Of a DNA stretch of 64,000 nt, positions 1-64,000 are shown in pieces. Origin of the DNA: Acidobacteriota bacterium (GTDB lineage Bacteria; Acidobacteriota; Terriglobia; Bryobacterales; Bryobacteraceae); the NCBI GenBank assembly GCA_025354885.1, contig JANXLY010000056.1:29135-93134 (forward strand). The letters run 5' to 3'. A program made the position numbers and the translations under genes. How positions within the stretch are numbered: the first letter of the stretch is position 1; each line of letters starts with the position of its first letter. The notes beneath the pieces were generated by a model. The model was not told where the DNA came from. It did not search any database and saw only the letters and a program-made list of their open reading frames with translations.

Positions 1-130
1 CTGGCTCGCTCCTGGGCTTCCAGTGCAAATCCAGTGCGGCACCGGGCCCCGGCTTGGGCAATGCAAAAGTATCATAGCGGCCACAGGAGCAAAGCAGACC
101 GGTGAAAACCGCAAGCAGAGCCGTTCTCAT
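1..130 (-). CDS. Putative lipoprotein, 3'-truncated by window edge (MRTALLAVFTGLLCSCGRYDTF...)
   Basis: Reverse-strand reading from ATG at 130 gives a signal peptide with lipobox-like LLCSC; ATG overlaps the TGA stop of the upstream histidine kinase (ATGA). Confidence 0.55.
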   Translation of the reverse strand, partial: MRTALLAVFTGLLCSCGRYDTFALPKPGPGAALDLHWKPRSEP

Positions 131-1278
131 AGAGGAATTCGAACGCGCAAGGTTGCTCCATGTCCGGGGCGGCTGTTTACTACCAGTTCTCCTCCCAGAC
201 TTCGTACGCGGCGCTTGATGCTTGCGGGGCCGATGCGCAACGCTTCCAGTTCGCTGAGTTCGTAGTTGCCGCTAAACGGGAAGCCCGTACCATCATCTTC
301 AATCTCGATGTGCAACATTTCACCCTGCATCGTGAGGTTAATGGCAACGCGAGACGCTTTGGAATGCTTCTGAACATTGTTCAACGACTCACGCACGATT
401 TGCAGCACTTCGAGAAAGCTCTCGGGCTCTCCTGTAACTTCCTGGCTGGAATAGCCAGCCGAGATGCCCGTGTCTTTCTTAAAGTTCTCGACCAGTCGGC
501 GGATCGCCGTCGACAAACTTTCACCCTCTACTTCGAGCGGCCTCATGCCACGAACAAAAGCACGTAGTTCGGCAACCTGCGAACGGCAAACGCTCTGCAG
601 GTCCTGTAGCTCCCTTAGGCCCGAGGCCAACTCGCGACCCAGCATCTGCTGAACGACGTTCAAGCGCATCTGAAAACTGATAAAGCTTTGCAGCGGGCCG
701 TCGTGGAAGTCATCGGCAATGCGTTGTCGTTCGACTTCGCGAAGTTTTTCGCCTTCACCACGCAGCAAAACTACTTCCTGCTGTGCCAGGTCGAGGCGGT
801 CGCTGAGCACGCGTTTTTCTAGCGAAAGCGTGCATGCAAGAATTCCCGACAACATAACGAGTGGCTGCAGAACTTCCCACTGTGCTGGACGCAAGAGCAG
901 GAAGAAGCCCTGACAAATTACGAGCACGGTAAAGACTTCCCGCCAGGAATGCAGGATTGCTGCTTCAAGCAGCAAAAAGACATAGAACAACGAGTTGAAC
1001 CAGAGCGTCTGGTCGGCTGAGTAATGAGCAAAGAACAGGAAGGCAACTACATCCACACCAAGACTGAGCAGCGGCGGCCAACGGCGCTCAACCTCTCGCC
1101 AGAGAAGCGCAAGCAGGCTGTAAATTGTAAAGGCAGAAGCCAGGCTCATCACGGGCCACGCCAGTGGATGCATGGCCGCGCTGCCCACCGCAAGAAAGGC
1201 GAGAGCGAGGATGGTGCGGATAACGGCGAGGCTTTGCCACCAAAGTGGCGACAGGTATTTAGGTTCAGGTTGATTCAT
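127..1278 (-). CDS. Sensor histidine kinase, NarX/DegS-like (HisKA_3 + HATPase_c)
   Basis: RQRIADDFHDGPLQSF dimerisation motif, ESLNNVQKHSKAS N-box, DDGTGF G-box; N-terminal hydrophobic helices. Confidence 0.85.
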   Translation of the reverse strand: MNQPEPKYLSPLWWQSLAVIRTILALAFLAVGSAAMHPLAWPVMSLASAFTIYSLLALLWREVERRWPPLLSLGVDVVAFLFFAHYSADQTLWFNSLFYVFLLLEAAILHSWREVFTVLVICQGFFLLLRPAQWEVLQPLVMLSGILACTLSLEKRVLSDRLDLAQQEVVLLRGEGEKLREVERQRIADDFHDGPLQSFISFQMRLNVVQQMLGRELASGLRELQDLQSVCRSQVAELRAFVRGMRPLEVEGESLSTAIRRLVENFKKDTGISAGYSSQEVTGEPESFLEVLQIVRESLNNVQKHSKASRVAINLTMQGEMLHIEIEDDGTGFPFSGNYELSELEALRIGPASIKRRVRSLGGELVVNSRPGHGATLRVRIPL

Positions 1279-1281
1279 GGT

Positions 1282-1803
1282 CTAGCGCCGGTAGAAAAAC
1301 AGGGTATGGCTGCGGCCTTCTGTGTCTTCCATCACTTCCGTTTTTTCGGGATTCCATTCTGTGAACTCAAAATCGTGGCATACGATGCGAGCGCCGCGTT
1401 TCATCTTTTTTTCAAGCACCGGCGAGAGGCGAATGTTTGTTACAGGAAGCAGATACACAGTGATCAGGTCCGCACTGGAATAATCCTGCTCGAACAGATC
1501 GCCTTCGATGATGCGAGCAAGCGTTGCGAGACCGAGTTTGGAGATGCGCCCACGGCTTTGTTCGACGAGCTCATGGTTGAGTTCGATGCCGATCGACCTG
1601 GCTCCGATTTTCTGAGCTCCGGTAACGACGATGCGACCATCGCCCGAGCCGAGGTCAAACAGAGTCTCGCCTTTTTTTAGTTCTCCGAGTTTGAGCATGC
1701 GCTCCACGACCACTTGCGGAGTCGGATAATACGGCGCTGCACGTTCTGGCGGCTTGTCGTGATCCTGAGCGAAGAATGCGAGCAGGCAAAGAAGAAGCAT
1801 CAT
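1282..1803 (-). CDS. SAM-dependent methyltransferase (class I)
   Basis: LFDLGSGDGRIVVTGAQ motif I; signal peptide-like N-terminus. Confidence 0.75.
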   Translation of the reverse strand: MMLLLCLLAFFAQDHDKPPERAAPYYPTPQVVVERMLKLGELKKGETLFDLGSGDGRIVVTGAQKIGARSIGIELNHELVEQSRGRISKLGLATLARIIEGDLFEQDYSSADLITVYLLPVTNIRLSPVLEKKMKRGARIVCHDFEFTEWNPEKTEVMEDTEGRSHTLFFYRR

Positions 1804-1809
1804 GGGTAA

Positions 1810-2544
1810 TTATCTGATCGGAGAGTAAGCCGTAGGGCTTAACATCGAATTCGAAATATTAGAGACTACTTCAGCATCGCTCAAGCCTGGGGTGACCTTG
1901 AGCTTGTCCCATTCCGGATGCGAAACAAATTTCTTCCAGTTCGCTTCCCTTGCGGCCAGGCTGTCATACCAGAGCATGTAGCTAAGGTTCGGCATGTTGG
2001 TGCCGAAGATGGTTTCGCCGAAGAAAACCGGGTTCAGGCCTGTCTTGCGGAAGATCGAGATTTCGCCAGAGTTGAACATGCCGATCTTCTTGCCGAGCGA
2101 GCCAAAGTCGTTTGATTCGTAAGTGCGCAATTCGAAAACACGAGCAGCGCGGCCTGCTTCGGCTGCAGGAATTTCAAGGGCAGGAAATCCATCAAAGCTG
2201 CGCAGGAGGCTCGATTCGATTCGCACAAAGCTTGCGACTTCGTTGCCGGCATCCCAACTCGCTTCCATCTGGGCGAGGTTCCTGAACTCAGTAACCTGCA
2301 GGATGCAGGGGCTGCCCGGACCAATCATCGTATTGAAGAATCCCACCTTCGAGATGCCCGCTTTCTGCAACGCAGGTAGCTGCTGCTTTGAAAGAAATTC
2401 GTTCAGCCGCTTGGGCATGCCGTCGAGAGTATTGCGCAATTTATAGGAGCGCAACTCGATCAGACTGTTCGATTTCTTTTGTGTTGGTTCAAAGGCGGCG
2501 GCGCCAAGGGCGCTGCCAGCGGCGAGAAGTAGACGGCGTTTCAT
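1810..2544 (-). CDS. NIPSNAP family protein
   Basis: IELRSYKLR...FELRTYES repeated NIPSNAP-type motifs; Tat/Sec-like N-terminus. Confidence 0.75.
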   Translation of the reverse strand: MKRRLLLAAGSALGAAAFEPTQKKSNSLIELRSYKLRNTLDGMPKRLNEFLSKQQLPALQKAGISKVGFFNTMIGPGSPCILQVTEFRNLAQMEASWDAGNEVASFVRIESSLLRSFDGFPALEIPAAEAGRAARVFELRTYESNDFGSLGKKIGMFNSGEISIFRKTGLNPVFFGETIFGTNMPNLSYMLWYDSLAAREANWKKFVSHPEWDKLKVTPGLSDAEVVSNISNSMLSPTAYSPIR

Positions 2545-2565
2545 TCAAGGCCATCGTACAACGCG

Positions 2566-3219
2566 CTAAGCGGCGCTGGTATCCAGAACTTCGCCGAAGC
2601 GACGTTCGCGGGAGCGAAACTCATTCACTGCGGCCTCGAGATCACGCTCGCTAAAATCGGGCCAGGCTACCGGAGTGAAGAAAAATTCTGCATAGGCGCA
2701 TTCCCAAAGTAGAAAATCGCTCAGGCGTTTTTCGCCGCCTGTGCGGATCAGCAGATCGACGTCGGGGCCCAGGGTGCGGCTCAGTTCTTCGCGATCCATG
2801 CCGGGCCGCAGTGCGGCGAGCAGCATGTCTCGTGATGAGTAATCGAGGGCGATTCGAACCAGCAGACGGCGACCTGCTGCCGTGTCGCTTTCAGCCCGCT
2901 CGAGTGCTGGCACAAGTGTGATCGGCAGACGGTCTCGCCTGCCAATGAATTGAAGCCGAACTCCATTCTCGCGGCATTCGGCAACTTCTTTCTCGATGAA
3001 GTGTGCCAGCAAGCGCATCAGGCCCGCGACTTCGTCTGCAGGGCGCTTCCAGTTGTCGCTGGAGAAAGCATAGAGCGTTAGCGTCTCGATGCCCAGGCAC
3101 GGAGCATGACGAATGGCCCGGCGCACGGATTCTGCCCCCTGCTTGTGCCCCGCAAGGCGAGGCCAGCCGAAGCGTTGGGCCCAGCGGCCATTGCCGTCCA
3201 TGATGATTGCAACGTGCAA
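2566..3219 (-). CDS. uppS: Isoprenyl transferase (undecaprenyl diphosphate synthase)
   Basis: HVAIIMDGNGRWAQ...GHKQGAE..TLYAFSSDNWKRP...DLLIRTGGEKRLSDFLLWE: canonical cis-prenyltransferase motifs. Confidence 0.93.
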   Translation of the reverse strand: MHVAIIMDGNGRWAQRFGWPRLAGHKQGAESVRRAIRHAPCLGIETLTLYAFSSDNWKRPADEVAGLMRLLAHFIEKEVAECRENGVRLQFIGRRDRLPITLVPALERAESDTAAGRRLLVRIALDYSSRDMLLAALRPGMDREELSRTLGPDVDLLIRTGGEKRLSDFLLWECAYAEFFFTPVAWPDFSERDLEAAVNEFRSRERRFGEVLDTSAA

Positions 3220-3222
3220 GAC

Positions 3223-3579
3223 TTACTTCTCCTTCGGTTTCATCGCCTGAATCAGCGCTTCCATATGATTGACGTACTTCTCAAACGCCTTGCGGCCTGC
3301 AGCCGTCAACTCATACTCAGTCTGGGGCCGCCGTCCCAGAAAGTATTTACGGCAGGCAACGTAGCCGGCGTCTTCGAGTTTGCGCGCATGAATGCTCAGG
3401 TTTCCATCGGTCAAAGCGAGGATTTCCTTCAGTTCTCCGAAGCTAAGAGTTTTCGTTGCCGCGAGAGCGCTGACAATGCCCAGTCGCACGCGTTCGTGGA
3501 TCAGTTGGTCGAGATTCACCGCTTTTTGCGGCACCGGCGTATCGTCGACCATGCGGAGTGCATTGGCTTTAGCCGCCAT
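3223..3579 (-). CDS. Winged-helix transcriptional regulator (MarR/ArsR-like, transcriptional regulator + membrane protein pair)
   Basis: RLGIVSALAATKTLSFGELKEILALTDGNLSIHARKLEDAGYV winged helix; internal ATG at 3579 overlapping the stop of the upstream gene preferred over ORF start 3666. Confidence 0.75.
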   Translation of the reverse strand: MAAKANALRMVDDTPVPQKAVNLDQLIHERVRLGIVSALAATKTLSFGELKEILALTDGNLSIHARKLEDAGYVACRKYFLGRRPQTEYELTAAGRKAFEKYVNHMEALIQAMKPKEK

Positions 3580-4153
3580 GTTTCCTCGCAATCCAGGCAC
3601 CGAATCCAATATGCAGTACTCCGAAGCCGGCAGCGAGACAGATCGCGTTGCATTCTGCCGGAGCAAATAGGGCGACTGCGCCGAGGGCCATAAAGCCCAA
3701 GCCCATCAACGGGACAACGCGGACACTCGAGACTCCACCAGTGATGACGCCTGCCCCATAAAGCAACAGCCAGAGACCCGGGATTTCCACATAGTGATTG
3801 GATCGTGCAGCGGCAGCCGTAAGCGCAGCACCAGCCAGAAGCGGAGGTGCGAAGCCCAGGCCAAAGCGCCGGGCCGGGTTCGAAAATAAGGAAACTCCAG
3901 ACTGATTTGCCTTCCAGATCATGGCGATGAAGCCCAATAGAATTGCGGCCATGCCTTCGGCAGTCCAGATAGCGAGCCAGGCTTCATTGGTCTTGGCACC
4001 CATACTGAGCCACGAGGCTAGCAGGGCAGAAAGGCCCACAAGCAGCATTCCATAGCCAGGCACGGCCGTAAATGCCGTGGTGCTCTCCATCGTCGAGCGG
4101 ATGTATTTGAGGTTGTCGAGCGCGTGCTCGTGCATTTCGGCGCGTAGGCCCAT
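3569..4153 (-). CDS. Hypothetical membrane protein paired with the winged-helix regulator
   Basis: Several hydrophobic helices; stop overlaps downstream regulator start. Confidence 0.7.
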   Translation of the reverse strand: MGLRAEMHEHALDNLKYIRSTMESTTAFTAVPGYGMLLVGLSALLASWLSMGAKTNEAWLAIWTAEGMAAILLGFIAMIWKANQSGVSLFSNPARRFGLGFAPPLLAGAALTAAAARSNHYVEIPGLWLLLYGAGVITGGVSSVRVVPLMGLGFMALGAVALFAPAECNAICLAAGFGVLHIGFGAWIARKHGG

Positions 4154-4177
4154 GCGGCAATAATAGAGTACTTTGCG

Positions 4178-5140
4178 TTATAAAGCAAGAGCCATTTGAT
4201 TTCCTTGCTCCCAGTCCGGAGGCAAGTAGGAAGTGGCCTTGCGGCTGAGTCCGACTTGTCGGCGAATCCGTTCAAAACGGGCTTCAATGATCTGGTGATA
4301 TTCACGAGAAGGCCGCGCCGCGCTCGCGAAGGTTTTCTGGTAGCGGCGAACCAATAGAGGGTGTTCGCGTTCTAAATAAGCAAGGAAAATTTCGCGCGTC
4401 GGGCTCTTCAAAAACAGGACCCCACCGCCAAACCAGGTGGCACCCGCCTGCTTGGCCCTTTCGGCAAGCGCCAGAAGCTCAGCCTCTCCATCGTTGATCC
4501 CCGGAAGAACCGGAGAGACGATGGCACCGCACCGAATTCCGCTCGCAGTGAGCGCTGCAAGTGCCGCGAGTCGAAGGTCGGGGCGAGGTGCCTTGGGCTC
4601 GAGGCCACGGGCGAGTTCTACATCGATTGTCGTGATTGTGAAGTTCAGATAAAGAACGTTTCGCTGCGCCACGCGCTGCAGGAGATCGATGTCGCGAGTG
4701 GGCAGATCGCTCTTGGTCGTGATCCAGAATTTGCGTCCACTTTCGATCGCAAAGACTTCCAGCATACGTCGGGTGAGTTCATAACGACGCTCGGCATGTT
4801 GGTAGGGATCGGTCGCGGTGCCAAGAGCAATCGCTTGTGATCGCGGCACTCTTGTCAACTCGCGGCGGAACTCAACCGCATTCCAAACCTTGGCGAAAAT
4901 GCGAGTCTCAAAGTCATCAGGCGCGCGCAGTTCCATAAACTCATGAGTGTATCGGGCATAACAATACTGGCAGGCCATCTCGCAACCGCGATAGGGGTTG
5001 ATCGACCAGTCGAAAGAGTGGCGGCTGTCCGCAACCCGGTTGATCCACTTGCCGGTCGCGAGGTGGCTATAGGTGACGGTCCGCTTGGCTTCAAGCAGAG
5101 TCGCCGCCTGTGCTGCCTTCGCGATACCAACAAGTTGCAT
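4178..5140 (-). CDS. Radical SAM protein, spore photoproduct lyase-like / PA0069 family
   Basis: INPYRGCEMACQYCYARYTHEFMEL with CxxxCxxC cluster and family-typical ALGTATDPYQHAE. Confidence 0.85.
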   Translation of the reverse strand: MQLVGIAKAAQAATLLEAKRTVTYSHLATGKWINRVADSRHSFDWSINPYRGCEMACQYCYARYTHEFMELRAPDDFETRIFAKVWNAVEFRRELTRVPRSQAIALGTATDPYQHAERRYELTRRMLEVFAIESGRKFWITTKSDLPTRDIDLLQRVAQRNVLYLNFTITTIDVELARGLEPKAPRPDLRLAALAALTASGIRCGAIVSPVLPGINDGEAELLALAERAKQAGATWFGGGVLFLKSPTREIFLAYLEREHPLLVRRYQKTFASAARPSREYHQIIEARFERIRRQVGLSRKATSYLPPDWEQGNQMALAL

Positions 5141-5220
5141 AGGGAGAATGGTATTAGTTTCGCCGTTTATTCGCCGTTCGTCAAGTCTTTTGCTCCATTA
5201 CAATGGAGGTGGTTGAAACT

Positions 5221-5913
5221 ATGAGAGTTAGTGTGATTCTACCTGCTGCCGGTTTGGGTACGCGAATGAGCAAGACGGCGAAGAAACAGTTTTTGCAATT
5301 GGACGGAGTGCCGATTCTGATCCATACCCTGCGCCGCTTTGCGAGCGTTGCGAGTGTGGGCGAAATCATTATCGCTTGCCGCGCCGAAGACATGGAAGAT
5401 GTGCACGCGATGCTGAGCGGAGCGCCTATTGAAAAGCCGGTGCGCCTGGTAGAAGGTGGAGATTCGCGCCAGGAAAGTGTGGAGCATGCTCTCGCAACGG
5501 TAGGCGAAGATGTGGAACTAGTTGCCGTGCACGACGCCGTTCGACCCTTTGTGGCTGTTGCGCTGATCGAAAAAGTGATTGCCGAAGCGGCAGAGTCGGG
5601 CGCAGCGATTCTTGGCATTGTGCCAGTAGACACCGTGAAGCAGGTACACCTTGCCAGGATTCAGACAACCATCTCGCGCGACCGCCTGGTGCTGGCGCAG
5701 ACACCGCAGGTATTCCACACCGGTCTTTTGAAGCAGGCGTTTTTGAAGGCCCGCGAGGATGGCTTTATCGGCACGGATGAGTCGAGCCTGGTGGAGCGTC
5801 TCGATACCGTTGAAGTGAGAGTGGTGCCGGGCAGTGACCGCAACATCAAGATCACCAAGCCTACCGATCTGGATCTGGCGCGGCACTTTCTGGCGGAAGA
5901 AAGTGGCAGCTAG
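5221..5913 (+). CDS. ispD: 2-C-methyl-D-erythritol 4-phosphate cytidylyltransferase
   Basis: MRVSVILPAAGLGTRM..KKQFLQLDG..I; VHDAVRPFV; QTPQVF; GTDESSLVE. Start 5221 preferred (GGAGGTGG upstream). Confidence 0.93.
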   Translation: MRVSVILPAAGLGTRMSKTAKKQFLQLDGVPILIHTLRRFASVASVGEIIIACRAEDMEDVHAMLSGAPIEKPVRLVEGGDSRQESVEHALATVGEDVELVAVHDAVRPFVAVALIEKVIAEAAESGAAILGIVPVDTVKQVHLARIQTTISRDRLVLAQTPQVFHTGLLKQAFLKAREDGFIGTDESSLVERLDTVEVRVVPGSDRNIKITKPTDLDLARHFLAEESGS

Positions 5914-6408
5914 TTGAGCTACGAATATCGCAGTGGGCTGGGCTGGGATTCGCATCGCATCGCAGTCGGGCGGCCAATGCTGCTCGGCGGTGTGCAGATT
6001 GAAAGTGAGTTTGGCCTCGATGGTCACTCGGACGCCGACATACTGTTGCACGCCATAACAGATGCGTTGCTCGGTGCGTTGGCCCTGGGCGATATCGGCA
6101 TGCATTTCCCGGATACAGACCCGCGCTGGAAAGGCGCGGGCAGCATGCAGTTTCTGCTCCATGCGCTGACTCTCGTGAACCAAAAGAATTTTGAAGTAGT
6201 AAATCTCGATACCACTGTGATTCTTGAAAAGCCGAAATTGAAAGACTACCGGCAGCAGATTCGCGAACATATCGCGAGCAACATGTCTCTGCCCGTGGAC
6301 TCGGTTTCAGTGAAATTCAAGACAGCGGAAAAGGTCGGGCCGGTGGGTGAAGGCAGAAGCGCGGAAGCGCAAGCTCTGGTAACAGTTCGCCGGAAGCTAG
6401 AATCATAG
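5914..6408 (+). CDS. ispF: 2-C-methyl-D-erythritol 2,4-cyclodiphosphate synthase
   Basis: GLGWDSHRI..GRPMLLGGV..E.GLDGHSDADILLHAITDALLGALALGDIGMHFPDTD; TTG start abutting ispD stop. Confidence 0.95.
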   Translation: MSYEYRSGLGWDSHRIAVGRPMLLGGVQIESEFGLDGHSDADILLHAITDALLGALALGDIGMHFPDTDPRWKGAGSMQFLLHALTLVNQKNFEVVNLDTTVILEKPKLKDYRQQIREHIASNMSLPVDSVSVKFKTAEKVGPVGEGRSAEAQALVTVRRKLES

Positions 6409-6419
6409 ATGAGGTAGAA

Positions 6420-7682
6420 ATGCGCAAAGCGACAATCATATTGGTTTTCTGGATGGGGCTGGCCGCCGCTTGCGCGCAGGCTGAAGTAACTTACGCGAAA
6501 GAAGTTTCGCGCATCCTCGCCGATCGTTGCCAGCAGTGTCATCGTCCTGGCGATATCGGGCCGATGAGTTTACTCAGCTACGACGATGCTGTGAATTACG
6601 CACCCGACATCAAGCGTGTTGTCTCCGGGGGGATCATGCCTCCCTGGAAGCCATCAGAGAGCCACGGAAAATTCAAGGGAGCTTTTGCTCTCAAGCCAGA
6701 AGAGAAACTGGATTTGTTGGCCTGGATCGAAAATGCCACGCCAATGGGCGATGAAGCAGATTTGCCACCCAAGCCAGAAGACAAGGGGGCCTGGGTGCTT
6801 GGTGAGCCGGATCTCGTGGTGAAGATGCCGGTGGCTTTTGTGCCTGCCCGTGGCAAGGATGTCTATCGCTGTTTCGTAGTGCCGACTGGAATGGATGCCG
6901 ACAAGTTCGTGAGCGCCATTGATATTGTGCCGGGCAATCGCAAGATAGTGCACCATGTGATCGTTTATCTGGATTCCACAGGCGAAGCAGAAAAGCTGGA
7001 TGCAAAGGACGAAGAGCCGGGCTATGACTGTTATGGCGGTCCGGGTTTCGATCTCGGCGGAAGCAATCTCTTGAGCCTTCTCATGGACGGTTACACTCTT
7101 GGCGGCTGGGCTCCCGGCGCAAGGCCGGAACTCCTTCCCAAAGGAGTTGGAATGAAGCTGGGCAAGTCGGCAAAGATCATTCTGCAGGTGCACTATTACA
7201 CCAGTGCCCGCACCGGCGAAGACCAGACTTCAGTTGGCATCTACTTCAACAAAGAGAAGGTAGAAAAGCAGCTCTACTATCTGCCCGTTGTGCAGACCAG
7301 GCTGAACATTGAAGCCGGCGACCCGGCCTCGCTTGCGACCACAAATTTTCCTGTTCTGCCTTTCTTCGAAATGTCGGTCATCAACGTGTTTCCGCACATG
7401 CACTTACTCGGTACGAAGATCGAAGTGGAGAAACAATACAAGGGCGAAAAGGAACAAATAATCCTGATCAACAATTGGGATTTCAACTGGCAGGGCGCGT
7501 ACACTTTTGAGCAGCCCGTTAGGATGCCGGCCAATTCGCAATTGAACCTGCGTTGTATTTTCGACAACTCAGTGAACAATCCTCGAAATCCCAATAATCC
7601 ACTCAAGGCCGTGAAGTGGGGAGAAGGCACTGAAGATGAGATGTGCCTCGCTTTTGTAGGCGTCGTATTTGACCGCTTCTAA
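6420..7682 (+). CDS. c-type cytochrome fused to copper type II ascorbate-dependent monooxygenase-like domain
   Basis: Signal peptide, CQQCH heme motif followed by MSLLSYDDA; HHVIVYLD and PHMHLLGTKI His motifs typical of PHM/DBM-like folds. Confidence 0.75.
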   Translation: MRKATIILVFWMGLAAACAQAEVTYAKEVSRILADRCQQCHRPGDIGPMSLLSYDDAVNYAPDIKRVVSGGIMPPWKPSESHGKFKGAFALKPEEKLDLLAWIENATPMGDEADLPPKPEDKGAWVLGEPDLVVKMPVAFVPARGKDVYRCFVVPTGMDADKFVSAIDIVPGNRKIVHHVIVYLDSTGEAEKLDAKDEEPGYDCYGGPGFDLGGSNLLSLLMDGYTLGGWAPGARPELLPKGVGMKLGKSAKIILQVHYYTSARTGEDQTSVGIYFNKEKVEKQLYYLPVVQTRLNIEAGDPASLATTNFPVLPFFEMSVINVFPHMHLLGTKIEVEKQYKGEKEQIILINNWDFNWQGAYTFEQPVRMPANSQLNLRCIFDNSVNNPRNPNNPLKAVKWGEGTEDEMCLAFVGVVFDRF

Positions 7683-7692
7683 GAAAGACCCG

Positions 7693-9081
7693 ATGCAAGC
7701 ATTCAAGGCCCGTGTTCTGGTTGTCGATGATGAGGAAAACCAGAGGCGCGGGCTCTCTTCTTTAATACACGGCTGGGGCTATGAGGTGAGAACGGCGGAT
7801 AACGGCGCTCATGCCCTCGAAGTGCTAGAGACCTGGCCGGCTCAGTTGATTGTGACCGACATGATGATGCCGATTCTCGATGGTGCCGGTTTGCTTGAGC
7901 GTCTGAGGGAGCAAGCCAATCCACCTCTGGCGATTGTAGTGACAGCGTTTGGAAGTCTTGAGACGGCACTCAATACGATTCATCAACTGGGCGCATTCTG
8001 GTTTCTTGAAAAGCCAATCGATCCTCAGGCGCTAAAACTTCTGCTCAACCGGGCACTGGGCGCGCGTCGCCTCAGCGAAGACAAAGAAATCCTGGAGCGA
8101 CAGTTGGGTATTGAGGGACGGCTGGCCGGATTGGTGGGCCAGACCCCGGTGATGATGGAGTTATTTGGCTTAGTGCAACAGGTTGCGCCGACCAAAGCCT
8201 CGGTATTGATTACGGGTGAAAGTGGCACCGGTAAAGAAGTGTTGGCGCGGGCAATTCATCAATTGAGTCCGAGAGTAAATGAGCCGTTTGTAGCGCTGAA
8301 TTGTGCTGCGTTACCGGAGAGCCTGATCGAAAGTGAATTGTTCGGGCACGAAAAAGGATCTTTTACGGGAGCGCTGGAGCGGCGTGCCGGCTGTTTTGAA
8401 TTGGCACATCGCGGCACCCTCCTGCTCGACGAAATTGGCGAGATGCCTGTGTCCACGCAGTCGAAGTTGTTGCGTGTGCTTGAAGATGGCCGTGTGCGAA
8501 GGCTTGGGGCCAAAAGCGAAATCGATGTCGATGTGCGAATCGTAGCGGCGACGAACCGCAAACTGGAGGAGTCGATTGCCAAGGGGGGCTTTCGCGAAGA
8601 TCTCTTCTACCGTTTGAACGTCTTCCGGCTCGAACTGGCACCCCTCCGTGAACGCATGGATGACCTGCCCTTACTTGCTGAAACGCTGATTCATCAGCTG
8701 AATTCCAAGCATGGGGTGAAAGTGTCTGGAATCGAAGAATCGGCGATGCTGGCGTTGAAGCGCCGCACCTGGCCTGGCAACATTCGGGAATTGCGCAATG
8801 TGCTGGAGCGCGCCGTGATTCTTGCGGGAGAGGGCTTGATCCGTCTGTCGCATTTGCCTGTTGCGCCTGGAACAGATGCGGCTGCTGCGCCATCTAACGA
8901 CCCCGAGGCGATCGTGATTCGAGTGGGTACAACAGTAGATGATGGCGAAAAGGCGTTGATCTTCAAGACGCTCGACCACACGAAACAGAACAAGACGCGG
9001 GCTGCAGAAATTTTGGGAATCAGCTTGAAAACTCTACATAACAAGCTGAAGCAGTACGGGGCTGACAGCGCGGAATCCTAA
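7693..9081 (+). CDS. Sigma54-dependent Fis-family response regulator (NtrC type)
   Basis: Receiver VLVVDDEENQ..VTDMMMP; GESGTGKEVLARAIH Walker A; GAFTGA-equivalent GSFTGALERR; Fis HTH EILGISLKTLHNKLKQYG. ATG at 7693 preferred over TTG at 7669. Confidence 0.93.
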   Translation: MQAFKARVLVVDDEENQRRGLSSLIHGWGYEVRTADNGAHALEVLETWPAQLIVTDMMMPILDGAGLLERLREQANPPLAIVVTAFGSLETALNTIHQLGAFWFLEKPIDPQALKLLLNRALGARRLSEDKEILERQLGIEGRLAGLVGQTPVMMELFGLVQQVAPTKASVLITGESGTGKEVLARAIHQLSPRVNEPFVALNCAALPESLIESELFGHEKGSFTGALERRAGCFELAHRGTLLLDEIGEMPVSTQSKLLRVLEDGRVRRLGAKSEIDVDVRIVAATNRKLEESIAKGGFREDLFYRLNVFRLELAPLRERMDDLPLLAETLIHQLNSKHGVKVSGIEESAMLALKRRTWPGNIRELRNVLERAVILAGEGLIRLSHLPVAPGTDAAAAPSNDPEAIVIRVGTTVDDGEKALIFKTLDHTKQNKTRAAEILGISLKTLHNKLKQYGADSAES

Positions 9082-9087
9082 AGGCCA

Positions 9088-10908
9088 ATGACACTCAAGA
9101 GCCGGTTGCGACTGACCATACTGCTTCCTTTGATGGGGGTTGCGGCGGGCTATTCGATGTTCAGCCTGTCGACTGGCGCGTCGGTGTTGTTTCGCGAAGC
9201 TTCCGAGCGGGCAATGCTGCTCGCCAGCCAGACGCAGACCCTGCTTGTGCAAAGAGTGGATGAGTATGGCAAGCTGCAACCGGCTGCACCCAGCTTGCGG
9301 GAGACCGAGCAGCAGTGGCGCGAAATGGCGAGCAAGGATGTAGCGCTCGCAAAGATGCTCGAGCAGACGATGGCATCCTCACGCACGGCCGTGGAGATCG
9401 ACATCCGCGGACAGGATGGCATCGTGCTGTCCTCCTCCAATCCCATCAGCATTGGCAAGCAGGCACGGCAGGCCACTCCGATGAAGTATTGGGCAGAGAG
9501 TGGAAGAGCCCGGCAGATGTGGCGTGTATTCACCAAGAAGGAAGAATACGAGACGATCATACCTTTGGGCTTTCCTGGCAGCAAGAAATCGATGTTCGAG
9601 GTTCGGGTTCTGGTTTCGAGTGAATTACTCCGCAATACGCTTGAGCCCGAGGTAGGCAATCTCCTTTTTGTACTTGCGATTTCGTTGCTCATCTCGGTAG
9701 GCATTGCCTTCCTGACGGCGGATTTGGCTTTTCTGCCTTTGCGCCGTCTGAGCGAGGCCATCGATAAGGTATCGCGCGGAGAAGCGCTGAGCCAGCCAGA
9801 AATGCGCGAGGCCCAGGAGGTGCAGGCGGTGGAGAGCAAGCTAAGCCTGCTGGGCGAGCAGGTGCGCGGGGCCCGCGAAGATTTGAAGCAGATGCGCGGC
9901 AATGTGCAGCAGTTGCTCGAACGGATGGAAGATGCGGTCCTGCTTTTTGATGAAGACGAGACGCTCGTGAATGCAGGCCGATCACTTGAGAAATTCCTGG
10001 GCCGTGGCCGATGGGAACTCACCGGAACCCACGTCAGCGAGTTGTTTGTGCCCGGTTCGGCTGCAGGCGATTTGCTCCATGGGGCGATGGCGCTCAAGCA
10101 GAATGTTACCAATGCCGAACTGACGCTTGGGTCGCGAAGAATCGTACTCGACCTGGAGGTGCTTGAAGCCAAAGGTTACCTGGTGACGATTCGAGACGCC
10201 GAAGCAAAGCAGAGCATTTCGAGGCAGTTGGATGTGTCACGCCGCTTGAGTGCGCTCAACCGCCTGACGGGCGGCGTGGCGCACGAGATCAAGAATCCCT
10301 TGAACTCGATTGGCTTGCACCTCGAAATCCTTCGCGAACGCATTGCCGGTGCCGATCCAGTTGCCGAAGAGGAACTGCGAATCTTGCGCGAGGAGACCAA
10401 GCGCCTGGACAGAGTCGTGAAAACTTTTCTCGACTTCACTCGACCCGTGGAGCTAAAGCTGGTTCAATTGGATTTGTGCGAACTGCTCAATGGTCTCGTA
10501 CAGTTCCTGATGCCGGAGGCCCAGTCGAAGAAGGTCGTTTTCGATGTTGCCTGTGAGAATGATTCCGCGATCATTCGCGGTGACGAAGACCTGCTGAAGC
10601 AGGCCTTCCTGAACTTGTTGCGAAACGGCATGGAGGCGATGCCAGAGGGCGGGCCGCTCGAGGTGAAGATCCGCAGGGAGCCTGTTGAGATCGTGATAGA
10701 GATAGGGGACAAAGGCATTGGAATCCCCGCCGCGAGCCGCGAAAAAATTTTCCAGCTCTACTTTACAACCAAGCCGCAGGGAAGCGGAATTGGGTTGGCT
10801 ATTACATATCGCGTCGTGCAGTTGCACAATGGAAGTATCAACTTCGAGAGTAGTGCGGGCGAGGGAACGAAATTTGAGATGCGCTTTCCCAAGTTTGGGG
10901 AAGACTGA
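9088..10908 (+). CDS. Sensor histidine kinase (HAMP, PAS, HisKA, HATPase_c), cognate partner of NtrC-type regulator
   Basis: LTGGVAHEIKNPLNSIGLHLEIL H-box; NLLRNGMEAMPEGG N-box; DKGIGIP; GSGIGLAI. Confidence 0.92.
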   Translation: MTLKSRLRLTILLPLMGVAAGYSMFSLSTGASVLFREASERAMLLASQTQTLLVQRVDEYGKLQPAAPSLRETEQQWREMASKDVALAKMLEQTMASSRTAVEIDIRGQDGIVLSSSNPISIGKQARQATPMKYWAESGRARQMWRVFTKKEEYETIIPLGFPGSKKSMFEVRVLVSSELLRNTLEPEVGNLLFVLAISLLISVGIAFLTADLAFLPLRRLSEAIDKVSRGEALSQPEMREAQEVQAVESKLSLLGEQVRGAREDLKQMRGNVQQLLERMEDAVLLFDEDETLVNAGRSLEKFLGRGRWELTGTHVSELFVPGSAAGDLLHGAMALKQNVTNAELTLGSRRIVLDLEVLEAKGYLVTIRDAEAKQSISRQLDVSRRLSALNRLTGGVAHEIKNPLNSIGLHLEILRERIAGADPVAEEELRILREETKRLDRVVKTFLDFTRPVELKLVQLDLCELLNGLVQFLMPEAQSKKVVFDVACENDSAIIRGDEDLLKQAFLNLLRNGMEAMPEGGPLEVKIRREPVEIVIEIGDKGIGIPAASREKIFQLYFTTKPQGSGIGLAITYRVVQLHNGSINFESSAGEGTKFEMRFPKFGED

Positions 10909-10919
10909 AAGGAGGATCG

Positions 10920-11534
10920 ATGAAAGGCTGGAGCTTGCGAAGCAGATCGATCGTGCTCGCCAGTATGCTGGTGCAGCAGGGTTGTCTCTTCAAGAAGACG
11001 CCGCCCAAGGCTTCGATTGTGATTCCTCCGGCACCGCAGGCGCAGCCCCCGCAGCCCTTGCCAACGCCACCACAGTTGGCCGCACCTCAGTCCACAGCCA
11101 ATGTCAAGGCCGCGCAGATGCCTACTCTGCCGCCGAATTTGCCGCCGCCAGCGACAGACGTCAAGCCCGCTAAACCCAAACCGGCCAAGAAGAATCCTGT
11201 TGCAATTGCCCCGACTGTCGAGGCTCCTGTAACAGCGCAGCCAGACGCCCCGGCGCATGCGATTCCCTTGCCGACGCCAGGGCCAAGCCTCCAGCCGATA
11301 CTCGGGAGCAAAGAAATTCAGGAACGGAATCAGCGCATCCAGAACTTCCTTGACAAAGCAAGGTTGATCGTTTTGCGTGCAGAGAGATCCCCGCAAAGTG
11401 AGCAGCAAAAACAGTTGATCGCCCAAGTGAGAACCTTCCTCCAGCAGGCAGAAGATGCTCGCAAAGTGGACCTGGTGCGCGCAGAGAATCTGGCCGAGCG
11501 GGCGGAAGTATTGTCGCGCGGCTTGAGCCAATAG
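10920..11534 (+). CDS. Hypothetical proline/alanine-rich envelope protein
   Basis: N-terminal signal-like sequence with cysteine, low-complexity P/A-rich middle, helical C-terminus; RBS AGGAGG upstream. Confidence 0.65.
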   Translation: MKGWSLRSRSIVLASMLVQQGCLFKKTPPKASIVIPPAPQAQPPQPLPTPPQLAAPQSTANVKAAQMPTLPPNLPPPATDVKPAKPKPAKKNPVAIAPTVEAPVTAQPDAPAHAIPLPTPGPSLQPILGSKEIQERNQRIQNFLDKARLIVLRAERSPQSEQQKQLIAQVRTFLQQAEDARKVDLVRAENLAERAEVLSRGLSQ

Positions 11535-11620
11535 TTCGGGGGCGGGGAACTGGACCGTTCTATCACGCAGCAACGATCTTTCGACCTTCTGTCGCTAACG
11601 ACGCTGCAGATTTGTGGACC

Positions 11621-11656
11621 AAAAAAAGCGCCTGCCGCGAGGGATGCGGCAGGCGC
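11621..11656 (-). terminator. Rho-independent terminator of the OmpA-family gene
   Basis: Perfect 11-bp stem GCGCCTGCCGC / GCGGCAGGCGC, loop 7 nt, followed on the minus strand by T7 (AAAAAAA on +). Confidence 0.85.
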
Positions 11657-11684
11657 CCAAATTTACTCGGAGGAAAAAGCGGCC

Positions 11685-12458
11685 TTAGTTGGCCGATGGA
11701 GTCAGTGAAGAAACTTGCGCTGAGGCATGGTCAGCCGAGACGAAAACCTTCATCTCTACGCGTCGATTCTGTTTGCGGCCATCGCGCGTCTTATTGTCTG
11801 CTGCCTGATTCTCCGGGCCGAAGCCGGCTACGAAGATGCGGTGCAGCGGGATGCTGTGTTTGCCGGTGAGGTAGCGGACCACGGCATCGGCACGCTTGCG
11901 GCTCAGTTCGAGATTGAGATTCTTCGGGCCCGTGTTATCGGTAAAGCCCTGCAATTCAATTACGAAGTTCTTGAGCCCGTTCACCTTGGTGACCGAGGCG
12001 TCCAGCATTTCCATCGATTCCTTGTTCAATTCGGAAATTCCGGTGGCAAAGAAAACCTGATCCGTATTGACCAGCTTGAAATTCTGCATGTTTTCCATAC
12101 GCGTCTGGATCGTTTTGTTCATCGATCCCATATCTTTGCCCAACTGGTCGCCCTTCGCCAATCCCTGCTCGGCCAGGGAACGCCCATCGGCAGCTTCTTT
12201 GCGAGCCAGCTTTGCTTCTTCGCTCGCGGCGTCGGCTTTACCTTGAGCGCCACCGGCGCGCTCGTCAGCTCGGGCTACTCCGCGTTCGAGTTCTTCAATG
12301 GATTTGGCCTGTGTCTTGGTTGTGCCGTCCAGTTCGCCGACCTTTTGCTCGATGGGCGTTACTGTGGCTTTTACATACTTCTTTGTTGCGCAGCCGGTGA
12401 TGAATGGTGCCAGCGCCAGAACTGCGATTGTGGTGGAACGAAGAATTGTTGATGTCAT
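11685..12458 (-). CDS. OmpA family peptidoglycan-associated protein
   Basis: Signal peptide MTSTILRSTTIAVLALAPFITGCATKK; coiled-coil; C-terminal OmpA domain ELQGFTDNTGPKNLNLELSRKRADAVVRYL...GFGPENQAADN...RKQNRRVEMKV. Start 12458 rather than ORF start 12851. Confidence 0.88.
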   Translation of the reverse strand: MTSTILRSTTIAVLALAPFITGCATKKYVKATVTPIEQKVGELDGTTKTQAKSIEELERGVARADERAGGAQGKADAASEEAKLARKEAADGRSLAEQGLAKGDQLGKDMGSMNKTIQTRMENMQNFKLVNTDQVFFATGISELNKESMEMLDASVTKVNGLKNFVIELQGFTDNTGPKNLNLELSRKRADAVVRYLTGKHSIPLHRIFVAGFGPENQAADNKTRDGRKQNRRVEMKVFVSADHASAQVSSLTPSAN

Positions 12459-12510
12459 GAATTTGCTCCTGTGGGTTTTGGCGCTTTGGGATGCGTCTGT
12501 CGCAAAGACT

Positions 12511-12598
12511 CTGGCAGTGAACGGAGGACGAACACTGCCAGAACCGGCACTCACGCTACCGCCATTTGAGCGGCGGTTGCTGCCTCCAAGCGTGAGTG
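12511..12598 (-). promoter_or_regulatory. Structured 5' leader of the OmpA-family gene (two perfect inverted repeats)
   Basis: CTGGCAGTG(12511-12519)/CACTGCCAG(12533-12541) and CACTCACGCT(12548-12557)/AGCGTGAGTG(12589-12598), upstream of the minus-strand start at 12458. Confidence 0.5.
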
Positions 12599-12885
12599 AA
12601 AGTGTTGTCATTGCACAAGGGAAGAATGCAAGTAGTATGCCAAACCGCAAAATGCTGCAACTGATTGATTTGTTTAGCAAGAAGCAAGAGAAAGCTAAGC
12701 AGGAAGCCTGTAAAGTCTGCTCTAAGTGGTAGAACTTACCTAGTTTTGACGAATCCCACCCCGCAAAACCTGCGTGCCGGCAATCGTCCGCGCCGCTTTG
12801 CAGTTGTCCACCCGGCTTCGCTCCTGCTGACCGCTTGCGAAATATTAGCAATCCTCAATTTAATGTCATTAGCCCTGGATCTAAT

Positions 12886-12906
12886 GGAACTAAGCAATTT
12901 TGTCGA
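12886..12906 (+). promoter_or_regulatory. 21-bp motif GGAACTAAGCAATTTTGTCGA upstream of PEP-CTERM gene 1
   Basis: 19/21 identical to 15509-15529 upstream of the paralogous PEP-CTERM gene 2. Confidence 0.5.
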
Positions 12907-12955
12907 TGCTTCGTCCATAAGGTGGACTAGAGCCTTCACTCAACCGGCGCACAAA

Positions 12956-13741
12956 ATGATAAGTACAAGGGCAATCTTTCTCGGGATCTTGGTCCTCCTT
13001 TCAACTACTGAAATGAGCGGTCAGAGCTATAGCTTTTTTTCCACGCTTAGGGCTGGCCTTCCTGGTGGCGGCGATTGGGAAATCGGGGTGGGGACAACAA
13101 GTTCAGCCAGCACGGTAACAAGTGATTTTGGGTATGAGACCTCCGGCCAACAGTACTGGCGGGATGGGGGGCAACCGCAAAACTTCCGGATTGGCTGGAA
13201 TGCGGCGGTGAATTCGGCCTATGTGACAGTCTGGAATGCGGTCGGTGTAGCCACCACGGCTACGATGAGCAATCCAGGCGCTCAATTATCAGCGAATGCA
13301 CTCTGGACTTTGCCAGGCGGGTCGATGTTTACCTCGGCAACAGGCTTGAATCAGCCGTCTTCCATACTGGTGAGTGGCCTTACTTTGTCCCCCGGTGTCG
13401 CTCTCCTGAGTGGCGCACTGCCTGCCGGTTTAGGCGCATCACAGGCCGGCACCTCAGTATTTAACGCCGTGTCGGCTCCGATTGTGATCAATCCGGCAGC
13501 AAACGGCGGCAACTGGTACCTGGATGGGACTGTACGCTTTACGGGCTTAACTACTCAAGGCGGAAATGCTTCAAGATCGAGCTTACAATTCATGATGCTC
13601 GCAACGGGAAGTGATGTGCCTGAGGCAAGCAGCATACTGCTGATTGGCGGCGGATTGATCACACTCGCCTTCTTGAAGTCCGCTAAAAAAGCAGCCCAAC
13701 AACAGCCAAGCAGATCTTCCACTGATCTCGTAGGAAGCTAA
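12956..13741 (+). CDS. PEP-CTERM sorting domain protein (paralogue 1)
   Basis: Signal peptide MISTRAIFLGILVLLSTTEMSGQ; C-terminal VPEASSILLIGGGLITLAFLKSAKKAA = PEP-CTERM-like motif, hydrophobic helix, basic tail. Start 12956 preferred over 12665. Confidence 0.75.
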   Translation: MISTRAIFLGILVLLSTTEMSGQSYSFFSTLRAGLPGGGDWEIGVGTTSSASTVTSDFGYETSGQQYWRDGGQPQNFRIGWNAAVNSAYVTVWNAVGVATTATMSNPGAQLSANALWTLPGGSMFTSATGLNQPSSILVSGLTLSPGVALLSGALPAGLGASQAGTSVFNAVSAPIVINPAANGGNWYLDGTVRFTGLTTQGGNASRSSLQFMMLATGSDVPEASSILLIGGGLITLAFLKSAKKAAQQQPSRSSTDLVGS

Positions 13742-13744
13742 TTG

Positions 13745-14242
13745 CTACTGGAGATCTTTCGGATCTACGCCCTTGGTGTCACCGAATGTAGCAAACCGAA
13801 TGTAGGCAATCAAATCCGCCAATTGCTCGCGCGTGAGTCCGCGTGATTCTGCCGGATGCTTCCAGTCAGCGTTGTCTCTGGCGGCTTTTAGTTCTGCTGC
13901 TGTCACCGTAACTTCTGTTGGGGGATTCTTAGAAAGATCGAAGTAAATCTCGCCGGACTTGATCACCGGGATGGTACCGCTCTTGGCCGGCTTCAGTTCT
14001 TGAACATACTGGGTGCGAGTGGCAACAATTCCCATCACGACTGCGCGCGGATGCAGGCGTCCCATAGTCTTCAAATCCGGGCCGACGGCAGTGCCTTGGT
14101 CTTCGAGTTGGTGACAAGTGGTGCAGGCGTAACCGGCGGCACTCTTTAAGCCGAACAACTCTTTGCCACGCTTTGCTTGTTCTGGGGGATCTGCGGCGAA
14201 TGCCGCAATGGAAAGGATAAGAATGTACGAAAGATACCGCAT
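13745..14242 (-). CDS. c-type cytochrome
   Basis: Signal peptide; GYACTTCHQLEDQGTAVGPDL heme motif. Confidence 0.85.
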   Translation of the reverse strand: MRYLSYILILSIAAFAADPPEQAKRGKELFGLKSAAGYACTTCHQLEDQGTAVGPDLKTMGRLHPRAVVMGIVATRTQYVQELKPAKSGTIPVIKSGEIYFDLSKNPPTEVTVTAAELKAARDNADWKHPAESRGLTREQLADLIAYIRFATFGDTKGVDPKDLQ

Positions 14243-14327
14243 ACTAGGCGACCTCTTCTCGATTCCAGATTACACCCGCTGCAGGAATTTGCAGCACTTT
14301 TCTGAATGGAATTTTCTATGTCGTCCG

Positions 14328-15290
14328 CTACGGTTGCTTCACCCAGGCCATGCCATCCGGGCCTTTGCCGGTTGGAAATCTCCTAGTCACTTCCAGAGTC
14401 TTCAGGTCGAAGACGGCGATCTCTCCTTGCCCGGCCAATGCGACATAGGCTCGTGCCCCACCTGGTTCCATGAGAATACCTTCGGGCGCTTTTCCAATCG
14501 CCACCCGCTTCAACACCTTGCGAGAGGCAACCTCGATAATCACCAGTTCATCGCCGGACAAGTCCGAGACCAGCGCAAGCCTTCCGTCTTCAGTCAGCTT
14601 GATCCGGTTCGATCGTTTCGTTCCGGCATCAAAAGTTGCCAGCACTTTCCGGGTTGCAATATCGATGATAGACACCCCGCCATCCCGCGAATGCGCTGCC
14701 CAGAGTTGACGCCCGTCCGGAGTGAAATCCATGCCTTCCGGGCCCTTGCCCACGGGCACCACAGTCTGATTCCAATTCGGTCCATCTGGAGTCCACACCG
14801 ATACGCTATCCCCGCCAATGTTAGCCGTCACCATGGTCCGGCCATCTTTCGAGAACATCACCATGTGCGTGCCTGTTTGACCCGTTCCCAGCAGCCCGTC
14901 TACCCGATTCGTAGCCGGATCGTAGCGCCCCACCAACTTGTTGGCCTCTGCGGTGAACCAAAGCTTGCCGCCTTGGATTGCCAGCCCGTGCGGTCGTTGC
15001 ATGGGTGCCAGGTCGACACGATGCAACTCCTTCGCTGCTGCTAAATCGATGACGCTTAGACTGCTGCCGGGAGTTCGTGAGCCATAATTCGAAACGAATG
15101 CGAAGCGTCCATCCGCTGACACCTCCACTTCGTGTGGCCCTTCCCCTGTTGGAGTCTTGCCAGACACTTCGCCTGACTTCGGGTCCACAAGCACCAAAGT
15201 CGCATCTTCTTTGTTCAGAACCACGAGCTTTTGTGCAAGAAGCACGCTGGAGAAAACGAGAAAAAGTGGCAATCGCATGGCCACTATCAT
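14328..15290 (-). CDS. YVTN family beta-propeller repeat protein
   Basis: Repeated propeller motifs (GEGPHEVEVSADGRFAFVSNYG; VGKGPEGMDFTPDGRQLWAAH; IGKAPEGILMEPGGARAYVAL). Start at 15290 or 15278; the longer ORF start would run into the tRNA gene. Confidence 0.85.
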   Translation of the reverse strand: MIVAMRLPLFLVFSSVLLAQKLVVLNKEDATLVLVDPKSGEVSGKTPTGEGPHEVEVSADGRFAFVSNYGSRTPGSSLSVIDLAAAKELHRVDLAPMQRPHGLAIQGGKLWFTAEANKLVGRYDPATNRVDGLLGTGQTGTHMVMFSKDGRTMVTANIGGDSVSVWTPDGPNWNQTVVPVGKGPEGMDFTPDGRQLWAAHSRDGGVSIIDIATRKVLATFDAGTKRSNRIKLTEDGRLALVSDLSGDELVIIEVASRKVLKRVAIGKAPEGILMEPGGARAYVALAGQGEIAVFDLKTLEVTRRFPTGKGPDGMAWVKQP

Positions 15291-15328
15291 ACATCCGCTA
15301 GCCGCTGCAATCTGCGGTGATGATGTGG

Positions 15329-15414
15329 TGCCCGGGGCGGGACTTGAACCCGCACAGGGATTACTCCCCAACGGATTTTAAGTCCGGTGCGTCTGCCGAT
15401 TTCGCCACCCGGGC
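15329..15414 (-). tRNA. tRNA-Leu (anticodon UAA)
   Basis: Minus strand GCCCGGGTGGCGAAATCGGCAGACGCACCGGACTTAAAATCCGTTGG...GGGTTCAAGTCCCGCCCCGGGCA: 7-bp acceptor stem, T-loop GGTTCAAGTCC, anticodon TAA, long variable arm. Confidence 0.95.
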
Positions 15415-15508
15415 GGGCTGCTTTCCATTGTACCGGGTCTGTCCCTAGCCGGATTCTACTTAAAAATAAACAAAAATTAATTTTTAGGGTACTGGAACTA
15501 AAGCTAAA

Positions 15509-15529
15509 GGGACTAAGTAATTTTGTCGA
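15509..15529 (+). promoter_or_regulatory. 21-bp motif GGGACTAAGTAATTTTGTCGA upstream of PEP-CTERM gene 2
   Basis: 19/21 identical to 12886-12906; preceded by AT-rich stretch with palindrome AAAAATTAATTTTT (15472-15485). Confidence 0.5.
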
Positions 15530-15628
15530 GCTATCAACTACAAACCAATCTAAGGTCCAAATTCGGAGCAACCTCGCCAAGGGTTGCCGTAATCCGTAAG
15601 CTGTCCGAAAACATGGCAGGAGAAGAAT

Positions 15629-16375
15629 ATGAAGAAGAACATCTTAAATTTCGCGGTTTTGCTGATTGCCTCAGCGACCCAGGCGTTGGGAACAGATTTT
15701 AGCTTCTACTCCACCTTGAGGGCCGGACAACCGGGCGCTGCAGATTGGGAAATGGGAGTGGGATCCAACTTTCTCGCAAACACCGCAACTCAAAGCTTTG
15801 GCTATGAGACTTCAGGGCAACCGTATTGGCGCGCCGGCGGGCTGTCACAAAATTTCCGGATTGGCTGGAACGCAGTCACCAATTCCGCCTATGTAACGGT
15901 GTGGAATGCCGCCAATGTCGCCACAACTGCCACGATGAGCAACCCTGGTCCGACACTTGCCGCCAATGCCATCTGGACCCTTCCGGGATCGACAATGCTG
16001 ATCTGGGCACTTGGCGATTCCAGGCCCTCCTCGATTCTGTTGAGCGGGCTCACGCTGTCCCCAAATACTGCACTCGTAAGCGGTGTTCTTCCGGCGAGTC
16101 TGGGCGCATCGCAAACTGGCAGTCTTGTGATCAATGCCACATCGGCACCGATTGTGATCAATCCGGCCGCTAACGGTGGGAACTGGTATCTGGATGGCAA
16201 GGTTCAATTTACTGGACTCACTACACTCGGTGGAAATGCCCAACAATTCGATTTGCAATTCCTGATGCTCGCTTCTGGTCGAGATACGCCCGAGCCCGGT
16301 AGTTTGGCCTTACTTGGTGGTGGGTTGCTCGCTCTGGTCTTCATGAAACGGCAGCGGACGGGTAGCAAGAAGTGA
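15629..16375 (+). CDS. PEP-CTERM sorting domain protein (paralogue 2)
   Basis: Signal peptide; DTPEPGSLALLGGGLLALVFMKRQRTGSKK; extensive similarity to 12956-13741 (FGYETSGQ.YWR.GG..QNFRIGWNA..NSAYVTVWNA..VATTATMSNPG). Confidence 0.88.
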   Translation: MKKNILNFAVLLIASATQALGTDFSFYSTLRAGQPGAADWEMGVGSNFLANTATQSFGYETSGQPYWRAGGLSQNFRIGWNAVTNSAYVTVWNAANVATTATMSNPGPTLAANAIWTLPGSTMLIWALGDSRPSSILLSGLTLSPNTALVSGVLPASLGASQTGSLVINATSAPIVINPAANGGNWYLDGKVQFTGLTTLGGNAQQFDLQFLMLASGRDTPEPGSLALLGGGLLALVFMKRQRTGSKK

Positions 16376-19300
16376 ACCCCGCGGCGCAGGAATGGCCGCC
16401 ACAAGTTCCCGGGCTTTCGACCCTGACCGAGATCGCCGAAGCAAGAGACCTCAAATGGTTCTTCATTCGGTATTGGAAGTGGATCGCATTGAGCGGCGCA
16501 CTGGCGGCAACGCTGGGCGTGGGATGGGTGCACTTTTTTCCTCCTCAATTTGTGTCGCAGGCGACGGTCCGGTTCTTGCCTCCTCAAGTGGCGGGACGAT
16601 TTGTAAATCCAAATTTTTCGATGGAAGTCGGACAACGCCTCTTTGCCCTTTCGCAATTGCTGGGCAGCCGTTTGACTGCGGCAAAGCTGATTGAATCTTT
16701 CGCGCTGTATCCCGAACGGCGCCGCTTTCAAACCGTCGAAGATCTCACAGCAAAGTTCATTGAAGACTTGCATGTGACCCGGACTGGTAGCGCGGGCGAC
16801 GACCCCAAGGCTGTGCCAACTCTCGCCATCTCCTTTGCCTATCCGGACGCCGAGAAAGCGCAACGCGTTGTTCAAAAACTGGTCGAGCAAATCTATGAAG
16901 AAAACCGCAAGTACCGTGGCGACCAGTCGCTCGGCACTACCGAATTCCTCACCGACCAACTGACTGCTGCTGAAGAACGCGTTCTCGAAACAGAGCAACG
17001 GCTGGGAGAGATCCAGGATGCGATTGGCCTCACCGTGTCACAAACGCGCCTCGGGCAATCCACCTCACGGAGCTATGTGATTGACTCGCGGTTGCGGGAC
17101 TTGCGCCATGATCGTCGCCAACAGGAAGAGCGGAAGGCAACCAAGCGCGCAGAGTGGGAACAGTTGGAACTGGTCCACCGAAGAATCGAAACACGGCCTC
17201 TGGAATTCTACATTCCCGAACTCGAAGGGATGCAAAGCTTTTGGACGCTCAAGGAGCGCGTCACAGCGTCAAAGAGCCGCCTCGAAAGGCTGAAGGAGCG
17301 CTACCGGGAGGGCTTCCCCGATGTGGTGTCGGCGGAGAATGACGTGCGGGAAATGGAGCAGACGACGGAGCGCTTTCAAAAAGAACGGGCGACGCGCCTG
17401 AAGAATCGCGATCTCGAAGTGAATGCCGGCCGGATTGCCCTGGCCAAACTGGAACTGCAGGCAATCGACAAAGAGTCTGGCGAACAGATTCGTGAAGAAG
17501 GCGAACTGCGGGCCGAAGCGCAGAAACTGCGCGAGCAGCAGGGCGCGCCCGCCGGGCAGGAAGTAGAACTTCTCGTCGCCAAACGTGAATATGAAAGTGC
17601 CAAAGAGCACCATGAGGAACTTGTGAAAAAGCATGAAGAATCAAAAACGGCGTCAGAGATGGAACGACGCGGCCAGGGTGAAAGTGTTGAGATGCTCGAG
17701 CCCGCTTCTCTGCCGACACGTGCTCTCTCGCCCACCTGGTGGATGCGCATCCTGCTGGCCGCTTTCCTGGGGCTTGGTGCCGGAATTGTGGCGTGCCTTG
17801 CGATCGTCCTACGGGCACCCAAAGTGCTGCACGGCGGGCATCTCGAGAACTGGGCTGGCCTTGAAGTGTTGGCCAGTTTTGTAACAGAAGAGGGCAAAAA
17901 GAAATCGAAAGCGGGCCTTCGGGCCAAGGCTGCTACTGCAGTTGCCTTAACCCTGATGCTCCTCGCTTCGAGCTGCTCAGAAGTGTTTGCCGCTCCCGCA
18001 GAACTTTGTGCAAAAGGTGAGATCGCCGAGCGCGAGGGCAAATTCTCTGCCGCCATGCTCTACTTCCGACGCGCCATCCAAAAGGACGCCAAGTACGCGC
18101 CAGCCTATGCGGCGATTGCCCGTATCGACCTGCAACTGGGCGAACTGCTTGCAGCGCGCGAAGCCCTCGCAAGAGCCGTGGAGCTATCCCCTACAGAAGA
18201 GCGTCTGGTGAAGCAACTCGCCGATACCAGCTACCAGATCTACTTTTCTGATCCAGGCCGCCCCACAGTACTGCTGCGCGAGGTCGAATCCCTTGGCGAC
18301 AAGCTGCGCGGTCGCTGGCCCGCACACCCGGATGGCTACCGCATTCTGGCGCAGGTTCTGATGGAGCGGCACCGTACAGAAGAAGCAATCCTGCTGCTCG
18401 AAGATGCGAGCAAAAAGGTAAAGAACAACGAAAGTCTGCGGGCCCAAATGGCGGCAGCCATGTACCGTGTCGGCAAGCTCGAAGAGTCTCAGCTTGTGCT
18501 GGAAAACCTCATCGAGAATAGCCCCGCCTATCTCGACGCTTACGATATCTTGTACCTGCAGTGGATGCAAAGAAAGCAGAGCAGCCACGCTAGAGAAGTC
18601 CTGGTCACGAAATGGGAGCACACACAGGAAATTGAATCCGCGCTGCAATTAGCCGCTCACGACGATGCGCATGGTCAGCGCGATCTTGCTCGAAAATCCC
18701 TCGATCTGCTGACGGATAGAGCCAGCCAAAAAGTTCTTGGCATGGCGAGGATCGGAGACTTCTGGTTGCAACGTGCGGAATGGGACCTTGCTCGCGCAGC
18801 TTATGAGAAGGGTCAATTGATCGAGAAGGGCAAGCGTGCCGACTACATCGGCAGAATTGCCGAATGGCATCTGGCCCAGGGCCAAAAAGTAGCAGCGCGC
18901 ACTCTTGTTGAAGCCGAGTTCTCAAAAGACTCCAGCAATATCCTGCTCGAAGCTTACCTCGCGGCGGTACGGCTCGGAGAGGTTCCTGTCGAACGCCGCA
19001 CTGAAGAGCGCAAACGCCTGGAGGCGATTCTGCAGCGAATGCCCGATTCGCCCTTCGTGCGCTATCACCTCGGGCGCGCTTATCTGCTCGAGAAAAACTG
19101 GCAGCCTGCCGCAGAACAATTTGAGCGATCCGTCAAGCTCGATGCAAATTATGCTGCCGGTTGGCTGGCATTGGCTGAGCTCGAACTCGTGCGCGGCAAT
19201 GTTGCCGTGGCCGAGCAGCGTGCCGAGACGGTCTTGCAAATGAATCCGCGTAACTCCCGCGCCATGATGGTTCGCGCCAGCGCTCAATCCCGTCGTGGCA

Positions 19301-20142
19301 AAACGGCTGAAGCAAAGACTTCGTTTGAAGACGTGTTGAAAGCTGAGCCCGAAAACAATGATGCCCGCTTCTGGCTTGCCGTCGCACAAGCGGAGCAGGG
19401 TCGCTGGGCAGAAGCAGCGAAACTGTTTGAAGAAGGCCGCACAAAAGAGTCCTCGAATCCACGCTGGGTATTGGCGCAAGTGGCCCTCTTGACTCGCGAT
19501 GGCAAAGAGGCAGAGGCCCGCAAGAGTCTCGAACACGAACTCGAGCGTCAAGGCCCCAAGCAGGAATTGCTCAGCCGTTTCGCCGAGTTGCAGATTCAGA
19601 TGAAAGATGGAGCCGGAGCCGCCAAAACCTATGATCGGCTGATTACGATGGCCGGCAATAATCTGAACTATCGATTAGGCAGGGCCGGCGCTGCTGCCCT
19701 CGCAGGAGATCGCGAAGCCGCTTTGCGCTACTACTCGGAACTGCAACGGGACCATGCCGCAGATCCCCGTGTATGGTTGCAGCCGGCCGCACTTCTCGGA
19801 GAAATGGGGAGAGATGCAGCGGCAAGGCATGCTTACGAAGAAGTGTTGAAGCGCGATTCAGAAAACGCGATCGCACTCAATAATCTCGCCTGGCTTCTGC
19901 TCCGCCGAGGTGAGGAACCACGCCATGCTCTCGAATATGTGCAGCGCGCAAAGCGCTCTGCCAGGCAGTCTCCCGAAGTAGACGGTACTCTCGCTGAGGC
20001 ATATCTAAAGCTCGACATGAACCGCAATGCCGTCGCTGTCTATCAGGAGATGCTGAGCTATCTGCCTGCCGCAGACAAACCAAGAGTCGAGAAACTTCTT
20101 GAGGGAGCACGTCGGCGCGGCAGGAAGGAAGGCAATTCATGA
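16372..20142 (+). CDS. Fusion: Wzz/GumC-type polysaccharide chain-length determinant + TPR repeat domain
   Basis: N-terminal TM WIALSGALAATLGVGWVHFF, coiled-coil, second TM RILLAAFLGLGAGIVACLAIVL, third signal-like segment ATAVALTLMLLASSCSEVFAAPA (about 17926-18002), then many TPRs; single uninterrupted 1256-aa ORF overlapping upstream stop. Confidence 0.82.
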   Translation: MNPAAQEWPPQVPGLSTLTEIAEARDLKWFFIRYWKWIALSGALAATLGVGWVHFFPPQFVSQATVRFLPPQVAGRFVNPNFSMEVGQRLFALSQLLGSRLTAAKLIESFALYPERRRFQTVEDLTAKFIEDLHVTRTGSAGDDPKAVPTLAISFAYPDAEKAQRVVQKLVEQIYEENRKYRGDQSLGTTEFLTDQLTAAEERVLETEQRLGEIQDAIGLTVSQTRLGQSTSRSYVIDSRLRDLRHDRRQQEERKATKRAEWEQLELVHRRIETRPLEFYIPELEGMQSFWTLKERVTASKSRLERLKERYREGFPDVVSAENDVREMEQTTERFQKERATRLKNRDLEVNAGRIALAKLELQAIDKESGEQIREEGELRAEAQKLREQQGAPAGQEVELLVAKREYESAKEHHEELVKKHEESKTASEMERRGQGESVEMLEPASLPTRALSPTWWMRILLAAFLGLGAGIVACLAIVLRAPKVLHGGHLENWAGLEVLASFVTEEGKKKSKAGLRAKAATAVALTLMLLASSCSEVFAAPAELCAKGEIAEREGKFSAAMLYFRRAIQKDAKYAPAYAAIARIDLQLGELLAAREALARAVELSPTEERLVKQLADTSYQIYFSDPGRPTVLLREVESLGDKLRGRWPAHPDGYRILAQVLMERHRTEEAILLLEDASKKVKNNESLRAQMAAAMYRVGKLEESQLVLENLIENSPAYLDAYDILYLQWMQRKQSSHAREVLVTKWEHTQEIESALQLAAHDDAHGQRDLARKSLDLLTDRASQKVLGMARIGDFWLQRAEWDLARAAYEKGQLIEKGKRADYIGRIAEWHLAQGQKVAARTLVEAEFSKDSSNILLEAYLAAVRLGEVPVERRTEERKRLEAILQRMPDSPFVRYHLGRAYLLEKNWQPAAEQFERSVKLDANYAAGWLALAELELVRGNVAVAEQRAETVLQMNPRNSRAMMVRASAQSRRGKTAEAKTSFEDVLKAEPENNDARFWLAVAQAEQGRWAEAAKLFEEGRTKESSNPRWVLAQVALLTRDGKEAEARKSLEHELERQGPKQELLSRFAELQIQMKDGAGAAKTYDRLITMAGNNLNYRLGRAGAAALAGDREAALRYYSELQRDHAADPRVWLQPAALLGEMGRDAAARHAYEEVLKRDSENAIALNNLAWLLLRRGEEPRHALEYVQRAKRSARQSPEVDGTLAEAYLKLDMNRNAVAVYQEMLSYLPAADKPRVEKLLEGARRRGRKEGNS

Positions 20143-20978
20143 TTTCTCGAATTGGCGACGAAGTCGGCATTCCTGCTCCCGAAGGCTTGGCCGCCCTCGG
20201 AACTGCATGGCAGGACCATACGGAACAGACGGCTACAAAGAATCAGAACGAAGACTTCGAAGAACTTCGGGCTGAAAGCTGCGCCAGAAAACCTCGCGTT
20301 CTCGACATGCATTTTGTGCCGCAGATGAAGCTGGCAGATGCGGCAGCGGTGTTTCCCTGTCTCGATCCAAAGTACCCTGTCGCCTGGAAGCAGCAAGTGC
20401 GCCAGATGCGAAATCGCCTCACCCGCTTTGACGAAGAAGTACAGCAGCGCGAGAATCGCGGCGTTCAGGTCATCTCAATCGTCAGTGTGAATGGCCAACG
20501 GCCGCGCAAGGGCCTGGCTGCAAATCTGGGCTTTGCCCTGGCAGCCATGGAAGCTACAAAGGTTCTGGTCATTGATGCAAAAATCAGTCGACCCGACCTC
20601 GATCGTCTCCTGGGCCTCAGCGATGCGCGAGGATTGTGCGACGCCACTCGTGCCCAACGCGAAGATCTTCCCGATTGCTTTCGCCGCATCTCGGGCACAC
20701 AACTCTATCTCATGCCGCTCGGCAAGACCGAAAGATATGACACGGATGCCATGGATCTAAGAGGTATGCAGCGCCTGCTCGAAGGCTTGCGCAAGCAATT
20801 TGACTGGATCATTATTGACGGGCCGGGCTTTGATACTCCAGCCGATGCAATGGCAGTCACGCTTTGCGCCGATGGCACTGTCTATATCGTCGAACAAGGC
20901 GTAGACCGCTTCTCCGACCTGCGTCTTGCCTTTCAGCAGACTCAGGGCCGATATATGATCGGCGCAGTAATGATGTAG
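20139..20978 (+). CDS. BY-kinase/CpsD-like P-loop protein with degenerate Walker A
   Basis: VISIVSVNGQRPRKGLAANLGFALAAME..KVLVIDAKISRPDLDRLLGL; FDWIIIDGPGFDTPADA; ATGA overlap with Wzz-TPR gene. Confidence 0.75.
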   Translation: MISRIGDEVGIPAPEGLAALGTAWQDHTEQTATKNQNEDFEELRAESCARKPRVLDMHFVPQMKLADAAAVFPCLDPKYPVAWKQQVRQMRNRLTRFDEEVQQRENRGVQVISIVSVNGQRPRKGLAANLGFALAAMEATKVLVIDAKISRPDLDRLLGLSDARGLCDATRAQREDLPDCFRRISGTQLYLMPLGKTERYDTDAMDLRGMQRLLEGLRKQFDWIIIDGPGFDTPADAMAVTLCADGTVYIVEQGVDRFSDLRLAFQQTQGRYMIGAVMM

Positions 20979-20984
20979 CTTCGG

Positions 20985-22184
20985 CTATGCCGATTCCGTT
21001 GTGGAACGCAGGAACGGCTGCGAGAAGAATTCCAGAAAGCGCGGCTTGTTCCGCGGCATATCGATGCGGCTGTCCACCATAATTTCTGCCAGCTTCTTAT
21101 AGCTCTTGCCCAGTGTGGAATCCATCTTGATCAGCGCGCCATTTTCCATCGAACAATTGGCCGTCTCATAATCGTTGAGGATGGTCATCTCTACCGGCAC
21201 TCCAACCAGCTTGGAGATCCGCTCTGCCGTCATCACATGACGGGGGAGAAAACGGTTGACGATCAGCCGCATTTGCTTATCCAGACCGGCACGCCGAAGG
21301 CGTTCTAGCTTACGTAGCAGCAGGTGTTGGCAGGCGAGTTCCTGAGTACATACGATGTAAACCCGCTTCGATTCGAGCAGGGCATCGACAGTTGTGGAAT
21401 CGAGATGGCCCGAAAGATCAAGACACGTCAAATCGTAAGCGCGGCGGAAAAAATGAATCAATTTGGTCGCTCGCGTGGAATCCATAAGCGAGGCCCCATC
21501 CAGGTCGGCCGGAAGTACGTCCAGATCGCCAACCTGAGAGCGCAGCTTCGACCACATCTCAACATCCATTTCGTCAACATTGATCAGAGCATCGCGGAGA
21601 GTACGTTCGGTTCTCAGTTTGAACAGGAATGACAAGACACCAGCATTGCGATCAAAGTCCGCCAGAAGCGTGCGTTTCGATGCCAGACGAGAGGCCGCAA
21701 AAGCAGCATTCGCCGCGATCGTAGAAGCCCCGGAGCCAGGTTTTGCCGGGAGAAAAGAGACGATGTCGCCTCCACTCGGTGGCGCAGTTGGTCGCAGGGA
21801 GAGTTTCTCTGCCTGCACTTTCAGGGTTGCCTCGATGTCACTCCGATCCGATGAGGTTGTCACATAATCGCGAACCCCGGCACGGAGCAACGTTGATAGC
21901 ACCGAGATATTCTCTTCGCAAAGAGCCAGGATCTCAGTGTTCGGAGCATGTTCCTGTACCAAAGCTACGATGCGAAGCGCCCGTGGCATTTCCATAAAGT
22001 CGACTATCAGCAAATCAGGAGCGCTCAGTCGAAGCATCCGCAACAAAGCGGCCTCATCCGGGTATTCCTTGATCCATTCGCTGAGTTCAAAGGCGCAGGA
22101 TCCGAAAATTGCCTCACGCAGCAGGGTGTGTTGTCCTTCTCTGGGGGCGATCAATACGCAATTCAACTTTTGGACATTCATCAT
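20985..22184 (-). CDS. CpaE-like protein (receiver-like N-terminus + ParA/MinD-like ATPase)
   Basis: PDLLIVDFMEMP receiver-like segment; IVSFLPAKPGSGASTIAANAAFA deviant Walker A; TLLADFDRNAGVLSFLF. Confidence 0.8.
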   Translation of the reverse strand: MMNVQKLNCVLIAPREGQHTLLREAIFGSCAFELSEWIKEYPDEAALLRMLRLSAPDLLIVDFMEMPRALRIVALVQEHAPNTEILALCEENISVLSTLLRAGVRDYVTTSSDRSDIEATLKVQAEKLSLRPTAPPSGGDIVSFLPAKPGSGASTIAANAAFAASRLASKRTLLADFDRNAGVLSFLFKLRTERTLRDALINVDEMDVEMWSKLRSQVGDLDVLPADLDGASLMDSTRATKLIHFFRRAYDLTCLDLSGHLDSTTVDALLESKRVYIVCTQELACQHLLLRKLERLRRAGLDKQMRLIVNRFLPRHVMTAERISKLVGVPVEMTILNDYETANCSMENGALIKMDSTLGKSYKKLAEIMVDSRIDMPRNKPRFLEFFSQPFLRSTTESA

Positions 22185-22330
22185 TATTTCCTCGTTCGTC
22201 TAGAGATTCACTGAAGCCTTCCGCTCCTCGACTCTTTGAAGGTACGACCCGGAGAAAACTATTCCAATCACTCGTTGGGACTACTCGGCCTATGACCTAG
22301 GACTAAACTGGCGGGAGTTTACTTAGTACT

Positions 22331-22627
22331 TTGGTTGGAGTGAGCAACGCGATTGAATCGGCAAGAAACATTGGACCCGTTACGGGAGCGGCACTCCGTC
22401 GCGTGGGCGTCGCTACCGTCGCAGCTCTCGAGCAAATGGGGTGGGAAGAAGCATGGCTGCGGCTCTGCCAGTCCAATCCAGGCTCTGGCTACCTGCATCT
22501 TCTGTGTGGGTATGCATTGCTCGGGGCAATCGAAAACATAGACTGGCTTCGATTGCCTGAGGAGCGCAAGCAGGCCGCAAAGCGCGTCAAACGCGAAATT
22601 CAGCGTGATTTGAGAAATCGAGCCTGA
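22331..22627 (+). CDS. TfoX/Sxy C-terminal domain-only protein
   Basis: ARNIGPVTGAALRRVGVATVAALEQMGWEEAWLRLC...LHLLCGYALLGAIENIDWLRLPEERKQ resembles the TfoX C-terminal domain; TTG start. Confidence 0.7.
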   Translation: MVGVSNAIESARNIGPVTGAALRRVGVATVAALEQMGWEEAWLRLCQSNPGSGYLHLLCGYALLGAIENIDWLRLPEERKQAAKRVKREIQRDLRNRA

Positions 22628-24717
22628 GCGTTTATTGCCTTGGGCTGATCGCGGTGCGGATTGCGTGCATAGCTGCCATCTGTCTGCATCGTACGGACCT
22701 TCGCTTCATCCAAAAGATAAGTATCGAGAATGTCTTCCCGGATGTACTTCTTGAGCCGTTTATCTTCAATCGGGAATAAGGTTTCCACGCGCCGGTGTAA
22801 GTTTCTAGGCATCATATCGGCACTACCCAGATATAAATCGTGCGCTCCGCCATTGCGAAAATAATAAATGCGAGAGTGTTCCAGAAAGCGACCGACCAGT
22901 GAGCGAACTGTGATGGTTTCGCTGATGCCAGGAACTCCCGGGCGTAGCGAGCATGCGCCACGAATCAGCAGGTCAATCTTAACGCCAGCCTGTGAAGCCT
23001 GATACAGCAGCTTGATGATTCCCTGGTGTGCCAGGGCGTTCATCTTGAAGATGATGTATCCTCCACGGCCCTGCTTCTGGTGCTCGATTTCCCGTTTAAT
23101 CAGCGCTTCAATGCGTTCAAAAAGATCGACAGGGGCGACGAGAAGTTTTCGATAGCTCTTTTTCGCAGAATAGCCCGTGAGGTGATTAAACAGATCGGTA
23201 GCATCTGCCCCCAGCGCCTCGTCGCAGGTCAGTAGACTCAAATCGGTATAGAGCCCGGCCGTAACCACGTTGTAGTTGCCGGTTCCAAAATGCGTGTAGC
23301 GACGTATCGTGTCTCCCTCCTTGCGAACCACCAGCGCCAGCTTCGAATGGATTTTCAGGCCAAGTAGGCCGTAGACAACATGCACGCCCTGCGCTTCGAG
23401 ACGTCTGGCCCATTCGATATTAGACTCTTCGTCAAAGCGGGCCTTGAGTTCGACCAGAACTGCCACCTGTTTGCCGCGCTCGTTTGCCTCTAGCAGACAG
23501 TCAACAACAGGAGAATTTCGACCGACGCGGTAGAGCGTCATCTTGATTGCCAGCACGTCGGGATCCTGGGCCGCTTTGCGCAAAAGATCTACGACAGGGT
23601 CGAAAGAGTCGAAGGGGTGATGCAACAAAATATCACCACGGCGGATCGTGCTAAAAAGATCTGCTCCCTCATTGAGCTTGGGGTCGAGTGCGGGTGGAAT
23701 CCTCGGAATGAACGACTTGTCGCGAAGCTCGCGCCGATCCACTTGCAACAGGTGCTTCAGACGAACAAACGAGATCGGATCCTCCACGCGATAAACATCA
23801 TTCCATTCCGCCTCAAGGTTGGATACCAGAATCTCAAGGATCTGGTCGGGCATTTCCTGATTGACCTTGACGCGCACCACATCACCGAAGCGCCGCTGCC
23901 GCACAGATTCTTCAATCGTTTCGAGCAAGTCGTCGGCTTCAAGCTCCTGTATGGCAACATCGGCGTCGCGTGTGACGTGAAAGGGATGGGCCTCAAGAAC
24001 TTCCATACCAGGAAAGAGCTCTCCCAGATGAGCCACAATCAGATGCTCGAGCCAGATAAAACGCTGTGTGCGAGAGCGCCGCAATTTTCCATTGGCCTCA
24101 ATCGGGATCAGTTGCGGCAGGCTATCCGGAACCTTCAGGCGGGCAAAGTGGTTCTCACCTTCAGTCCCGCGGATGAGAATGGCAAGGTTGAGGCTAAGGT
24201 TTGAAATGTGCGGGAATGGCCGCCCAGGGTCAAAAGCAAGCGGCGTCAGAACCGGATAGACCTTCTGCAGAAAATAGTCATGCAGGCGCTTCTTCGTTAC
24301 TTCATCGACATCCTGAATCGTGACAAATTCAATTCCTTCCTCCGCAAGCTCCGGCAGGATCGAATCATGCAGACAGCGACGGGCATCGATCATGAGCTGA
24401 GCCACGACGGGACGAATGGCATCGAGTTGCCCAACTGCGTTCAGGCCATCCGGGCCAAGCTCGTCGAGACCCGCATCCACCTGGTGTTTGAGGCCGGCCA
24501 CACGCACCATAAAAAATTCGTCGAGGTTCGATCCGAGGATCGATAGAAACTTCACGCGTTCAAGCAATGGGTTGAAAGGGTCAAACGCTTCTTCCAGCAC
24601 ACGCCGCTGAAAGCCAAGCAGACTCAGTTCACGATTGATGAACAGGCCGCGGTCGTCGAGTGAAAGTACCGCTGCGGGAGCCGGTTTTGGGGATGCCTTG
24701 CGTTTCGGTTGAGCCAT
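22600..24717 (-). CDS. ppk1: Polyphosphate kinase 1
   Basis: FINRELSLLGFQRRVLEEA..NPLLERVKFLSILGSNLDEFFMVRVAGL; DILLHHPFDSFDPVVDLL; LYRVGRNSPVV; IYYFRNGGAHDLYLGSADMMPRNLHRRVE. Confidence 0.96.
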   Translation of the reverse strand: MAQPKRKASPKPAPAAVLSLDDRGLFINRELSLLGFQRRVLEEAFDPFNPLLERVKFLSILGSNLDEFFMVRVAGLKHQVDAGLDELGPDGLNAVGQLDAIRPVVAQLMIDARRCLHDSILPELAEEGIEFVTIQDVDEVTKKRLHDYFLQKVYPVLTPLAFDPGRPFPHISNLSLNLAILIRGTEGENHFARLKVPDSLPQLIPIEANGKLRRSRTQRFIWLEHLIVAHLGELFPGMEVLEAHPFHVTRDADVAIQELEADDLLETIEESVRQRRFGDVVRVKVNQEMPDQILEILVSNLEAEWNDVYRVEDPISFVRLKHLLQVDRRELRDKSFIPRIPPALDPKLNEGADLFSTIRRGDILLHHPFDSFDPVVDLLRKAAQDPDVLAIKMTLYRVGRNSPVVDCLLEANERGKQVAVLVELKARFDEESNIEWARRLEAQGVHVVYGLLGLKIHSKLALVVRKEGDTIRRYTHFGTGNYNVVTAGLYTDLSLLTCDEALGADATDLFNHLTGYSAKKSYRKLLVAPVDLFERIEALIKREIEHQKQGRGGYIIFKMNALAHQGIIKLLYQASQAGVKIDLLIRGACSLRPGVPGISETITVRSLVGRFLEHSRIYYFRNGGAHDLYLGSADMMPRNLHRRVETLFPIEDKRLKKYIREDILDTYLLDEAKVRTMQTDGSYARNPHRDQPKAINAQARFLKSR

Positions 24718-24726
24718 GCTCTCTTT

Positions 24727-26058
24727 CTAGGGTAGCGGGGGAATGTTAAAGTTGCGCGACACCAGCGCATAAGCAGCAACAGGGCTCTCGATCCCATTCT
24801 TGCCAATACTGCGCACGCCGATCACAATATCGTCGATCGAAAGATTGGGCAGAACGTATTCAGTAATATTTCCAACGAAGATTTCCCGCTCCCAGTAAAG
24901 AGCGCTTGTGCTTCGCACGCTTACGAAATAGCCGGCTACCTCGTCAATCGGCTGAGCTGCCGTCCATTTGAGCGAAGCATCATAGCCCTTGCCGCGAGTC
25001 AGGTTGGGCCCTGTGATCACGCCCTGGGCATTGCTGCGCATCACTTGCGGGGCAGCTGGGGCCAACGCAAGGCTCGCTATTGCCGCAGCGTTGACACGCA
25101 CGACACGGGCTGCATAACTCGGAGAAGCATGTTCAAAAGTATCTCCAGCCGAATGCTGGTAAGCGTAATTCTCAACTGGAGTTGTAAAGCGGATTGCCGC
25201 CCAGCCAAGGTCATGGAAGGGTGTATGGTCGCCTCCGCGGCCAAAGCGGTCGCCCCGAAATACCGGGTTCGCCTTCATCGCAGGGTAATAGCGCTCCGCC
25301 ATTTCGCGCACATAGCGCGCCAGCGAGCGTGAGGGCGAATCTTGAGGATCGCCCGAATAAACATTCACCAGGTCGGTCACGCGGCGGTCGTCTCCGGCAT
25401 AATCATTGCCGATGATGTCGTTGTTGAAAACGGCATCGATATTGCGATTTTGTTCCTTGGCCGCCTTCGAATAAGCACGGCTTCCAAACAGCCCCTGCTC
25501 TTCACCGGAGAACGCGATAAACACAATGGTCTTTTGCCATTCCTGCTGGCTCATCAGCCTGGCCAGTTCCATGACAAGCGAGACGCCACTCGCGTTGTCA
25601 CTCATGCCCGGCGCGTTCGGCGCCTCTGCCGATGCTACCCAGTCTGTCGTGTCCCCCGAGCCTGGAACAGCATCCTTTTTGCGGATGACATTTAGCGAGT
25701 CGTAATGGGCGCAAACAATAATCTCGTGGTCCTTTTGCGAAGTGCCAGGCAGCACGGCAACAACATTCACGAGGTCGAGGTCCTTGACGATACGGCCCTG
25801 TTTTGTTATGTGATGTGTGTCAAACGATACTTCGAGACGCGGCGAAAAAGACTTGAATTCCGATGCAATCCACTCGCGCGCAGCCGTATTGCCTTTGTCG
25901 TAGTTGGTGTTGCGCGACCCAAAGCTCTCGAGCTTCTTCATAATGCCCGCAATGCGCTCGGCAGTGACCTGCTCGACGATGCCCTTCACCTGCGGATGGA
26001 TGCCTTTGGGCGCTACTTGGGCAGACAGGGTGAGGGCGAGAAAGAAGGCGAAGCGCAT
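24727..26058 (-). CDS. M28 family metallopeptidase
   Basis: ICAHYDS..APGMSDNASGVSLVMELARLM..IVFIAFSGEEQGLFGSRAYSK..NNDIIGND. Confidence 0.9.
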   Translation of the reverse strand: MRFAFFLALTLSAQVAPKGIHPQVKGIVEQVTAERIAGIMKKLESFGSRNTNYDKGNTAAREWIASEFKSFSPRLEVSFDTHHITKQGRIVKDLDLVNVVAVLPGTSQKDHEIIVCAHYDSLNVIRKKDAVPGSGDTTDWVASAEAPNAPGMSDNASGVSLVMELARLMSQQEWQKTIVFIAFSGEEQGLFGSRAYSKAAKEQNRNIDAVFNNDIIGNDYAGDDRRVTDLVNVYSGDPQDSPSRSLARYVREMAERYYPAMKANPVFRGDRFGRGGDHTPFHDLGWAAIRFTTPVENYAYQHSAGDTFEHASPSYAARVVRVNAAAIASLALAPAAPQVMRSNAQGVITGPNLTRGKGYDASLKWTAAQPIDEVAGYFVSVRSTSALYWEREIFVGNITEYVLPNLSIDDIVIGVRSIGKNGIESPVAAYALVSRNFNIPPLP

Positions 26059-26131
26059 GTATCTTCATAAGTTACCGCATTGACACCGGATGCTAGCGGA
26101 ATTGAAACTTTCACTGGCTACGATCTACTTC

Positions 26132-29100
26132 ATGAAGAGTTTTCTTGCTTTGATTTTGTTTACGGCTGCGCTATGTGCGCAGACCGATTCTGCCTCTCTC
26201 CGTGTACTGGTTGAAGATCCCTCACAAAGTGCCATTGCAGGCGCAAAAGTGAGCTTGCTCAATCGCGCCACCGGGGCACGCGCAAGTGTGGTTTCAAGTG
26301 CCGATGGTTATGCTGTCTTCAGCCCGATCTTGCGCGGGCTGTATGAGCTCGACGTAGTGCAGAGCGGTTTCAAGAGTGTCAAGCTCAACGAGCTTCAGAT
26401 CAATGTCGACGAGCGTCGCCTGGTGCGGATCAAGCTCGAGATCTCAACGGTCAGCGAGACCGTCGAAGTTACGGCCAACGTTGCCTCGATTCAGACCGAA
26501 CAGGGTTCACTTGGGCAGGTCATCAGTGGTCGTACCGCCGTCGAATTACCACTCGCAGGTCGCCGCTACACGGAACTTGCCTTGCTATCGCCGGGCGTTG
26601 CCGCCAGTACCCTCAACCCCACCACGCGAGGGCCGGGCTGGTTTGTAGCCAACGGCAATTACCATACGCAGAATAACTTCCTGCTCGATGGCGTAGACAA
26701 CAATCAGGGGACCCAGAATGCTCAGTCTTTGAGCGCTCAGGTTGTTCAACCCAACCCCGATGCAATCGCTGAGTTCAAAGTCCAGACCAATTCTTTCTCT
26801 GCCGAATTTGGCCGCAGTGCCGGCGCGGTAGTAAACGTCTCCATCAAGAGCGGCAGCAATGAGACTCACGGCACCGCCTACTACTTCAATCGCGACTCCG
26901 CGCTCGCTGCTCGCGGCTGGACCAACAATCAGCAGAACCTCCCGAAGAACAACCTGAAGTGGCAACAGTATGGCGCTACAGTTGGCGGTCCGATCATAAA
27001 AAACAAGCTCTTCTACTTTGGTGCCTACGAGGGCTTCCGCCAGAACTTTGCCGATACAGGCCTGACTACAGTACCAACTGTTGGACAGAAGAAAGGCGAG
27101 TTCGGCGCACTCACGCTCCTCGATCCGTCAACGAACACTTTGTTCCCCGGCAATGTAATTCCCGCTTCTCGATTTGATGCTCTGGCCAGGAAAATCATCG
27201 ATCTGTATCCTGAGGCCAACCTGCCAGGTGCCTTCCAGAATGGCCGCCCCACCAACAACTACAGTCTCCAGCGCGACGGCAAAGAAGACACCCACAAATT
27301 CGATACCCGTGGCGATTACAGCCTGAACGAAAAGAACCAGATCATGGCCCGTTTCAGCTATCTGCGTCAGAAGTTCAGCAGAGACGCAATCTTCCCCGGC
27401 CTTGCCGATGGCGTTGGCAACCAGGGCACTCAATTCAATGAGAACAATAGCCTTGCCGTCGCCTGGACCAGTACCCTGTCGCCTCGCATCGTCAACACGC
27501 TCCGCTACGGCCGCAACTACACCTTTGCTGAGTTCGCCCATGCCACCGTCAATGAGCAGAAAGCAGACGCTTTCGGCTTTCGCGGCTTTCCTGCCGAAAT
27601 GCTCCAGGTAGGCGGCTTGCCTTTGATCGCACCCACCAACTACAACCAGTTGGGCACCCGCAATTTCCGGCCCCAGTTTCAGTCCCCCAAGTTGAATCAG
27701 ATCGTTGACACGATCTCCTTTCAGGCCGGCAAACATTTCCTGCGCGGTGGTTTTGAACTGCGTCTCAAGGACAACACTTTCGTCGACATCACTCGCCGCA
27801 CTCCGGCCTACAACTTCCTCGGTCGCTTCACCAACGACGCCATGGGCGATCTGCTCCTTGGCTTCCCGGAAAGCGTCCAGTTGAACACCGTGCCCGAAGT
27901 CAACCAGTTGCAGCAGGCCTATAGCGGCTTCGTCCAGGACGACTGGAAGCTGACTCGCAGACTCACCCTCAACCTCGGCATGCGTTACGAGTACACAACT
28001 CCGTTCTATGGCAATGGCAAGAACAAGAACATCAACTTCAACCCCGCAACCGGCGCACTCGTGTTTCCCAGCAACGACGACAAATATCTCACCACACCTG
28101 ACCGTAATAACTTCGGCCCACGCCTTGGTTTCGCCTGGCAGGCAAAAGAAGAAAAGCTGGTTGTGCGCGGCGGCTATGGCATCTTCTACAACACCGAAGA
28201 CATCTACGGCTCGGAAGCAAGCCTTGCTCTCAACCCTCCGCAGTTGATTCAACCGACACTGTTGCGGGTTGGCACCGGCCCCTCGCCCGTTCGTCTCAGC
28301 GACCCCCTTCCCTCGGGCGTTTTGTCCAACTACGATAGCCGCAACATCGCCCTTCGCACTCGCGAACGCGAGCAGCGTTCGGGCCGCATTCAACAGTTCA
28401 ACCTGGCCATGCAATATCGTGTGAGCAAGGCGAGTACTTTTGAACTGGCCTATGCCGGCAACCGGGGCACCAATCTGTTTGGGCTCTATGAACGCAATCA
28501 GACAGCCTTCGGCATTGATGGCTCCGTTGCCGCCAACCGCCCCTTCCCTCAGTGGCAGGGAATTCAGACCGGTGCAAGCCGCGCCAAGAGCTGGTACAAC
28601 GCACTACAAACCAAGTTCGAACACAATTTCAGCGGTGGCTTTTACGCACTCGCCAGCTTTACCTGGGCTAGCGCTATCGATCAGGCTGGCACTTGGGATG
28701 CTGGTGCTTCGCCGCAGTTACTGGATCGCTTCGACCAGGAGAACGGGCGCATGTCGCAGACTCCGAAATTGCAATACACCACTGCACTGACTTACCAGTT
28801 GCCCGTTGGCCGCAGTTGGACGGGAGCCCCAAAGATTCTCTTTGCCGGTTGGCGCATGGCTGCAATTGTCAATTGCCGCTCCGGCCTGCCGATCAGCATT
28901 GGCTTGAACAGCAACGGCATCGATCCTCGCACCGGCCTCGCCTATCGCTTCCTCAATCGGAATGGTGGCGGCCTGCGTCCAGACCGCGTAGGCGAAGCAA
29001 ATTCGGGCATCGATCCAAAGACCGACCGTCTGCGCTTTCTCGATCCGGCAGCATTCATCGTTCAGGCACTGAACACTCCCGGCAACGCAGCGAGAAACGC

Positions 29101-29320
29101 GGCTTACGGTCCGCGATTCTTCAACACAGACTTCAATCTGTCCAAGGTATTTCAATTCACCGAACGGCAGTCGGTTGATATTCGCGGAGAGGCCTTCAAC
29201 CTGTTCAACACAGTGAATTTCAACAACCCGGCGACAACAGTTGGCAGCACGAATTTCGGCTGGATCACTTCAGCTCGCGACGCCCGCATCATGCAGTTGG
29301 CTGTTCGCTACCGCTTCTGA
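26132..29320 (+). CDS. TonB-dependent receptor, Oar-like, with carboxypeptidase-regulatory-like N-terminal domain
   Basis: Signal peptide MKSFLALILFTAALCAQ; CarboxypepD_reg-like repeat; plug ELPLAGRRYTELALLSPGV..FLLDGVDNN; C-terminal aromatic F (AVRYRF). ATG 26132 preferred. Confidence 0.9.
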   Translation: MKSFLALILFTAALCAQTDSASLRVLVEDPSQSAIAGAKVSLLNRATGARASVVSSADGYAVFSPILRGLYELDVVQSGFKSVKLNELQINVDERRLVRIKLEISTVSETVEVTANVASIQTEQGSLGQVISGRTAVELPLAGRRYTELALLSPGVAASTLNPTTRGPGWFVANGNYHTQNNFLLDGVDNNQGTQNAQSLSAQVVQPNPDAIAEFKVQTNSFSAEFGRSAGAVVNVSIKSGSNETHGTAYYFNRDSALAARGWTNNQQNLPKNNLKWQQYGATVGGPIIKNKLFYFGAYEGFRQNFADTGLTTVPTVGQKKGEFGALTLLDPSTNTLFPGNVIPASRFDALARKIIDLYPEANLPGAFQNGRPTNNYSLQRDGKEDTHKFDTRGDYSLNEKNQIMARFSYLRQKFSRDAIFPGLADGVGNQGTQFNENNSLAVAWTSTLSPRIVNTLRYGRNYTFAEFAHATVNEQKADAFGFRGFPAEMLQVGGLPLIAPTNYNQLGTRNFRPQFQSPKLNQIVDTISFQAGKHFLRGGFELRLKDNTFVDITRRTPAYNFLGRFTNDAMGDLLLGFPESVQLNTVPEVNQLQQAYSGFVQDDWKLTRRLTLNLGMRYEYTTPFYGNGKNKNINFNPATGALVFPSNDDKYLTTPDRNNFGPRLGFAWQAKEEKLVVRGGYGIFYNTEDIYGSEASLALNPPQLIQPTLLRVGTGPSPVRLSDPLPSGVLSNYDSRNIALRTREREQRSGRIQQFNLAMQYRVSKASTFELAYAGNRGTNLFGLYERNQTAFGIDGSVAANRPFPQWQGIQTGASRAKSWYNALQTKFEHNFSGGFYALASFTWASAIDQAGTWDAGASPQLLDRFDQENGRMSQTPKLQYTTALTYQLPVGRSWTGAPKILFAGWRMAAIVNCRSGLPISIGLNSNGIDPRTGLAYRFLNRNGGGLRPDRVGEANSGIDPKTDRLRFLDPAAFIVQALNTPGNAARNAAYGPRFFNTDFNLSKVFQFTERQSVDIRGEAFNLFNTVNFNNPATTVGSTNFGWITSARDARIMQLAVRYRF

Positions 29321-29341
29321 CAAAGGGTAGAATGAGATCCC

Positions 29342-29731
29342 ATGAAGACGGATCTCGATCGCCTGCAAGGGAATTGGCGCATCAAATCTCTGATCCTCGA
29401 CGGCGCTGCGATGAGCGCCGGCAGGATCGGGGACGCCCGCGTCGTCGTCTCAGGGGACCATTTTCAATCGCTCGGCATGGGATCCACCTACCTTGGGCTC
29501 CTGCGCCTTGATCTGAGCCGCAGACCCAAAAGCTTCTCGATCAAGTTCACTCGCGGTCCAGAAAAGGGCAACGTTAACCACGGCATCTACGAACTCAAAA
29601 GAGGTCGCTGGAAGCTTTGTATCGCTACAAAAGGAGGCCCGGCCCCTCACGATTTCGTGAGCGAGCCGGGCTCCGGTTTTGCTATTGAAATTCTAGAACG
29701 CGACGTCGACCCAGCCGCGCTTCTCGCTTGA
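29342..29731 (+). CDS. TIGR03067-like domain protein
   Basis: TDLDRLQGNWRIKSLILDGAAM...KGNVNHGIYELKRGRWKLCIATKG.GPAP.DF matches the TIGR03067 pattern. Confidence 0.75.
   Translation: MKTDLDRLQGNWRIKSLILDGAAMSAGRIGDARVVVSGDHFQSLGMGSTYLGLLRLDLSRRPKSFSIKFTRGPEKGNVNHGIYELKRGRWKLCIATKGGPAPHDFVSEPGSGFAIEILERDVDPAALLA
29633..29674. terminator. Putative bidirectional terminator inside the 3' end of the TIGR03067-like ORF
   Basis: Symmetric stem-loop GGAGgCCCGGCccCTCACGA-TT-TCGTGAGcgaGCCGGGCTCC with AAAA on the left and TTTT on the right, between convergent genes. Confidence 0.55.
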
Positions 29732-30841
29732 AGCCGCCACAGCTTCCAGTAGAATCATTCCACGCAGGCCATCGGCAAAAGTAGGATAGTCGATCTCCGC
29801 CTTCGGGTCCGCAACACGCCGGTAAAAGCGCTTGAAAAGATTCTTGTGGCTGTCGTCATAACCTTCACTATGACCGCCTGGCAACTCTGCGAAGGCAGCC
29901 GCCGCAGGGTAAAACAGGCTCCCATCCTTCACAATCACCTGGTTTGGCGTATTGCGATGGCCAACCCAAAGCTCGTCGGGCTTCTCCTGATTCCAGGACA
30001 CGCCGGATTTGGTGCCATAGATCTCAATGCGGAAGCTGTTCTTGTTTCCAGCCGAAATCTGGCTCACCGTAAACGATCCGCGCGCACGATCTCCCAGGTG
30101 CAGCAGCACCGCACCAAAGTCGTCTGTCTCAATCGGGATGTTCTGGTAATCTTCCGGGCTCAGCGTTTTACCAGAGAAGGTCTGCACGCTTCCCTTGGGC
30201 TTCTTTCGAGTCTTGTGAAAGGTTGTCAGCTCGCCGCACACACTCGTGATCGGCAGTTTTGTGAGGTACTGCACCATATCCATCCAGTGGCTCCCAATGT
30301 CGCCCATGGCCCGGAGTTTTCCGTTGTGCTCCGATTCAATGCGCCAGTTGTAGTCCGTGTCGTAGAGCAGCCAGTCTTGCGAATAGGTTCCCTGCACCGC
30401 CAGAATTTCACCCAGATCGCCTGCCGCAACCATTTGCCGGATCTGCTGCACCACCGGGTAGTAACGAAGGTTGTGGTTGGTGGCATGCGCTACGCCCTTC
30501 GCTTCAGCAAGGGTCAGCAGGTCTTTCGCCTCAGCGCTCGTCATGGTGAGAGGCTTCTCGCAGAGCACGTGCTTCCCGTGCTGGAGTGCGATCTTCGTCA
30601 TCGGGTGATGCAGCACGTTGGGCGTACAAACATGGATTGCATCAATGGCTGGATCTTTGGCCAGAGATTCCCAATCCCCTGTAGATCGGTCGATATACAA
30701 CTGATCTGCGAAGGCTTTTGCTTTCGCATCACTAGAGCCGGCGACGGCCACTACTTCGACATTCCCGAGGCGGCGGATGGCTTCTGTATGCACGATGCCC
30801 ATAAAGCCCGTGCCGAACATTGCGGTTCTTATTTTTTGCAT
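29693..30841 (-). CDS. Gfo/Idh/MocA family oxidoreductase
   Basis: AMFGTGFMGIVHTEAIRRL Rossmann motif; HVCTPNVLHHPM; GKHVLCEKPLTMT. Confidence 0.92.
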   Translation of the reverse strand: MQKIRTAMFGTGFMGIVHTEAIRRLGNVEVVAVAGSSDAKAKAFADQLYIDRSTGDWESLAKDPAIDAIHVCTPNVLHHPMTKIALQHGKHVLCEKPLTMTSAEAKDLLTLAEAKGVAHATNHNLRYYPVVQQIRQMVAAGDLGEILAVQGTYSQDWLLYDTDYNWRIESEHNGKLRAMGDIGSHWMDMVQYLTKLPITSVCGELTTFHKTRKKPKGSVQTFSGKTLSPEDYQNIPIETDDFGAVLLHLGDRARGSFTVSQISAGNKNSFRIEIYGTKSGVSWNQEKPDELWVGHRNTPNQVIVKDGSLFYPAAAAFAELPGGHSEGYDDSHKNLFKRFYRRVADPKAEIDYPTFADGLRGMILLEAVAASSEKRGWVDVAF

Positions 30842-30919
30842 GGATTTAACCTTAACAATCTATCGTATCTGGGTCCAATCGGTCGATACCTGAATTGGTA
30901 GAATGAGAACACCAAAAGC

Positions 30920-31204
30920 ATGATTGTCAGAATCAAGTTGCGCGTTGGGCCAAAAGTAATGGCGAACCGAAATCTGGATTCGAAGCTCGCTAGCGCAATT
31001 GCGAGTCTTCTGACTCCGGCAGCAGTCCTGTGCTTTGTCGTGGCTTTGTGGCGATTGCTTGCAGATGCAGACATCACCGAACAATTTGTTATCCGCGGCG
31101 GATTACTCTCCCACTGGCAGGTCTGGCTCGCGATGGGGATCGCGATTCAAACACTGAGCGTCTTCCTCGACCGTTATGGCCGCCGACCTGAGCGCCAGGT
31201 TTAG
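30920..31204 (+). CDS. Hypothetical small two-helix membrane protein
   Basis: 94-aa ORF with two hydrophobic segments; stop overlaps convergent gene stop. Confidence 0.5.
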   Translation: MIVRIKLRVGPKVMANRNLDSKLASAIASLLTPAAVLCFVVALWRLLADADITEQFVIRGGLLSHWQVWLAMGIAIQTLSVFLDRYGRRPERQV

Positions 31205-32886
31205 CGTTTACTCACGATCGGCAAATAGCCGCCCGAAGCAAACGGCGACACCCCTTTGCAAAACACATACGCTGTCCCTGTCGGCCAGTCGGATGGAATC
31301 TCTACATCGATCTGGTAGACCCCGATTAGATTCGGCGCATAAATTTCTGTGGGCACCCGAAGTGCCCGCAGGTCTGGGTCTCGGTCCTTTCCAACGATAT
31401 AGCAGGCTACAGTTTGGATTGGTTTCGCCGGCGGATCTGCAGGCCCCTTTTCGCCCGTCGCAACAGGCCGGTCGAGTGGCCCAAGGCCGCTCAACCAGAA
31501 GTGGATCAACGACCCTGCCAGTGCTGGATTCTCGCTCGTGATGAGGGAGGAAAAATCCGCCTTAGCCGCAGTCAGATTCGATCCCGGCCCCGATACAAAA
31601 GCCCAGGCTCCGGTCGTCTCTGCGAATTGAACTGTTGTTCGCAAAACGAAGGGTGAATCCTCCGCAGACAGTTCTACGACTTTCGACTGACCAATCAAGT
31701 CTGTCGCCTCCCACGGTATCTGCACATCAAAAACGCGACCCTCAGCTTTGACATTCGGAAACCGCGTGAAGTCCGTCGAGAGCACGAAGTTGATATCAGG
31801 ATAGTCGGTTTCAAAGCGTATCAGCGAGCCGGGATAAGCTCCAAAACTCTGTTGCCGCAACGAAGAAGGAAACGGTGCATAGAGTTGCTGTGCCTCCCCA
31901 GTCTTCACCTCGATGCGGTACATGCGGTTCGTTCGGGTTTTGACAAAGACGCTCTCCCCATTGTCAATAAGCAGCGATTCAGTGATGCCCTCCTCGTGCG
32001 AAAAGAGGCTCCGCCAGCCGGACAAACGATCCCAGAGCAAGACATCGTTCTTGCTCTGCAACAACAGGCGGCTCCCCTCTGCGTTTACCGTGAAGCTGCT
32101 GAGTTCCGCATAGCCTTCAAAAAGGATGCTCCGCTCCCGGGTAGCGAGATCGATCCTGATGAGTCGAAACAAAGACATTACTACCAGCTTTTCGGGTTTG
32201 ATCTCAAATAGCACGAAGACGCTGTTCCCTTGGGCTGTGATGGCAGCCGAATGGACCGGGACCCCTTCAGCGAGGATCTCCGGATTCTTGCCACGTGGAG
32301 TCAGCAAAACTTGATGGAGCCTCTCTGAACTGCCAAATCCGGCGATAGCACCAGCTTCACTCGACAATAGTGCGCCGTCGTTGGAAATAGATTGTCGGGA
32401 ATGCCTCGGCACGACATTAGGAAGCCTGTACATGAGGCCCGTATCCAGATCTTGAATGTTGGGGCCCGGGGGGAAATTGCCAAAACCAGTATCGAAAACA
32501 AATCGGCCATTACGACTTACGCGAAAGCTGTTGCCATAGAGCACATAATACTGGCCGGCGCGTTTCAGATTGAGAACCGCATTCGGACTCGCAATTTGAA
32601 AGGCACATACACAAATGCTGTAGGTAAAGGCTCCCGTGGTGAGGCCGTCGTCCGAAACAAAAGGGGCAGCAATCGTCCGGCTCTGGACGTCGAGCACTTG
32701 CAGAATCGGCGGGTCAGCATGCTGAAAAATCCTCACCGGATTGACGACCACAGCTTCGCCTCGCAGTGCAAGCTTAGAAGCGAAATACAAGACTGCTCCG
32801 TCAGCCGACGAAGCCATGGAAAAGTCCTGACCTGCAGCAAGAGCAGCAAGTATGAGTCCGAATACAACCAGACGAATCATACCCAA
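31201..32886 (-). CDS. Hypothetical secreted protein with Solibacter-type C-terminal domain (TIGR03437-like)
   Basis: Signal peptide; C-terminal NPALAGSLIHFWLSGLGPLDRPVATGE..PIYAPNLIGVYQIDVEIPS resembles the TIGR03437 C-terminal domain. Confidence 0.7.
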   Translation of the reverse strand: MGMIRLVVFGLILAALAAGQDFSMASSADGAVLYFASKLALRGEAVVVNPVRIFQHADPPILQVLDVQSRTIAAPFVSDDGLTTGAFTYSICVCAFQIASPNAVLNLKRAGQYYVLYGNSFRVSRNGRFVFDTGFGNFPPGPNIQDLDTGLMYRLPNVVPRHSRQSISNDGALLSSEAGAIAGFGSSERLHQVLLTPRGKNPEILAEGVPVHSAAITAQGNSVFVLFEIKPEKLVVMSLFRLIRIDLATRERSILFEGYAELSSFTVNAEGSRLLLQSKNDVLLWDRLSGWRSLFSHEEGITESLLIDNGESVFVKTRTNRMYRIEVKTGEAQQLYAPFPSSLRQQSFGAYPGSLIRFETDYPDINFVLSTDFTRFPNVKAEGRVFDVQIPWEATDLIGQSKVVELSAEDSPFVLRTTVQFAETTGAWAFVSGPGSNLTAAKADFSSLITSENPALAGSLIHFWLSGLGPLDRPVATGEKGPADPPAKPIQTVACYIVGKDRDPDLRALRVPTEIYAPNLIGVYQIDVEIPSDWPTGTAYVFCKGVSPFASGGYLPIVSKR

Positions 32887-32889
32887 AGT

Positions 32890-34113
32890 TTACTCCGCTT
32901 TTTTCACAGGCCCCGGTGCCGCGTTCTCGATCAAAACCTTGCTGCCAGTGTCGAGACGAGGCAGGTTGCTCGTGGCCACCGTCTCCCCAGCAGCCACTCC
33001 TTCGAGGATCTCCACTTCATTCTCAAAGCGCTCCCCAACCTTGATCTCACGCGTATCAATCGTACCGTCTTTGATGACATAAGCCTTGTTCGAGCCAAGA
33101 ATATACTGGACGGCCTTGTTCGGAAGCAGCACAATTGTCTCGGACTTCTCAGTCGGGATGCGGGCGCGTGCATACGATCCGGGCTTCAGCCGCATGCCCG
33201 GATTATCGATGAGTGCTTCAGCAATAAACGTACGCTTCGCCTGATCGACGGTAGGCGATACCCGCCAGATTCGTCCACTAAATTTCTGCCCTTCAAATGC
33301 TTCCACTTCCACTTGCGCAATCTGGCCAACCTTCACCCACGGGGCCATCCGCTCCGGGACATCCAGACGCAATCGCAAAGGATCCGTTTTCACAAGAACG
33401 ATGAGCGGCGTATTTGCGCGCACATACTGGCCAACCGTCACCTGCCGTTCCTTGACGCTAGCCGCAAAAGGCGCATAAACGCTGGTATCCCGCAGCTTCT
33501 TGCGCTGCAAGTCGACAATGGCCTTGAATCGCTCCACTTCCTGAATTAGATTGCGCGTCTGGTTCACAGTCGAATCGTAAGCGGCCTTCACGGAGTTAAA
33601 TCGTGCCTGAGCCTGATCGAGATCCGCCTGCGCTCCAATTCCCTGGTCGCGAAGCTCGCGCGTGCGCTTGAAGCGCTGTTCCGCATCGAAAACATCAGCC
33701 TCGGCACGCCGGACGTCCGGCGTGGTTTTGACATCCTGTACGCGGTCGGTGTCCTTCGTGAGCCCAAGCCGCTCCAGGCTCGAGCGAAGCTGCGCTTCAT
33801 TCTGCGCCAGCAAATATTGCTGCTCTTCGTCAGAGATATGCACCATCAGCTGTCCCTTGTTGACAAAGTCTCCAAGGTCGGCATCCACACGATCCACACG
33901 TCCGTCTATTTCGGCGCTGACGATCGTTTCATCGAGCGGGAAAAGCGTACCAACGCTTTCCACGTTACGCTTGACAACGCGATTGGTCGCAGTCGTGGCT
34001 CCAACTTTGATCGGCCCGGATTCTTTTTTTGCTGCCGCAACTTTTTGGTCTTTGCTGCAGGAGGCGAGGAAGAGAAGTAGTGCGACGGCGATAGAACTGA
34101 TTTGGCGCTGCAT
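32890..34113 (-). CDS. RND efflux periplasmic adaptor subunit (HlyD/MFP family)
   Basis: Lipoprotein signal FLASCSKD; VSAEIDGRVDRVDADLGDFVNKGQLM; SVYAPFAASVKERQVTVGQYVRANTPL. Confidence 0.9.
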   Translation of the reverse strand: MQRQISSIAVALLLFLASCSKDQKVAAAKKESGPIKVGATTATNRVVKRNVESVGTLFPLDETIVSAEIDGRVDRVDADLGDFVNKGQLMVHISDEEQQYLLAQNEAQLRSSLERLGLTKDTDRVQDVKTTPDVRRAEADVFDAEQRFKRTRELRDQGIGAQADLDQAQARFNSVKAAYDSTVNQTRNLIQEVERFKAIVDLQRKKLRDTSVYAPFAASVKERQVTVGQYVRANTPLIVLVKTDPLRLRLDVPERMAPWVKVGQIAQVEVEAFEGQKFSGRIWRVSPTVDQAKRTFIAEALIDNPGMRLKPGSYARARIPTEKSETIVLLPNKAVQYILGSNKAYVIKDGTIDTREIKVGERFENEVEILEGVAAGETVATSNLPRLDTGSKVLIENAAPGPVKKAE

Positions 34114-34238
34114 TGGATTAAAGGATTGTTACCAGTGTAGCGGTTCAATTTGCAGCTTGTCGAAGAAATCCGCCACTTGACCCAACTGTTACCTGCTCGT
34201 TGCCATAGCGTCACTTTTGCGCGCCATGCTCGGGGAAA

Positions 34239-35978
34239 GTGCAGATTTCTCAACCAGAATTGTCTTTTCCTGCCCCGTTTCGAGGGGCCTTCGCCAGAGC
34301 CTTTCCAGCCAAAATGCCGCAACCGGTCTTTGAAGCTCTGATGAACCTGCTTCAGGTATCGAAGACTGACGATTTGTATCACGGTCTGATGCGCGGGGCT
34401 CCGGAAACCTTTTGCAAAAGATTACTTTCGGCTTTGGGCGTCGAGGTTGTACTCAGTGAAGAAGACCGGCGGCGCATTCCTAAAACGGGAGCCGTTGTCG
34501 TGCTCGCCAACCATCCCTTCGGAATTGTCGAAGGTGTGGCGCTGGCACAATTGCTCCCCCAGATTCGTCCCGATGTGAAAATCATGGCGAATCGTTTGCT
34601 TGGCGAATTCTCCGAAATCGCTGATCGAATCATTTGTGTAGATCCCTTCGGCGGCTCTGAGGCCCGACGATCCAATGCGCGTGGGATGCGCGAAGCGATG
34701 GATTGGCTGGCAGGCGGCGGGATGCTATTGGTCTTCCCGGCCGGCGAAGTATCGCAGCTCGAATTCAAGTTCCCCCGTCTCGGCGTGTCCGATCCCGTCT
34801 GGAGCAAATCGATTGCCCGCCTTTTGCGAAAAACAAAAGCCGCTGCATTGCCAATTTTCGTCGATGGCCGCAACAGCATGTTGTTCCAATTGGCGGGTCT
34901 GGTGCATCCCCGATTGCGCACTGCCCTCCTGCCGTATGAACTCCTGAATAAACAGCGTCAGAGAATTGAACTCCGCTGCGGCGCCTTGATTAGCAGCGCT
35001 CGAATTGCCGCCTTTACAGAAGATGAAAAGTTGGTAGAACATCTTCGCTGGCGCACTTATTTATTGCGAAAACGCGACCGCGTTCGAACAAAACAGGTGA
35101 CCGGGGGGAAGACGATTGCTGCAGCGATGCCGCGCCTGAGCCTGTTGCTGGAGATGAGGCGCGAACCGCTTGTAGAGTCCGGCGAGTTCCAGGTCTTTGC
35201 CGCTCATGGCCGCGAAATTCCGGTTACCTTGCGAGAGATCGGAAGACTTCGGGAAGAGAGCTTTCGCCAGGCTGGTGAAGGGACAGGCAAGGCCATCGAC
35301 CTCGATTCATTTGATGAAAACTACCATCATCTGTATCTTTGGAACCGCGAAAAGCAGCAGATTGCCGGAGCCTACCGTCTGGGTCTGGTCGATGACATCG
35401 TGGCTCGCGGCGGCGTGAAAGCGCTCTATACCCGCACACTCTTCGACTTCAACGAAAGCTTTCTCGAAAAACTCGGGCCATCCATTGAGTTAGGCCGCAG
35501 CTTCGTCGCCACACCCTACCAGCGCAGTTACCAGCCTTTGCTGATGCTTTGGAAAGGCATTGGCCGCTTCGTTCTGCAACATGCACCAGCGCACGTTCTG
35601 TTTGGCCCCGTTAGCGTGAGTGCTGATTATGCCCGCGCATCGAGAGAATTGATGGCTAGCGTACTGAGCCAGCAGAATGGCAACCTTGAGCTCTCACGGC
35701 TTGTGCGAGCCCGTCGACCGCTGCGCCCGGAATGGGACAGTCTTCAACCCCTCACCTGTGATCTCGAGGAATTAGGCGACCTGATCGCCGATCTGGAAGC
35801 CGACTGTAAATCCATCCCTGTCCTGTTGCGCCAGTACCTTAAGTTGGGTGGGCAGTTGCTGGCCTTCAATGTCGATCCGAAATTTGGCAACTGCCTCGAC
35901 GGCCTGATCGTTGTCGATCTGTCGCGGACAGATCCTCGTCTGCTCGAACGCTACATGGGTACTAGACCAGAATGGTAA
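34239..35978 (+). CDS. Two-domain acyltransferase: PlsC-like + GNAT/hemolysin-like (OlsF-like ornithine lipid synthase)
   Basis: PlsC motif VLANHPFGIVEGVAL..VFPAGEVSQ; C-terminal YRLGLVDDIVARGGVKALYTRTLFDFNESFLEKLGPSIELGRSFVATPYQR as in OlsB/hemolysin N-acyltransferases. Confidence 0.82.
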   Translation: MQISQPELSFPAPFRGAFARAFPAKMPQPVFEALMNLLQVSKTDDLYHGLMRGAPETFCKRLLSALGVEVVLSEEDRRRIPKTGAVVVLANHPFGIVEGVALAQLLPQIRPDVKIMANRLLGEFSEIADRIICVDPFGGSEARRSNARGMREAMDWLAGGGMLLVFPAGEVSQLEFKFPRLGVSDPVWSKSIARLLRKTKAAALPIFVDGRNSMLFQLAGLVHPRLRTALLPYELLNKQRQRIELRCGALISSARIAAFTEDEKLVEHLRWRTYLLRKRDRVRTKQVTGGKTIAAAMPRLSLLLEMRREPLVESGEFQVFAAHGREIPVTLREIGRLREESFRQAGEGTGKAIDLDSFDENYHHLYLWNREKQQIAGAYRLGLVDDIVARGGVKALYTRTLFDFNESFLEKLGPSIELGRSFVATPYQRSYQPLLMLWKGIGRFVLQHAPAHVLFGPVSVSADYARASRELMASVLSQQNGNLELSRLVRARRPLRPEWDSLQPLTCDLEELGDLIADLEADCKSIPVLLRQYLKLGGQLLAFNVDPKFGNCLDGLIVVDLSRTDPRLLERYMGTRPEW

Positions 35979-37080
35979 ACGCCGTCTCGGGCTGAAGACT
36001 CCGCTCTACCGTGCGATAAAGCGTATCGCGCTCCACAGGTTCCCGGCCCGCTTCGCGAATCAGCCGAACCAGTTCGTCGCGCCGAAGACTCTGGCTCGTC
36101 GTTGCACCCGCGTCGTGATAAATCTTTTCTTCCACCACCGTGCCATCCAGATCGTCAGACCCAAAACGTTGCGCGATCTGCGCCATCCGAGGGCTCATCA
36201 TAATCCAGTAAGCCTTGATGTGCGGAATGTTATCAAGCATCAGCCGCGAAATGGCGATGTTCTTGATGTCATCAAAACCGCTGGTAACTGGCACATGATG
36301 CAGTGACGTATTGGCAGGGTGAAAGGCCAGCGGGATAAATGTCTGAAAACCCTTCGTATCGTCCTGCAGCGTGCGCAGTCGAACGAGGTGGTCGACGCGG
36401 TCTTCCTCTGATTCCACATGCCCATAGAGCATCGTGCAATTCGAATGCAACCCCAGATTGTGAGCTTCCCGCGCCGTCTCGATCCACACATCGCCGTCAA
36501 TCTTGTGGTCGCAAATGATGCGGCGAACGGGCTCAGAGAAGATTTCAGCGCCGCCGCCAGGCATCGAATCCATGCCAGCTGCTTTCAACTTCTCGAGAAC
36601 CTGGCGGATCGTGAGCTTGGTGCGAGTCGCAAAGTAGCCGATCTCGACCATCGTAAATGCCTTCAAATGCACTTTCGGAAACCGTAGCTTCAATCCGCGC
36701 AGCAAATCGCAGTACCAGTCGAGTGTAAGCGTTGGATGCAGCCCGCCGACGATGTGAAACTCGGTCACGGCCTCGGACCACCCCTTGCCCGCCACCTCCC
36801 AGGCCTGCTCGTGAGACATCGTGTATCCATCCGGGTCGCGCACCTGTTTGCCAAAGGCGCAAAGCTTGCACTGCGCAACGCAGACATCGGTGGGATTGAT
36901 GTGGCGGTTCACGTTATAGAAAGTCTTGTTGCCATTGACCCGCTCGCGAACAAGATTGGCCATATGTCCGATACCAAGAACATCGTGGGAGCGATACATC
37001 GTGACGCCTTCATCAAAGCTGATGCGCTCTCCGGCCAGCACCTTTTCATGGATCGGCTTCAACCGTTGGTCATCAAACAT
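35962..37080 (-). CDS. mqnE: Aminofutalosine synthase (menaquinone futalosine pathway)
   Basis: NRHINPTDVCVAQCKLCAFGK radical SAM motif; HIVGGLHPTLTLDWYCDLLRGLK; MPGGGAEIFSEPVRRII. ATG 37080 preferred. Confidence 0.9.
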   Translation of the reverse strand: MFDDQRLKPIHEKVLAGERISFDEGVTMYRSHDVLGIGHMANLVRERVNGNKTFYNVNRHINPTDVCVAQCKLCAFGKQVRDPDGYTMSHEQAWEVAGKGWSEAVTEFHIVGGLHPTLTLDWYCDLLRGLKLRFPKVHLKAFTMVEIGYFATRTKLTIRQVLEKLKAAGMDSMPGGGAEIFSEPVRRIICDHKIDGDVWIETAREAHNLGLHSNCTMLYGHVESEEDRVDHLVRLRTLQDDTKGFQTFIPLAFHPANTSLHHVPVTSGFDDIKNIAISRLMLDNIPHIKAYWIMMSPRMAQIAQRFGSDDLDGTVVEEKIYHDAGATTSQSLRRDELVRLIREAGREPVERDTLYRTVERSLQPETAFTILV

Positions 37081-37984
37081 TTCTGTATACCTCAATTGCC
37101 ATGCCGACAAAGTATGCGATTCCGATAAAACCGTTGACCGTGAAAAAGGCCACATTTACTCTGCTGAGATCGTCCGGCTTGACGAGCGAATGTTCGTAAA
37201 TCAGCAGTGCGGCGACGGGCAGCACCGGCCAGGGAGCAAGTCCAAAAGTTAAAGAAAGTGCAACCAGCGCCAGCACAGTGGCCACATGAAAAACGCGGCT
37301 CAAAACAAGTGCGCGCCCAACACCAAGGCGGGCCGGAAGACTGAACAGTCCCGCATCGCGGTCAAATGCCTCGTCCTGGCAGGCGTAGACAATATCGAAG
37401 CCTGCCGTCCACAGCATCACCGCAAAGCTGAGTAGCGTGATGCGCAGATCAAGGCTCCCAGAAACTGCGATCCAGGCAGCGCTCGGTGCAATGCCGAGAC
37501 TAAAACCCAGAACCAGATGGGCAAATGTCGTAAAGCGTTTGGTGTAGCTATAGAAAAGCACGATCGCTAGTGCAAGCGGCGAAAGTATCAGGCAAAGTAA
37601 ATTCAACATTGCGCTGGCGAGAAAAAATAGGGCGCTCGCCGCGATCAGAAATCCCCAGGCAAAGCGTCTGCTCAGTTGGCCGCTGGGAATGTGACGCATC
37701 GCTGTTCTCGGGTTCTTCGCGTCAATCGTTGCATCGAGAATGCGGTTGAAGGTCATAGCAGCGCTGCGGGCCCCCAGCATCGCAAGAATAATAAAAATCA
37801 GCTTCAACCAAGGCGCATCCACTTGAAAATCAAGGCTGCGCCAGCCGAGCAATGCGCCGCTTAGCGCAAAGGGCATTGCAAAAACAGAGTGTTCAAACTT
37901 GATCATGTCGAGCGTGCGGCGCACCCTCTCGAAAAAGCCGAGCGGCGGTGCCGGAGCAATCGGAATAGTTTCTGTTTGGGCCAT
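37073..37984 (-). CDS. UbiA-family prenyltransferase (4-hydroxybenzoate polyprenyltransferase-like / MqnP candidate)
   Basis: KFEHSVFAMPFALSGALLGW; AMTFNRILDATIDAKNPRTAMRHIPSGQLS; DIVYACQDEAFDRDAGLFS; overlaps mqnE. Confidence 0.85.
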   Translation of the reverse strand: MAQTETIPIAPAPPLGFFERVRRTLDMIKFEHSVFAMPFALSGALLGWRSLDFQVDAPWLKLIFIILAMLGARSAAMTFNRILDATIDAKNPRTAMRHIPSGQLSRRFAWGFLIAASALFFLASAMLNLLCLILSPLALAIVLFYSYTKRFTTFAHLVLGFSLGIAPSAAWIAVSGSLDLRITLLSFAVMLWTAGFDIVYACQDEAFDRDAGLFSLPARLGVGRALVLSRVFHVATVLALVALSLTFGLAPWPVLPVAALLIYEHSLVKPDDLSRVNVAFFTVNGFIGIAYFVGMAIEVYRNV

Positions 37985-38011
37985 GCAGCGAATCAACTAC
38001 CATTTTAGAGG

Positions 38012-38461
38012 ATGCGTCAATTTGTATTCTGTTGCACTATTGCGGCTTTGCTCGTCTCTTGTTCCAATCAGGAGGAGGCGGATCGATTCATGTCGCGTGC
38101 AGTGACGATGCCAAATGGCACCAAAGTCTATGCTGAAATGGCAATTGAATATGCCGAAATGGTGCGCGGGCTGATGTTTCGCGATAGCTTGGCGCCGGAC
38201 CGCGGAATGCTTTTCCTTCACAACCAGATGGGAAAGTACCCCTACTGGATGTACCAGGTCCGGATTCCGCTCGACATCATCTGGATGAACAGCGACAAGC
38301 AGGTGGTGGAAGTTTTGGCTAATGTGCCGCCCTGTCCGTCCGCAAAATCAAGCGAGTGCCCGACCCATGGCGGAACCCGGGATGCTCAGTTTGTGCTTGA
38401 GCTGGCGGCTGGGATGGCGGCAAAATATGGAGTTGCAGTTGGGACAAAGATCGATTTTTAG
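38012..38461 (+). CDS. DUF192 family protein (lipoprotein)
   Basis: EMVRGLMFRDSLAPDRGMLFLHNQ..YWMYQVRIPLDIIWM; lipobox LVSCSN. Confidence 0.85.
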   Translation: MRQFVFCCTIAALLVSCSNQEEADRFMSRAVTMPNGTKVYAEMAIEYAEMVRGLMFRDSLAPDRGMLFLHNQMGKYPYWMYQVRIPLDIIWMNSDKQVVEVLANVPPCPSAKSSECPTHGGTRDAQFVLELAAGMAAKYGVAVGTKIDF

Positions 38462-38464
38462 TCT

Positions 38465-39211
38465 ATGAATCAAGAACAGATCCGGGATTTATTTGAGAAG
38501 GTGCGTGCGGGCGAATTGAGTCCGGATGCGGCGACCGAGCAATTAAAACACCTCCCTTTTGAGGACATCGACTTTGCGAAGATCGATCATCATCGCGCTC
38601 TGCGGCACGGGATGCCGGAAGTTATTTTTGGCCAGGGCAAGACTCCCGACCAGATCGCGCTGATTGCAGAGCGGCTCGCCTCGCGCGGCCAGAATGTTCT
38701 TGCCACACGAGTCGATGCCTCCTCCGCAGCTGCCATAATTGAACGCCTTCCAGAAGCTGTATACCACGCGATGAGCCGCTTGTTGATCATCAGGCGTGAA
38801 GTGAAAATGCAGGGCAAAGGAAAGATCCTTGTGATGTGCGCAGGTACGGCGGACCTGCCGGTCGCAGAAGAAGCCCGGCTCACTGCAGAGTTGATGGGCA
38901 ATGAAGTCGTGTCCGTAGCCGACGTGGGCGTGGCTGGGATCCACCGCCTGCTCGAGCAGCGCGAAAAATTATGGTCAGCACGCGTAATTATCTGCTGCGC
39001 CGGCATGGAAGCCGCCTTGCCAAGTGCCGTCGGTGGCCTTGTGGGCTGCCCCGTCATCGGTGTTCCGACCAGCGTCGGATACGGCGCTCATTTCAACGGA
39101 TTAGCTTCTTTGCTATCCATGTTGAACTCCTGCGCGTCTAACGTTACGACTGTGAATATCGACAATGGCTTTGGCGCCGCATACGTTGCGACGCTGATCA
39201 ACCGGATTTAG
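38465..39211 (+). CDS. larB: Nickel pincer cofactor biosynthesis protein LarB
   Basis: FAKIDHHRALRHGMPEVIFGQGKTPDQI; ILVMCAGTADLPVAEEARLTAELMG; GMEAALPSAVGGLVGCPVIGVPTSVGYGAHFNGLASLLSMLNSCASNVTTVNIDNGFGAAYVATLINR. Confidence 0.95.
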   Translation: MNQEQIRDLFEKVRAGELSPDAATEQLKHLPFEDIDFAKIDHHRALRHGMPEVIFGQGKTPDQIALIAERLASRGQNVLATRVDASSAAAIIERLPEAVYHAMSRLLIIRREVKMQGKGKILVMCAGTADLPVAEEARLTAELMGNEVVSVADVGVAGIHRLLEQREKLWSARVIICCAGMEAALPSAVGGLVGCPVIGVPTSVGYGAHFNGLASLLSMLNSCASNVTTVNIDNGFGAAYVATLINRI

Positions 39212-39216
39212 GAACT

Positions 39217-40227
39217 ATGCGACAGATTGTTTTTTTATGGATTTGCCAGGCTGTGTTCGCTCAGCAAGCGCCGCCACCACCGTCTTCCCTGCAGATGACT
39301 CCCATTGAAAAGCTCAGCATCCCCAAATCAGAAGAGAGTCTTGAGGATGCCGACCAGCCACAGGCTGCAAGCCTGTCGGGCAACGGCTTATTCGGAGTAA
39401 GGGATAAAGAGAAGCGGATCAGTGCTGCTCAGGCGTCACTGAAAAAGTCCCCTGACGATCCGGAATTGCGCCTGAGTCTCGGGCGATTGCAGGATTCCTT
39501 TTTGCGCTTCAATGAGTCCATTGGCACCTACACTAATGGCGTCGAAAAGTTCCCCAACGACTATCGCTTCCTCCGGATGCGCGGACAGCGCTACCTTTCG
39601 GTGCGTAAATTTGAACAGGGCCTCGAGGACCTGCAGAAGGCCGCAAAGATGGTTCCTAATTCTTTTGACGCAGCTTACTATCTGGGGCTCGCTTACTATT
39701 TCAACGGAGATCATGCCAAAGCCGCTGCCGAATTCTGGCGCTGCGAAGATCAGATGAAGCGGCCCCTCAAAGAGCAGGCTGATCTGAAAGGAGGGCGAAG
39801 CTGTGATGGTTTGCGCGAAGAAGAAAATGGTCGCATCCCCTTGCAATATTGGCGCTACCTTGCCCTGCGGCGCGCAGGCTTACAGGCCGAAGCGAAAAAG
39901 TATCTGGATGAGCAGGTCAGTGGTTTGCTGACCATCACGACTACCAAGCCTTTTTATGATGCGTTGCTGTTTTTCAAAGGGGTGAAAGAGATCAACGAGA
40001 TGATGGCCGGGGCGAACGAAGGGTCCCGTGATTTCCTGACGCGTTCGAGTGGTGTCGCAACCTTTCTGTTTACAGAAGGCGAGCGCGCCAAAGCATGTGG
40101 GATCTGGGCGCGCAACGCGATGGATCAAAACTGGGATCACCTCGGCGTGATCAATTCCGAGAGTGAATACTGGCAAAACAGCAGGGCTGCATGTGCATTA
40201 TATGGCACAACAGCGCCTCCCAAGTAA
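39217..40227 (+). CDS. TPR-repeat secreted protein
   Basis: Signal peptide; helical repeat units (FNESIGTYTNGVEKFPNDYRFLRMRGQRYLSVRKFEQGLEDLQKAAKMVPNSFDAAYYLGLAYYFNGDHAKAAAEF). Confidence 0.75.
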   Translation: MRQIVFLWICQAVFAQQAPPPPSSLQMTPIEKLSIPKSEESLEDADQPQAASLSGNGLFGVRDKEKRISAAQASLKKSPDDPELRLSLGRLQDSFLRFNESIGTYTNGVEKFPNDYRFLRMRGQRYLSVRKFEQGLEDLQKAAKMVPNSFDAAYYLGLAYYFNGDHAKAAAEFWRCEDQMKRPLKEQADLKGGRSCDGLREEENGRIPLQYWRYLALRRAGLQAEAKKYLDEQVSGLLTITTTKPFYDALLFFKGVKEINEMMAGANEGSRDFLTRSSGVATFLFTEGERAKACGIWARNAMDQNWDHLGVINSESEYWQNSRAACALYGTTAPPK

Positions 40228-40341
40228 GCCGTTTCCTCCGTCAACACTTTTCGCACCTCGCCTTGCTGGGCAGATATGATCCAATAAGGAACTGCTTTAT
40301 GTTTTTTGCCTCCGCGCCCCTACTCTGAAAGGTAATTTCTT

Positions 40342-43300
40342 TTGAGGCTCTTCTGGATATTGACTGCCCTCCTCTCACTTACTCCCAGAGGACAGGCGCA
40401 AAGCCTCCAAGCCTCGGCATCAGTGATCTGCCGTGACGAGGCAGGTCAAGCCATTAGTTCTGCACGTGTCGTTCTTACGAACGAAAGTACAGGACTAAGC
40501 CGGGTCGCCACCACCTCAAAGGACGGCAGCTTCGAGGCCCGATTCCTTCCGCTGGGCCGCTATCGCATTGAAGCTTCGAAGCCTGGTTTCCGTACTGAAA
40601 CAAAAAGCGGCCTGGAACTGAGTGTCGGCAGTAAGGCAGCATTCGAATTCATACTCCGTATCAGTGCCGTCGAAGAGCGCATCGAAGTAGTCGCTACGCT
40701 CTCGCAAGTTGAAACCACTAACCCGCTCCTCTCGACACTGATCGATTCCAGAAAGATCAGCGACCTTCCCCTCAACGGCCGAGACTTGGTACAGCTCATG
40801 CAACTGCAGCCCGGAGTGCAGTCGGCCCGTACAGATTCCGGTGACATCGTGACAGGCAGCAAGGGCACTCGAATTACGGTTTCAGGCTCTCGCCCTTCAA
40901 CCAACGTGTTCATGCTCGACGGCACGGTGATCAACAACCTCGGGAATCGAGTTGCTGGTGGAGCCACGGGAAGTCTTACCGGGGTAGAGACAGTCAGGGA
41001 ATTTCGCGCCTACACCAATAGCTACAGCGCTGAGTTTAGCCGCGCCGCAGGCGGAGCCTTTAACATCGTGACCAAGTCGGGTACGAATGCCCTGCACGGT
41101 TCCGCTTTTGAGTTTCTCCGCAATGATAATCTCCATGCCCGTAATTTCTTCGATGACCAAAGGCCTGAGTTTCGGCGCAATCAGTTCGGTGGCTCAATCG
41201 GCGGCCCCATAGTCAAAGACCGCACTTTCTTCTTTGGCAGCTATGAAGGGTTTCGCGAACAGGCAGGTCAGACGATCATTCGTACAGTCCCTGATGCCGA
41301 CGCTCGCCTAGGCCGCATCAACGGGGCATTGGTTGGCGTCGCTGCATCGGTGCGGCCCTATCTCGCCCTCTGGCCTCAACCAAGTTCAGATCCTGTTCCG
41401 GGTGACGGCTCAGCACTCTACACAACGGTTTTCTCCCGTCCCGTCACGGAGAATTTCTTCAATGCGCGGCTCGATCATCAGATCTCATCAACCGACTCAC
41501 TCTTCGCTCGTTACACCATCTCGGATTCGGCGCAGACCTTCCTCAGTGACGAAGCTTTTCCGCAATATCCCAATCGCCTCACGAACAGACCACAATTTCT
41601 TACCTTGCAGGAAACGAAAATTTTGTCTTCCTTCGCAATCAATGAGCTTCGCCTCGGCTTCGCGCGATCTAACCCTTACGAGCAGTTGCTCGATCCATCC
41701 ATCCGGCCCGATCTCGCCTTCATCCCTGGAGAGTCCCTGGGCGTCATTACCATCGGCGGATTTGATATTTTTGGTCCTGATCGCAACGTCCCTCGTCGGC
41801 TCACGCAGAACAGTTTTCAATTCAGTGATCAGTTGGCTATCACTCGGCAGCGCCATTCTTTCACGGCAGGTCTGCAACTGGAGCGCCTGCAGTACAACGT
41901 CATCTCAGCCAGCCAGTTGCGGGGCGAATTTCGCTTCGCCAGCCTTACGGATTTCTTGCGCGCCAGCGTCAGTACCTTCGAAGGCATCCTGCCGGGCTCT
42001 AAGGATTTCACTCGTGGTTATCGCCAAACCCTGGCCGGTTGGTATGTTCAGGATGCGATCAAAGTGTCACGCCGACTTACTGTAAATCTGGGCCTCCGCC
42101 ACGAATTCGTCACGGTCCCTACGGAACAAAATGGGCGCATGAATAACCTCCACAACTTTATGGATCCGCGCATCACAGTCGGCCCGCCTTTCACCACAGC
42201 AAAGGCCAACTTTGCTCCGCGAGCCGGCTTTGCACTCGATCCAACTGGCACTGGCAAAACTGCGATTCGCGGCGGCATTGGATTTTTCTTTGTGCCCTTT
42301 GTGGCCAATCAATGGTGGAACTCGATTGTGCGCCTGCCTCCCTTCACAGTCACCGCACGCGCTACCGGGGCTGTCGCGCCATTTCCAGCGCCCGTCAACG
42401 GGCTTGCCGCTCTGGGGCGCGAGTCGATCTCTGCGATTGAATACGAGCACCAGCAGCCTTACATGCTCCACTTCAACTTCAATGTTCAGCGCGCAGTGAC
42501 GCGCTCTACAATCCTCACCGTCGCGTATGTCGGCAGCCGCGGAATTCATCTGGGACGTGAATCCGATTTCAATATCGGCAGCCCGGGCAATCCTGTTCGT
42601 CGCAACCCCAACTTTAGTCGAATCCGCTTCCGCACCTGGGATGCGCGCTCCTTCTACAACTCTCTTCAAACCAGCCTCCAACGTCACTTTCGGGGCGGTG
42701 CGCAGTTTCAACTTTCCTACACTCTGGCCAAGTCCGTTGACGACGCTTCGGGCGAACTGGGGCGTATTGAATTCAACAATGGTCAGGCCCGTACATCCGA
42801 TCCTTTGGATCGCTTGCGGGATCGAGGTCTGTCGAGCTTTGACATCCGTCAGAACCTGGTCGCCAATTCCACCTGGGATCTGCCCTGGCACCGCGCCCGT
42901 GGCTGGCAGCTCAACGGAATTCTCACCTTGAGCAGCGGTGCGCCTTTCACCCCCATTATCATTTCCGATCTCGATCAGGACGGCACCGACGACAACGAAC
43001 AGCGCCCTAACCTCAAACCGGGTCGATCAAAAAATCCGGTACTTGGTCGGCCGGAGCACTGGTTTGACGTTTCGGCATTCGAATCGATAGCTCGCGGTAC
43101 AAGAGGCAATCTGGGGCGCAACACGATTTCAGGTCCCGGTCTCGCCATGCTCGATTTGAGTGTTGCCCGTACTTTCACCCTTCCCAAATGGGAGCGTGCG
43201 CGGCTTCAATTTCGCATCGAATCTTTCAACGCCCTGAATCGGGCCAACTTCTCTACGCCGCCTCGATCCAATCTCGAAATCTTCAGCGAGGCCGGGCCAA

Positions 43301-43389
43301 CCGCCACTCCCCTTCCAAACGCAGGACGCATCAATTCGACAGTGACCTCTGCTCGCCAAAGCCAACTGGCTGTCAGGCTGGTGTTCTGA
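40342..43389 (+). CDS. TonB-dependent receptor, Oar-like
   Basis: Signal peptide; carboxypeptidase-regulatory-like N-terminus; plug ISDLPLNGRDLVQLMQLQPGV..NVFMLDGTVINN; C-terminal LAVRLVF. TTG start. Confidence 0.88.
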   Translation: MRLFWILTALLSLTPRGQAQSLQASASVICRDEAGQAISSARVVLTNESTGLSRVATTSKDGSFEARFLPLGRYRIEASKPGFRTETKSGLELSVGSKAAFEFILRISAVEERIEVVATLSQVETTNPLLSTLIDSRKISDLPLNGRDLVQLMQLQPGVQSARTDSGDIVTGSKGTRITVSGSRPSTNVFMLDGTVINNLGNRVAGGATGSLTGVETVREFRAYTNSYSAEFSRAAGGAFNIVTKSGTNALHGSAFEFLRNDNLHARNFFDDQRPEFRRNQFGGSIGGPIVKDRTFFFGSYEGFREQAGQTIIRTVPDADARLGRINGALVGVAASVRPYLALWPQPSSDPVPGDGSALYTTVFSRPVTENFFNARLDHQISSTDSLFARYTISDSAQTFLSDEAFPQYPNRLTNRPQFLTLQETKILSSFAINELRLGFARSNPYEQLLDPSIRPDLAFIPGESLGVITIGGFDIFGPDRNVPRRLTQNSFQFSDQLAITRQRHSFTAGLQLERLQYNVISASQLRGEFRFASLTDFLRASVSTFEGILPGSKDFTRGYRQTLAGWYVQDAIKVSRRLTVNLGLRHEFVTVPTEQNGRMNNLHNFMDPRITVGPPFTTAKANFAPRAGFALDPTGTGKTAIRGGIGFFFVPFVANQWWNSIVRLPPFTVTARATGAVAPFPAPVNGLAALGRESISAIEYEHQQPYMLHFNFNVQRAVTRSTILTVAYVGSRGIHLGRESDFNIGSPGNPVRRNPNFSRIRFRTWDARSFYNSLQTSLQRHFRGGAQFQLSYTLAKSVDDASGELGRIEFNNGQARTSDPLDRLRDRGLSSFDIRQNLVANSTWDLPWHRARGWQLNGILTLSSGAPFTPIIISDLDQDGTDDNEQRPNLKPGRSKNPVLGRPEHWFDVSAFESIARGTRGNLGRNTISGPGLAMLDLSVARTFTLPKWERARLQFRIESFNALNRANFSTPPRSNLEIFSEAGPTATPLPNAGRINSTVTSARQSQLAVRLVF

Positions 43390-44997
43390 ATGGGTTTCCT
43401 GAATTCAATCAAAATGTACGCCCGCTATGCGGCCGGGCTTCCGCACTTCCTTCGCAATCCGATCAGTCTCGCCGATGCGGAAGAATTGATCCGCCTCGGG
43501 ATGGAACAGCGAGAAGAGAATTTTCTTCGACTGATGCAGCGCGGTGTACTCGGCTTTCCACTGAGCCCCTTTGCGCGGATGCTTCGGCTCGCCCGATGCG
43601 AGATGGGAGATCTTCGAAATATGCTTCGGGATCACGGTTTGACCGGTACGCTTCGTTCCCTGCATGACGCCGGAGTCTACGTCACTTTTGAGGAGTTCAA
43701 AGGACGGCAGCCCATAGTGCGACATGGAGAATCCTTCGAGGTCTCGGTTGCTGATTTCAACAATCCATTCCTGCGTAAGTCCTATCAGGCTGAATCGGGC
43801 GGAAGTACTGGGGCCGGTTCGCGAATCGGTCATGACCTCGAGCATCTGGCGATTCAGTCAGCACATCTCATGCTGCTCTTCGACGCACACAAAGCCCTCG
43901 ATATGCCCTTGGGTGTCTGGCGCGGAGTTCTGCCCGATGGCAGCGGCTTGAATAACATGCTCCGTGGTGCGCGCCATGGCAGAACTCCCTCAAAGTGGTT
44001 TTCGCCGAACCAGGCAGGCGAAAAGAAACCTGAAATGCGCTTTCAGGTAGGAACCTATGGAACGGTGCTCGTCAGTCATCTTGCAGGACGTCCTCTGCCT
44101 TGGCCGCAAATGGTTCCCATCGATCAGGCGATCACGGTGGCCCGCTGGATGGCTGATGCCATTCAGAGTCATGGATCCTGCATGTTGAGCGCCCCTGTCA
44201 GTAGGGCTCTTCGCGTGTGCATCGCCGCGAAAGAAGCAGGCTTGGACCTCACCGGCGCAGTTTTCCAAATTGCCGGTGAGCCGCCATCGCCGGCGAAGGT
44301 TGCGGGGATCACCGCGACTGGCGCCCGGTGCTTTACAACTTATGGGTTCGCTGAGGGCGGGCGAGTCGCCATCGGCTGCGTAAATCCGATTTCTTCGAAT
44401 GACCTGCACATCCTTAAAGATGCCTTTGAAGTGATTCCCTTCGAGCGCCAGGTGCCTGGCGCAGAACGAGTGGTCAGCGCCTTGGGCATCACTTCGCTGC
44501 TGCTGACCGCACCGCAGATTTTGTTGAATTCCGAAATGGACGATTACGGTGTTGTCGAGGAGAGAAGTTGTGGCTGCCCACTTGAGCGACTGGGCTACCA
44601 TCAGCACGTGCGCGATATTCATAGCTATCGCAAACTGACGGGCGAAGGAGTTACGCTCGTAGGCAGCGACATGATCGATGTGCTGGAACGAGTGCTCCCC
44701 TCGCGCTTTGGCGGCTCGCCGCTGGATTACCAACTCATGGAAGAAGAAGACGAGCAGGGATTCACTCGAATGAGTCTCATCGTGAGCCCAAAGATTGAGG
44801 TTGCCAACGAGGACGAAATCGTAGAGGCCATCCTCGCTGAACTCGAAGCCTCAAGTATCATGGCGGGACGTGCGAAAGCAATCTGGGCTCAGGCCGGAAC
44901 ACTTAAGATCAAGCGGCAGGAGCCGACCTGGACAGGCCGCGGCAAGTTGATGCCGCTGCATCTGATTCGACAGCGATCCGGCAAGGTGAGTGAATGA
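43390..44997 (+). CDS. Adenylate-forming enzyme-like protein (LuxE/PaaK-like acyl-activating)
   Basis: P-loop-like ESGGSTGAGSRIGHD; FTTYGFAEGGRVAIGC; overall layout of LuxE/phenylacetate-CoA ligase-like proteins. ATG directly after TonB stop. Confidence 0.65.
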   Translation: MGFLNSIKMYARYAAGLPHFLRNPISLADAEELIRLGMEQREENFLRLMQRGVLGFPLSPFARMLRLARCEMGDLRNMLRDHGLTGTLRSLHDAGVYVTFEEFKGRQPIVRHGESFEVSVADFNNPFLRKSYQAESGGSTGAGSRIGHDLEHLAIQSAHLMLLFDAHKALDMPLGVWRGVLPDGSGLNNMLRGARHGRTPSKWFSPNQAGEKKPEMRFQVGTYGTVLVSHLAGRPLPWPQMVPIDQAITVARWMADAIQSHGSCMLSAPVSRALRVCIAAKEAGLDLTGAVFQIAGEPPSPAKVAGITATGARCFTTYGFAEGGRVAIGCVNPISSNDLHILKDAFEVIPFERQVPGAERVVSALGITSLLLTAPQILLNSEMDDYGVVEERSCGCPLERLGYHQHVRDIHSYRKLTGEGVTLVGSDMIDVLERVLPSRFGGSPLDYQLMEEEDEQGFTRMSLIVSPKIEVANEDEIVEAILAELEASSIMAGRAKAIWAQAGTLKIKRQEPTWTGRGKLMPLHLIRQRSGKVSE

Positions 44998-46067
44998 ACC
45001 CTCAGTCAACTAGGCGCAATTTGCTCTCATCCGTGGCACTTCTGTCCGCCTGTACGCGGCGATTTGCTGCAACTGGTTGCGAGGCGCTGAAGAATCAGAA
45101 GATACGTTGGCTGGTACCCTACCCCCCCGGCGGCTCCTACGACGTCTTTTCGAGACTCCTGGAATTGCCTCTTGAAAAGGCATTGGGCGCAGAGATTCTG
45201 ATTGCGAACGAGGCCGGTGGCGGCGGGCTGATCGGCGCTTCAAAGCTTCGCGATGCGGTCCCGGATGGTCGCACCCTTGGCGTTGTGAATGCTCCCGGGC
45301 TCATGTCCGGTTCGCTCGCTGGCGAAGCTGCAACTCCCAATCCGGCGCGCGACTTCACTGTCATTGGCCGACTCTCCCGGGTGCGAAGTGCAATCGTCAC
45401 CAGTGCAAGTTCTCCTTTGAAGACCGTGGACGATCTCATCCTTCGGCAAAGCACCAAACCCCTATTGTTTGGCGTCACTGGTGCTTCCAGCAACAACCTC
45501 CTCTGTATTGCCGCTACCACTTCGCTTCTTGGCCTCAACATGGAATATGTCGCCGGATATGCAGGGAGCCGCGAAGAGTTGCTTGCTGTAATGCGCGGCG
45601 AAGTCGATCTCATTTCTGCCAACTACGAGACACTGCAGGACGGAGTCGAATCTGGCGAACTTCGCGTATTGCTCCAGCTCACGGACACGCCAGTCTCGTC
45701 TCACCCGGCTCTCGCCACATCCGGCGTTCTGGGCGGCAGTGAAGGTTGGGCTGCCCGCCGTTCGCAACAAACCGGAAGAAGTGTTGCGCAGGCTGTGGAT
45801 GAAGCTCACGCGCTCGCAGAAGCAATTGGTGCCGGAATCATTGTCGTTGCGCCGAAGCAGCTCTCCACGGAACTCACCAGCTGTTTAAGGTCTAACTTCG
45901 ATATCGCCGTGAAGGACCAAAGATTTCTTGATGGCGTGAGAGCTGCCCGTCGATCTCTTGATTTGACCAACGGCGCTACGACACAAGCGGAATTGAAGGT
46001 CGCAGAAACCCAGTTCAGTCGATTTGCTCCGCTTGTCCGCGCCGCCATTGCCAGGATCCGCAAATAG
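44994..46067 (+). CDS. Bug-family (TctC-like) tripartite tricarboxylate transporter substrate-binding protein
   Basis: IRWLVPYPPGGSYDVFSRLLELPLEKALGAEILIANEAGGGGLIGASKLRDAVPDG; ATGA overlap with upstream gene. Confidence 0.85.
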   Translation: MNPQSTRRNLLSSVALLSACTRRFAATGCEALKNQKIRWLVPYPPGGSYDVFSRLLELPLEKALGAEILIANEAGGGGLIGASKLRDAVPDGRTLGVVNAPGLMSGSLAGEAATPNPARDFTVIGRLSRVRSAIVTSASSPLKTVDDLILRQSTKPLLFGVTGASSNNLLCIAATTSLLGLNMEYVAGYAGSREELLAVMRGEVDLISANYETLQDGVESGELRVLLQLTDTPVSSHPALATSGVLGGSEGWAARRSQQTGRSVAQAVDEAHALAEAIGAGIIVVAPKQLSTELTSCLRSNFDIAVKDQRFLDGVRAARRSLDLTNGATTQAELKVAETQFSRFAPLVRAAIARIRK

Positions 46068-47575
46068 TGCCAGTTTTGGATGCGGCAGCGCAGGGCTTCT
46101 GGTTGGTCTTCTCATGGCCAAACATTCTCTATCCAACCATCGCAACCCTGGCTGCGATGATCTTCGCATTCCTGCCTGGACTAAGCGGCGTCACGCTGAT
46201 GGCACTGGCGATTTCACTTACCTTTTCCTGGGATCCTCTCCACATCATGCTGATCTTTGGGGCATTCACCGGCGGGTCGACCTTTATGGGCTCGATTACG
46301 GCGATCCTCTTCAATATCCCGGGTACTGCGCCCAGTGCTGCTACGCTGCTCGACGGTCATCCCATGGCGAAACAAGGCAAGGCAATGACGGCTATTGGTT
46401 GCGCTGCGTCTTCTTCCGCTCTGGGCTCTACGATTGGTGTTCTGGTCTTGATTCTCCTCTTGCCGGTTTTGCGCAGCCTGATTCTCAGCTTCGGGCCAGC
46501 GGAATTTCTTATGCTCTCGATCTGGGGCCTTGCCACCATCGCATCCCTCACCGGACGCTCGTTGCTGAAGGGCCTGACGATGGCAGGCATCGGCCTCCTG
46601 CTCGCGTTCGTCGGCCTGGATCGGCGCACTGCCGAACCACGCTTCACTCTCGGGATCGACCAGTTGCAGGATGGGCTCAACGTCATTCCGGTCTTCCTCG
46701 GCGTCTTCGCCATCGCTCAGATGCTCGAGCTTTCTGCCCGCAAAGATTGCGTCGTTTCAGAAGGTGTTGTGCTGTCTGGCAACTTATGGGATGGCGTACT
46801 GGCCCCATTCCAGCACTTCGGGCTGCTATTGCGCAGTTCCCTGATTGGCTCGGTTGTCGGCATGATCCCAGCGGTTGGGGGTACCGTGGCCAGCTTCCTC
46901 GCTTATGGTCAGGCAGTAGCAACCTCGCGAGACCGCAGCGGCTTTGGACACGGAGACATCAGGGGCGTAATTGCTCCAGAAGCGGCGCACGATGCAAAGG
47001 ATGGTGGTTCGCTGGCTCCAACCTTGGCTTTTGGCATCCCCGGAAGCGAAGGTACAGCAGTCCTTCTTGCGGCCCTCACATTGCATGGCTTCGTGCCGGG
47101 GCCGTCTCTGCTCAAAGAGCAACTGCCGATGGTGTTTGCTTTAATCTGGTCGCTCTTCTTCTCCAATTGGCTCACTTCGCTGCTCGGCCTTGCAATCGCT
47201 CGCCCGCTCGCCCGAATCTCGTCGCTGCCAACCGGACAACTGGCACCGATGATCCTCATCTTCGCCGTACTCGGCGCCTACATGCAGCAAGGTCGATTCA
47301 GTGATGTTGTCATTGCCTTCCTGTTCGGTTGGGCCGGATACCATCTCAAGCAACACGGCTGGCCTTTGGTGCCGATGGTTACGGCCCTGGTTTTGGGCCC
47401 GCTTTTTGAAGCCAACCTGCACCTCACAACTGCGCTTACCCAGGTCGGCCGAATCCATTTCTTCGCCCGCCCGATCGTGTGGTTTCTGTTCATCTCAATG
47501 ATTCTGATGTTTGCCTGGCCAGGATTGCGCTCTTTGCCCGCGCGAGCGCGTGGCGTTGGGAGCCGACCATCATGA
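46067..47575 (+). CDS. tctA: Tripartite tricarboxylate transporter permease TctA
   Basis: FLPGLSGVTLMALAISLTF..GSTFMGSITAILFNIPGTAPSAATLLDGHPMAKQGKA; SLAPTLAFGIPGSEGTAVLLAAL; GTG start in TAGTG overlap. Confidence 0.92.
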   Translation: MPVLDAAAQGFWLVFSWPNILYPTIATLAAMIFAFLPGLSGVTLMALAISLTFSWDPLHIMLIFGAFTGGSTFMGSITAILFNIPGTAPSAATLLDGHPMAKQGKAMTAIGCAASSSALGSTIGVLVLILLLPVLRSLILSFGPAEFLMLSIWGLATIASLTGRSLLKGLTMAGIGLLLAFVGLDRRTAEPRFTLGIDQLQDGLNVIPVFLGVFAIAQMLELSARKDCVVSEGVVLSGNLWDGVLAPFQHFGLLLRSSLIGSVVGMIPAVGGTVASFLAYGQAVATSRDRSGFGHGDIRGVIAPEAAHDAKDGGSLAPTLAFGIPGSEGTAVLLAALTLHGFVPGPSLLKEQLPMVFALIWSLFFSNWLTSLLGLAIARPLARISSLPTGQLAPMILIFAVLGAYMQQGRFSDVVIAFLFGWAGYHLKQHGWPLVPMVTALVLGPLFEANLHLTTALTQVGRIHFFARPIVWFLFISMILMFAWPGLRSLPARARGVGSRPS

Positions 47576-47967
47576 TTGTGCTCGCTGCTCTGGTCCTCTT
47601 TTGCGGAGCAATAGGATTGCTTTCTCTCCAACTCAGTCCAACGGCCGGACACGTGCCAGCAGTTGTGGCACTTCTGACGCTGATGCCGGTTCTGCTTCAG
47701 GCGAGACTGGATTTCCTTGGTCGAGGAGTCGCAAGATACGAACCAGCAGATACTGCCCTGCTGTCCTACCTGTTGCTTCCTGTCCTGCTCTATCTAGCTG
47801 GCTTCTTCGTCGCGCTGCCACTCTATGCTGGCTGGTGCTTGCGAAGTCGTCCTGTCTTCGCAGTGGTTTCAACGGCGCTAGTTCTGGTAATGCTTGTACT
47901 GCTGCATCAGCATATTGCAGTCTATTCCGGTCTGGTCTGGGGCTTGATGGCCAGCGCGGCGGTGTAG
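47572..47967 (+). CDS. TctB-like small subunit of tripartite tricarboxylate transporter
   Basis: Four hydrophobic segments; ATGA overlap with tctA; position expected for TctB. Confidence 0.65.
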   Translation: MIVLAALVLFCGAIGLLSLQLSPTAGHVPAVVALLTLMPVLLQARLDFLGRGVARYEPADTALLSYLLLPVLLYLAGFFVALPLYAGWCLRSRPVFAVVSTALVLVMLVLLHQHIAVYSGLVWGLMASAAV

Positions 47968-48728
47968 TAAGCGGTCAGGTTGCGTGTTGGCCAACGGCCG
48001 AAGAGTTCAAAGGCAGCCATCAGGCGCAAGAGACGGCGCAACACTTGTGGTGACCGACCTCTCAGAATGTGGCAAACCGGTACGACCATTGTGCGTGGCG
48101 CATGCATGATCGCAGCGGTATGCTCAGTCTTGAACCCACACTGGCTGAGCAGTCTTTGCAAGCCCGCTGGGGTAACAGACTCGCCGACATAATAGGGCAC
48201 CAGGCCTAAACGGTTCAGAAACGCAAATGGCAAGGCATGCCGCAAGGCAAGGATCGGATTCGCCATATTGTCGAAGGTCACCAGTAGACGGCCCCCGGGC
48301 TTCAGTACTCGATAGAGCTCTTCAACAGAGCTCACTATGTCGGCGTTAGAGGGGAAATGATCCAGGGTTGAATTCGAGACGACGAGATCAAAGGAGTTGT
48401 CCTCATAAGGTAAGCAGCGTACATCGGCCGTGACGAAGTGCCCACCGGGATTCTTTGTAGCAGCCTGAGCGACCACGGCGCAGGAGAAATCGATTGCGTG
48501 AACTTCGCGGGCGTTCAATGCCAGTGCTGCAACCAGGCCAGTGCCAGCTGATTCATCAAACAGGTCGGTCTTGAGGGCAAGGCCCACCTTGCTGTCGCCA
48601 ATCCAGTCTGCGATGAGCCGCAGATGCAGCTGATCACAGAAGACACGCCAAGGGTCTCCACTGCCATTCTCGAAGAAGCTGGCCAATGTCTGATCCCAAT
48701 AGTCTGTGCCGAGGTTACGCTCGGTCAT
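47922..48728 (-). CDS. Class I SAM-dependent methyltransferase
   Basis: VHAIDFSCAVVAQAATKNPGGHFVTADVRCLPYEDNSFDLVVSNSTLDHF..ELYRVLKPGGRLLVTFDN. Start at MTERNLG (48728) or 48803. Confidence 0.85.
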   Translation of the reverse strand: MTERNLGTDYWDQTLASFFENGSGDPWRVFCDQLHLRLIADWIGDSKVGLALKTDLFDESAGTGLVAALALNAREVHAIDFSCAVVAQAATKNPGGHFVTADVRCLPYEDNSFDLVVSNSTLDHFPSNADIVSSVEELYRVLKPGGRLLVTFDNMANPILALRHALPFAFLNRLGLVPYYVGESVTPAGLQRLLSQCGFKTEHTAAIMHAPRTMVVPVCHILRGRSPQVLRRLLRLMAAFELFGRWPTRNLTAYYTAALAIKPQTRPE

Positions 48729-48778
48729 TGGGGCAAGCGGAAGGTTTCGTGGAGTGATAACGAGGAAGCAACATTCAG

Positions 48779-51361
48779 ATGATATTCGAGCGAAAGCCAG
48801 CAACTCGGACTCTCCTGATTATATTGCCCAAGCCGGTGCGAGCAGATCGCTGGCAAGAAGGCACGGCGAAGGGTACAGTGTGGAATGGCTCAGGATTCCA
48901 TTTGAAGCGACTGTCAGTGATTGTTCCCGTTCACGGGGCTCCGGAACTTTTGGCTGCATGCTTATCTGCACTGCAGCAATCTTCGCAGTTGCCCGACGAA
49001 GTAATCGTGGTCGATGATGGCTCGCCTGAGGACTCCGCTCCCCGAATTGCGGAGATCGCCAAGGAGGCAGGAGCGCGTTTGATTCGACAGCCGCAGGCTG
49101 GACCGGGCGCAGCGCGCAACTACGGAGCCAAAGAGGCCTCTGGCGCGGTGTTGCTGTTTGTGGATGCTGATGTCAACGTACACGTTGAGACCTTGGGCCA
49201 GATTGTTGCAGCTTTCGATTCGGACGTTGATCTTGCAGCGGTCTTTGGTTCTTACGATGATCGTCCTTTAGCCGGCACCATCGTCAGTGACTATCGCAAC
49301 CTGCTGCATCACTTTGTGCACCAGAATTCCCGCCGACATGCTCATACATTTTGGGCTGGTTGCGGAGCGATTCGCCGCGAGGCCTTTTTTGCGGCTGGGG
49401 GATTTGATGCGTCGTTTGGGCGGCCCAGCATCGAAGATGTGGAACTTGGGCTGCGCCTGTCCGCACAGGGTCGGCGCATTGAATTGCGGCCGGAAATCCA
49501 GTGCACGCATGCTAAACGCTGGACCCTGCGCTCGTTCTTCCTGACCGATCTGTTCGAGCGTGCCATGCCTTGGACCGAGATGTTGTTTACGCGTCAAGCT
49601 GCCTTGCCGGCAGATTTGAACTTCGGCTTGGCACAGCGACTTAGCGTGCCGTTGGCAGTGCTGCTGCTGATCAGCCTGATTCTGACAGCCCGTCTTCCAC
49701 TTTTGGCAGGCACTGCATCAGCTGTTTGCATCGGCTTACTGGCGATGCTAAACAGGCCTTTTCTTGGATTTCTGGCGCGCTTGCGTGGCCTGCAGTTTGC
49801 GCTCGCCGCTTTCCCAATGCATGTTTTGCACCTGCTTGCGAGTGGGCTCGGTTTTGCTTTGGGGTGCTTACGGATCTGGCATCGATTGGATCCGAAGATC
49901 TGGATTGCAGCCTCGCTGCTTGCGACGGTGATCCTGGGCTGGCAGCTTGCCAGCGGAACATATCAAGCGGACTTCGGTGGACATCCCGATGAGCCAGGAC
50001 ACTATGTGACCGGAGTCATGGTGAGCGAGTATCTGCAAAACCCGACATTCAACCCGATGCACTTTGCGGAGCAGTATTATCTGCACTATCCCAAAGTTTG
50101 CATCGGACATTGGCCACCGTTTTTCTATCTGGTGCAAGGGCTTTGGTATGTATGTTTTGGAGTGAGTAGGGCGGCCGCTCTCGGGCTTGAAATGCTGTTG
50201 AGTTTTATGCTGGCTCTCGGAGTCTATGCGTTAGCCAGGCGCTATGCGTCCTTTAGTGCAGCGCTGGGATCGGCGCTGATGCTGGTGGTGACGCTGCCGT
50301 TTCAGGCCTCTCTCGATTTGGTGATGGCTGAGTCTTGCACTGCCGTTCTCGTGCTTGCTGCTACCGTCGCATTTGCGCGTTATCTTGAGCAGCCCGGGCT
50401 CATGGCGAGCCAGGCATTTGGGGTGTGCGCGGCGCTGGCGCTGTTGGCAAAAGGCAGCGCCTGTCCACTGATCCTTTTGCCTCTGATGTCGATCGGAATC
50501 GCCCGTCGATTTGAAGTACTCAAGCGTGTGGATTTTTGGTTGGCGGCTTTGCCTGTACTGATTTTGGCGGTGCCCTGGTATGTCTTCGCGAAGGGCTTTG
50601 CCAGCCCCAACCAGACTTCGCTGCGGCTGATGGAGGGTACTTGGGGGCCGTGGATGGATTACGGGATTCCTCTATTGCTGCTGTCGTTAGCGGGTAGCCT
50701 GCTGCTGCCGAAGCGCGACCCTTACATTGCTTCTCTGGCGGGATTGGTACTTGCCTTCGGACTGGCTCCACTCGGTGTGAATGCGTTTCAGGAGAGCCGT
50801 CATCTGCTGCCGGCTGCCGGAGCAGCTGCGGTGCTAATGGTGGGATGCTGGTCGCGCTTGAATCGACCAGGTCTGGCGGTGGCATTGAGTCTTGCGCTTA
50901 GCTGGTGGTTGACGCCCCGGTTTGTAGTGTATCCAGACGAGAAATTTCGTAGCTGGGCGCAAACTGTCAATCTCGCGGGGCCCATTCTTGTTTCTGGTTC
51001 TGCTACGGAAGAGGGTGCTGTTGTGACGGCGCTTGTAGAACGACAGCCGAATCCGAAACAGAGCATCCTTCGCGCTTCGCGCGTGCTGGCTAACAGCACC
51101 TGGAACGGGACGCGCTACCAGATGCTGGTTCAGGATGAGGCACAAACACGAGCACTACTGGAAGAACACGGCATCACGATGCTGTTGCAGTCGGTGAGCG
51201 CGAAAGCCCGCCATGATGAACTGCTTGCCAAGGCCACAAAGTCCTGGCCGCGCAGAGACTACGATGGATACGTGGTTGCCTTGAATCCTCACCCGGCTCA
51301 AGGCCGATCGCTTTCGATCGAACAAAGACGGCTGGGACGAAAGATCATTCTCGACCCTTAA
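48779..51361 (+). CDS. Family 2 glycosyltransferase fused to a polytopic membrane glycosyltransferase (ArnT/GT39-like)
   Basis: [68 protein letters not shown]-terminal multi-TM with [23 protein letters not shown]. True start probably 48878 (GTG) or 48902 (TTG). Confidence 0.82.
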
Positions 51362-52233
51362 GCAGCGCCGTGCTTCTTGAACCAGGCGAGCATCTTGCCC
51401 CAAGCTTCTTCCGCATCGGCCTTGCCGTAGCTGGGGCGATAGTCGGCATTGAAGCCGTGCTGGGCATTGGGGTAAACGATGATCTCGCTCTTCGACTTAC
51501 CTGGCTTGAGCGCTGCGCGCATCTTGTCGAGTGACTCAAGCGGGATGCCCTGGTCTTTGCCGCCGTAGAGGCCGAGAACAGGAACTGTTAGCGATGCTGC
51601 CATGTCAATCGGGTGCTTGGGTTGGAGATCGCTGGGTTGGCCAACGACCCGGCCGTACCATGCTGCACCGGCTTTGATCTTTGGATTGTGAGCGGCATAG
51701 AGCCAGACCACACGGCCTCCCCAGCAAAAGCCGGTTATGGCTGCCTTTTTGATGTTGCCGCCATGTTCACCGGCGAAGGCCAAGGTGGAATCGATGTCGG
51801 TCATGACTTGAGCGTCGGGAACCTTTGAGACGATGTCGCGCATCAGGGCCTGCATATTCTCGACTTTGGACGGGTCCCCCTCGCGTGCGTAGAGAGCGGG
51901 AGCGATGGCGTAGTGGCCCTTTTTCGCGAAGCGGCGGCAGAGGTCTTTTATGTGCTCGTGGACGCCGAAGATCTCCTGAATGACAAGTACGACAGGGAAG
52001 TTTTTGCCTTTGGCCGGCATGGCGCGGTAGGCGGGGATTTCTCCATCGGCAACCCTGATCTTGACTTCACCGGCGGTGAGGCCGTCGGTATCGGTGGTGA
52101 TGGTTTGAGCGCTGACAGGCATAACCGCGATGGCGAAGCCAGCAGGCAGGGTAGTGACGAGGAAGCCGCGGCGGGAATTGTGATCCTGCTCGGGAAAGAG
52201 ACTCTTCAGTTCGTTCTTTTGATCTTCAAGCAT
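51358..52233 (-). CDS. Dienelactone hydrolase family protein
   Basis: [72 protein letters not shown]. Confidence 0.92.
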
Positions 52234-52252
52234 AAGGGTGTCCTCTATTGTA

Positions 52253-54739
52253 TTATTTCGCGTCGCGCCAGTTGGGGCCGATGCCGGTTTCTACCAGTAG
52301 GGGGACTGAGATCTGGTGGGCGTTTTCCATCTCGCGTTTGACGAGCTTGCGGATGAGGTCTACTTCTCCGGGTGGGGCTTCGAGCACGAGTTCGTCGTGG
52401 ACCTGGAGCAACATGCGGGCCTTGAATCCTTCTGAGGCCAGAAGCCTGTCGATCTGGATCATTGCGAGCTTGATCAGGTCGGCGGCAGTGCCTTGCAGCG
52501 GGGTGTTCACTGCGGTGCGCTCGGCGAAGTTGCGGATGTTGGGATTCTTCGAATCGATGTCCGGGATGGGGCGCTCGCGACCGAGGAGTGTTCTCGAAAT
52601 GCCCGTCCTACGGCACTCGACGACGGTTGCTTCGATGAAGCGTTTGACGCCGGAGTAGCGCTCGAAAAAGAGCTGGATGTACTTGTCGGCTTCGGCTCTC
52701 GGGATGCCCAGTTGCGAGGCGAGGCCGAAAGAGGTTTGGCCGTAGACGATGCCGAAGTTGACAGCTTTGGCGTTGCGGCGCTGTTCGGAAGTGACCATCA
52801 AGGGTGGGATGCCGAAGACTTCGCTGGCGGTGCGGGTGTGGATGTCTTCGTTGTTGCGAAAGGCCTCGACGAGGACTTTGTCTTTGGACATGTGGGCAAG
52901 GAGACGGAGCTCGATTTGAGAATAGTCGGCGACGATAAAGGTCCAGCCGGGTTCAGGGATGAAGGCGGCACGGATGGCGCGGCCTTGAGGGGTTCGGATG
53001 GGAATGTTCTGGAGGTTGGGGTCGTTGGAACTGAGGCGTCCAGTGGCGGCGCCTGTTTGATTGAAGGTGGTATGGACGCGGCCAGATTCAGGGCGAATCA
53101 AGAGGGGGAGGGCATCGATGTAGGTGCCTTTGAGCTTCGAGAGTTGGCGGAAGTCGAGGACCTTTTGAGCGATGGGGTGATAGACGATGAGACCTTCGAG
53201 AACATCGGCGGCGGTGGAGTAGCTTTTGGTTTTTGCCGTCTTAGTGGGGGAAGGGAGGCGGAGCTCTTCGAACAGAATTGTGCCCAACTGTTGCGGGGAG
53301 TTGATGTTGAAGGGGTGCCCGGAGAGCATGTAGATCTCGTCCGTGAGGACTTGCAGTTGGGCTTCGAAGTCCTTGGACATCTCGGCCAGAACTTCGCGGT
53401 CGATGCGGATGCCGGTTTGTTCGAGCTTGCGGAGGACGGGGATGAGGGGCTTGTCGATGGTTTCCCAAACGGGCCAGAGCTTGCGGGCTTCGAGCTTGGA
53501 TTTGAGGACTTCGCGGAGTTGCCAGACAGCGACTGCCTTATCGATGGCGGTGGCGGCGGGCCGGGACTGGAGGTAGCGTTCGGAGAGAGTTTCGAGTGAG
53601 ACGGCGCTGGGGTCTGCGTCGTGGAGGAAGCCGAAGAGTTTGACGTCTTCTTCCATGTGGGCAAAGGCCTGGTTCTTGGCGTCGTAGACAATCTGAGGAG
53701 CGTCGGGAAGTGTAGCACCGACGGCGACTTGTGACCTGCCGTGAGCGGCGGCGAGCCCGATGGCATCGGCAACGGCGAAGAGGGCATAGGGGCCTGTGAG
53801 ATGGGCGGCGAAGTCATCGGGGGAGAGGTCTGGAAGGGTTGAGGTTGCGAGTTCGGGGTCGAGCTGTTTCAGGAGGCTGAAGAATTCCATCTCCTGGTAG
53901 ATGGCTCGGAGGAGGGTTGTATCCGGAGTTTGGGCAATGGCCTGATCGAGAGACCAATCGATGGGGACTTCGCAGTGGATGGTGGCGAGGCGTTTGGAGA
54001 GGAGGATCTGATCGCGGTGTTCGATGAGGATCTCACGCATCTTCTTCTTGTCGACTTCTTCGGCACGGTCGAGAGCGGCTTCGACGGAGCCAAAGCGCTG
54101 GAGCAATTCGACAGCACCTTTGTCGCCGATGCCGGGAGCTCCAGGAATGTTGTCCACTTTGTCACCCTTGATGGCAAGGAGATCGGCGACCTGGCTGGGA
54201 GGGACGCCCATGAACGCGAGGGTCTTTTCGGCGTCGAAGATGGTGTCGTCCTTCATGGGGTTGAGCATGACGACGCGATCATTGACGAGCTGGAGCATGT
54301 CTTTGTCGCTCGAGACGATGACGACGTCGATGCCTTGTTCGACTCCAAGGCGGGCGAGAGTGCCGATGAGATCGTCCGCTTCGAAGCCGTCGCTTTGAAG
54401 GACCGGGATGCGCATGGCTTCGAGTACTTTTTTGCAGTGGGGGATCTGATCGATGAGGTCAGGGGGAGTCTCGGTGCGGTTGGCTTTGTATTGCGCGAAT
54501 TCCTGTTCGCGGAAGGTGGGGCCGAGACTCTCATATACTGCGACAACGTATTCCGGCTTATACGAAGAGATGAGGCGACGAAGCATGTTGTGAAAGATGT
54601 AAACAGCTTCGGTGGAATTGCCACGGGCAGTTCGCATGGGAGGAGCGGAACTGCGGGCGCGGGCATGGTAGGCCCGGAAGATGAAGCCGAAGGAATCGAT
54701 CAGAAAAAGGCGCGGCTTAGAGGTCTGAGGGTCTGCCAT
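52253..54739 (-). CDS. polA: DNA polymerase I
   Basis: 5'-3' exonuclease domain [25 protein letters not shown]; polymerase motifs [41 protein letters not shown]. Start MADPQTSKP at 54739. Confidence 0.96.
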
Positions 54740-54946
54740 GAGGGGTAATCTCATGATACTCACGTTCTGGACTCAGAGGTTTGCTGTAATCCAGACACAC
54801 ATTGTCCGTAGTTCTGTGGTTGATTGGCTACAGTTTTTAGCTCACAAAGTTTTCCAAATCAACAGTTTACAGTTTTCCATAGGGCTGTTACAGTATTGTG
54901 TTGAAGATCGTTTTCCAGCAGTGCACTCCCGCTTTGGAGGCTCACG

Positions 54947-55837
54947 TTGCAGTTTGAAACCACAATCTACAATCCCGTTGCTACTCATGGTGTGGGATTG
55001 CATCATGGAGTTCCATCGAGTGTCCGGATCTTACCAGCTCCGGCGGGTACGGGAATTGTTTTTCAGCGTACGGATCTGAACGGCTTCGAGATCCAGGCTA
55101 GTTTTCGGCACGTCGCCCGTGTCAGTTATGCCACAAGTTTGATGCGGCAGGGTGTGTTGATTTCGACCACCGAGCACCTTTTGAGTGCGCTTTACAGCAT
55201 GGAGATCGATAACGCGATCATCGAAATCGACAATCTGGAAGTGCCAATTCTCGATGGATCGAGTTTGCCGTGGGTGTTGTTGCTTAAGGAAGCGGGGATC
55301 AAGAAGTTGCGTCGGCAGCGGCGTTATCTGAGGTTGCTGCGGGAATTGGTTGTAGAGGGGAATGGAAAGCGGATTCGGATGCTGCCGTCGGATCGCTTTG
55401 TTTTGAATTGCGATGTGTACTTTGACCATCCGATTGTAGGGCGACAGAAGCTGGAATTTGAAGTGACTCCGGACCGTTATGCGGAGGATATTGCGCCGGC
55501 AAGGACCTTTGGATTTGAACACGAGCTGGACCAAATGCGGAATATGGGTTTGATTCGCGGGGCGTCGCTGGAGAATGCGGTGTGTTTTACGAAGACGGGA
55601 GTTTTGAATCCTGAAGGGTTGCGCTATTCGAATGAGCCGGTGCGACATAAGGCATTGGACCTGATCGGGGATTTGGCTTTGATTGGACGGCCGATTCTTG
55701 GGCAGGTAATTGCGGAGCGGGCGGGGCATGCGATGCATGTAGGGCTCGTGTCGAAAATCATGAGCGATCCGACGCTGTATGAAGTGATCAACTTCGATCA
55801 GCTGGTGGATCGCGTATCGCATGCACTGGTTTCCTAA
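54947..55837 (+). CDS. lpxC: UDP-3-O-acyl-N-acetylglucosamine deacetylase
   Basis: GVGLHHGVPSSVRILPAPAGTGIVFQRTD; LISTTEHLLSALYSMEIDNAIIEIDNLEVPILDGSSLPWV; RTFGFEHELDQMRNMGLIRGASLENAVCF; RHKALDLIGDLALIGRPI. TTG start. Confidence 0.95.
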   Translation: MQFETTIYNPVATHGVGLHHGVPSSVRILPAPAGTGIVFQRTDLNGFEIQASFRHVARVSYATSLMRQGVLISTTEHLLSALYSMEIDNAIIEIDNLEVPILDGSSLPWVLLLKEAGIKKLRRQRRYLRLLRELVVEGNGKRIRMLPSDRFVLNCDVYFDHPIVGRQKLEFEVTPDRYAEDIAPARTFGFEHELDQMRNMGLIRGASLENAVCFTKTGVLNPEGLRYSNEPVRHKALDLIGDLALIGRPILGQVIAERAGHAMHVGLVSKIMSDPTLYEVINFDQLVDRVSHALVS

Positions 55838-56342
55838 TCTACTTTCGCTGAGCCGGGTGATACTGGCTCCGCTGATCTGGTGGATGATTCTGAATACGCA
55901 TCCCTGGGCGTGGACCTTATTTTTTTGGGTGTCGTGGACGGATGCGCTCGATGGATGGCTGGCGCGGAAGATGGGTGTGACTTCGCGGATCGGCGCGTAT
56001 CTTGATCCGTTGTGCGACAAGGTCTGGGTGATTGTTGCGACGCTGGCGTGGTGGCAGATGGGGAGGATTCCGGACTGGTTGATGGTGATGATCCTGGCGC
56101 GGGATGGAGTGATCCTGCTGGGGAGCGCCTATGTGAACCGTCGGACAGGGCAAGAAGATTTTGCACCGTCGATTTGGGGGAAAACGAGTACCGTAATTCA
56201 ACTGACAATGCTGGCGGGGTGTTTTACGCTGGGCGAGGAGTGGATGGTTTGGCTTCGTTCTGTTGCCGGGCTTGCGACGCTTGTCAGTGGAGCTGATTAT
56301 GTGCGGCGGGGTGTGAGGATTTTGCGCGAGGCAGAGGTTTAG
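55821..56342 (+). CDS. CDP-alcohol phosphatidyltransferase (PgsA-like)
   Basis: PNLLSLSRVILAPLIWW; SWTDALDGWLARKMGVTSRIGAYLDPLCDKV = D-G-x2-A-R-x8-G-x3-D-x3-D motif. Confidence 0.93.
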   Translation: MHWFPNLLSLSRVILAPLIWWMILNTHPWAWTLFFWVSWTDALDGWLARKMGVTSRIGAYLDPLCDKVWVIVATLAWWQMGRIPDWLMVMILARDGVILLGSAYVNRRTGQEDFAPSIWGKTSTVIQLTMLAGCFTLGEEWMVWLRSVAGLATLVSGADYVRRGVRILREAEV

Positions 56343-56343
56343 G

Positions 56344-56377
56344 CCGGGCTCATTCGACTTCATTGCAATGAGCCCGG
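56344..56377. terminator. Stem-loop downstream of CDP-alcohol phosphatidyltransferase gene
   Basis: Perfect 11-bp inverted repeat CCGGGCTCATT / AATGAGCCCGG, 12-nt loop; no clear U-tract. Confidence 0.5.
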
Positions 56378-56474
56378 GCAGAGTGCGAGCGTCGTCCTTG
56401 CGGTGGGTTGAGACTGGGGCAAATTGTCAAAGATCGGGTGGCTCGCGAGCCGGGTTAAGAGTGGGTTTGTTTGG

Positions 56475-57173
56475 TTAGAGCTTGAGGTGACCGGCTTCTA
56501 CACCGAGACGGATGAGGTCTTCGTGGGAGAGCTTGATGTAATCGTCACCTTCACCGACTGGAGCTGGCTTTGTTTTGGTGATCGCTTTTGCTTCGTCGGT
56601 TGTTGCTAACAAAGAGATTGCGATCAGGCCTGCGCTTGTTTTGTAGAGGTTTTGGGTTCGGAGGTCGGCCATGGGAAGAGCTTTCGAGAAGTTCACTTCT
56701 TTGCCGTAGGCGTAGAGTTCTCCTTGGACCTCGAGAGCGGCGAAACGGTCTCGCTGTAGTTTGCGGAGTTCGTTGAGGGATTTGTCGGCTCTCCGCTCCT
56801 GGAGGGCACCGAGTTTGATGAAGCGTTCCATTTGTGAGAACCATTTTGGGTGATCTGGGTCGTTGACCCAACGGTCCTGGGCCTGGAGTTCGAGGGCTTG
56901 GGCGCGATTGATCTGAAATGTGGCAAAGGCGTAGCGGCGGAAAGTTTCTTCTTCGAGGCTGCCTTCAGGGAGACAGTCTTTGCGCAGCTTTTGGATGTGT
57001 TGGCCGAAATTGTTTTGCGCTTCGGTGTCGGAAGCGAAGAGGGTGTTGGGTTGTGCAGAGAGGCCGTGATTTACGGCGTTGCGGGAAGAGTTAGCCTTTC
57101 CCTCGGGTGAAGTGGGGCCGGTTGAGTGCTGCGCATTGGCGCGGTTTGCATCCTGTTTTGCCTGTGATGACAT
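56475..57173 (-). CDS. Hypothetical protein with NRANAQHSTGPTSPEGKANSSRNAVNHGL N-terminus
   Basis: 232-aa ORF; N-terminal motif of the type seen in recurrent acidobacterial hypothetical proteins; preceded by structured leader repeat A. Confidence 0.65.
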   Translation of the reverse strand: MSSQAKQDANRANAQHSTGPTSPEGKANSSRNAVNHGLSAQPNTLFASDTEAQNNFGQHIQKLRKDCLPEGSLEEETFRRYAFATFQINRAQALELQAQDRWVNDPDHPKWFSQMERFIKLGALQERRADKSLNELRKLQRDRFAALEVQGELYAYGKEVNFSKALPMADLRTQNLYKTSAGLIAISLLATTDEAKAITKTKPAPVGEGDDYIKLSHEDLIRLGVEAGHLKL

Positions 57174-57440
57174 TTGGAAGTTTCCTTTAGTTTTTGAAAT
57201 AGAAAACGCGCCAGCAGGCCGGGTGGCTTGCGGGCGCGTTCTCGATTACAGAATGTAGCAGACGGGTGAACGGTGTTTGGAGGGGAGGCGGAGTCGTTCG
57301 GTTTGTTTTCAGCGGGTTAGGTGTTGAAAATATTTTCGAAATTTCTGTCACTGACATTTGCGGGAGTGCCAAATTGGAAGGTATCGGAGTCTTCTGAATG
57401 GTCAGTTGGTAAACACTACGCCGTTGAGAACGAGATCTAT
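57153..57440. repeat. Interspersed leader-like repeat, copy A
   Basis: Contains hairpin 57204-57240 (AAACGCGCC...GGGCGCGTT), TTTTCAGCGGGTTAGG..AAAATATTTT block, and 80-nt block 57345-57424 that is 75/80 identical to 59281-59360. Confidence 0.75.
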
Positions 57441-57490
57441 CGGGCCTGCGAGGGCTTGTCTCGCCGCCCCATCAGGTCTAAGCTTATGGC

Positions 57491-57691
57491 ATGAGCCGTC
57501 AAACGAGCCAGTTGCTTGAGGCATTCGACGCGTTGCCGACGGAAGAGCAGCGAGCTTTCACAGCCGAGTTCTTGCGCCGGGCGATTCCCTTCGATTCCGG
57601 CCCCCTCGATGACGAAGAAACCGCGCGCGCTGCCGACGCGGTCTTCAACTTGCTGGACGCGGAAGAGAATGACTCAGCCCCTTCGCGGTGA
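57491..57691 (+). CDS. Putative antitoxin of PemK/MazF-type module
   Basis: 66-aa acidic ORF immediately upstream of and overlapping a PemK/MazF-like gene. Confidence 0.6.
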   Translation: MSRQTSQLLEAFDALPTEEQRAFTAEFLRRAIPFDSGPLDDEETARAADAVFNLLDAEENDSAPSR

Positions 57692-57983
57692 AGTTTGGCT
57701 GTGGGACCTGGGCATGGTTGAGAAGGTCCGGCCCGCTCTTGTGATGAGTGTCGGTTATGGGGACCTTGATCGGGCGCTGATCACGGTCGTTCCGCATACT
57801 ACCAGTTTGCGTGGGTCGGAATTCGAGATTTCCGTTCCGGTCGCGTTCCTCAAACCCGGTGCCTTCCTGGTGCAGAATGTCGCCACATATCCCGTGGTTC
57901 GGGCAATCCGCAAGCTGGGTGTGCTGAAAAAGGAGCAGTCTGATCCTGTCAGCGAGGGCTTGCTCCGATGGCTCGGATACTGA
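57669..57983 (+). CDS. PemK/MazF-family toxin (endoribonuclease)
   Basis: RGEVWLWDLGMVEKVRPALVMSVGYGDLDRALITVVPHTTSLRGSEFEISVPVAF...GAFLVQNVATYPVVRAIRKLGVLKKEQ; ATG 57669 overlaps antitoxin. Confidence 0.85.
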   Translation: MTQPLRGEVWLWDLGMVEKVRPALVMSVGYGDLDRALITVVPHTTSLRGSEFEISVPVAFLKPGAFLVQNVATYPVVRAIRKLGVLKKEQSDPVSEGLLRWLGY

Positions 57984-58061
57984 GCTTGGCGGCCCCTCTT
58001 CCGGACTGAGCATTACGGTTCCCTTTGCCGTTTTGCGCGAGCTATGCACTGAAACCCGCCT

Positions 58062-58904
58062 TCACTCTGGCACGCTTTCGTCTTTGTGTCGCGTCCACGG
58101 TTGGCCTGGCGCTGCTCGTTCTGCCCACCAACCCAAAGGGAGGTCAACCAGATCTTCGAGGCTGCGATCTTTGTCGATTGGATGATGAAAACAGGAAATC
58201 ACGGGCGGCCCGCCGCCCGACATTCCGTCACCAAGGAATTGCCATGCACCATCTTCGATGTCATGTGAAACGTAGGTTACCAGCTCGGTACCCGAGTGCA
58301 CCGCTGCGGACAGGAAAACTCTTGTGTGCGGATGGTCGGGGAATTTCCAATTAAACAGGCTGCTCGCCGGATCTGCTGATACCCAAAAGTCCTGTTCGAC
58401 ATTCGTGAAGACTAAATTTGGCTGCAAAAGAGGTTGCTGAAATCTGTCGTTGAAACCCGAATCCTCCGGGAAGCGATTTTCAAGATCAGGATAGACAGCT
58501 TGAATTGCTGGGTAGGGCGCGTTCCCGTAATACCAATTTGCCCAACCCATAAGATGTTCCGTCCACTTCGGATCAACCGGTCGAAATTCACATTCGACTT
58601 CATCAACCATCTCGCGATGCCTACCTCTCAACAAATCAATCCCGTTGCGCAACTGTTCAACTGCTTCGTTGAGAAGAAAGTGGGCCGTCTCTTGTTCTAG
58701 CCCGATCGCTATTATCTCGGGCTTTCCGCAGTTGTCAAAAGCGCCAATCGTATAGGACCAACTGGGGCCTGAAGTAGTTGACTGGATATGGATCACCGTG
58801 CAGCCGAATGTCTCGATGTCGGAAACGGCTTTTTGCTCACGTTCATTCAACGCCGTCCCGCGAAGCAACGCGGTTCGTTCTGTTGCGTAACGTTGCTCAG
58901 CCAT
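58062..58904 (-). CDS. DUF4262 domain protein
   Basis: ERALSDIETFGCTVIHIQ..GPSWSYTIGAFDNCGKPEIIAIGLEQETAHFLLNEAVEQL resembles DUF4262. Confidence 0.75.
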   Translation of the reverse strand: MAEQRYATERTALLRGTALNEREQKAVSDIETFGCTVIHIQSTTSGPSWSYTIGAFDNCGKPEIIAIGLEQETAHFLLNEAVEQLRNGIDLLRGRHREMVDEVECEFRPVDPKWTEHLMGWANWYYGNAPYPAIQAVYPDLENRFPEDSGFNDRFQQPLLQPNLVFTNVEQDFWVSADPASSLFNWKFPDHPHTRVFLSAAVHSGTELVTYVSHDIEDGAWQFLGDGMSGGGPPVISCFHHPIDKDRSLEDLVDLPLGWWAERAAPGQPWTRHKDESVPE

Positions 58905-59018
58905 CTAAGTACAGTATGTCAAGACACAGGTCAGGCGATTCGCTCCCCATAAGTTGCACAGTGTAGAGTGATATCTGCTGTGGGTCGAGCCCGGCTAGAA
59001 TTTTGGGCCAGTTGGATT

Positions 59019-59375
59019 TTGTTTTGCCTGCGATGACCTTGCGAAATTTTCATTCGGGTTTGAAATAGCAAACGCGCCAGCAGGAGAGGTGGCTTGCGGG
59101 CGCATTCCCGACTACAGAATGGAACAGACGGACGAACTGTATACGGAGGGGAGCAGTAATCGTTTGGTTTTTTCAGCGGGTTAGGTGGCGAAAATATTTT
59201 TTGAAAGGTCTGTAATCGCGATTTTCGGTAGCGCGAAATTGAGAGGTGGCAGCGTCTGCGGCTGGGCACTTGGTAAATGTCTGTCACCGACATTTGCGGG
59301 AGTGCCAAATTGGAAGGTGTCGGAGTCTTCTCAATAGTGAGTTGGTAAACACTACGCCGTCTGATCGTGATCTAT
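59019..59375. repeat. Interspersed leader-like repeat, copy B (with internal ~71-bp tandem duplication)
   Basis: Shares hairpin 59070-59106, TTTCAGCGGGTTAGGTGGCGAAAATATTTT and the 80-nt block with copy A; also a remnant of the CDS start region (GTTTTGCCTGCGATGAC). Confidence 0.75.
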
Positions 59376-59471
59376 TCTGAAAACCACCCCAACTTCCAGA
59401 TGGTGCGTGATTCAGGACTCTTTCTGATCGGCTAGATACCCTCGTACACAAGTGTTCGATATAATAGCTCC

Positions 59472-59683
59472 ATGAAAGGTTCCGAATTCCTCCGCGCCGT
59501 AAAAGCGTATGCGAGGAAGAAAGGCATAAACTGCCGATGGGGCCACAACGCGGGTCGGGCAGCCACGGAACACTTTATCTTGGAAGCAGCCTCACAGTGG
59601 TCAAGGATTTAAAGAAAGAACTCGGGCCGGGCCTGTTAGCGGCCATGTGCAAGCAAATCGGAATTCGCAAGGAGGACCTCTAA
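59472..59683 (+). pseudogene. hicA toxin remnant with multiple frameshifts
   Basis: MKGSEFLRAVKAYARKK (frame 0), GINCRW (frame 2), GPQRGSGSHGTLYL (frame 1), GSSLTVVKDLKKELGPGLLAAMCKQIGIRKEDL-stop (frame 2): HicA-like pieces in different frames directly upstream of hicB. Confidence 0.7.
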
Positions 59684-60120
59684 TGTTTAGCGCAACCTAT
59701 CCGGCTACTTTTCAACCCGAGACCAACGGCAAGGGCCTTTTCGTTCGATTTCCCGACCTGCCCGAAGCGCTCACCGGGGGCGACGATCTAAACGACGCAC
59801 TGGAGCAAGCCGCCGACTGTCTAGCGGAAGCCATCGCGGGCCGTATCGCTCGCGGCGACCGCATCCCATCACCGTCTAAGCCCAAGCGCGGTCAACGGCT
59901 GGTGAGTGTGCCCCTTTACCTCGCCCCAAAACTCGCCCTCTACCTAACCATGCGCGATCAAGGGCTCAAGAATACGGAACTCGCACGACGGCTTGGAGTG
60001 AGCGAAACTGTGGTGAGAAGAATGCTCAATCCGAAGCACGACACAAGACCCGAAAACATGCAGGCCGCACTCGCGTGCCTCGGCAAGCGGATTGTGATCA
60101 CCTTTGTGGATGCGGCCTAA
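59683..60120 (+). CDS. hicB: HicB-family antitoxin with HTH domain
   Basis: FSATYPATFQPETNGKGLFVRFPDLPEALTGGDDLNDALEQAADCLAEAIAGRIARGDRIPSPS; C-terminal HTH ELARRLGVSETVVRRMLNP; TAATG overlap with hicA remnant. Confidence 0.88.
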   Translation: MFSATYPATFQPETNGKGLFVRFPDLPEALTGGDDLNDALEQAADCLAEAIAGRIARGDRIPSPSKPKRGQRLVSVPLYLAPKLALYLTMRDQGLKNTELARRLGVSETVVRRMLNPKHDTRPENMQAALACLGKRIVITFVDAA

Positions 60121-60122
60121 CC

Positions 60123-60302
60123 ATGCCCCTCTCCATCGACGAAAAACTCGGCCTCTAGGAAGTCGTCGCGCCCATTGGCGCGGGCGGCATGGGCGAAGTG
60201 TGGAAGGCGCGCGACACGCGGCTCGATCAAATCGTCGCCGTCAAGCTCCTGCTCAGTCAGCATGCCTCCCGTGCGAGCGCCGCGCGATTTCAGCGCGACT
60301 GA
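60123..60302 (+). pseudogene. Ser/Thr protein kinase N-terminal fragment
   Basis: MPLSIDEKLGL*EVVAPIGAGGMGEVWKARDTRLDQIVAVKLLLSQHASRASAARFQRD*: kinase glycine loop and VAVK lysine, in-frame TAG at 60156-60158 and truncation at 60300. Confidence 0.8.
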
Positions 60303-60368
60303 AACTTCGCCTTACACTGCAGCACCTCCGGCCCGAGAGATTTGTTTATCCAGACGACAGGCAACCCG

Positions 60369-61439
60369 TCAGAATTGTTCGTCGCCGGTGGGCTCGCGGC
60401 GCGGAACACCGTTCGCTGTGTGGCGGAAGCGCGAGATCTCACGGTAGACGTTGTAGCGGCAGCGATTCACGCCACCAAGAGGGCGGTGCTCGCTCAGGCT
60501 GTGCCAAGGTGTGTAGGATAACTGTTCGGCAAAGGCCATCTGCGCTGGCGAGTCGAATCGCTGTACCGGAATGCGCAGCGTCGCCACCTTACGATAGGGC
60601 GACCGGGCTTCGGCCCATCGAATTCGCGGGTCTTCGACCGGCATGGATCGGCTGTCGGCTTGCAACTGCACGAGGAAGTCAAAGCACAGCTCCTCGGTTG
60701 CAAGCTGCGAGGACATCGCTTCTCGCAGATAGTCCGGGCCGGGTTGAGCTGGCAGAACTGTGGCGCGCGATATGGTGGGCCGCAACGACACCTTGGCGGG
60801 CCGATCGCCCATCAGGAGCGGCACCATCGACCAGTATTGTGTGTTCAGTGGGTTGGCAATCTGCACGCGGGTGTTCTTCGCGTTCTTCAACTCCTTCAAT
60901 CGCCACTTGAACGGGTTGAGGCCGAGGAAGAACTTGGTGGGGATCTTGTCGCGCAGCGAAATGCGGAAGAACTCGACATAGTCTTTGGCATCCTTGACAA
61001 AAAATACATCGTGATTGATGAACAGGAAGTCCTGCGTCATGGCATCGGCCTCGTCGTCGAGCAACTTGGATCCGGCCACGTCCATCAGCTTGAGACCCAC
61101 GCCCCGGCCATCGGGCACGTGGTCAGGCTGCACTTCGCCGGAACCATTCGAAAAGCGCACCCAGGCGGGGTAACTCCGTTGGGCTGCAAAGACTCCGAAT
61201 CGATATTCCTGCGGCAGCGAAGGCTCGACCTCGAGAGTTGCGCGGACGACGCCGTGGTGCTTTGGATGGGCGTCCCGTTTTGCCCGTGTGCCTGCGGGGT
61301 ATTGCATGTGCATGCGCTCCATGACCAGTCGCACCACTTCGGCAACTGCGCGCTCTTCGCCGGGCGCAATGGTCTCATGGCGGGTGACGGGATAGGGACT
61401 CGATATTGGCATGTATATACCCTCTAGGCTAAGCCCCAT
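60369..61439 (-). CDS. Catalase-like (KatE-related) family protein
   Basis: YPAWVRFSNGSGEVQPDHVPDGRGVGLKLMDVAGSKLL...TQDFLFINHDVFFVKDAKDYVEFF catalase-fold signature segments. Confidence 0.75.
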   Translation of the reverse strand: MGLSLEGIYMPISSPYPVTRHETIAPGEERAVAEVVRLVMERMHMQYPAGTRAKRDAHPKHHGVVRATLEVEPSLPQEYRFGVFAAQRSYPAWVRFSNGSGEVQPDHVPDGRGVGLKLMDVAGSKLLDDEADAMTQDFLFINHDVFFVKDAKDYVEFFRISLRDKIPTKFFLGLNPFKWRLKELKNAKNTRVQIANPLNTQYWSMVPLLMGDRPAKVSLRPTISRATVLPAQPGPDYLREAMSSQLATEELCFDFLVQLQADSRSMPVEDPRIRWAEARSPYRKVATLRIPVQRFDSPAQMAFAEQLSYTPWHSLSEHRPLGGVNRCRYNVYREISRFRHTANGVPRREPTGDEQF

Positions 61440-61551
61440 TCACACAATTGACGACAGTTGCGTTGCTGCCAGAAAGGCCGTGCGCGTCTCCTGTTCGTCG
61501 GGGACAGCGCGAGTCGGCCCATGAGGAGGTTCTTTCAGTCTCCGCAACCAG

Positions 61552-61652
61552 GTTTGAAGGGGAGGCAGAATCATTCTTTTTTTTCAGCGGACTAATTGCG
61601 TAAAATATTTCTGCAATTTTTGTCAACGCGATTTGCGATAGCGGCATATCGG
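61552..61652. repeat. Interspersed leader-like repeat, copy C (diverged, partial)
   Basis: TTTGAAGGGGAGGCAGAATCATTC..TTTTCAGCGGACTAATTGCGTAAAATATTTCTGCAATTTTTGTCAACGCGATTTGCGATAGCGG aligns with the same blocks in copies A and B. Confidence 0.55.
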
Positions 61653-61669
61653 TCGCCTGAGAATTGCCC

Positions 61670-62146
61670 TTATCGTTCTCTGATATCCGCTGGCTTTGCC
61701 GTTGCCGATGAACGGGGAGTCGGCTGAGAGCGAGTTAGCAGCCAGGCGAGGCAAGCGCCTGCGACGACGTCATAAGACATACAGAAAGCTGGCCAATATG
61801 CAGGCATACCGGCATTTGTCACGATGCGGCCGTGGAAGAAATCAAATACGCCATGGCCGACAAGTGCAGCGGCGACTATCCACAAATTAAATTTGAAGCC
61901 GATGACTGCAAGCAATAGAAATGCAGTCATCACGCTGGTTTCGATGATCAGCGCTTCCGTGGATCCCCCCATTACTGCAAACAAGACGTAATAAGAGCCG
62001 ACCACGATTAGCACCGTCGGGTAGAAAGCGCGATCGCGATCCAATCCTACAACCCTTGCAAATACAGAAACAACCGTTGCGAGAAAACTTCCGATTCCAT
62101 ATCCCATAATCATTTCCTTTAATTCGTTTGAGGTTGGTTGAGCCAC
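61670..62146 (-). CDS. Hypothetical multi-pass membrane protein
   Basis: 158 aa, about five hydrophobic helices (FYPTVLIVVGSYYVLFAVMGG...). Confidence 0.7.
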   Translation of the reverse strand: MAQPTSNELKEMIMGYGIGSFLATVVSVFARVVGLDRDRAFYPTVLIVVGSYYVLFAVMGGSTEALIIETSVMTAFLLLAVIGFKFNLWIVAAALVGHGVFDFFHGRIVTNAGMPAYWPAFCMSYDVVAGACLAWLLTRSQPTPRSSATAKPADIRER

Positions 62147-62157
62147 TGCATCCTGCG

Positions 62158-62736
62158 CTATTTCGCGATCTCAGGCTTGAGTGTGCCCTTGGATTTTGCG
62201 ACCTGGAGCAGCGTTGGATAAAACTGAACAAAAGTGTTATCGACGGCTCCATTTGTTGCGTGGCAGGTCTGGCAACTCGATTTTGCGCCTTTCGGCGGGG
62301 CCATCCGCGAGGCGGGGCCAAATCCGAAGAACTCCCACTTGTTTGGGAATCGGGATTGATCCTTGACGTGAGCTTCCAGTCCAACCAATCCCTCCTGGAA
62401 GTGACCGCCTTTGTTGATGGAACCTTTGCTGGTTGAGGTGCGGACTTCCATGATGAACATGGTCTTGTCGGGCCAGGTGCCGGTTGCAAGAAATGCCCTA
62501 TATGCCTGCGGTGTGACGAAGACGTTGTCGAATCGATCACCCACCGCTGAATTCGTGGCGCTGTCCACGAAGCCATAGGTCATGCCGAGCCCTGAGCTCA
62601 AGAAGACCCATTCGCGATAGTTGTCCGGCAGCTTGAGCTGTCCATCGCTTGTGTATTGCGGCTCATCCGGTCTTGCCTGCTGGGCGGGTAGATTCAGGCA
62701 GGCGAGCAACAATGGCAAGAATAATTTGAGTTTCAT
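62158..62736 (-). CDS. Cytochrome P460 family protein
   Basis: LKLPDNYREWVFLSSGLGMTYG..DRFDNVFVTPQAYRAFLATGTWPDKTMFIMEVR..GAKSSCQTCHATNGAVDNTFVQFYP; signal peptide from ATG 62736. Confidence 0.88.
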   Translation of the reverse strand: MKLKLFLPLLLACLNLPAQQARPDEPQYTSDGQLKLPDNYREWVFLSSGLGMTYGFVDSATNSAVGDRFDNVFVTPQAYRAFLATGTWPDKTMFIMEVRTSTSKGSINKGGHFQEGLVGLEAHVKDQSRFPNKWEFFGFGPASRMAPPKGAKSSCQTCHATNGAVDNTFVQFYPTLLQVAKSKGTLKPEIAK

Positions 62737-62761
62737 TGGCAGTATGCTTTCTACGGTCTGG

Positions 62762-63085
62762 TTATTTCCAAGCGATCGATTCGACAACGAGAAGCGCCCC
62801 TTGTTGCGTGCCGTGAACGTAGACTTGCAGGTCTGTGGTCTTGCCGGTCGACTGGAGCAGGGCAATCGCCTTCTCGTTGCCATCCGGCGTAAACGGGAGG
62901 TATTTGCCATCTGATGTGAGGACCCCGAATCCGCTGGACTTGCAGGTCAGGGCGCACTTCGTCGTATGTGTTTTGGGGTCATCATTCTTGCACTTTGAAG
63001 GCATGAGGTGGCCGTTTACGGTCTCGCCATACAAGGTAAGGGCGAGAGAAAGCGGCAGGCAGGTGGTGAGGAATGTTGATTTCAT
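62762..63085 (-). CDS. Hypothetical secreted protein
   Basis: Signal peptide MKSTFLTTCLPLSLALTLYG; GHLMPSKCKNDDPKTHTTKCALTCKSSGFGVLTSDGKYLPF. Confidence 0.65.
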   Translation of the reverse strand: MKSTFLTTCLPLSLALTLYGETVNGHLMPSKCKNDDPKTHTTKCALTCKSSGFGVLTSDGKYLPFTPDGNEKAIALLQSTGKTTDLQVYVHGTQQGALLVVESIAWK

Positions 63086-63190
63086 GTGTTTGATCTCCTG
63101 AAGCCATACTAGAGTTGATTCACCAATTCGCAAAGGACACAGATCCAGCGAATTCGGCCACGTGAGCAGAAGCCTGGCCTATGCTTAGGC

Positions 63191-64000
63191 ATGGATCCTA
63201 GTTCGGCTGCATCGGCGTCGGGCCTTGTGCGGCGTGTTGTTTTAGTTGCTCCGGTTGGCCTGCAGATTCTTGACGTGGCCGGGCCGGCCGAAGTGTTTGC
63301 GCGGACGGAAGCTGTACTGGGGCGCCTCAATATGCCCATCGTCGGGGTTTACAGAGTGGAGCTTGCTTCGATTCGAGACGAGGCCGCCGTGCCCACTTCT
63401 TGTGGACTCAGTCTCTCCCCTTCCGTCTTTTACAAAAATGTTCAGGGCCCGATTGACACGCTCCTGGTTGCCGGCGGTCAAGGGGTAGAAGCGGCTGCCA
63501 ACGATCCTGATTTGCAGGAATGGCTTCGCAGGCAAGCCCGCTTAGTCCGGCGCATTGGTTCCATCTGCACCGGAGCGTTTCCGCTAGCCGGAGCAGGACT
63601 TTTGGACGGCCGTTGCGTGACAACGCACTGGCAGTGGTGCGATCAGTTTCGAAGCCTGTTTCCAAAGGTTCGAGTCGACTCGGAGCGAATCTTCATTCGC
63701 GATCATGGCATATCGACATCGGCGGGAATCACGGCTGGAATGGATCTTGCGCTGTCGATGGTTGAGGAAGATCATGGGCATCGCGTCGCAATACAGATTG
63801 CCCGTGAACTGGTGATGTTTCTCCGTCGGCCTGGTGGACAGTCGCAGTTCAGCACGGCGCTAGCTGGGCAGTTTGCTGACCGTGAAACATTTAGCGAACT
63901 GGTGCCGTGGATTCTGGCGCACCTGGAGCAAACTCTGCGAGTGGAAGAACTGGCGACCCAAGCGGGGATGAGTGTCCGCAATTTTACGCGGGTATTCACC
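63191..64000 (+). CDS. GlxA-family transcriptional regulator (DJ-1/PfpI + AraC HTH), 3'-truncated by window edge
   Basis: RRVVLVAPVGLQILDVAGPAEVFARTEAVLG; VAGGQGVEAAA; IGSICTGAFPLAGAGLLDGRCVTTHWQWCDQF; AGITAGMDLALSMVEEDHG; ELATQAGMSVRNFTRVFT. Open through window end. Confidence 0.9.
   Translation, partial: MDPSSAASASGLVRRVVLVAPVGLQILDVAGPAEVFARTEAVLGRLNMPIVGVYRVELASIRDEAAVPTSCGLSLSPSVFYKNVQGPIDTLLVAGGQGVEAAANDPDLQEWLRRQARLVRRIGSICTGAFPLAGAGLLDGRCVTTHWQWCDQFRSLFPKVRVDSERIFIRDHGISTSAGITAGMDLALSMVEEDHGHRVAIQIARELVMFLRRPGGQSQFSTALAGQFADRETFSELVPWILAHLEQTLRVEELATQAGMSVRNFTRVFT

Follow-up and report, generated by a model that had tools for sequence, protein, structure and literature searches.

The window (the whole 64,000-nucleotide stretch analyzed here) contains a real and conserved five-gene operon that combines an outer-membrane receptor, a predicted PaaK-like adenylating enzyme (ADE), and a tripartite tricarboxylate transporter (TTT). 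The novelty lies less in the operon than in the unnamed family of ADE and in the recurrent pairing of this family with different importers. The source is a 6.6-Mb draft genome (G000), and the operon is located on its contig C44, where five co-directional ORFs occupy positions 40342-47967 of the window on the forward strand, with every junction being either 0 bp or overlapping. The receptor (40342-43389, 1015 aa) has a TTG start and a signal-peptide-like N terminus, and the ATG of ADE (43390-44997, 535 aa) stands straight after its TGA. The TctC/Bug solute-binding protein (44994-46067) overlaps ADE by ATGA, the large membrane subunit TctA (46067-47575, GTG start) overlaps TctC by TAGTG, and the small membrane subunit TctB (47572-47967, 131 aa) overlaps TctA by ATGA. 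All ORFs and stop/start overlaps of the tightly joined cluster described in an earlier note on this DNA were thus verified. The five genes are probably co-transcribed; a promoter and terminator scan yielded fewer sites than in shuffled sequences. Outside the operon, a LarB gene (nickel pincer cofactor synthesis, 38465-39208) and a TPR protein gene (39217-40227) are located upstream, and a convergent methyltransferase-like frame (47922-48803) shares approximately 45 bp with the 3' end of tctB.

The same gene set was found in three other genera, i.e., four counting the window, in agreement with a conserved neighborhood. In G356, another genus of the same family, the receptor, ADE, TctC, and TctA genes lie in this order on contig C122, which ends inside TctA, and contig C270 opens with the missing part of TctA, after which a TctB-like frame was recognized by eye. 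The junctions in G356 are of the same kind as in the window (TGATG, ATGA, and TAGTG), and therefore the zero-gap and overlapping junctions are not due to chance. In a more distant member of Acidobacteriota (locus L031 and genome G835, whose ADEs are 100% identical), all five genes are present and follow the same order, but three junctions contain spacers of approximately 340-540 bp. Two of these spacers hold MITE-like inserts (L031:9047-9245 and L031:10423-10680) flanked by inverted GTAACTACCCAGCC-like ends. In G492, the set is split: contig C38 carries the receptor and ADE, and contig C22 carries TctA preceded by the final 82 residues of TctC, both parts being cut by contig ends. Identities to the window proteins run in parallel for the receptor, ADE, and TctA (66, 67, and 69% in G356; 59, 56, and 63% in L031), whereas TctC is less conserved (46 and 42%, respectively); the receptor of G492, likewise adjoining ADE, is 63% identical, and the TctA copies of L031 and G492 are 63-70% identical to that of the window.

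TctA is scarce in the family (12/237 genomes), and TTT was therefore rejected as a general family feature. TctA of the window type is confined within the family to G000, G356, and G492, all three of which have this ADE. The remaining full-length TctAs (G173, G397, G532, G466, G185, and G389) are 35-37% relatives of the TctA from a Syntrophaceae locus, L044; in the four genomes with fetched surroundings, no match to ADE or the receptor was found near these genes. The closest partial ADE (67% identity) belongs to G468, a genome without TctA, in which no receptor was found in the 2.4 kb upstream.

Single-sequence searches of Pfam, NCBIfam, and PDB with the window ADE gave nothing significant, the curated phenylacetate-CoA ligase models of NCBIfam and Pfam included, and only three of the 69 ADE members gave an AMP-binding match (best E = 0.014). 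A profile of these 69 relatives, in turn, retrieved PaaK-type ligases (9s3l, 1.3e-10; 4r1l, 5.9e-10; 6siw, 1.7e-7). The AlphaFold (AF2) model of ADE (pLDDT 88.8, pTM 0.87) has the overall ANL fold with a C-terminal domain, and its top Foldseek match is PaaK1 (2y27; E = 9e-18, 528 alignment columns, TM 0.47/0.57). The best solved folds (PaaK1, BT_0428, and PaaK2) share about 16% identity with it at a TM of 0.4-0.54 on the query, these moderate values probably reflecting, in part, domains that sit differently. The catalytic residues, whose lack would have refuted the reading of the earlier note, are intact: the P-loop SGGSTG; Glu322 of YGxxE (the A5 Glu), present in 64/69 members and replaced by Asp in the rest; Asp385 (the A7 Asp), in 69/69; and Lys519 (the A10 Lys), in 68/69; the motifs were assigned by eye, except for the region covered by the profile alignment. 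In addition, C330, H340, C394, and C396 align with Cys/His/Cys/Cys of 9s3l. On the modeled structure, ADE is a PaaK-fold adenylate-forming enzyme of an unnamed family. The earlier designation "LuxE/PaaK-like" is thus retained in its PaaK part, by profile, fold, and motifs, and dropped in its LuxE part, since no match to the Pfam LuxE model was obtained.

A total of 94 ADE loci from several phyla were gathered by a scan of genome contigs and by searches of relatives. In 37 of them an importer gene lies on the strand of ADE at a distance of up to 3 kb, namely one for an NMT1-type ABC system (23 loci), an Nramp-like protein (7), TTT (4), DASS (2), or TAXI-TRAP (1); these context labels were assigned by BLAST against seed proteins, and the counts are biased downward by short contigs, on which partners can be missed. 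Importer genes are concentrated near ADE (37/351 within 2 kb vs. 3/330 beyond 4 kb; Fisher 1.3e-8), and so are receptor genes (30/351 vs. 4/330; Fisher 5e-6), both values overstating independence because the loci are related. The local enrichment led us to reject sheer receptor abundance as the cause of receptor adjacency. The association between ADE and importers extends beyond TTT, which accounts for a small part of it, the NMT1-type ABC systems being the commonest partners. The proximity of ADE to importers and receptors thus recurs, but is not unique to TTT.

In the ADE tree, the proteins of the window, G356, and L031 form one clade (SH-aLRT 99) nested among ADEs of Deltaproteobacteria and Chloroflexota that have ABC, TAXI-TRAP, or glycan neighbors, and therefore the importer partner changed several times. 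A separate TTT adjoins ADE in L044, with the genes in C-B-A order and a TctA just 32% identical to that of the window. The NMT1 binding proteins show weak matches to THI5, taurine, sulfonate, and nitrate binders, which give no hint of the substrate. Nramp-family proteins adjoin ADE in L053 (10420-11814) as well as in L080, L085, L091, and L102. The usual metal motif of Nramp proteins is of the DPGN type; the L053 protein seems to read GPSD at this place, so its cargo may not be a metal. In another Syntrophaceae locus (L034:10001-11617), a second ADE copy, broken into two frames, adjoins nitroreductase, PLP-enzyme, and HMGL-like genes and an NMT1 ABC importer.

The receptor matches the barrel family OMP_b-brl_4 (PF25183, E = 4.7e-176), as expected for a TonB-dependent receptor, and CarboxypepD_reg (PF13620, 1.3e-16). 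A plug-domain Pfam match is absent, and the genome holds 10 TonB_C matches; the receptor is presumably TonB-dependent. At least 37 OMP_b-brl_4 receptors were scored in this genome, with 124 first-look candidates, vs. one TctA and one ADE.

Two of the transporter subunits were assigned directly, TctC by PF03401 (3.4e-20), its PDB matches being Bug proteins, and TctA by PF01970 (1.3e-119). The window TctB has no Pfam match itself and was named after its L031 counterpart, which is 32% identical and matches PF07331 at 3.4e-8. The unusual subunit order was confirmed, being C-A-B here as opposed to the described tctCBA order (PMC5812351). The N terminus of TctC carries RR and a lipobox, with R7, R8, and C20 invariant in G356 and L031. 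TctC of G356 and many NMT1 binding proteins encoded in the parallel operons likewise begin with an RR resembling a twin-arginine motif and a Cys resembling that of a lipobox, and 16 of 25 NMT1 proteins match a simple lipobox pattern; these features were read by pattern rather than with a signal-peptide predictor. TctC is, judging from this N terminus, apparently a lipoprotein.

We propose, with about an even chance of being right, that the operon serves the uptake of a small organic acid and its adenylation by ADE. The receptor would bring the acid, or its conjugate, into the periplasm, where TctC would capture it; TctA and TctB would import it by ion symport, and ADE, presumably receiving it from the importer, would adenylate its carboxylate. 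The resulting acyl-AMP would then probably pass its acyl group to CoA or straight to a different acceptor. The "complete path" of the earlier note is borne out in its parts, i.e., the receptor and TctC/A/B genes and the intact ADE motifs, with the function standing as a prediction. The presence of one ADE family beside five importer types suggests that "import and activate" is a module that can be reused. More tentatively, ADE may represent an undescribed PaaK-like family that defines such a portable module for a common class of environmental acids, with TTT, NMT1-type ABC, TAXI-TRAP, DASS, or Nramp-like partners depending on the lineage, and with Acidobacteriota perhaps adding a dedicated receptor.

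Counting against uptake and activation, 57 of the 94 loci, some of them short contigs, have no recognised importer within 3 kb. In one separate clade (L045, L052, L056, L057, and L118-L122), the neighbors of ADE are instead hemB (ALAD), hemA (glutamyl-tRNA reductase), and a UbiD-type gene; a FemAB-like gene is often located upstream. Also counting against this reading are the many ADE genes beside glycosyltransferases, the ADE of G468 mentioned above, and the absence of any gene for acyl-CoA catabolism from the operon. The main rival explanation is that ADE activates an acid, imported or made in the cell, for attachment to a polysaccharide, the importers just supplying the decorating acid. Though unlikely in our estimate, it is serious because many ADE genes sit among glycosyltransferases, and it stays so because of the importer-less loci, the hem/UbiD clade, and G468 with neither receptor nor TctA. 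Three Deltaproteobacteria-type loci (L032, L033, and L035) share the order GT2, amine-oxidase-like, ADE, sulfotransferase, GT4; GT4 adjoins ADE in L047 and L083; and Wzx-type flippases occur near ADE in L039, L050, L051, and L077 and, in L031, immediately downstream of TctB. On the other hand, the window operon contains no glycan gene, and the NMT1-ABC/receptor loci of the same family mostly lack nearby glycosyltransferases.

It is rather improbable that ADE is a CoA ligase trapping a carbon source, with the genes for its further metabolism located elsewhere: the PaaK-type fold and motifs, as well as TAXI-TRAP and an amidohydrolase adjoining ADE in L037, are consistent with catabolism, but across the importer loci no conserved dehydrogenase, thiolase, decarboxylase, or oxygenase stands beside ADE. 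Least probable is a chance neighborhood, or a block acquired without a shared substrate, since, despite the great abundance of receptor genes, the overlapping junctions are kept across genera, five importer classes are involved, and the local enrichment is strong.

These Acidobacteriota have dozens to more than 100 receptors of the OMP_b-brl_4 type per genome, for which, to our knowledge, almost no substrates have been established. The operon links one such receptor to TctC and a catalytically intact-looking ADE, two soluble proteins amenable to ligand screening, and therefore a substrate could be assigned to both the receptor and the unnamed ADE family.

A literature search, with most subscription journals beyond its reach, found no account of such a receptor-ADE-TTT operon. 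The known TTT systems TctCBA of Salmonella and BctCBA of Bordetella (PMC5812351) likewise combine TctC/Bug, TctA, and TctB, whereas the window operon differs from them by its C-A-B order, short TctB, TctC with RR and a lipobox, and inclusion of a receptor and ADE. According to the part of its description available, DdvT of Sphingobium SYK-6 is a TonB-dependent receptor for the uptake of a lignin-derived aromatic compound, and thus offers a parallel for an outer-membrane receptor reserved for a small aromatic acid (PMC6874591); that part does not mention an operon that also includes a TTT or an adenylating enzyme, and the likeness is one of description rather than sequence. Coupling of outer-membrane entry with a TTT is also a feature of the alginate oligosaccharide system of Vibrio sp. 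C42, which, in the portion of the account available, has a porin instead of a TonB-type receptor and no adenylating enzyme (PMC13390454). Finally, ADE differs from the PaaK-type ligases in its low identity (about 15%), approximately 100 additional residues, extra helical N terminus, and lack of a curated model match, but shares with PaaK1 (2y27), BT_0428 (4r1m), NatL2 (6siy/6tm4), and ClxA (9s45) the predicted fold, the P-loop, the Glu/Asp/Lys positions, and the Cys/His/Cys/Cys site.
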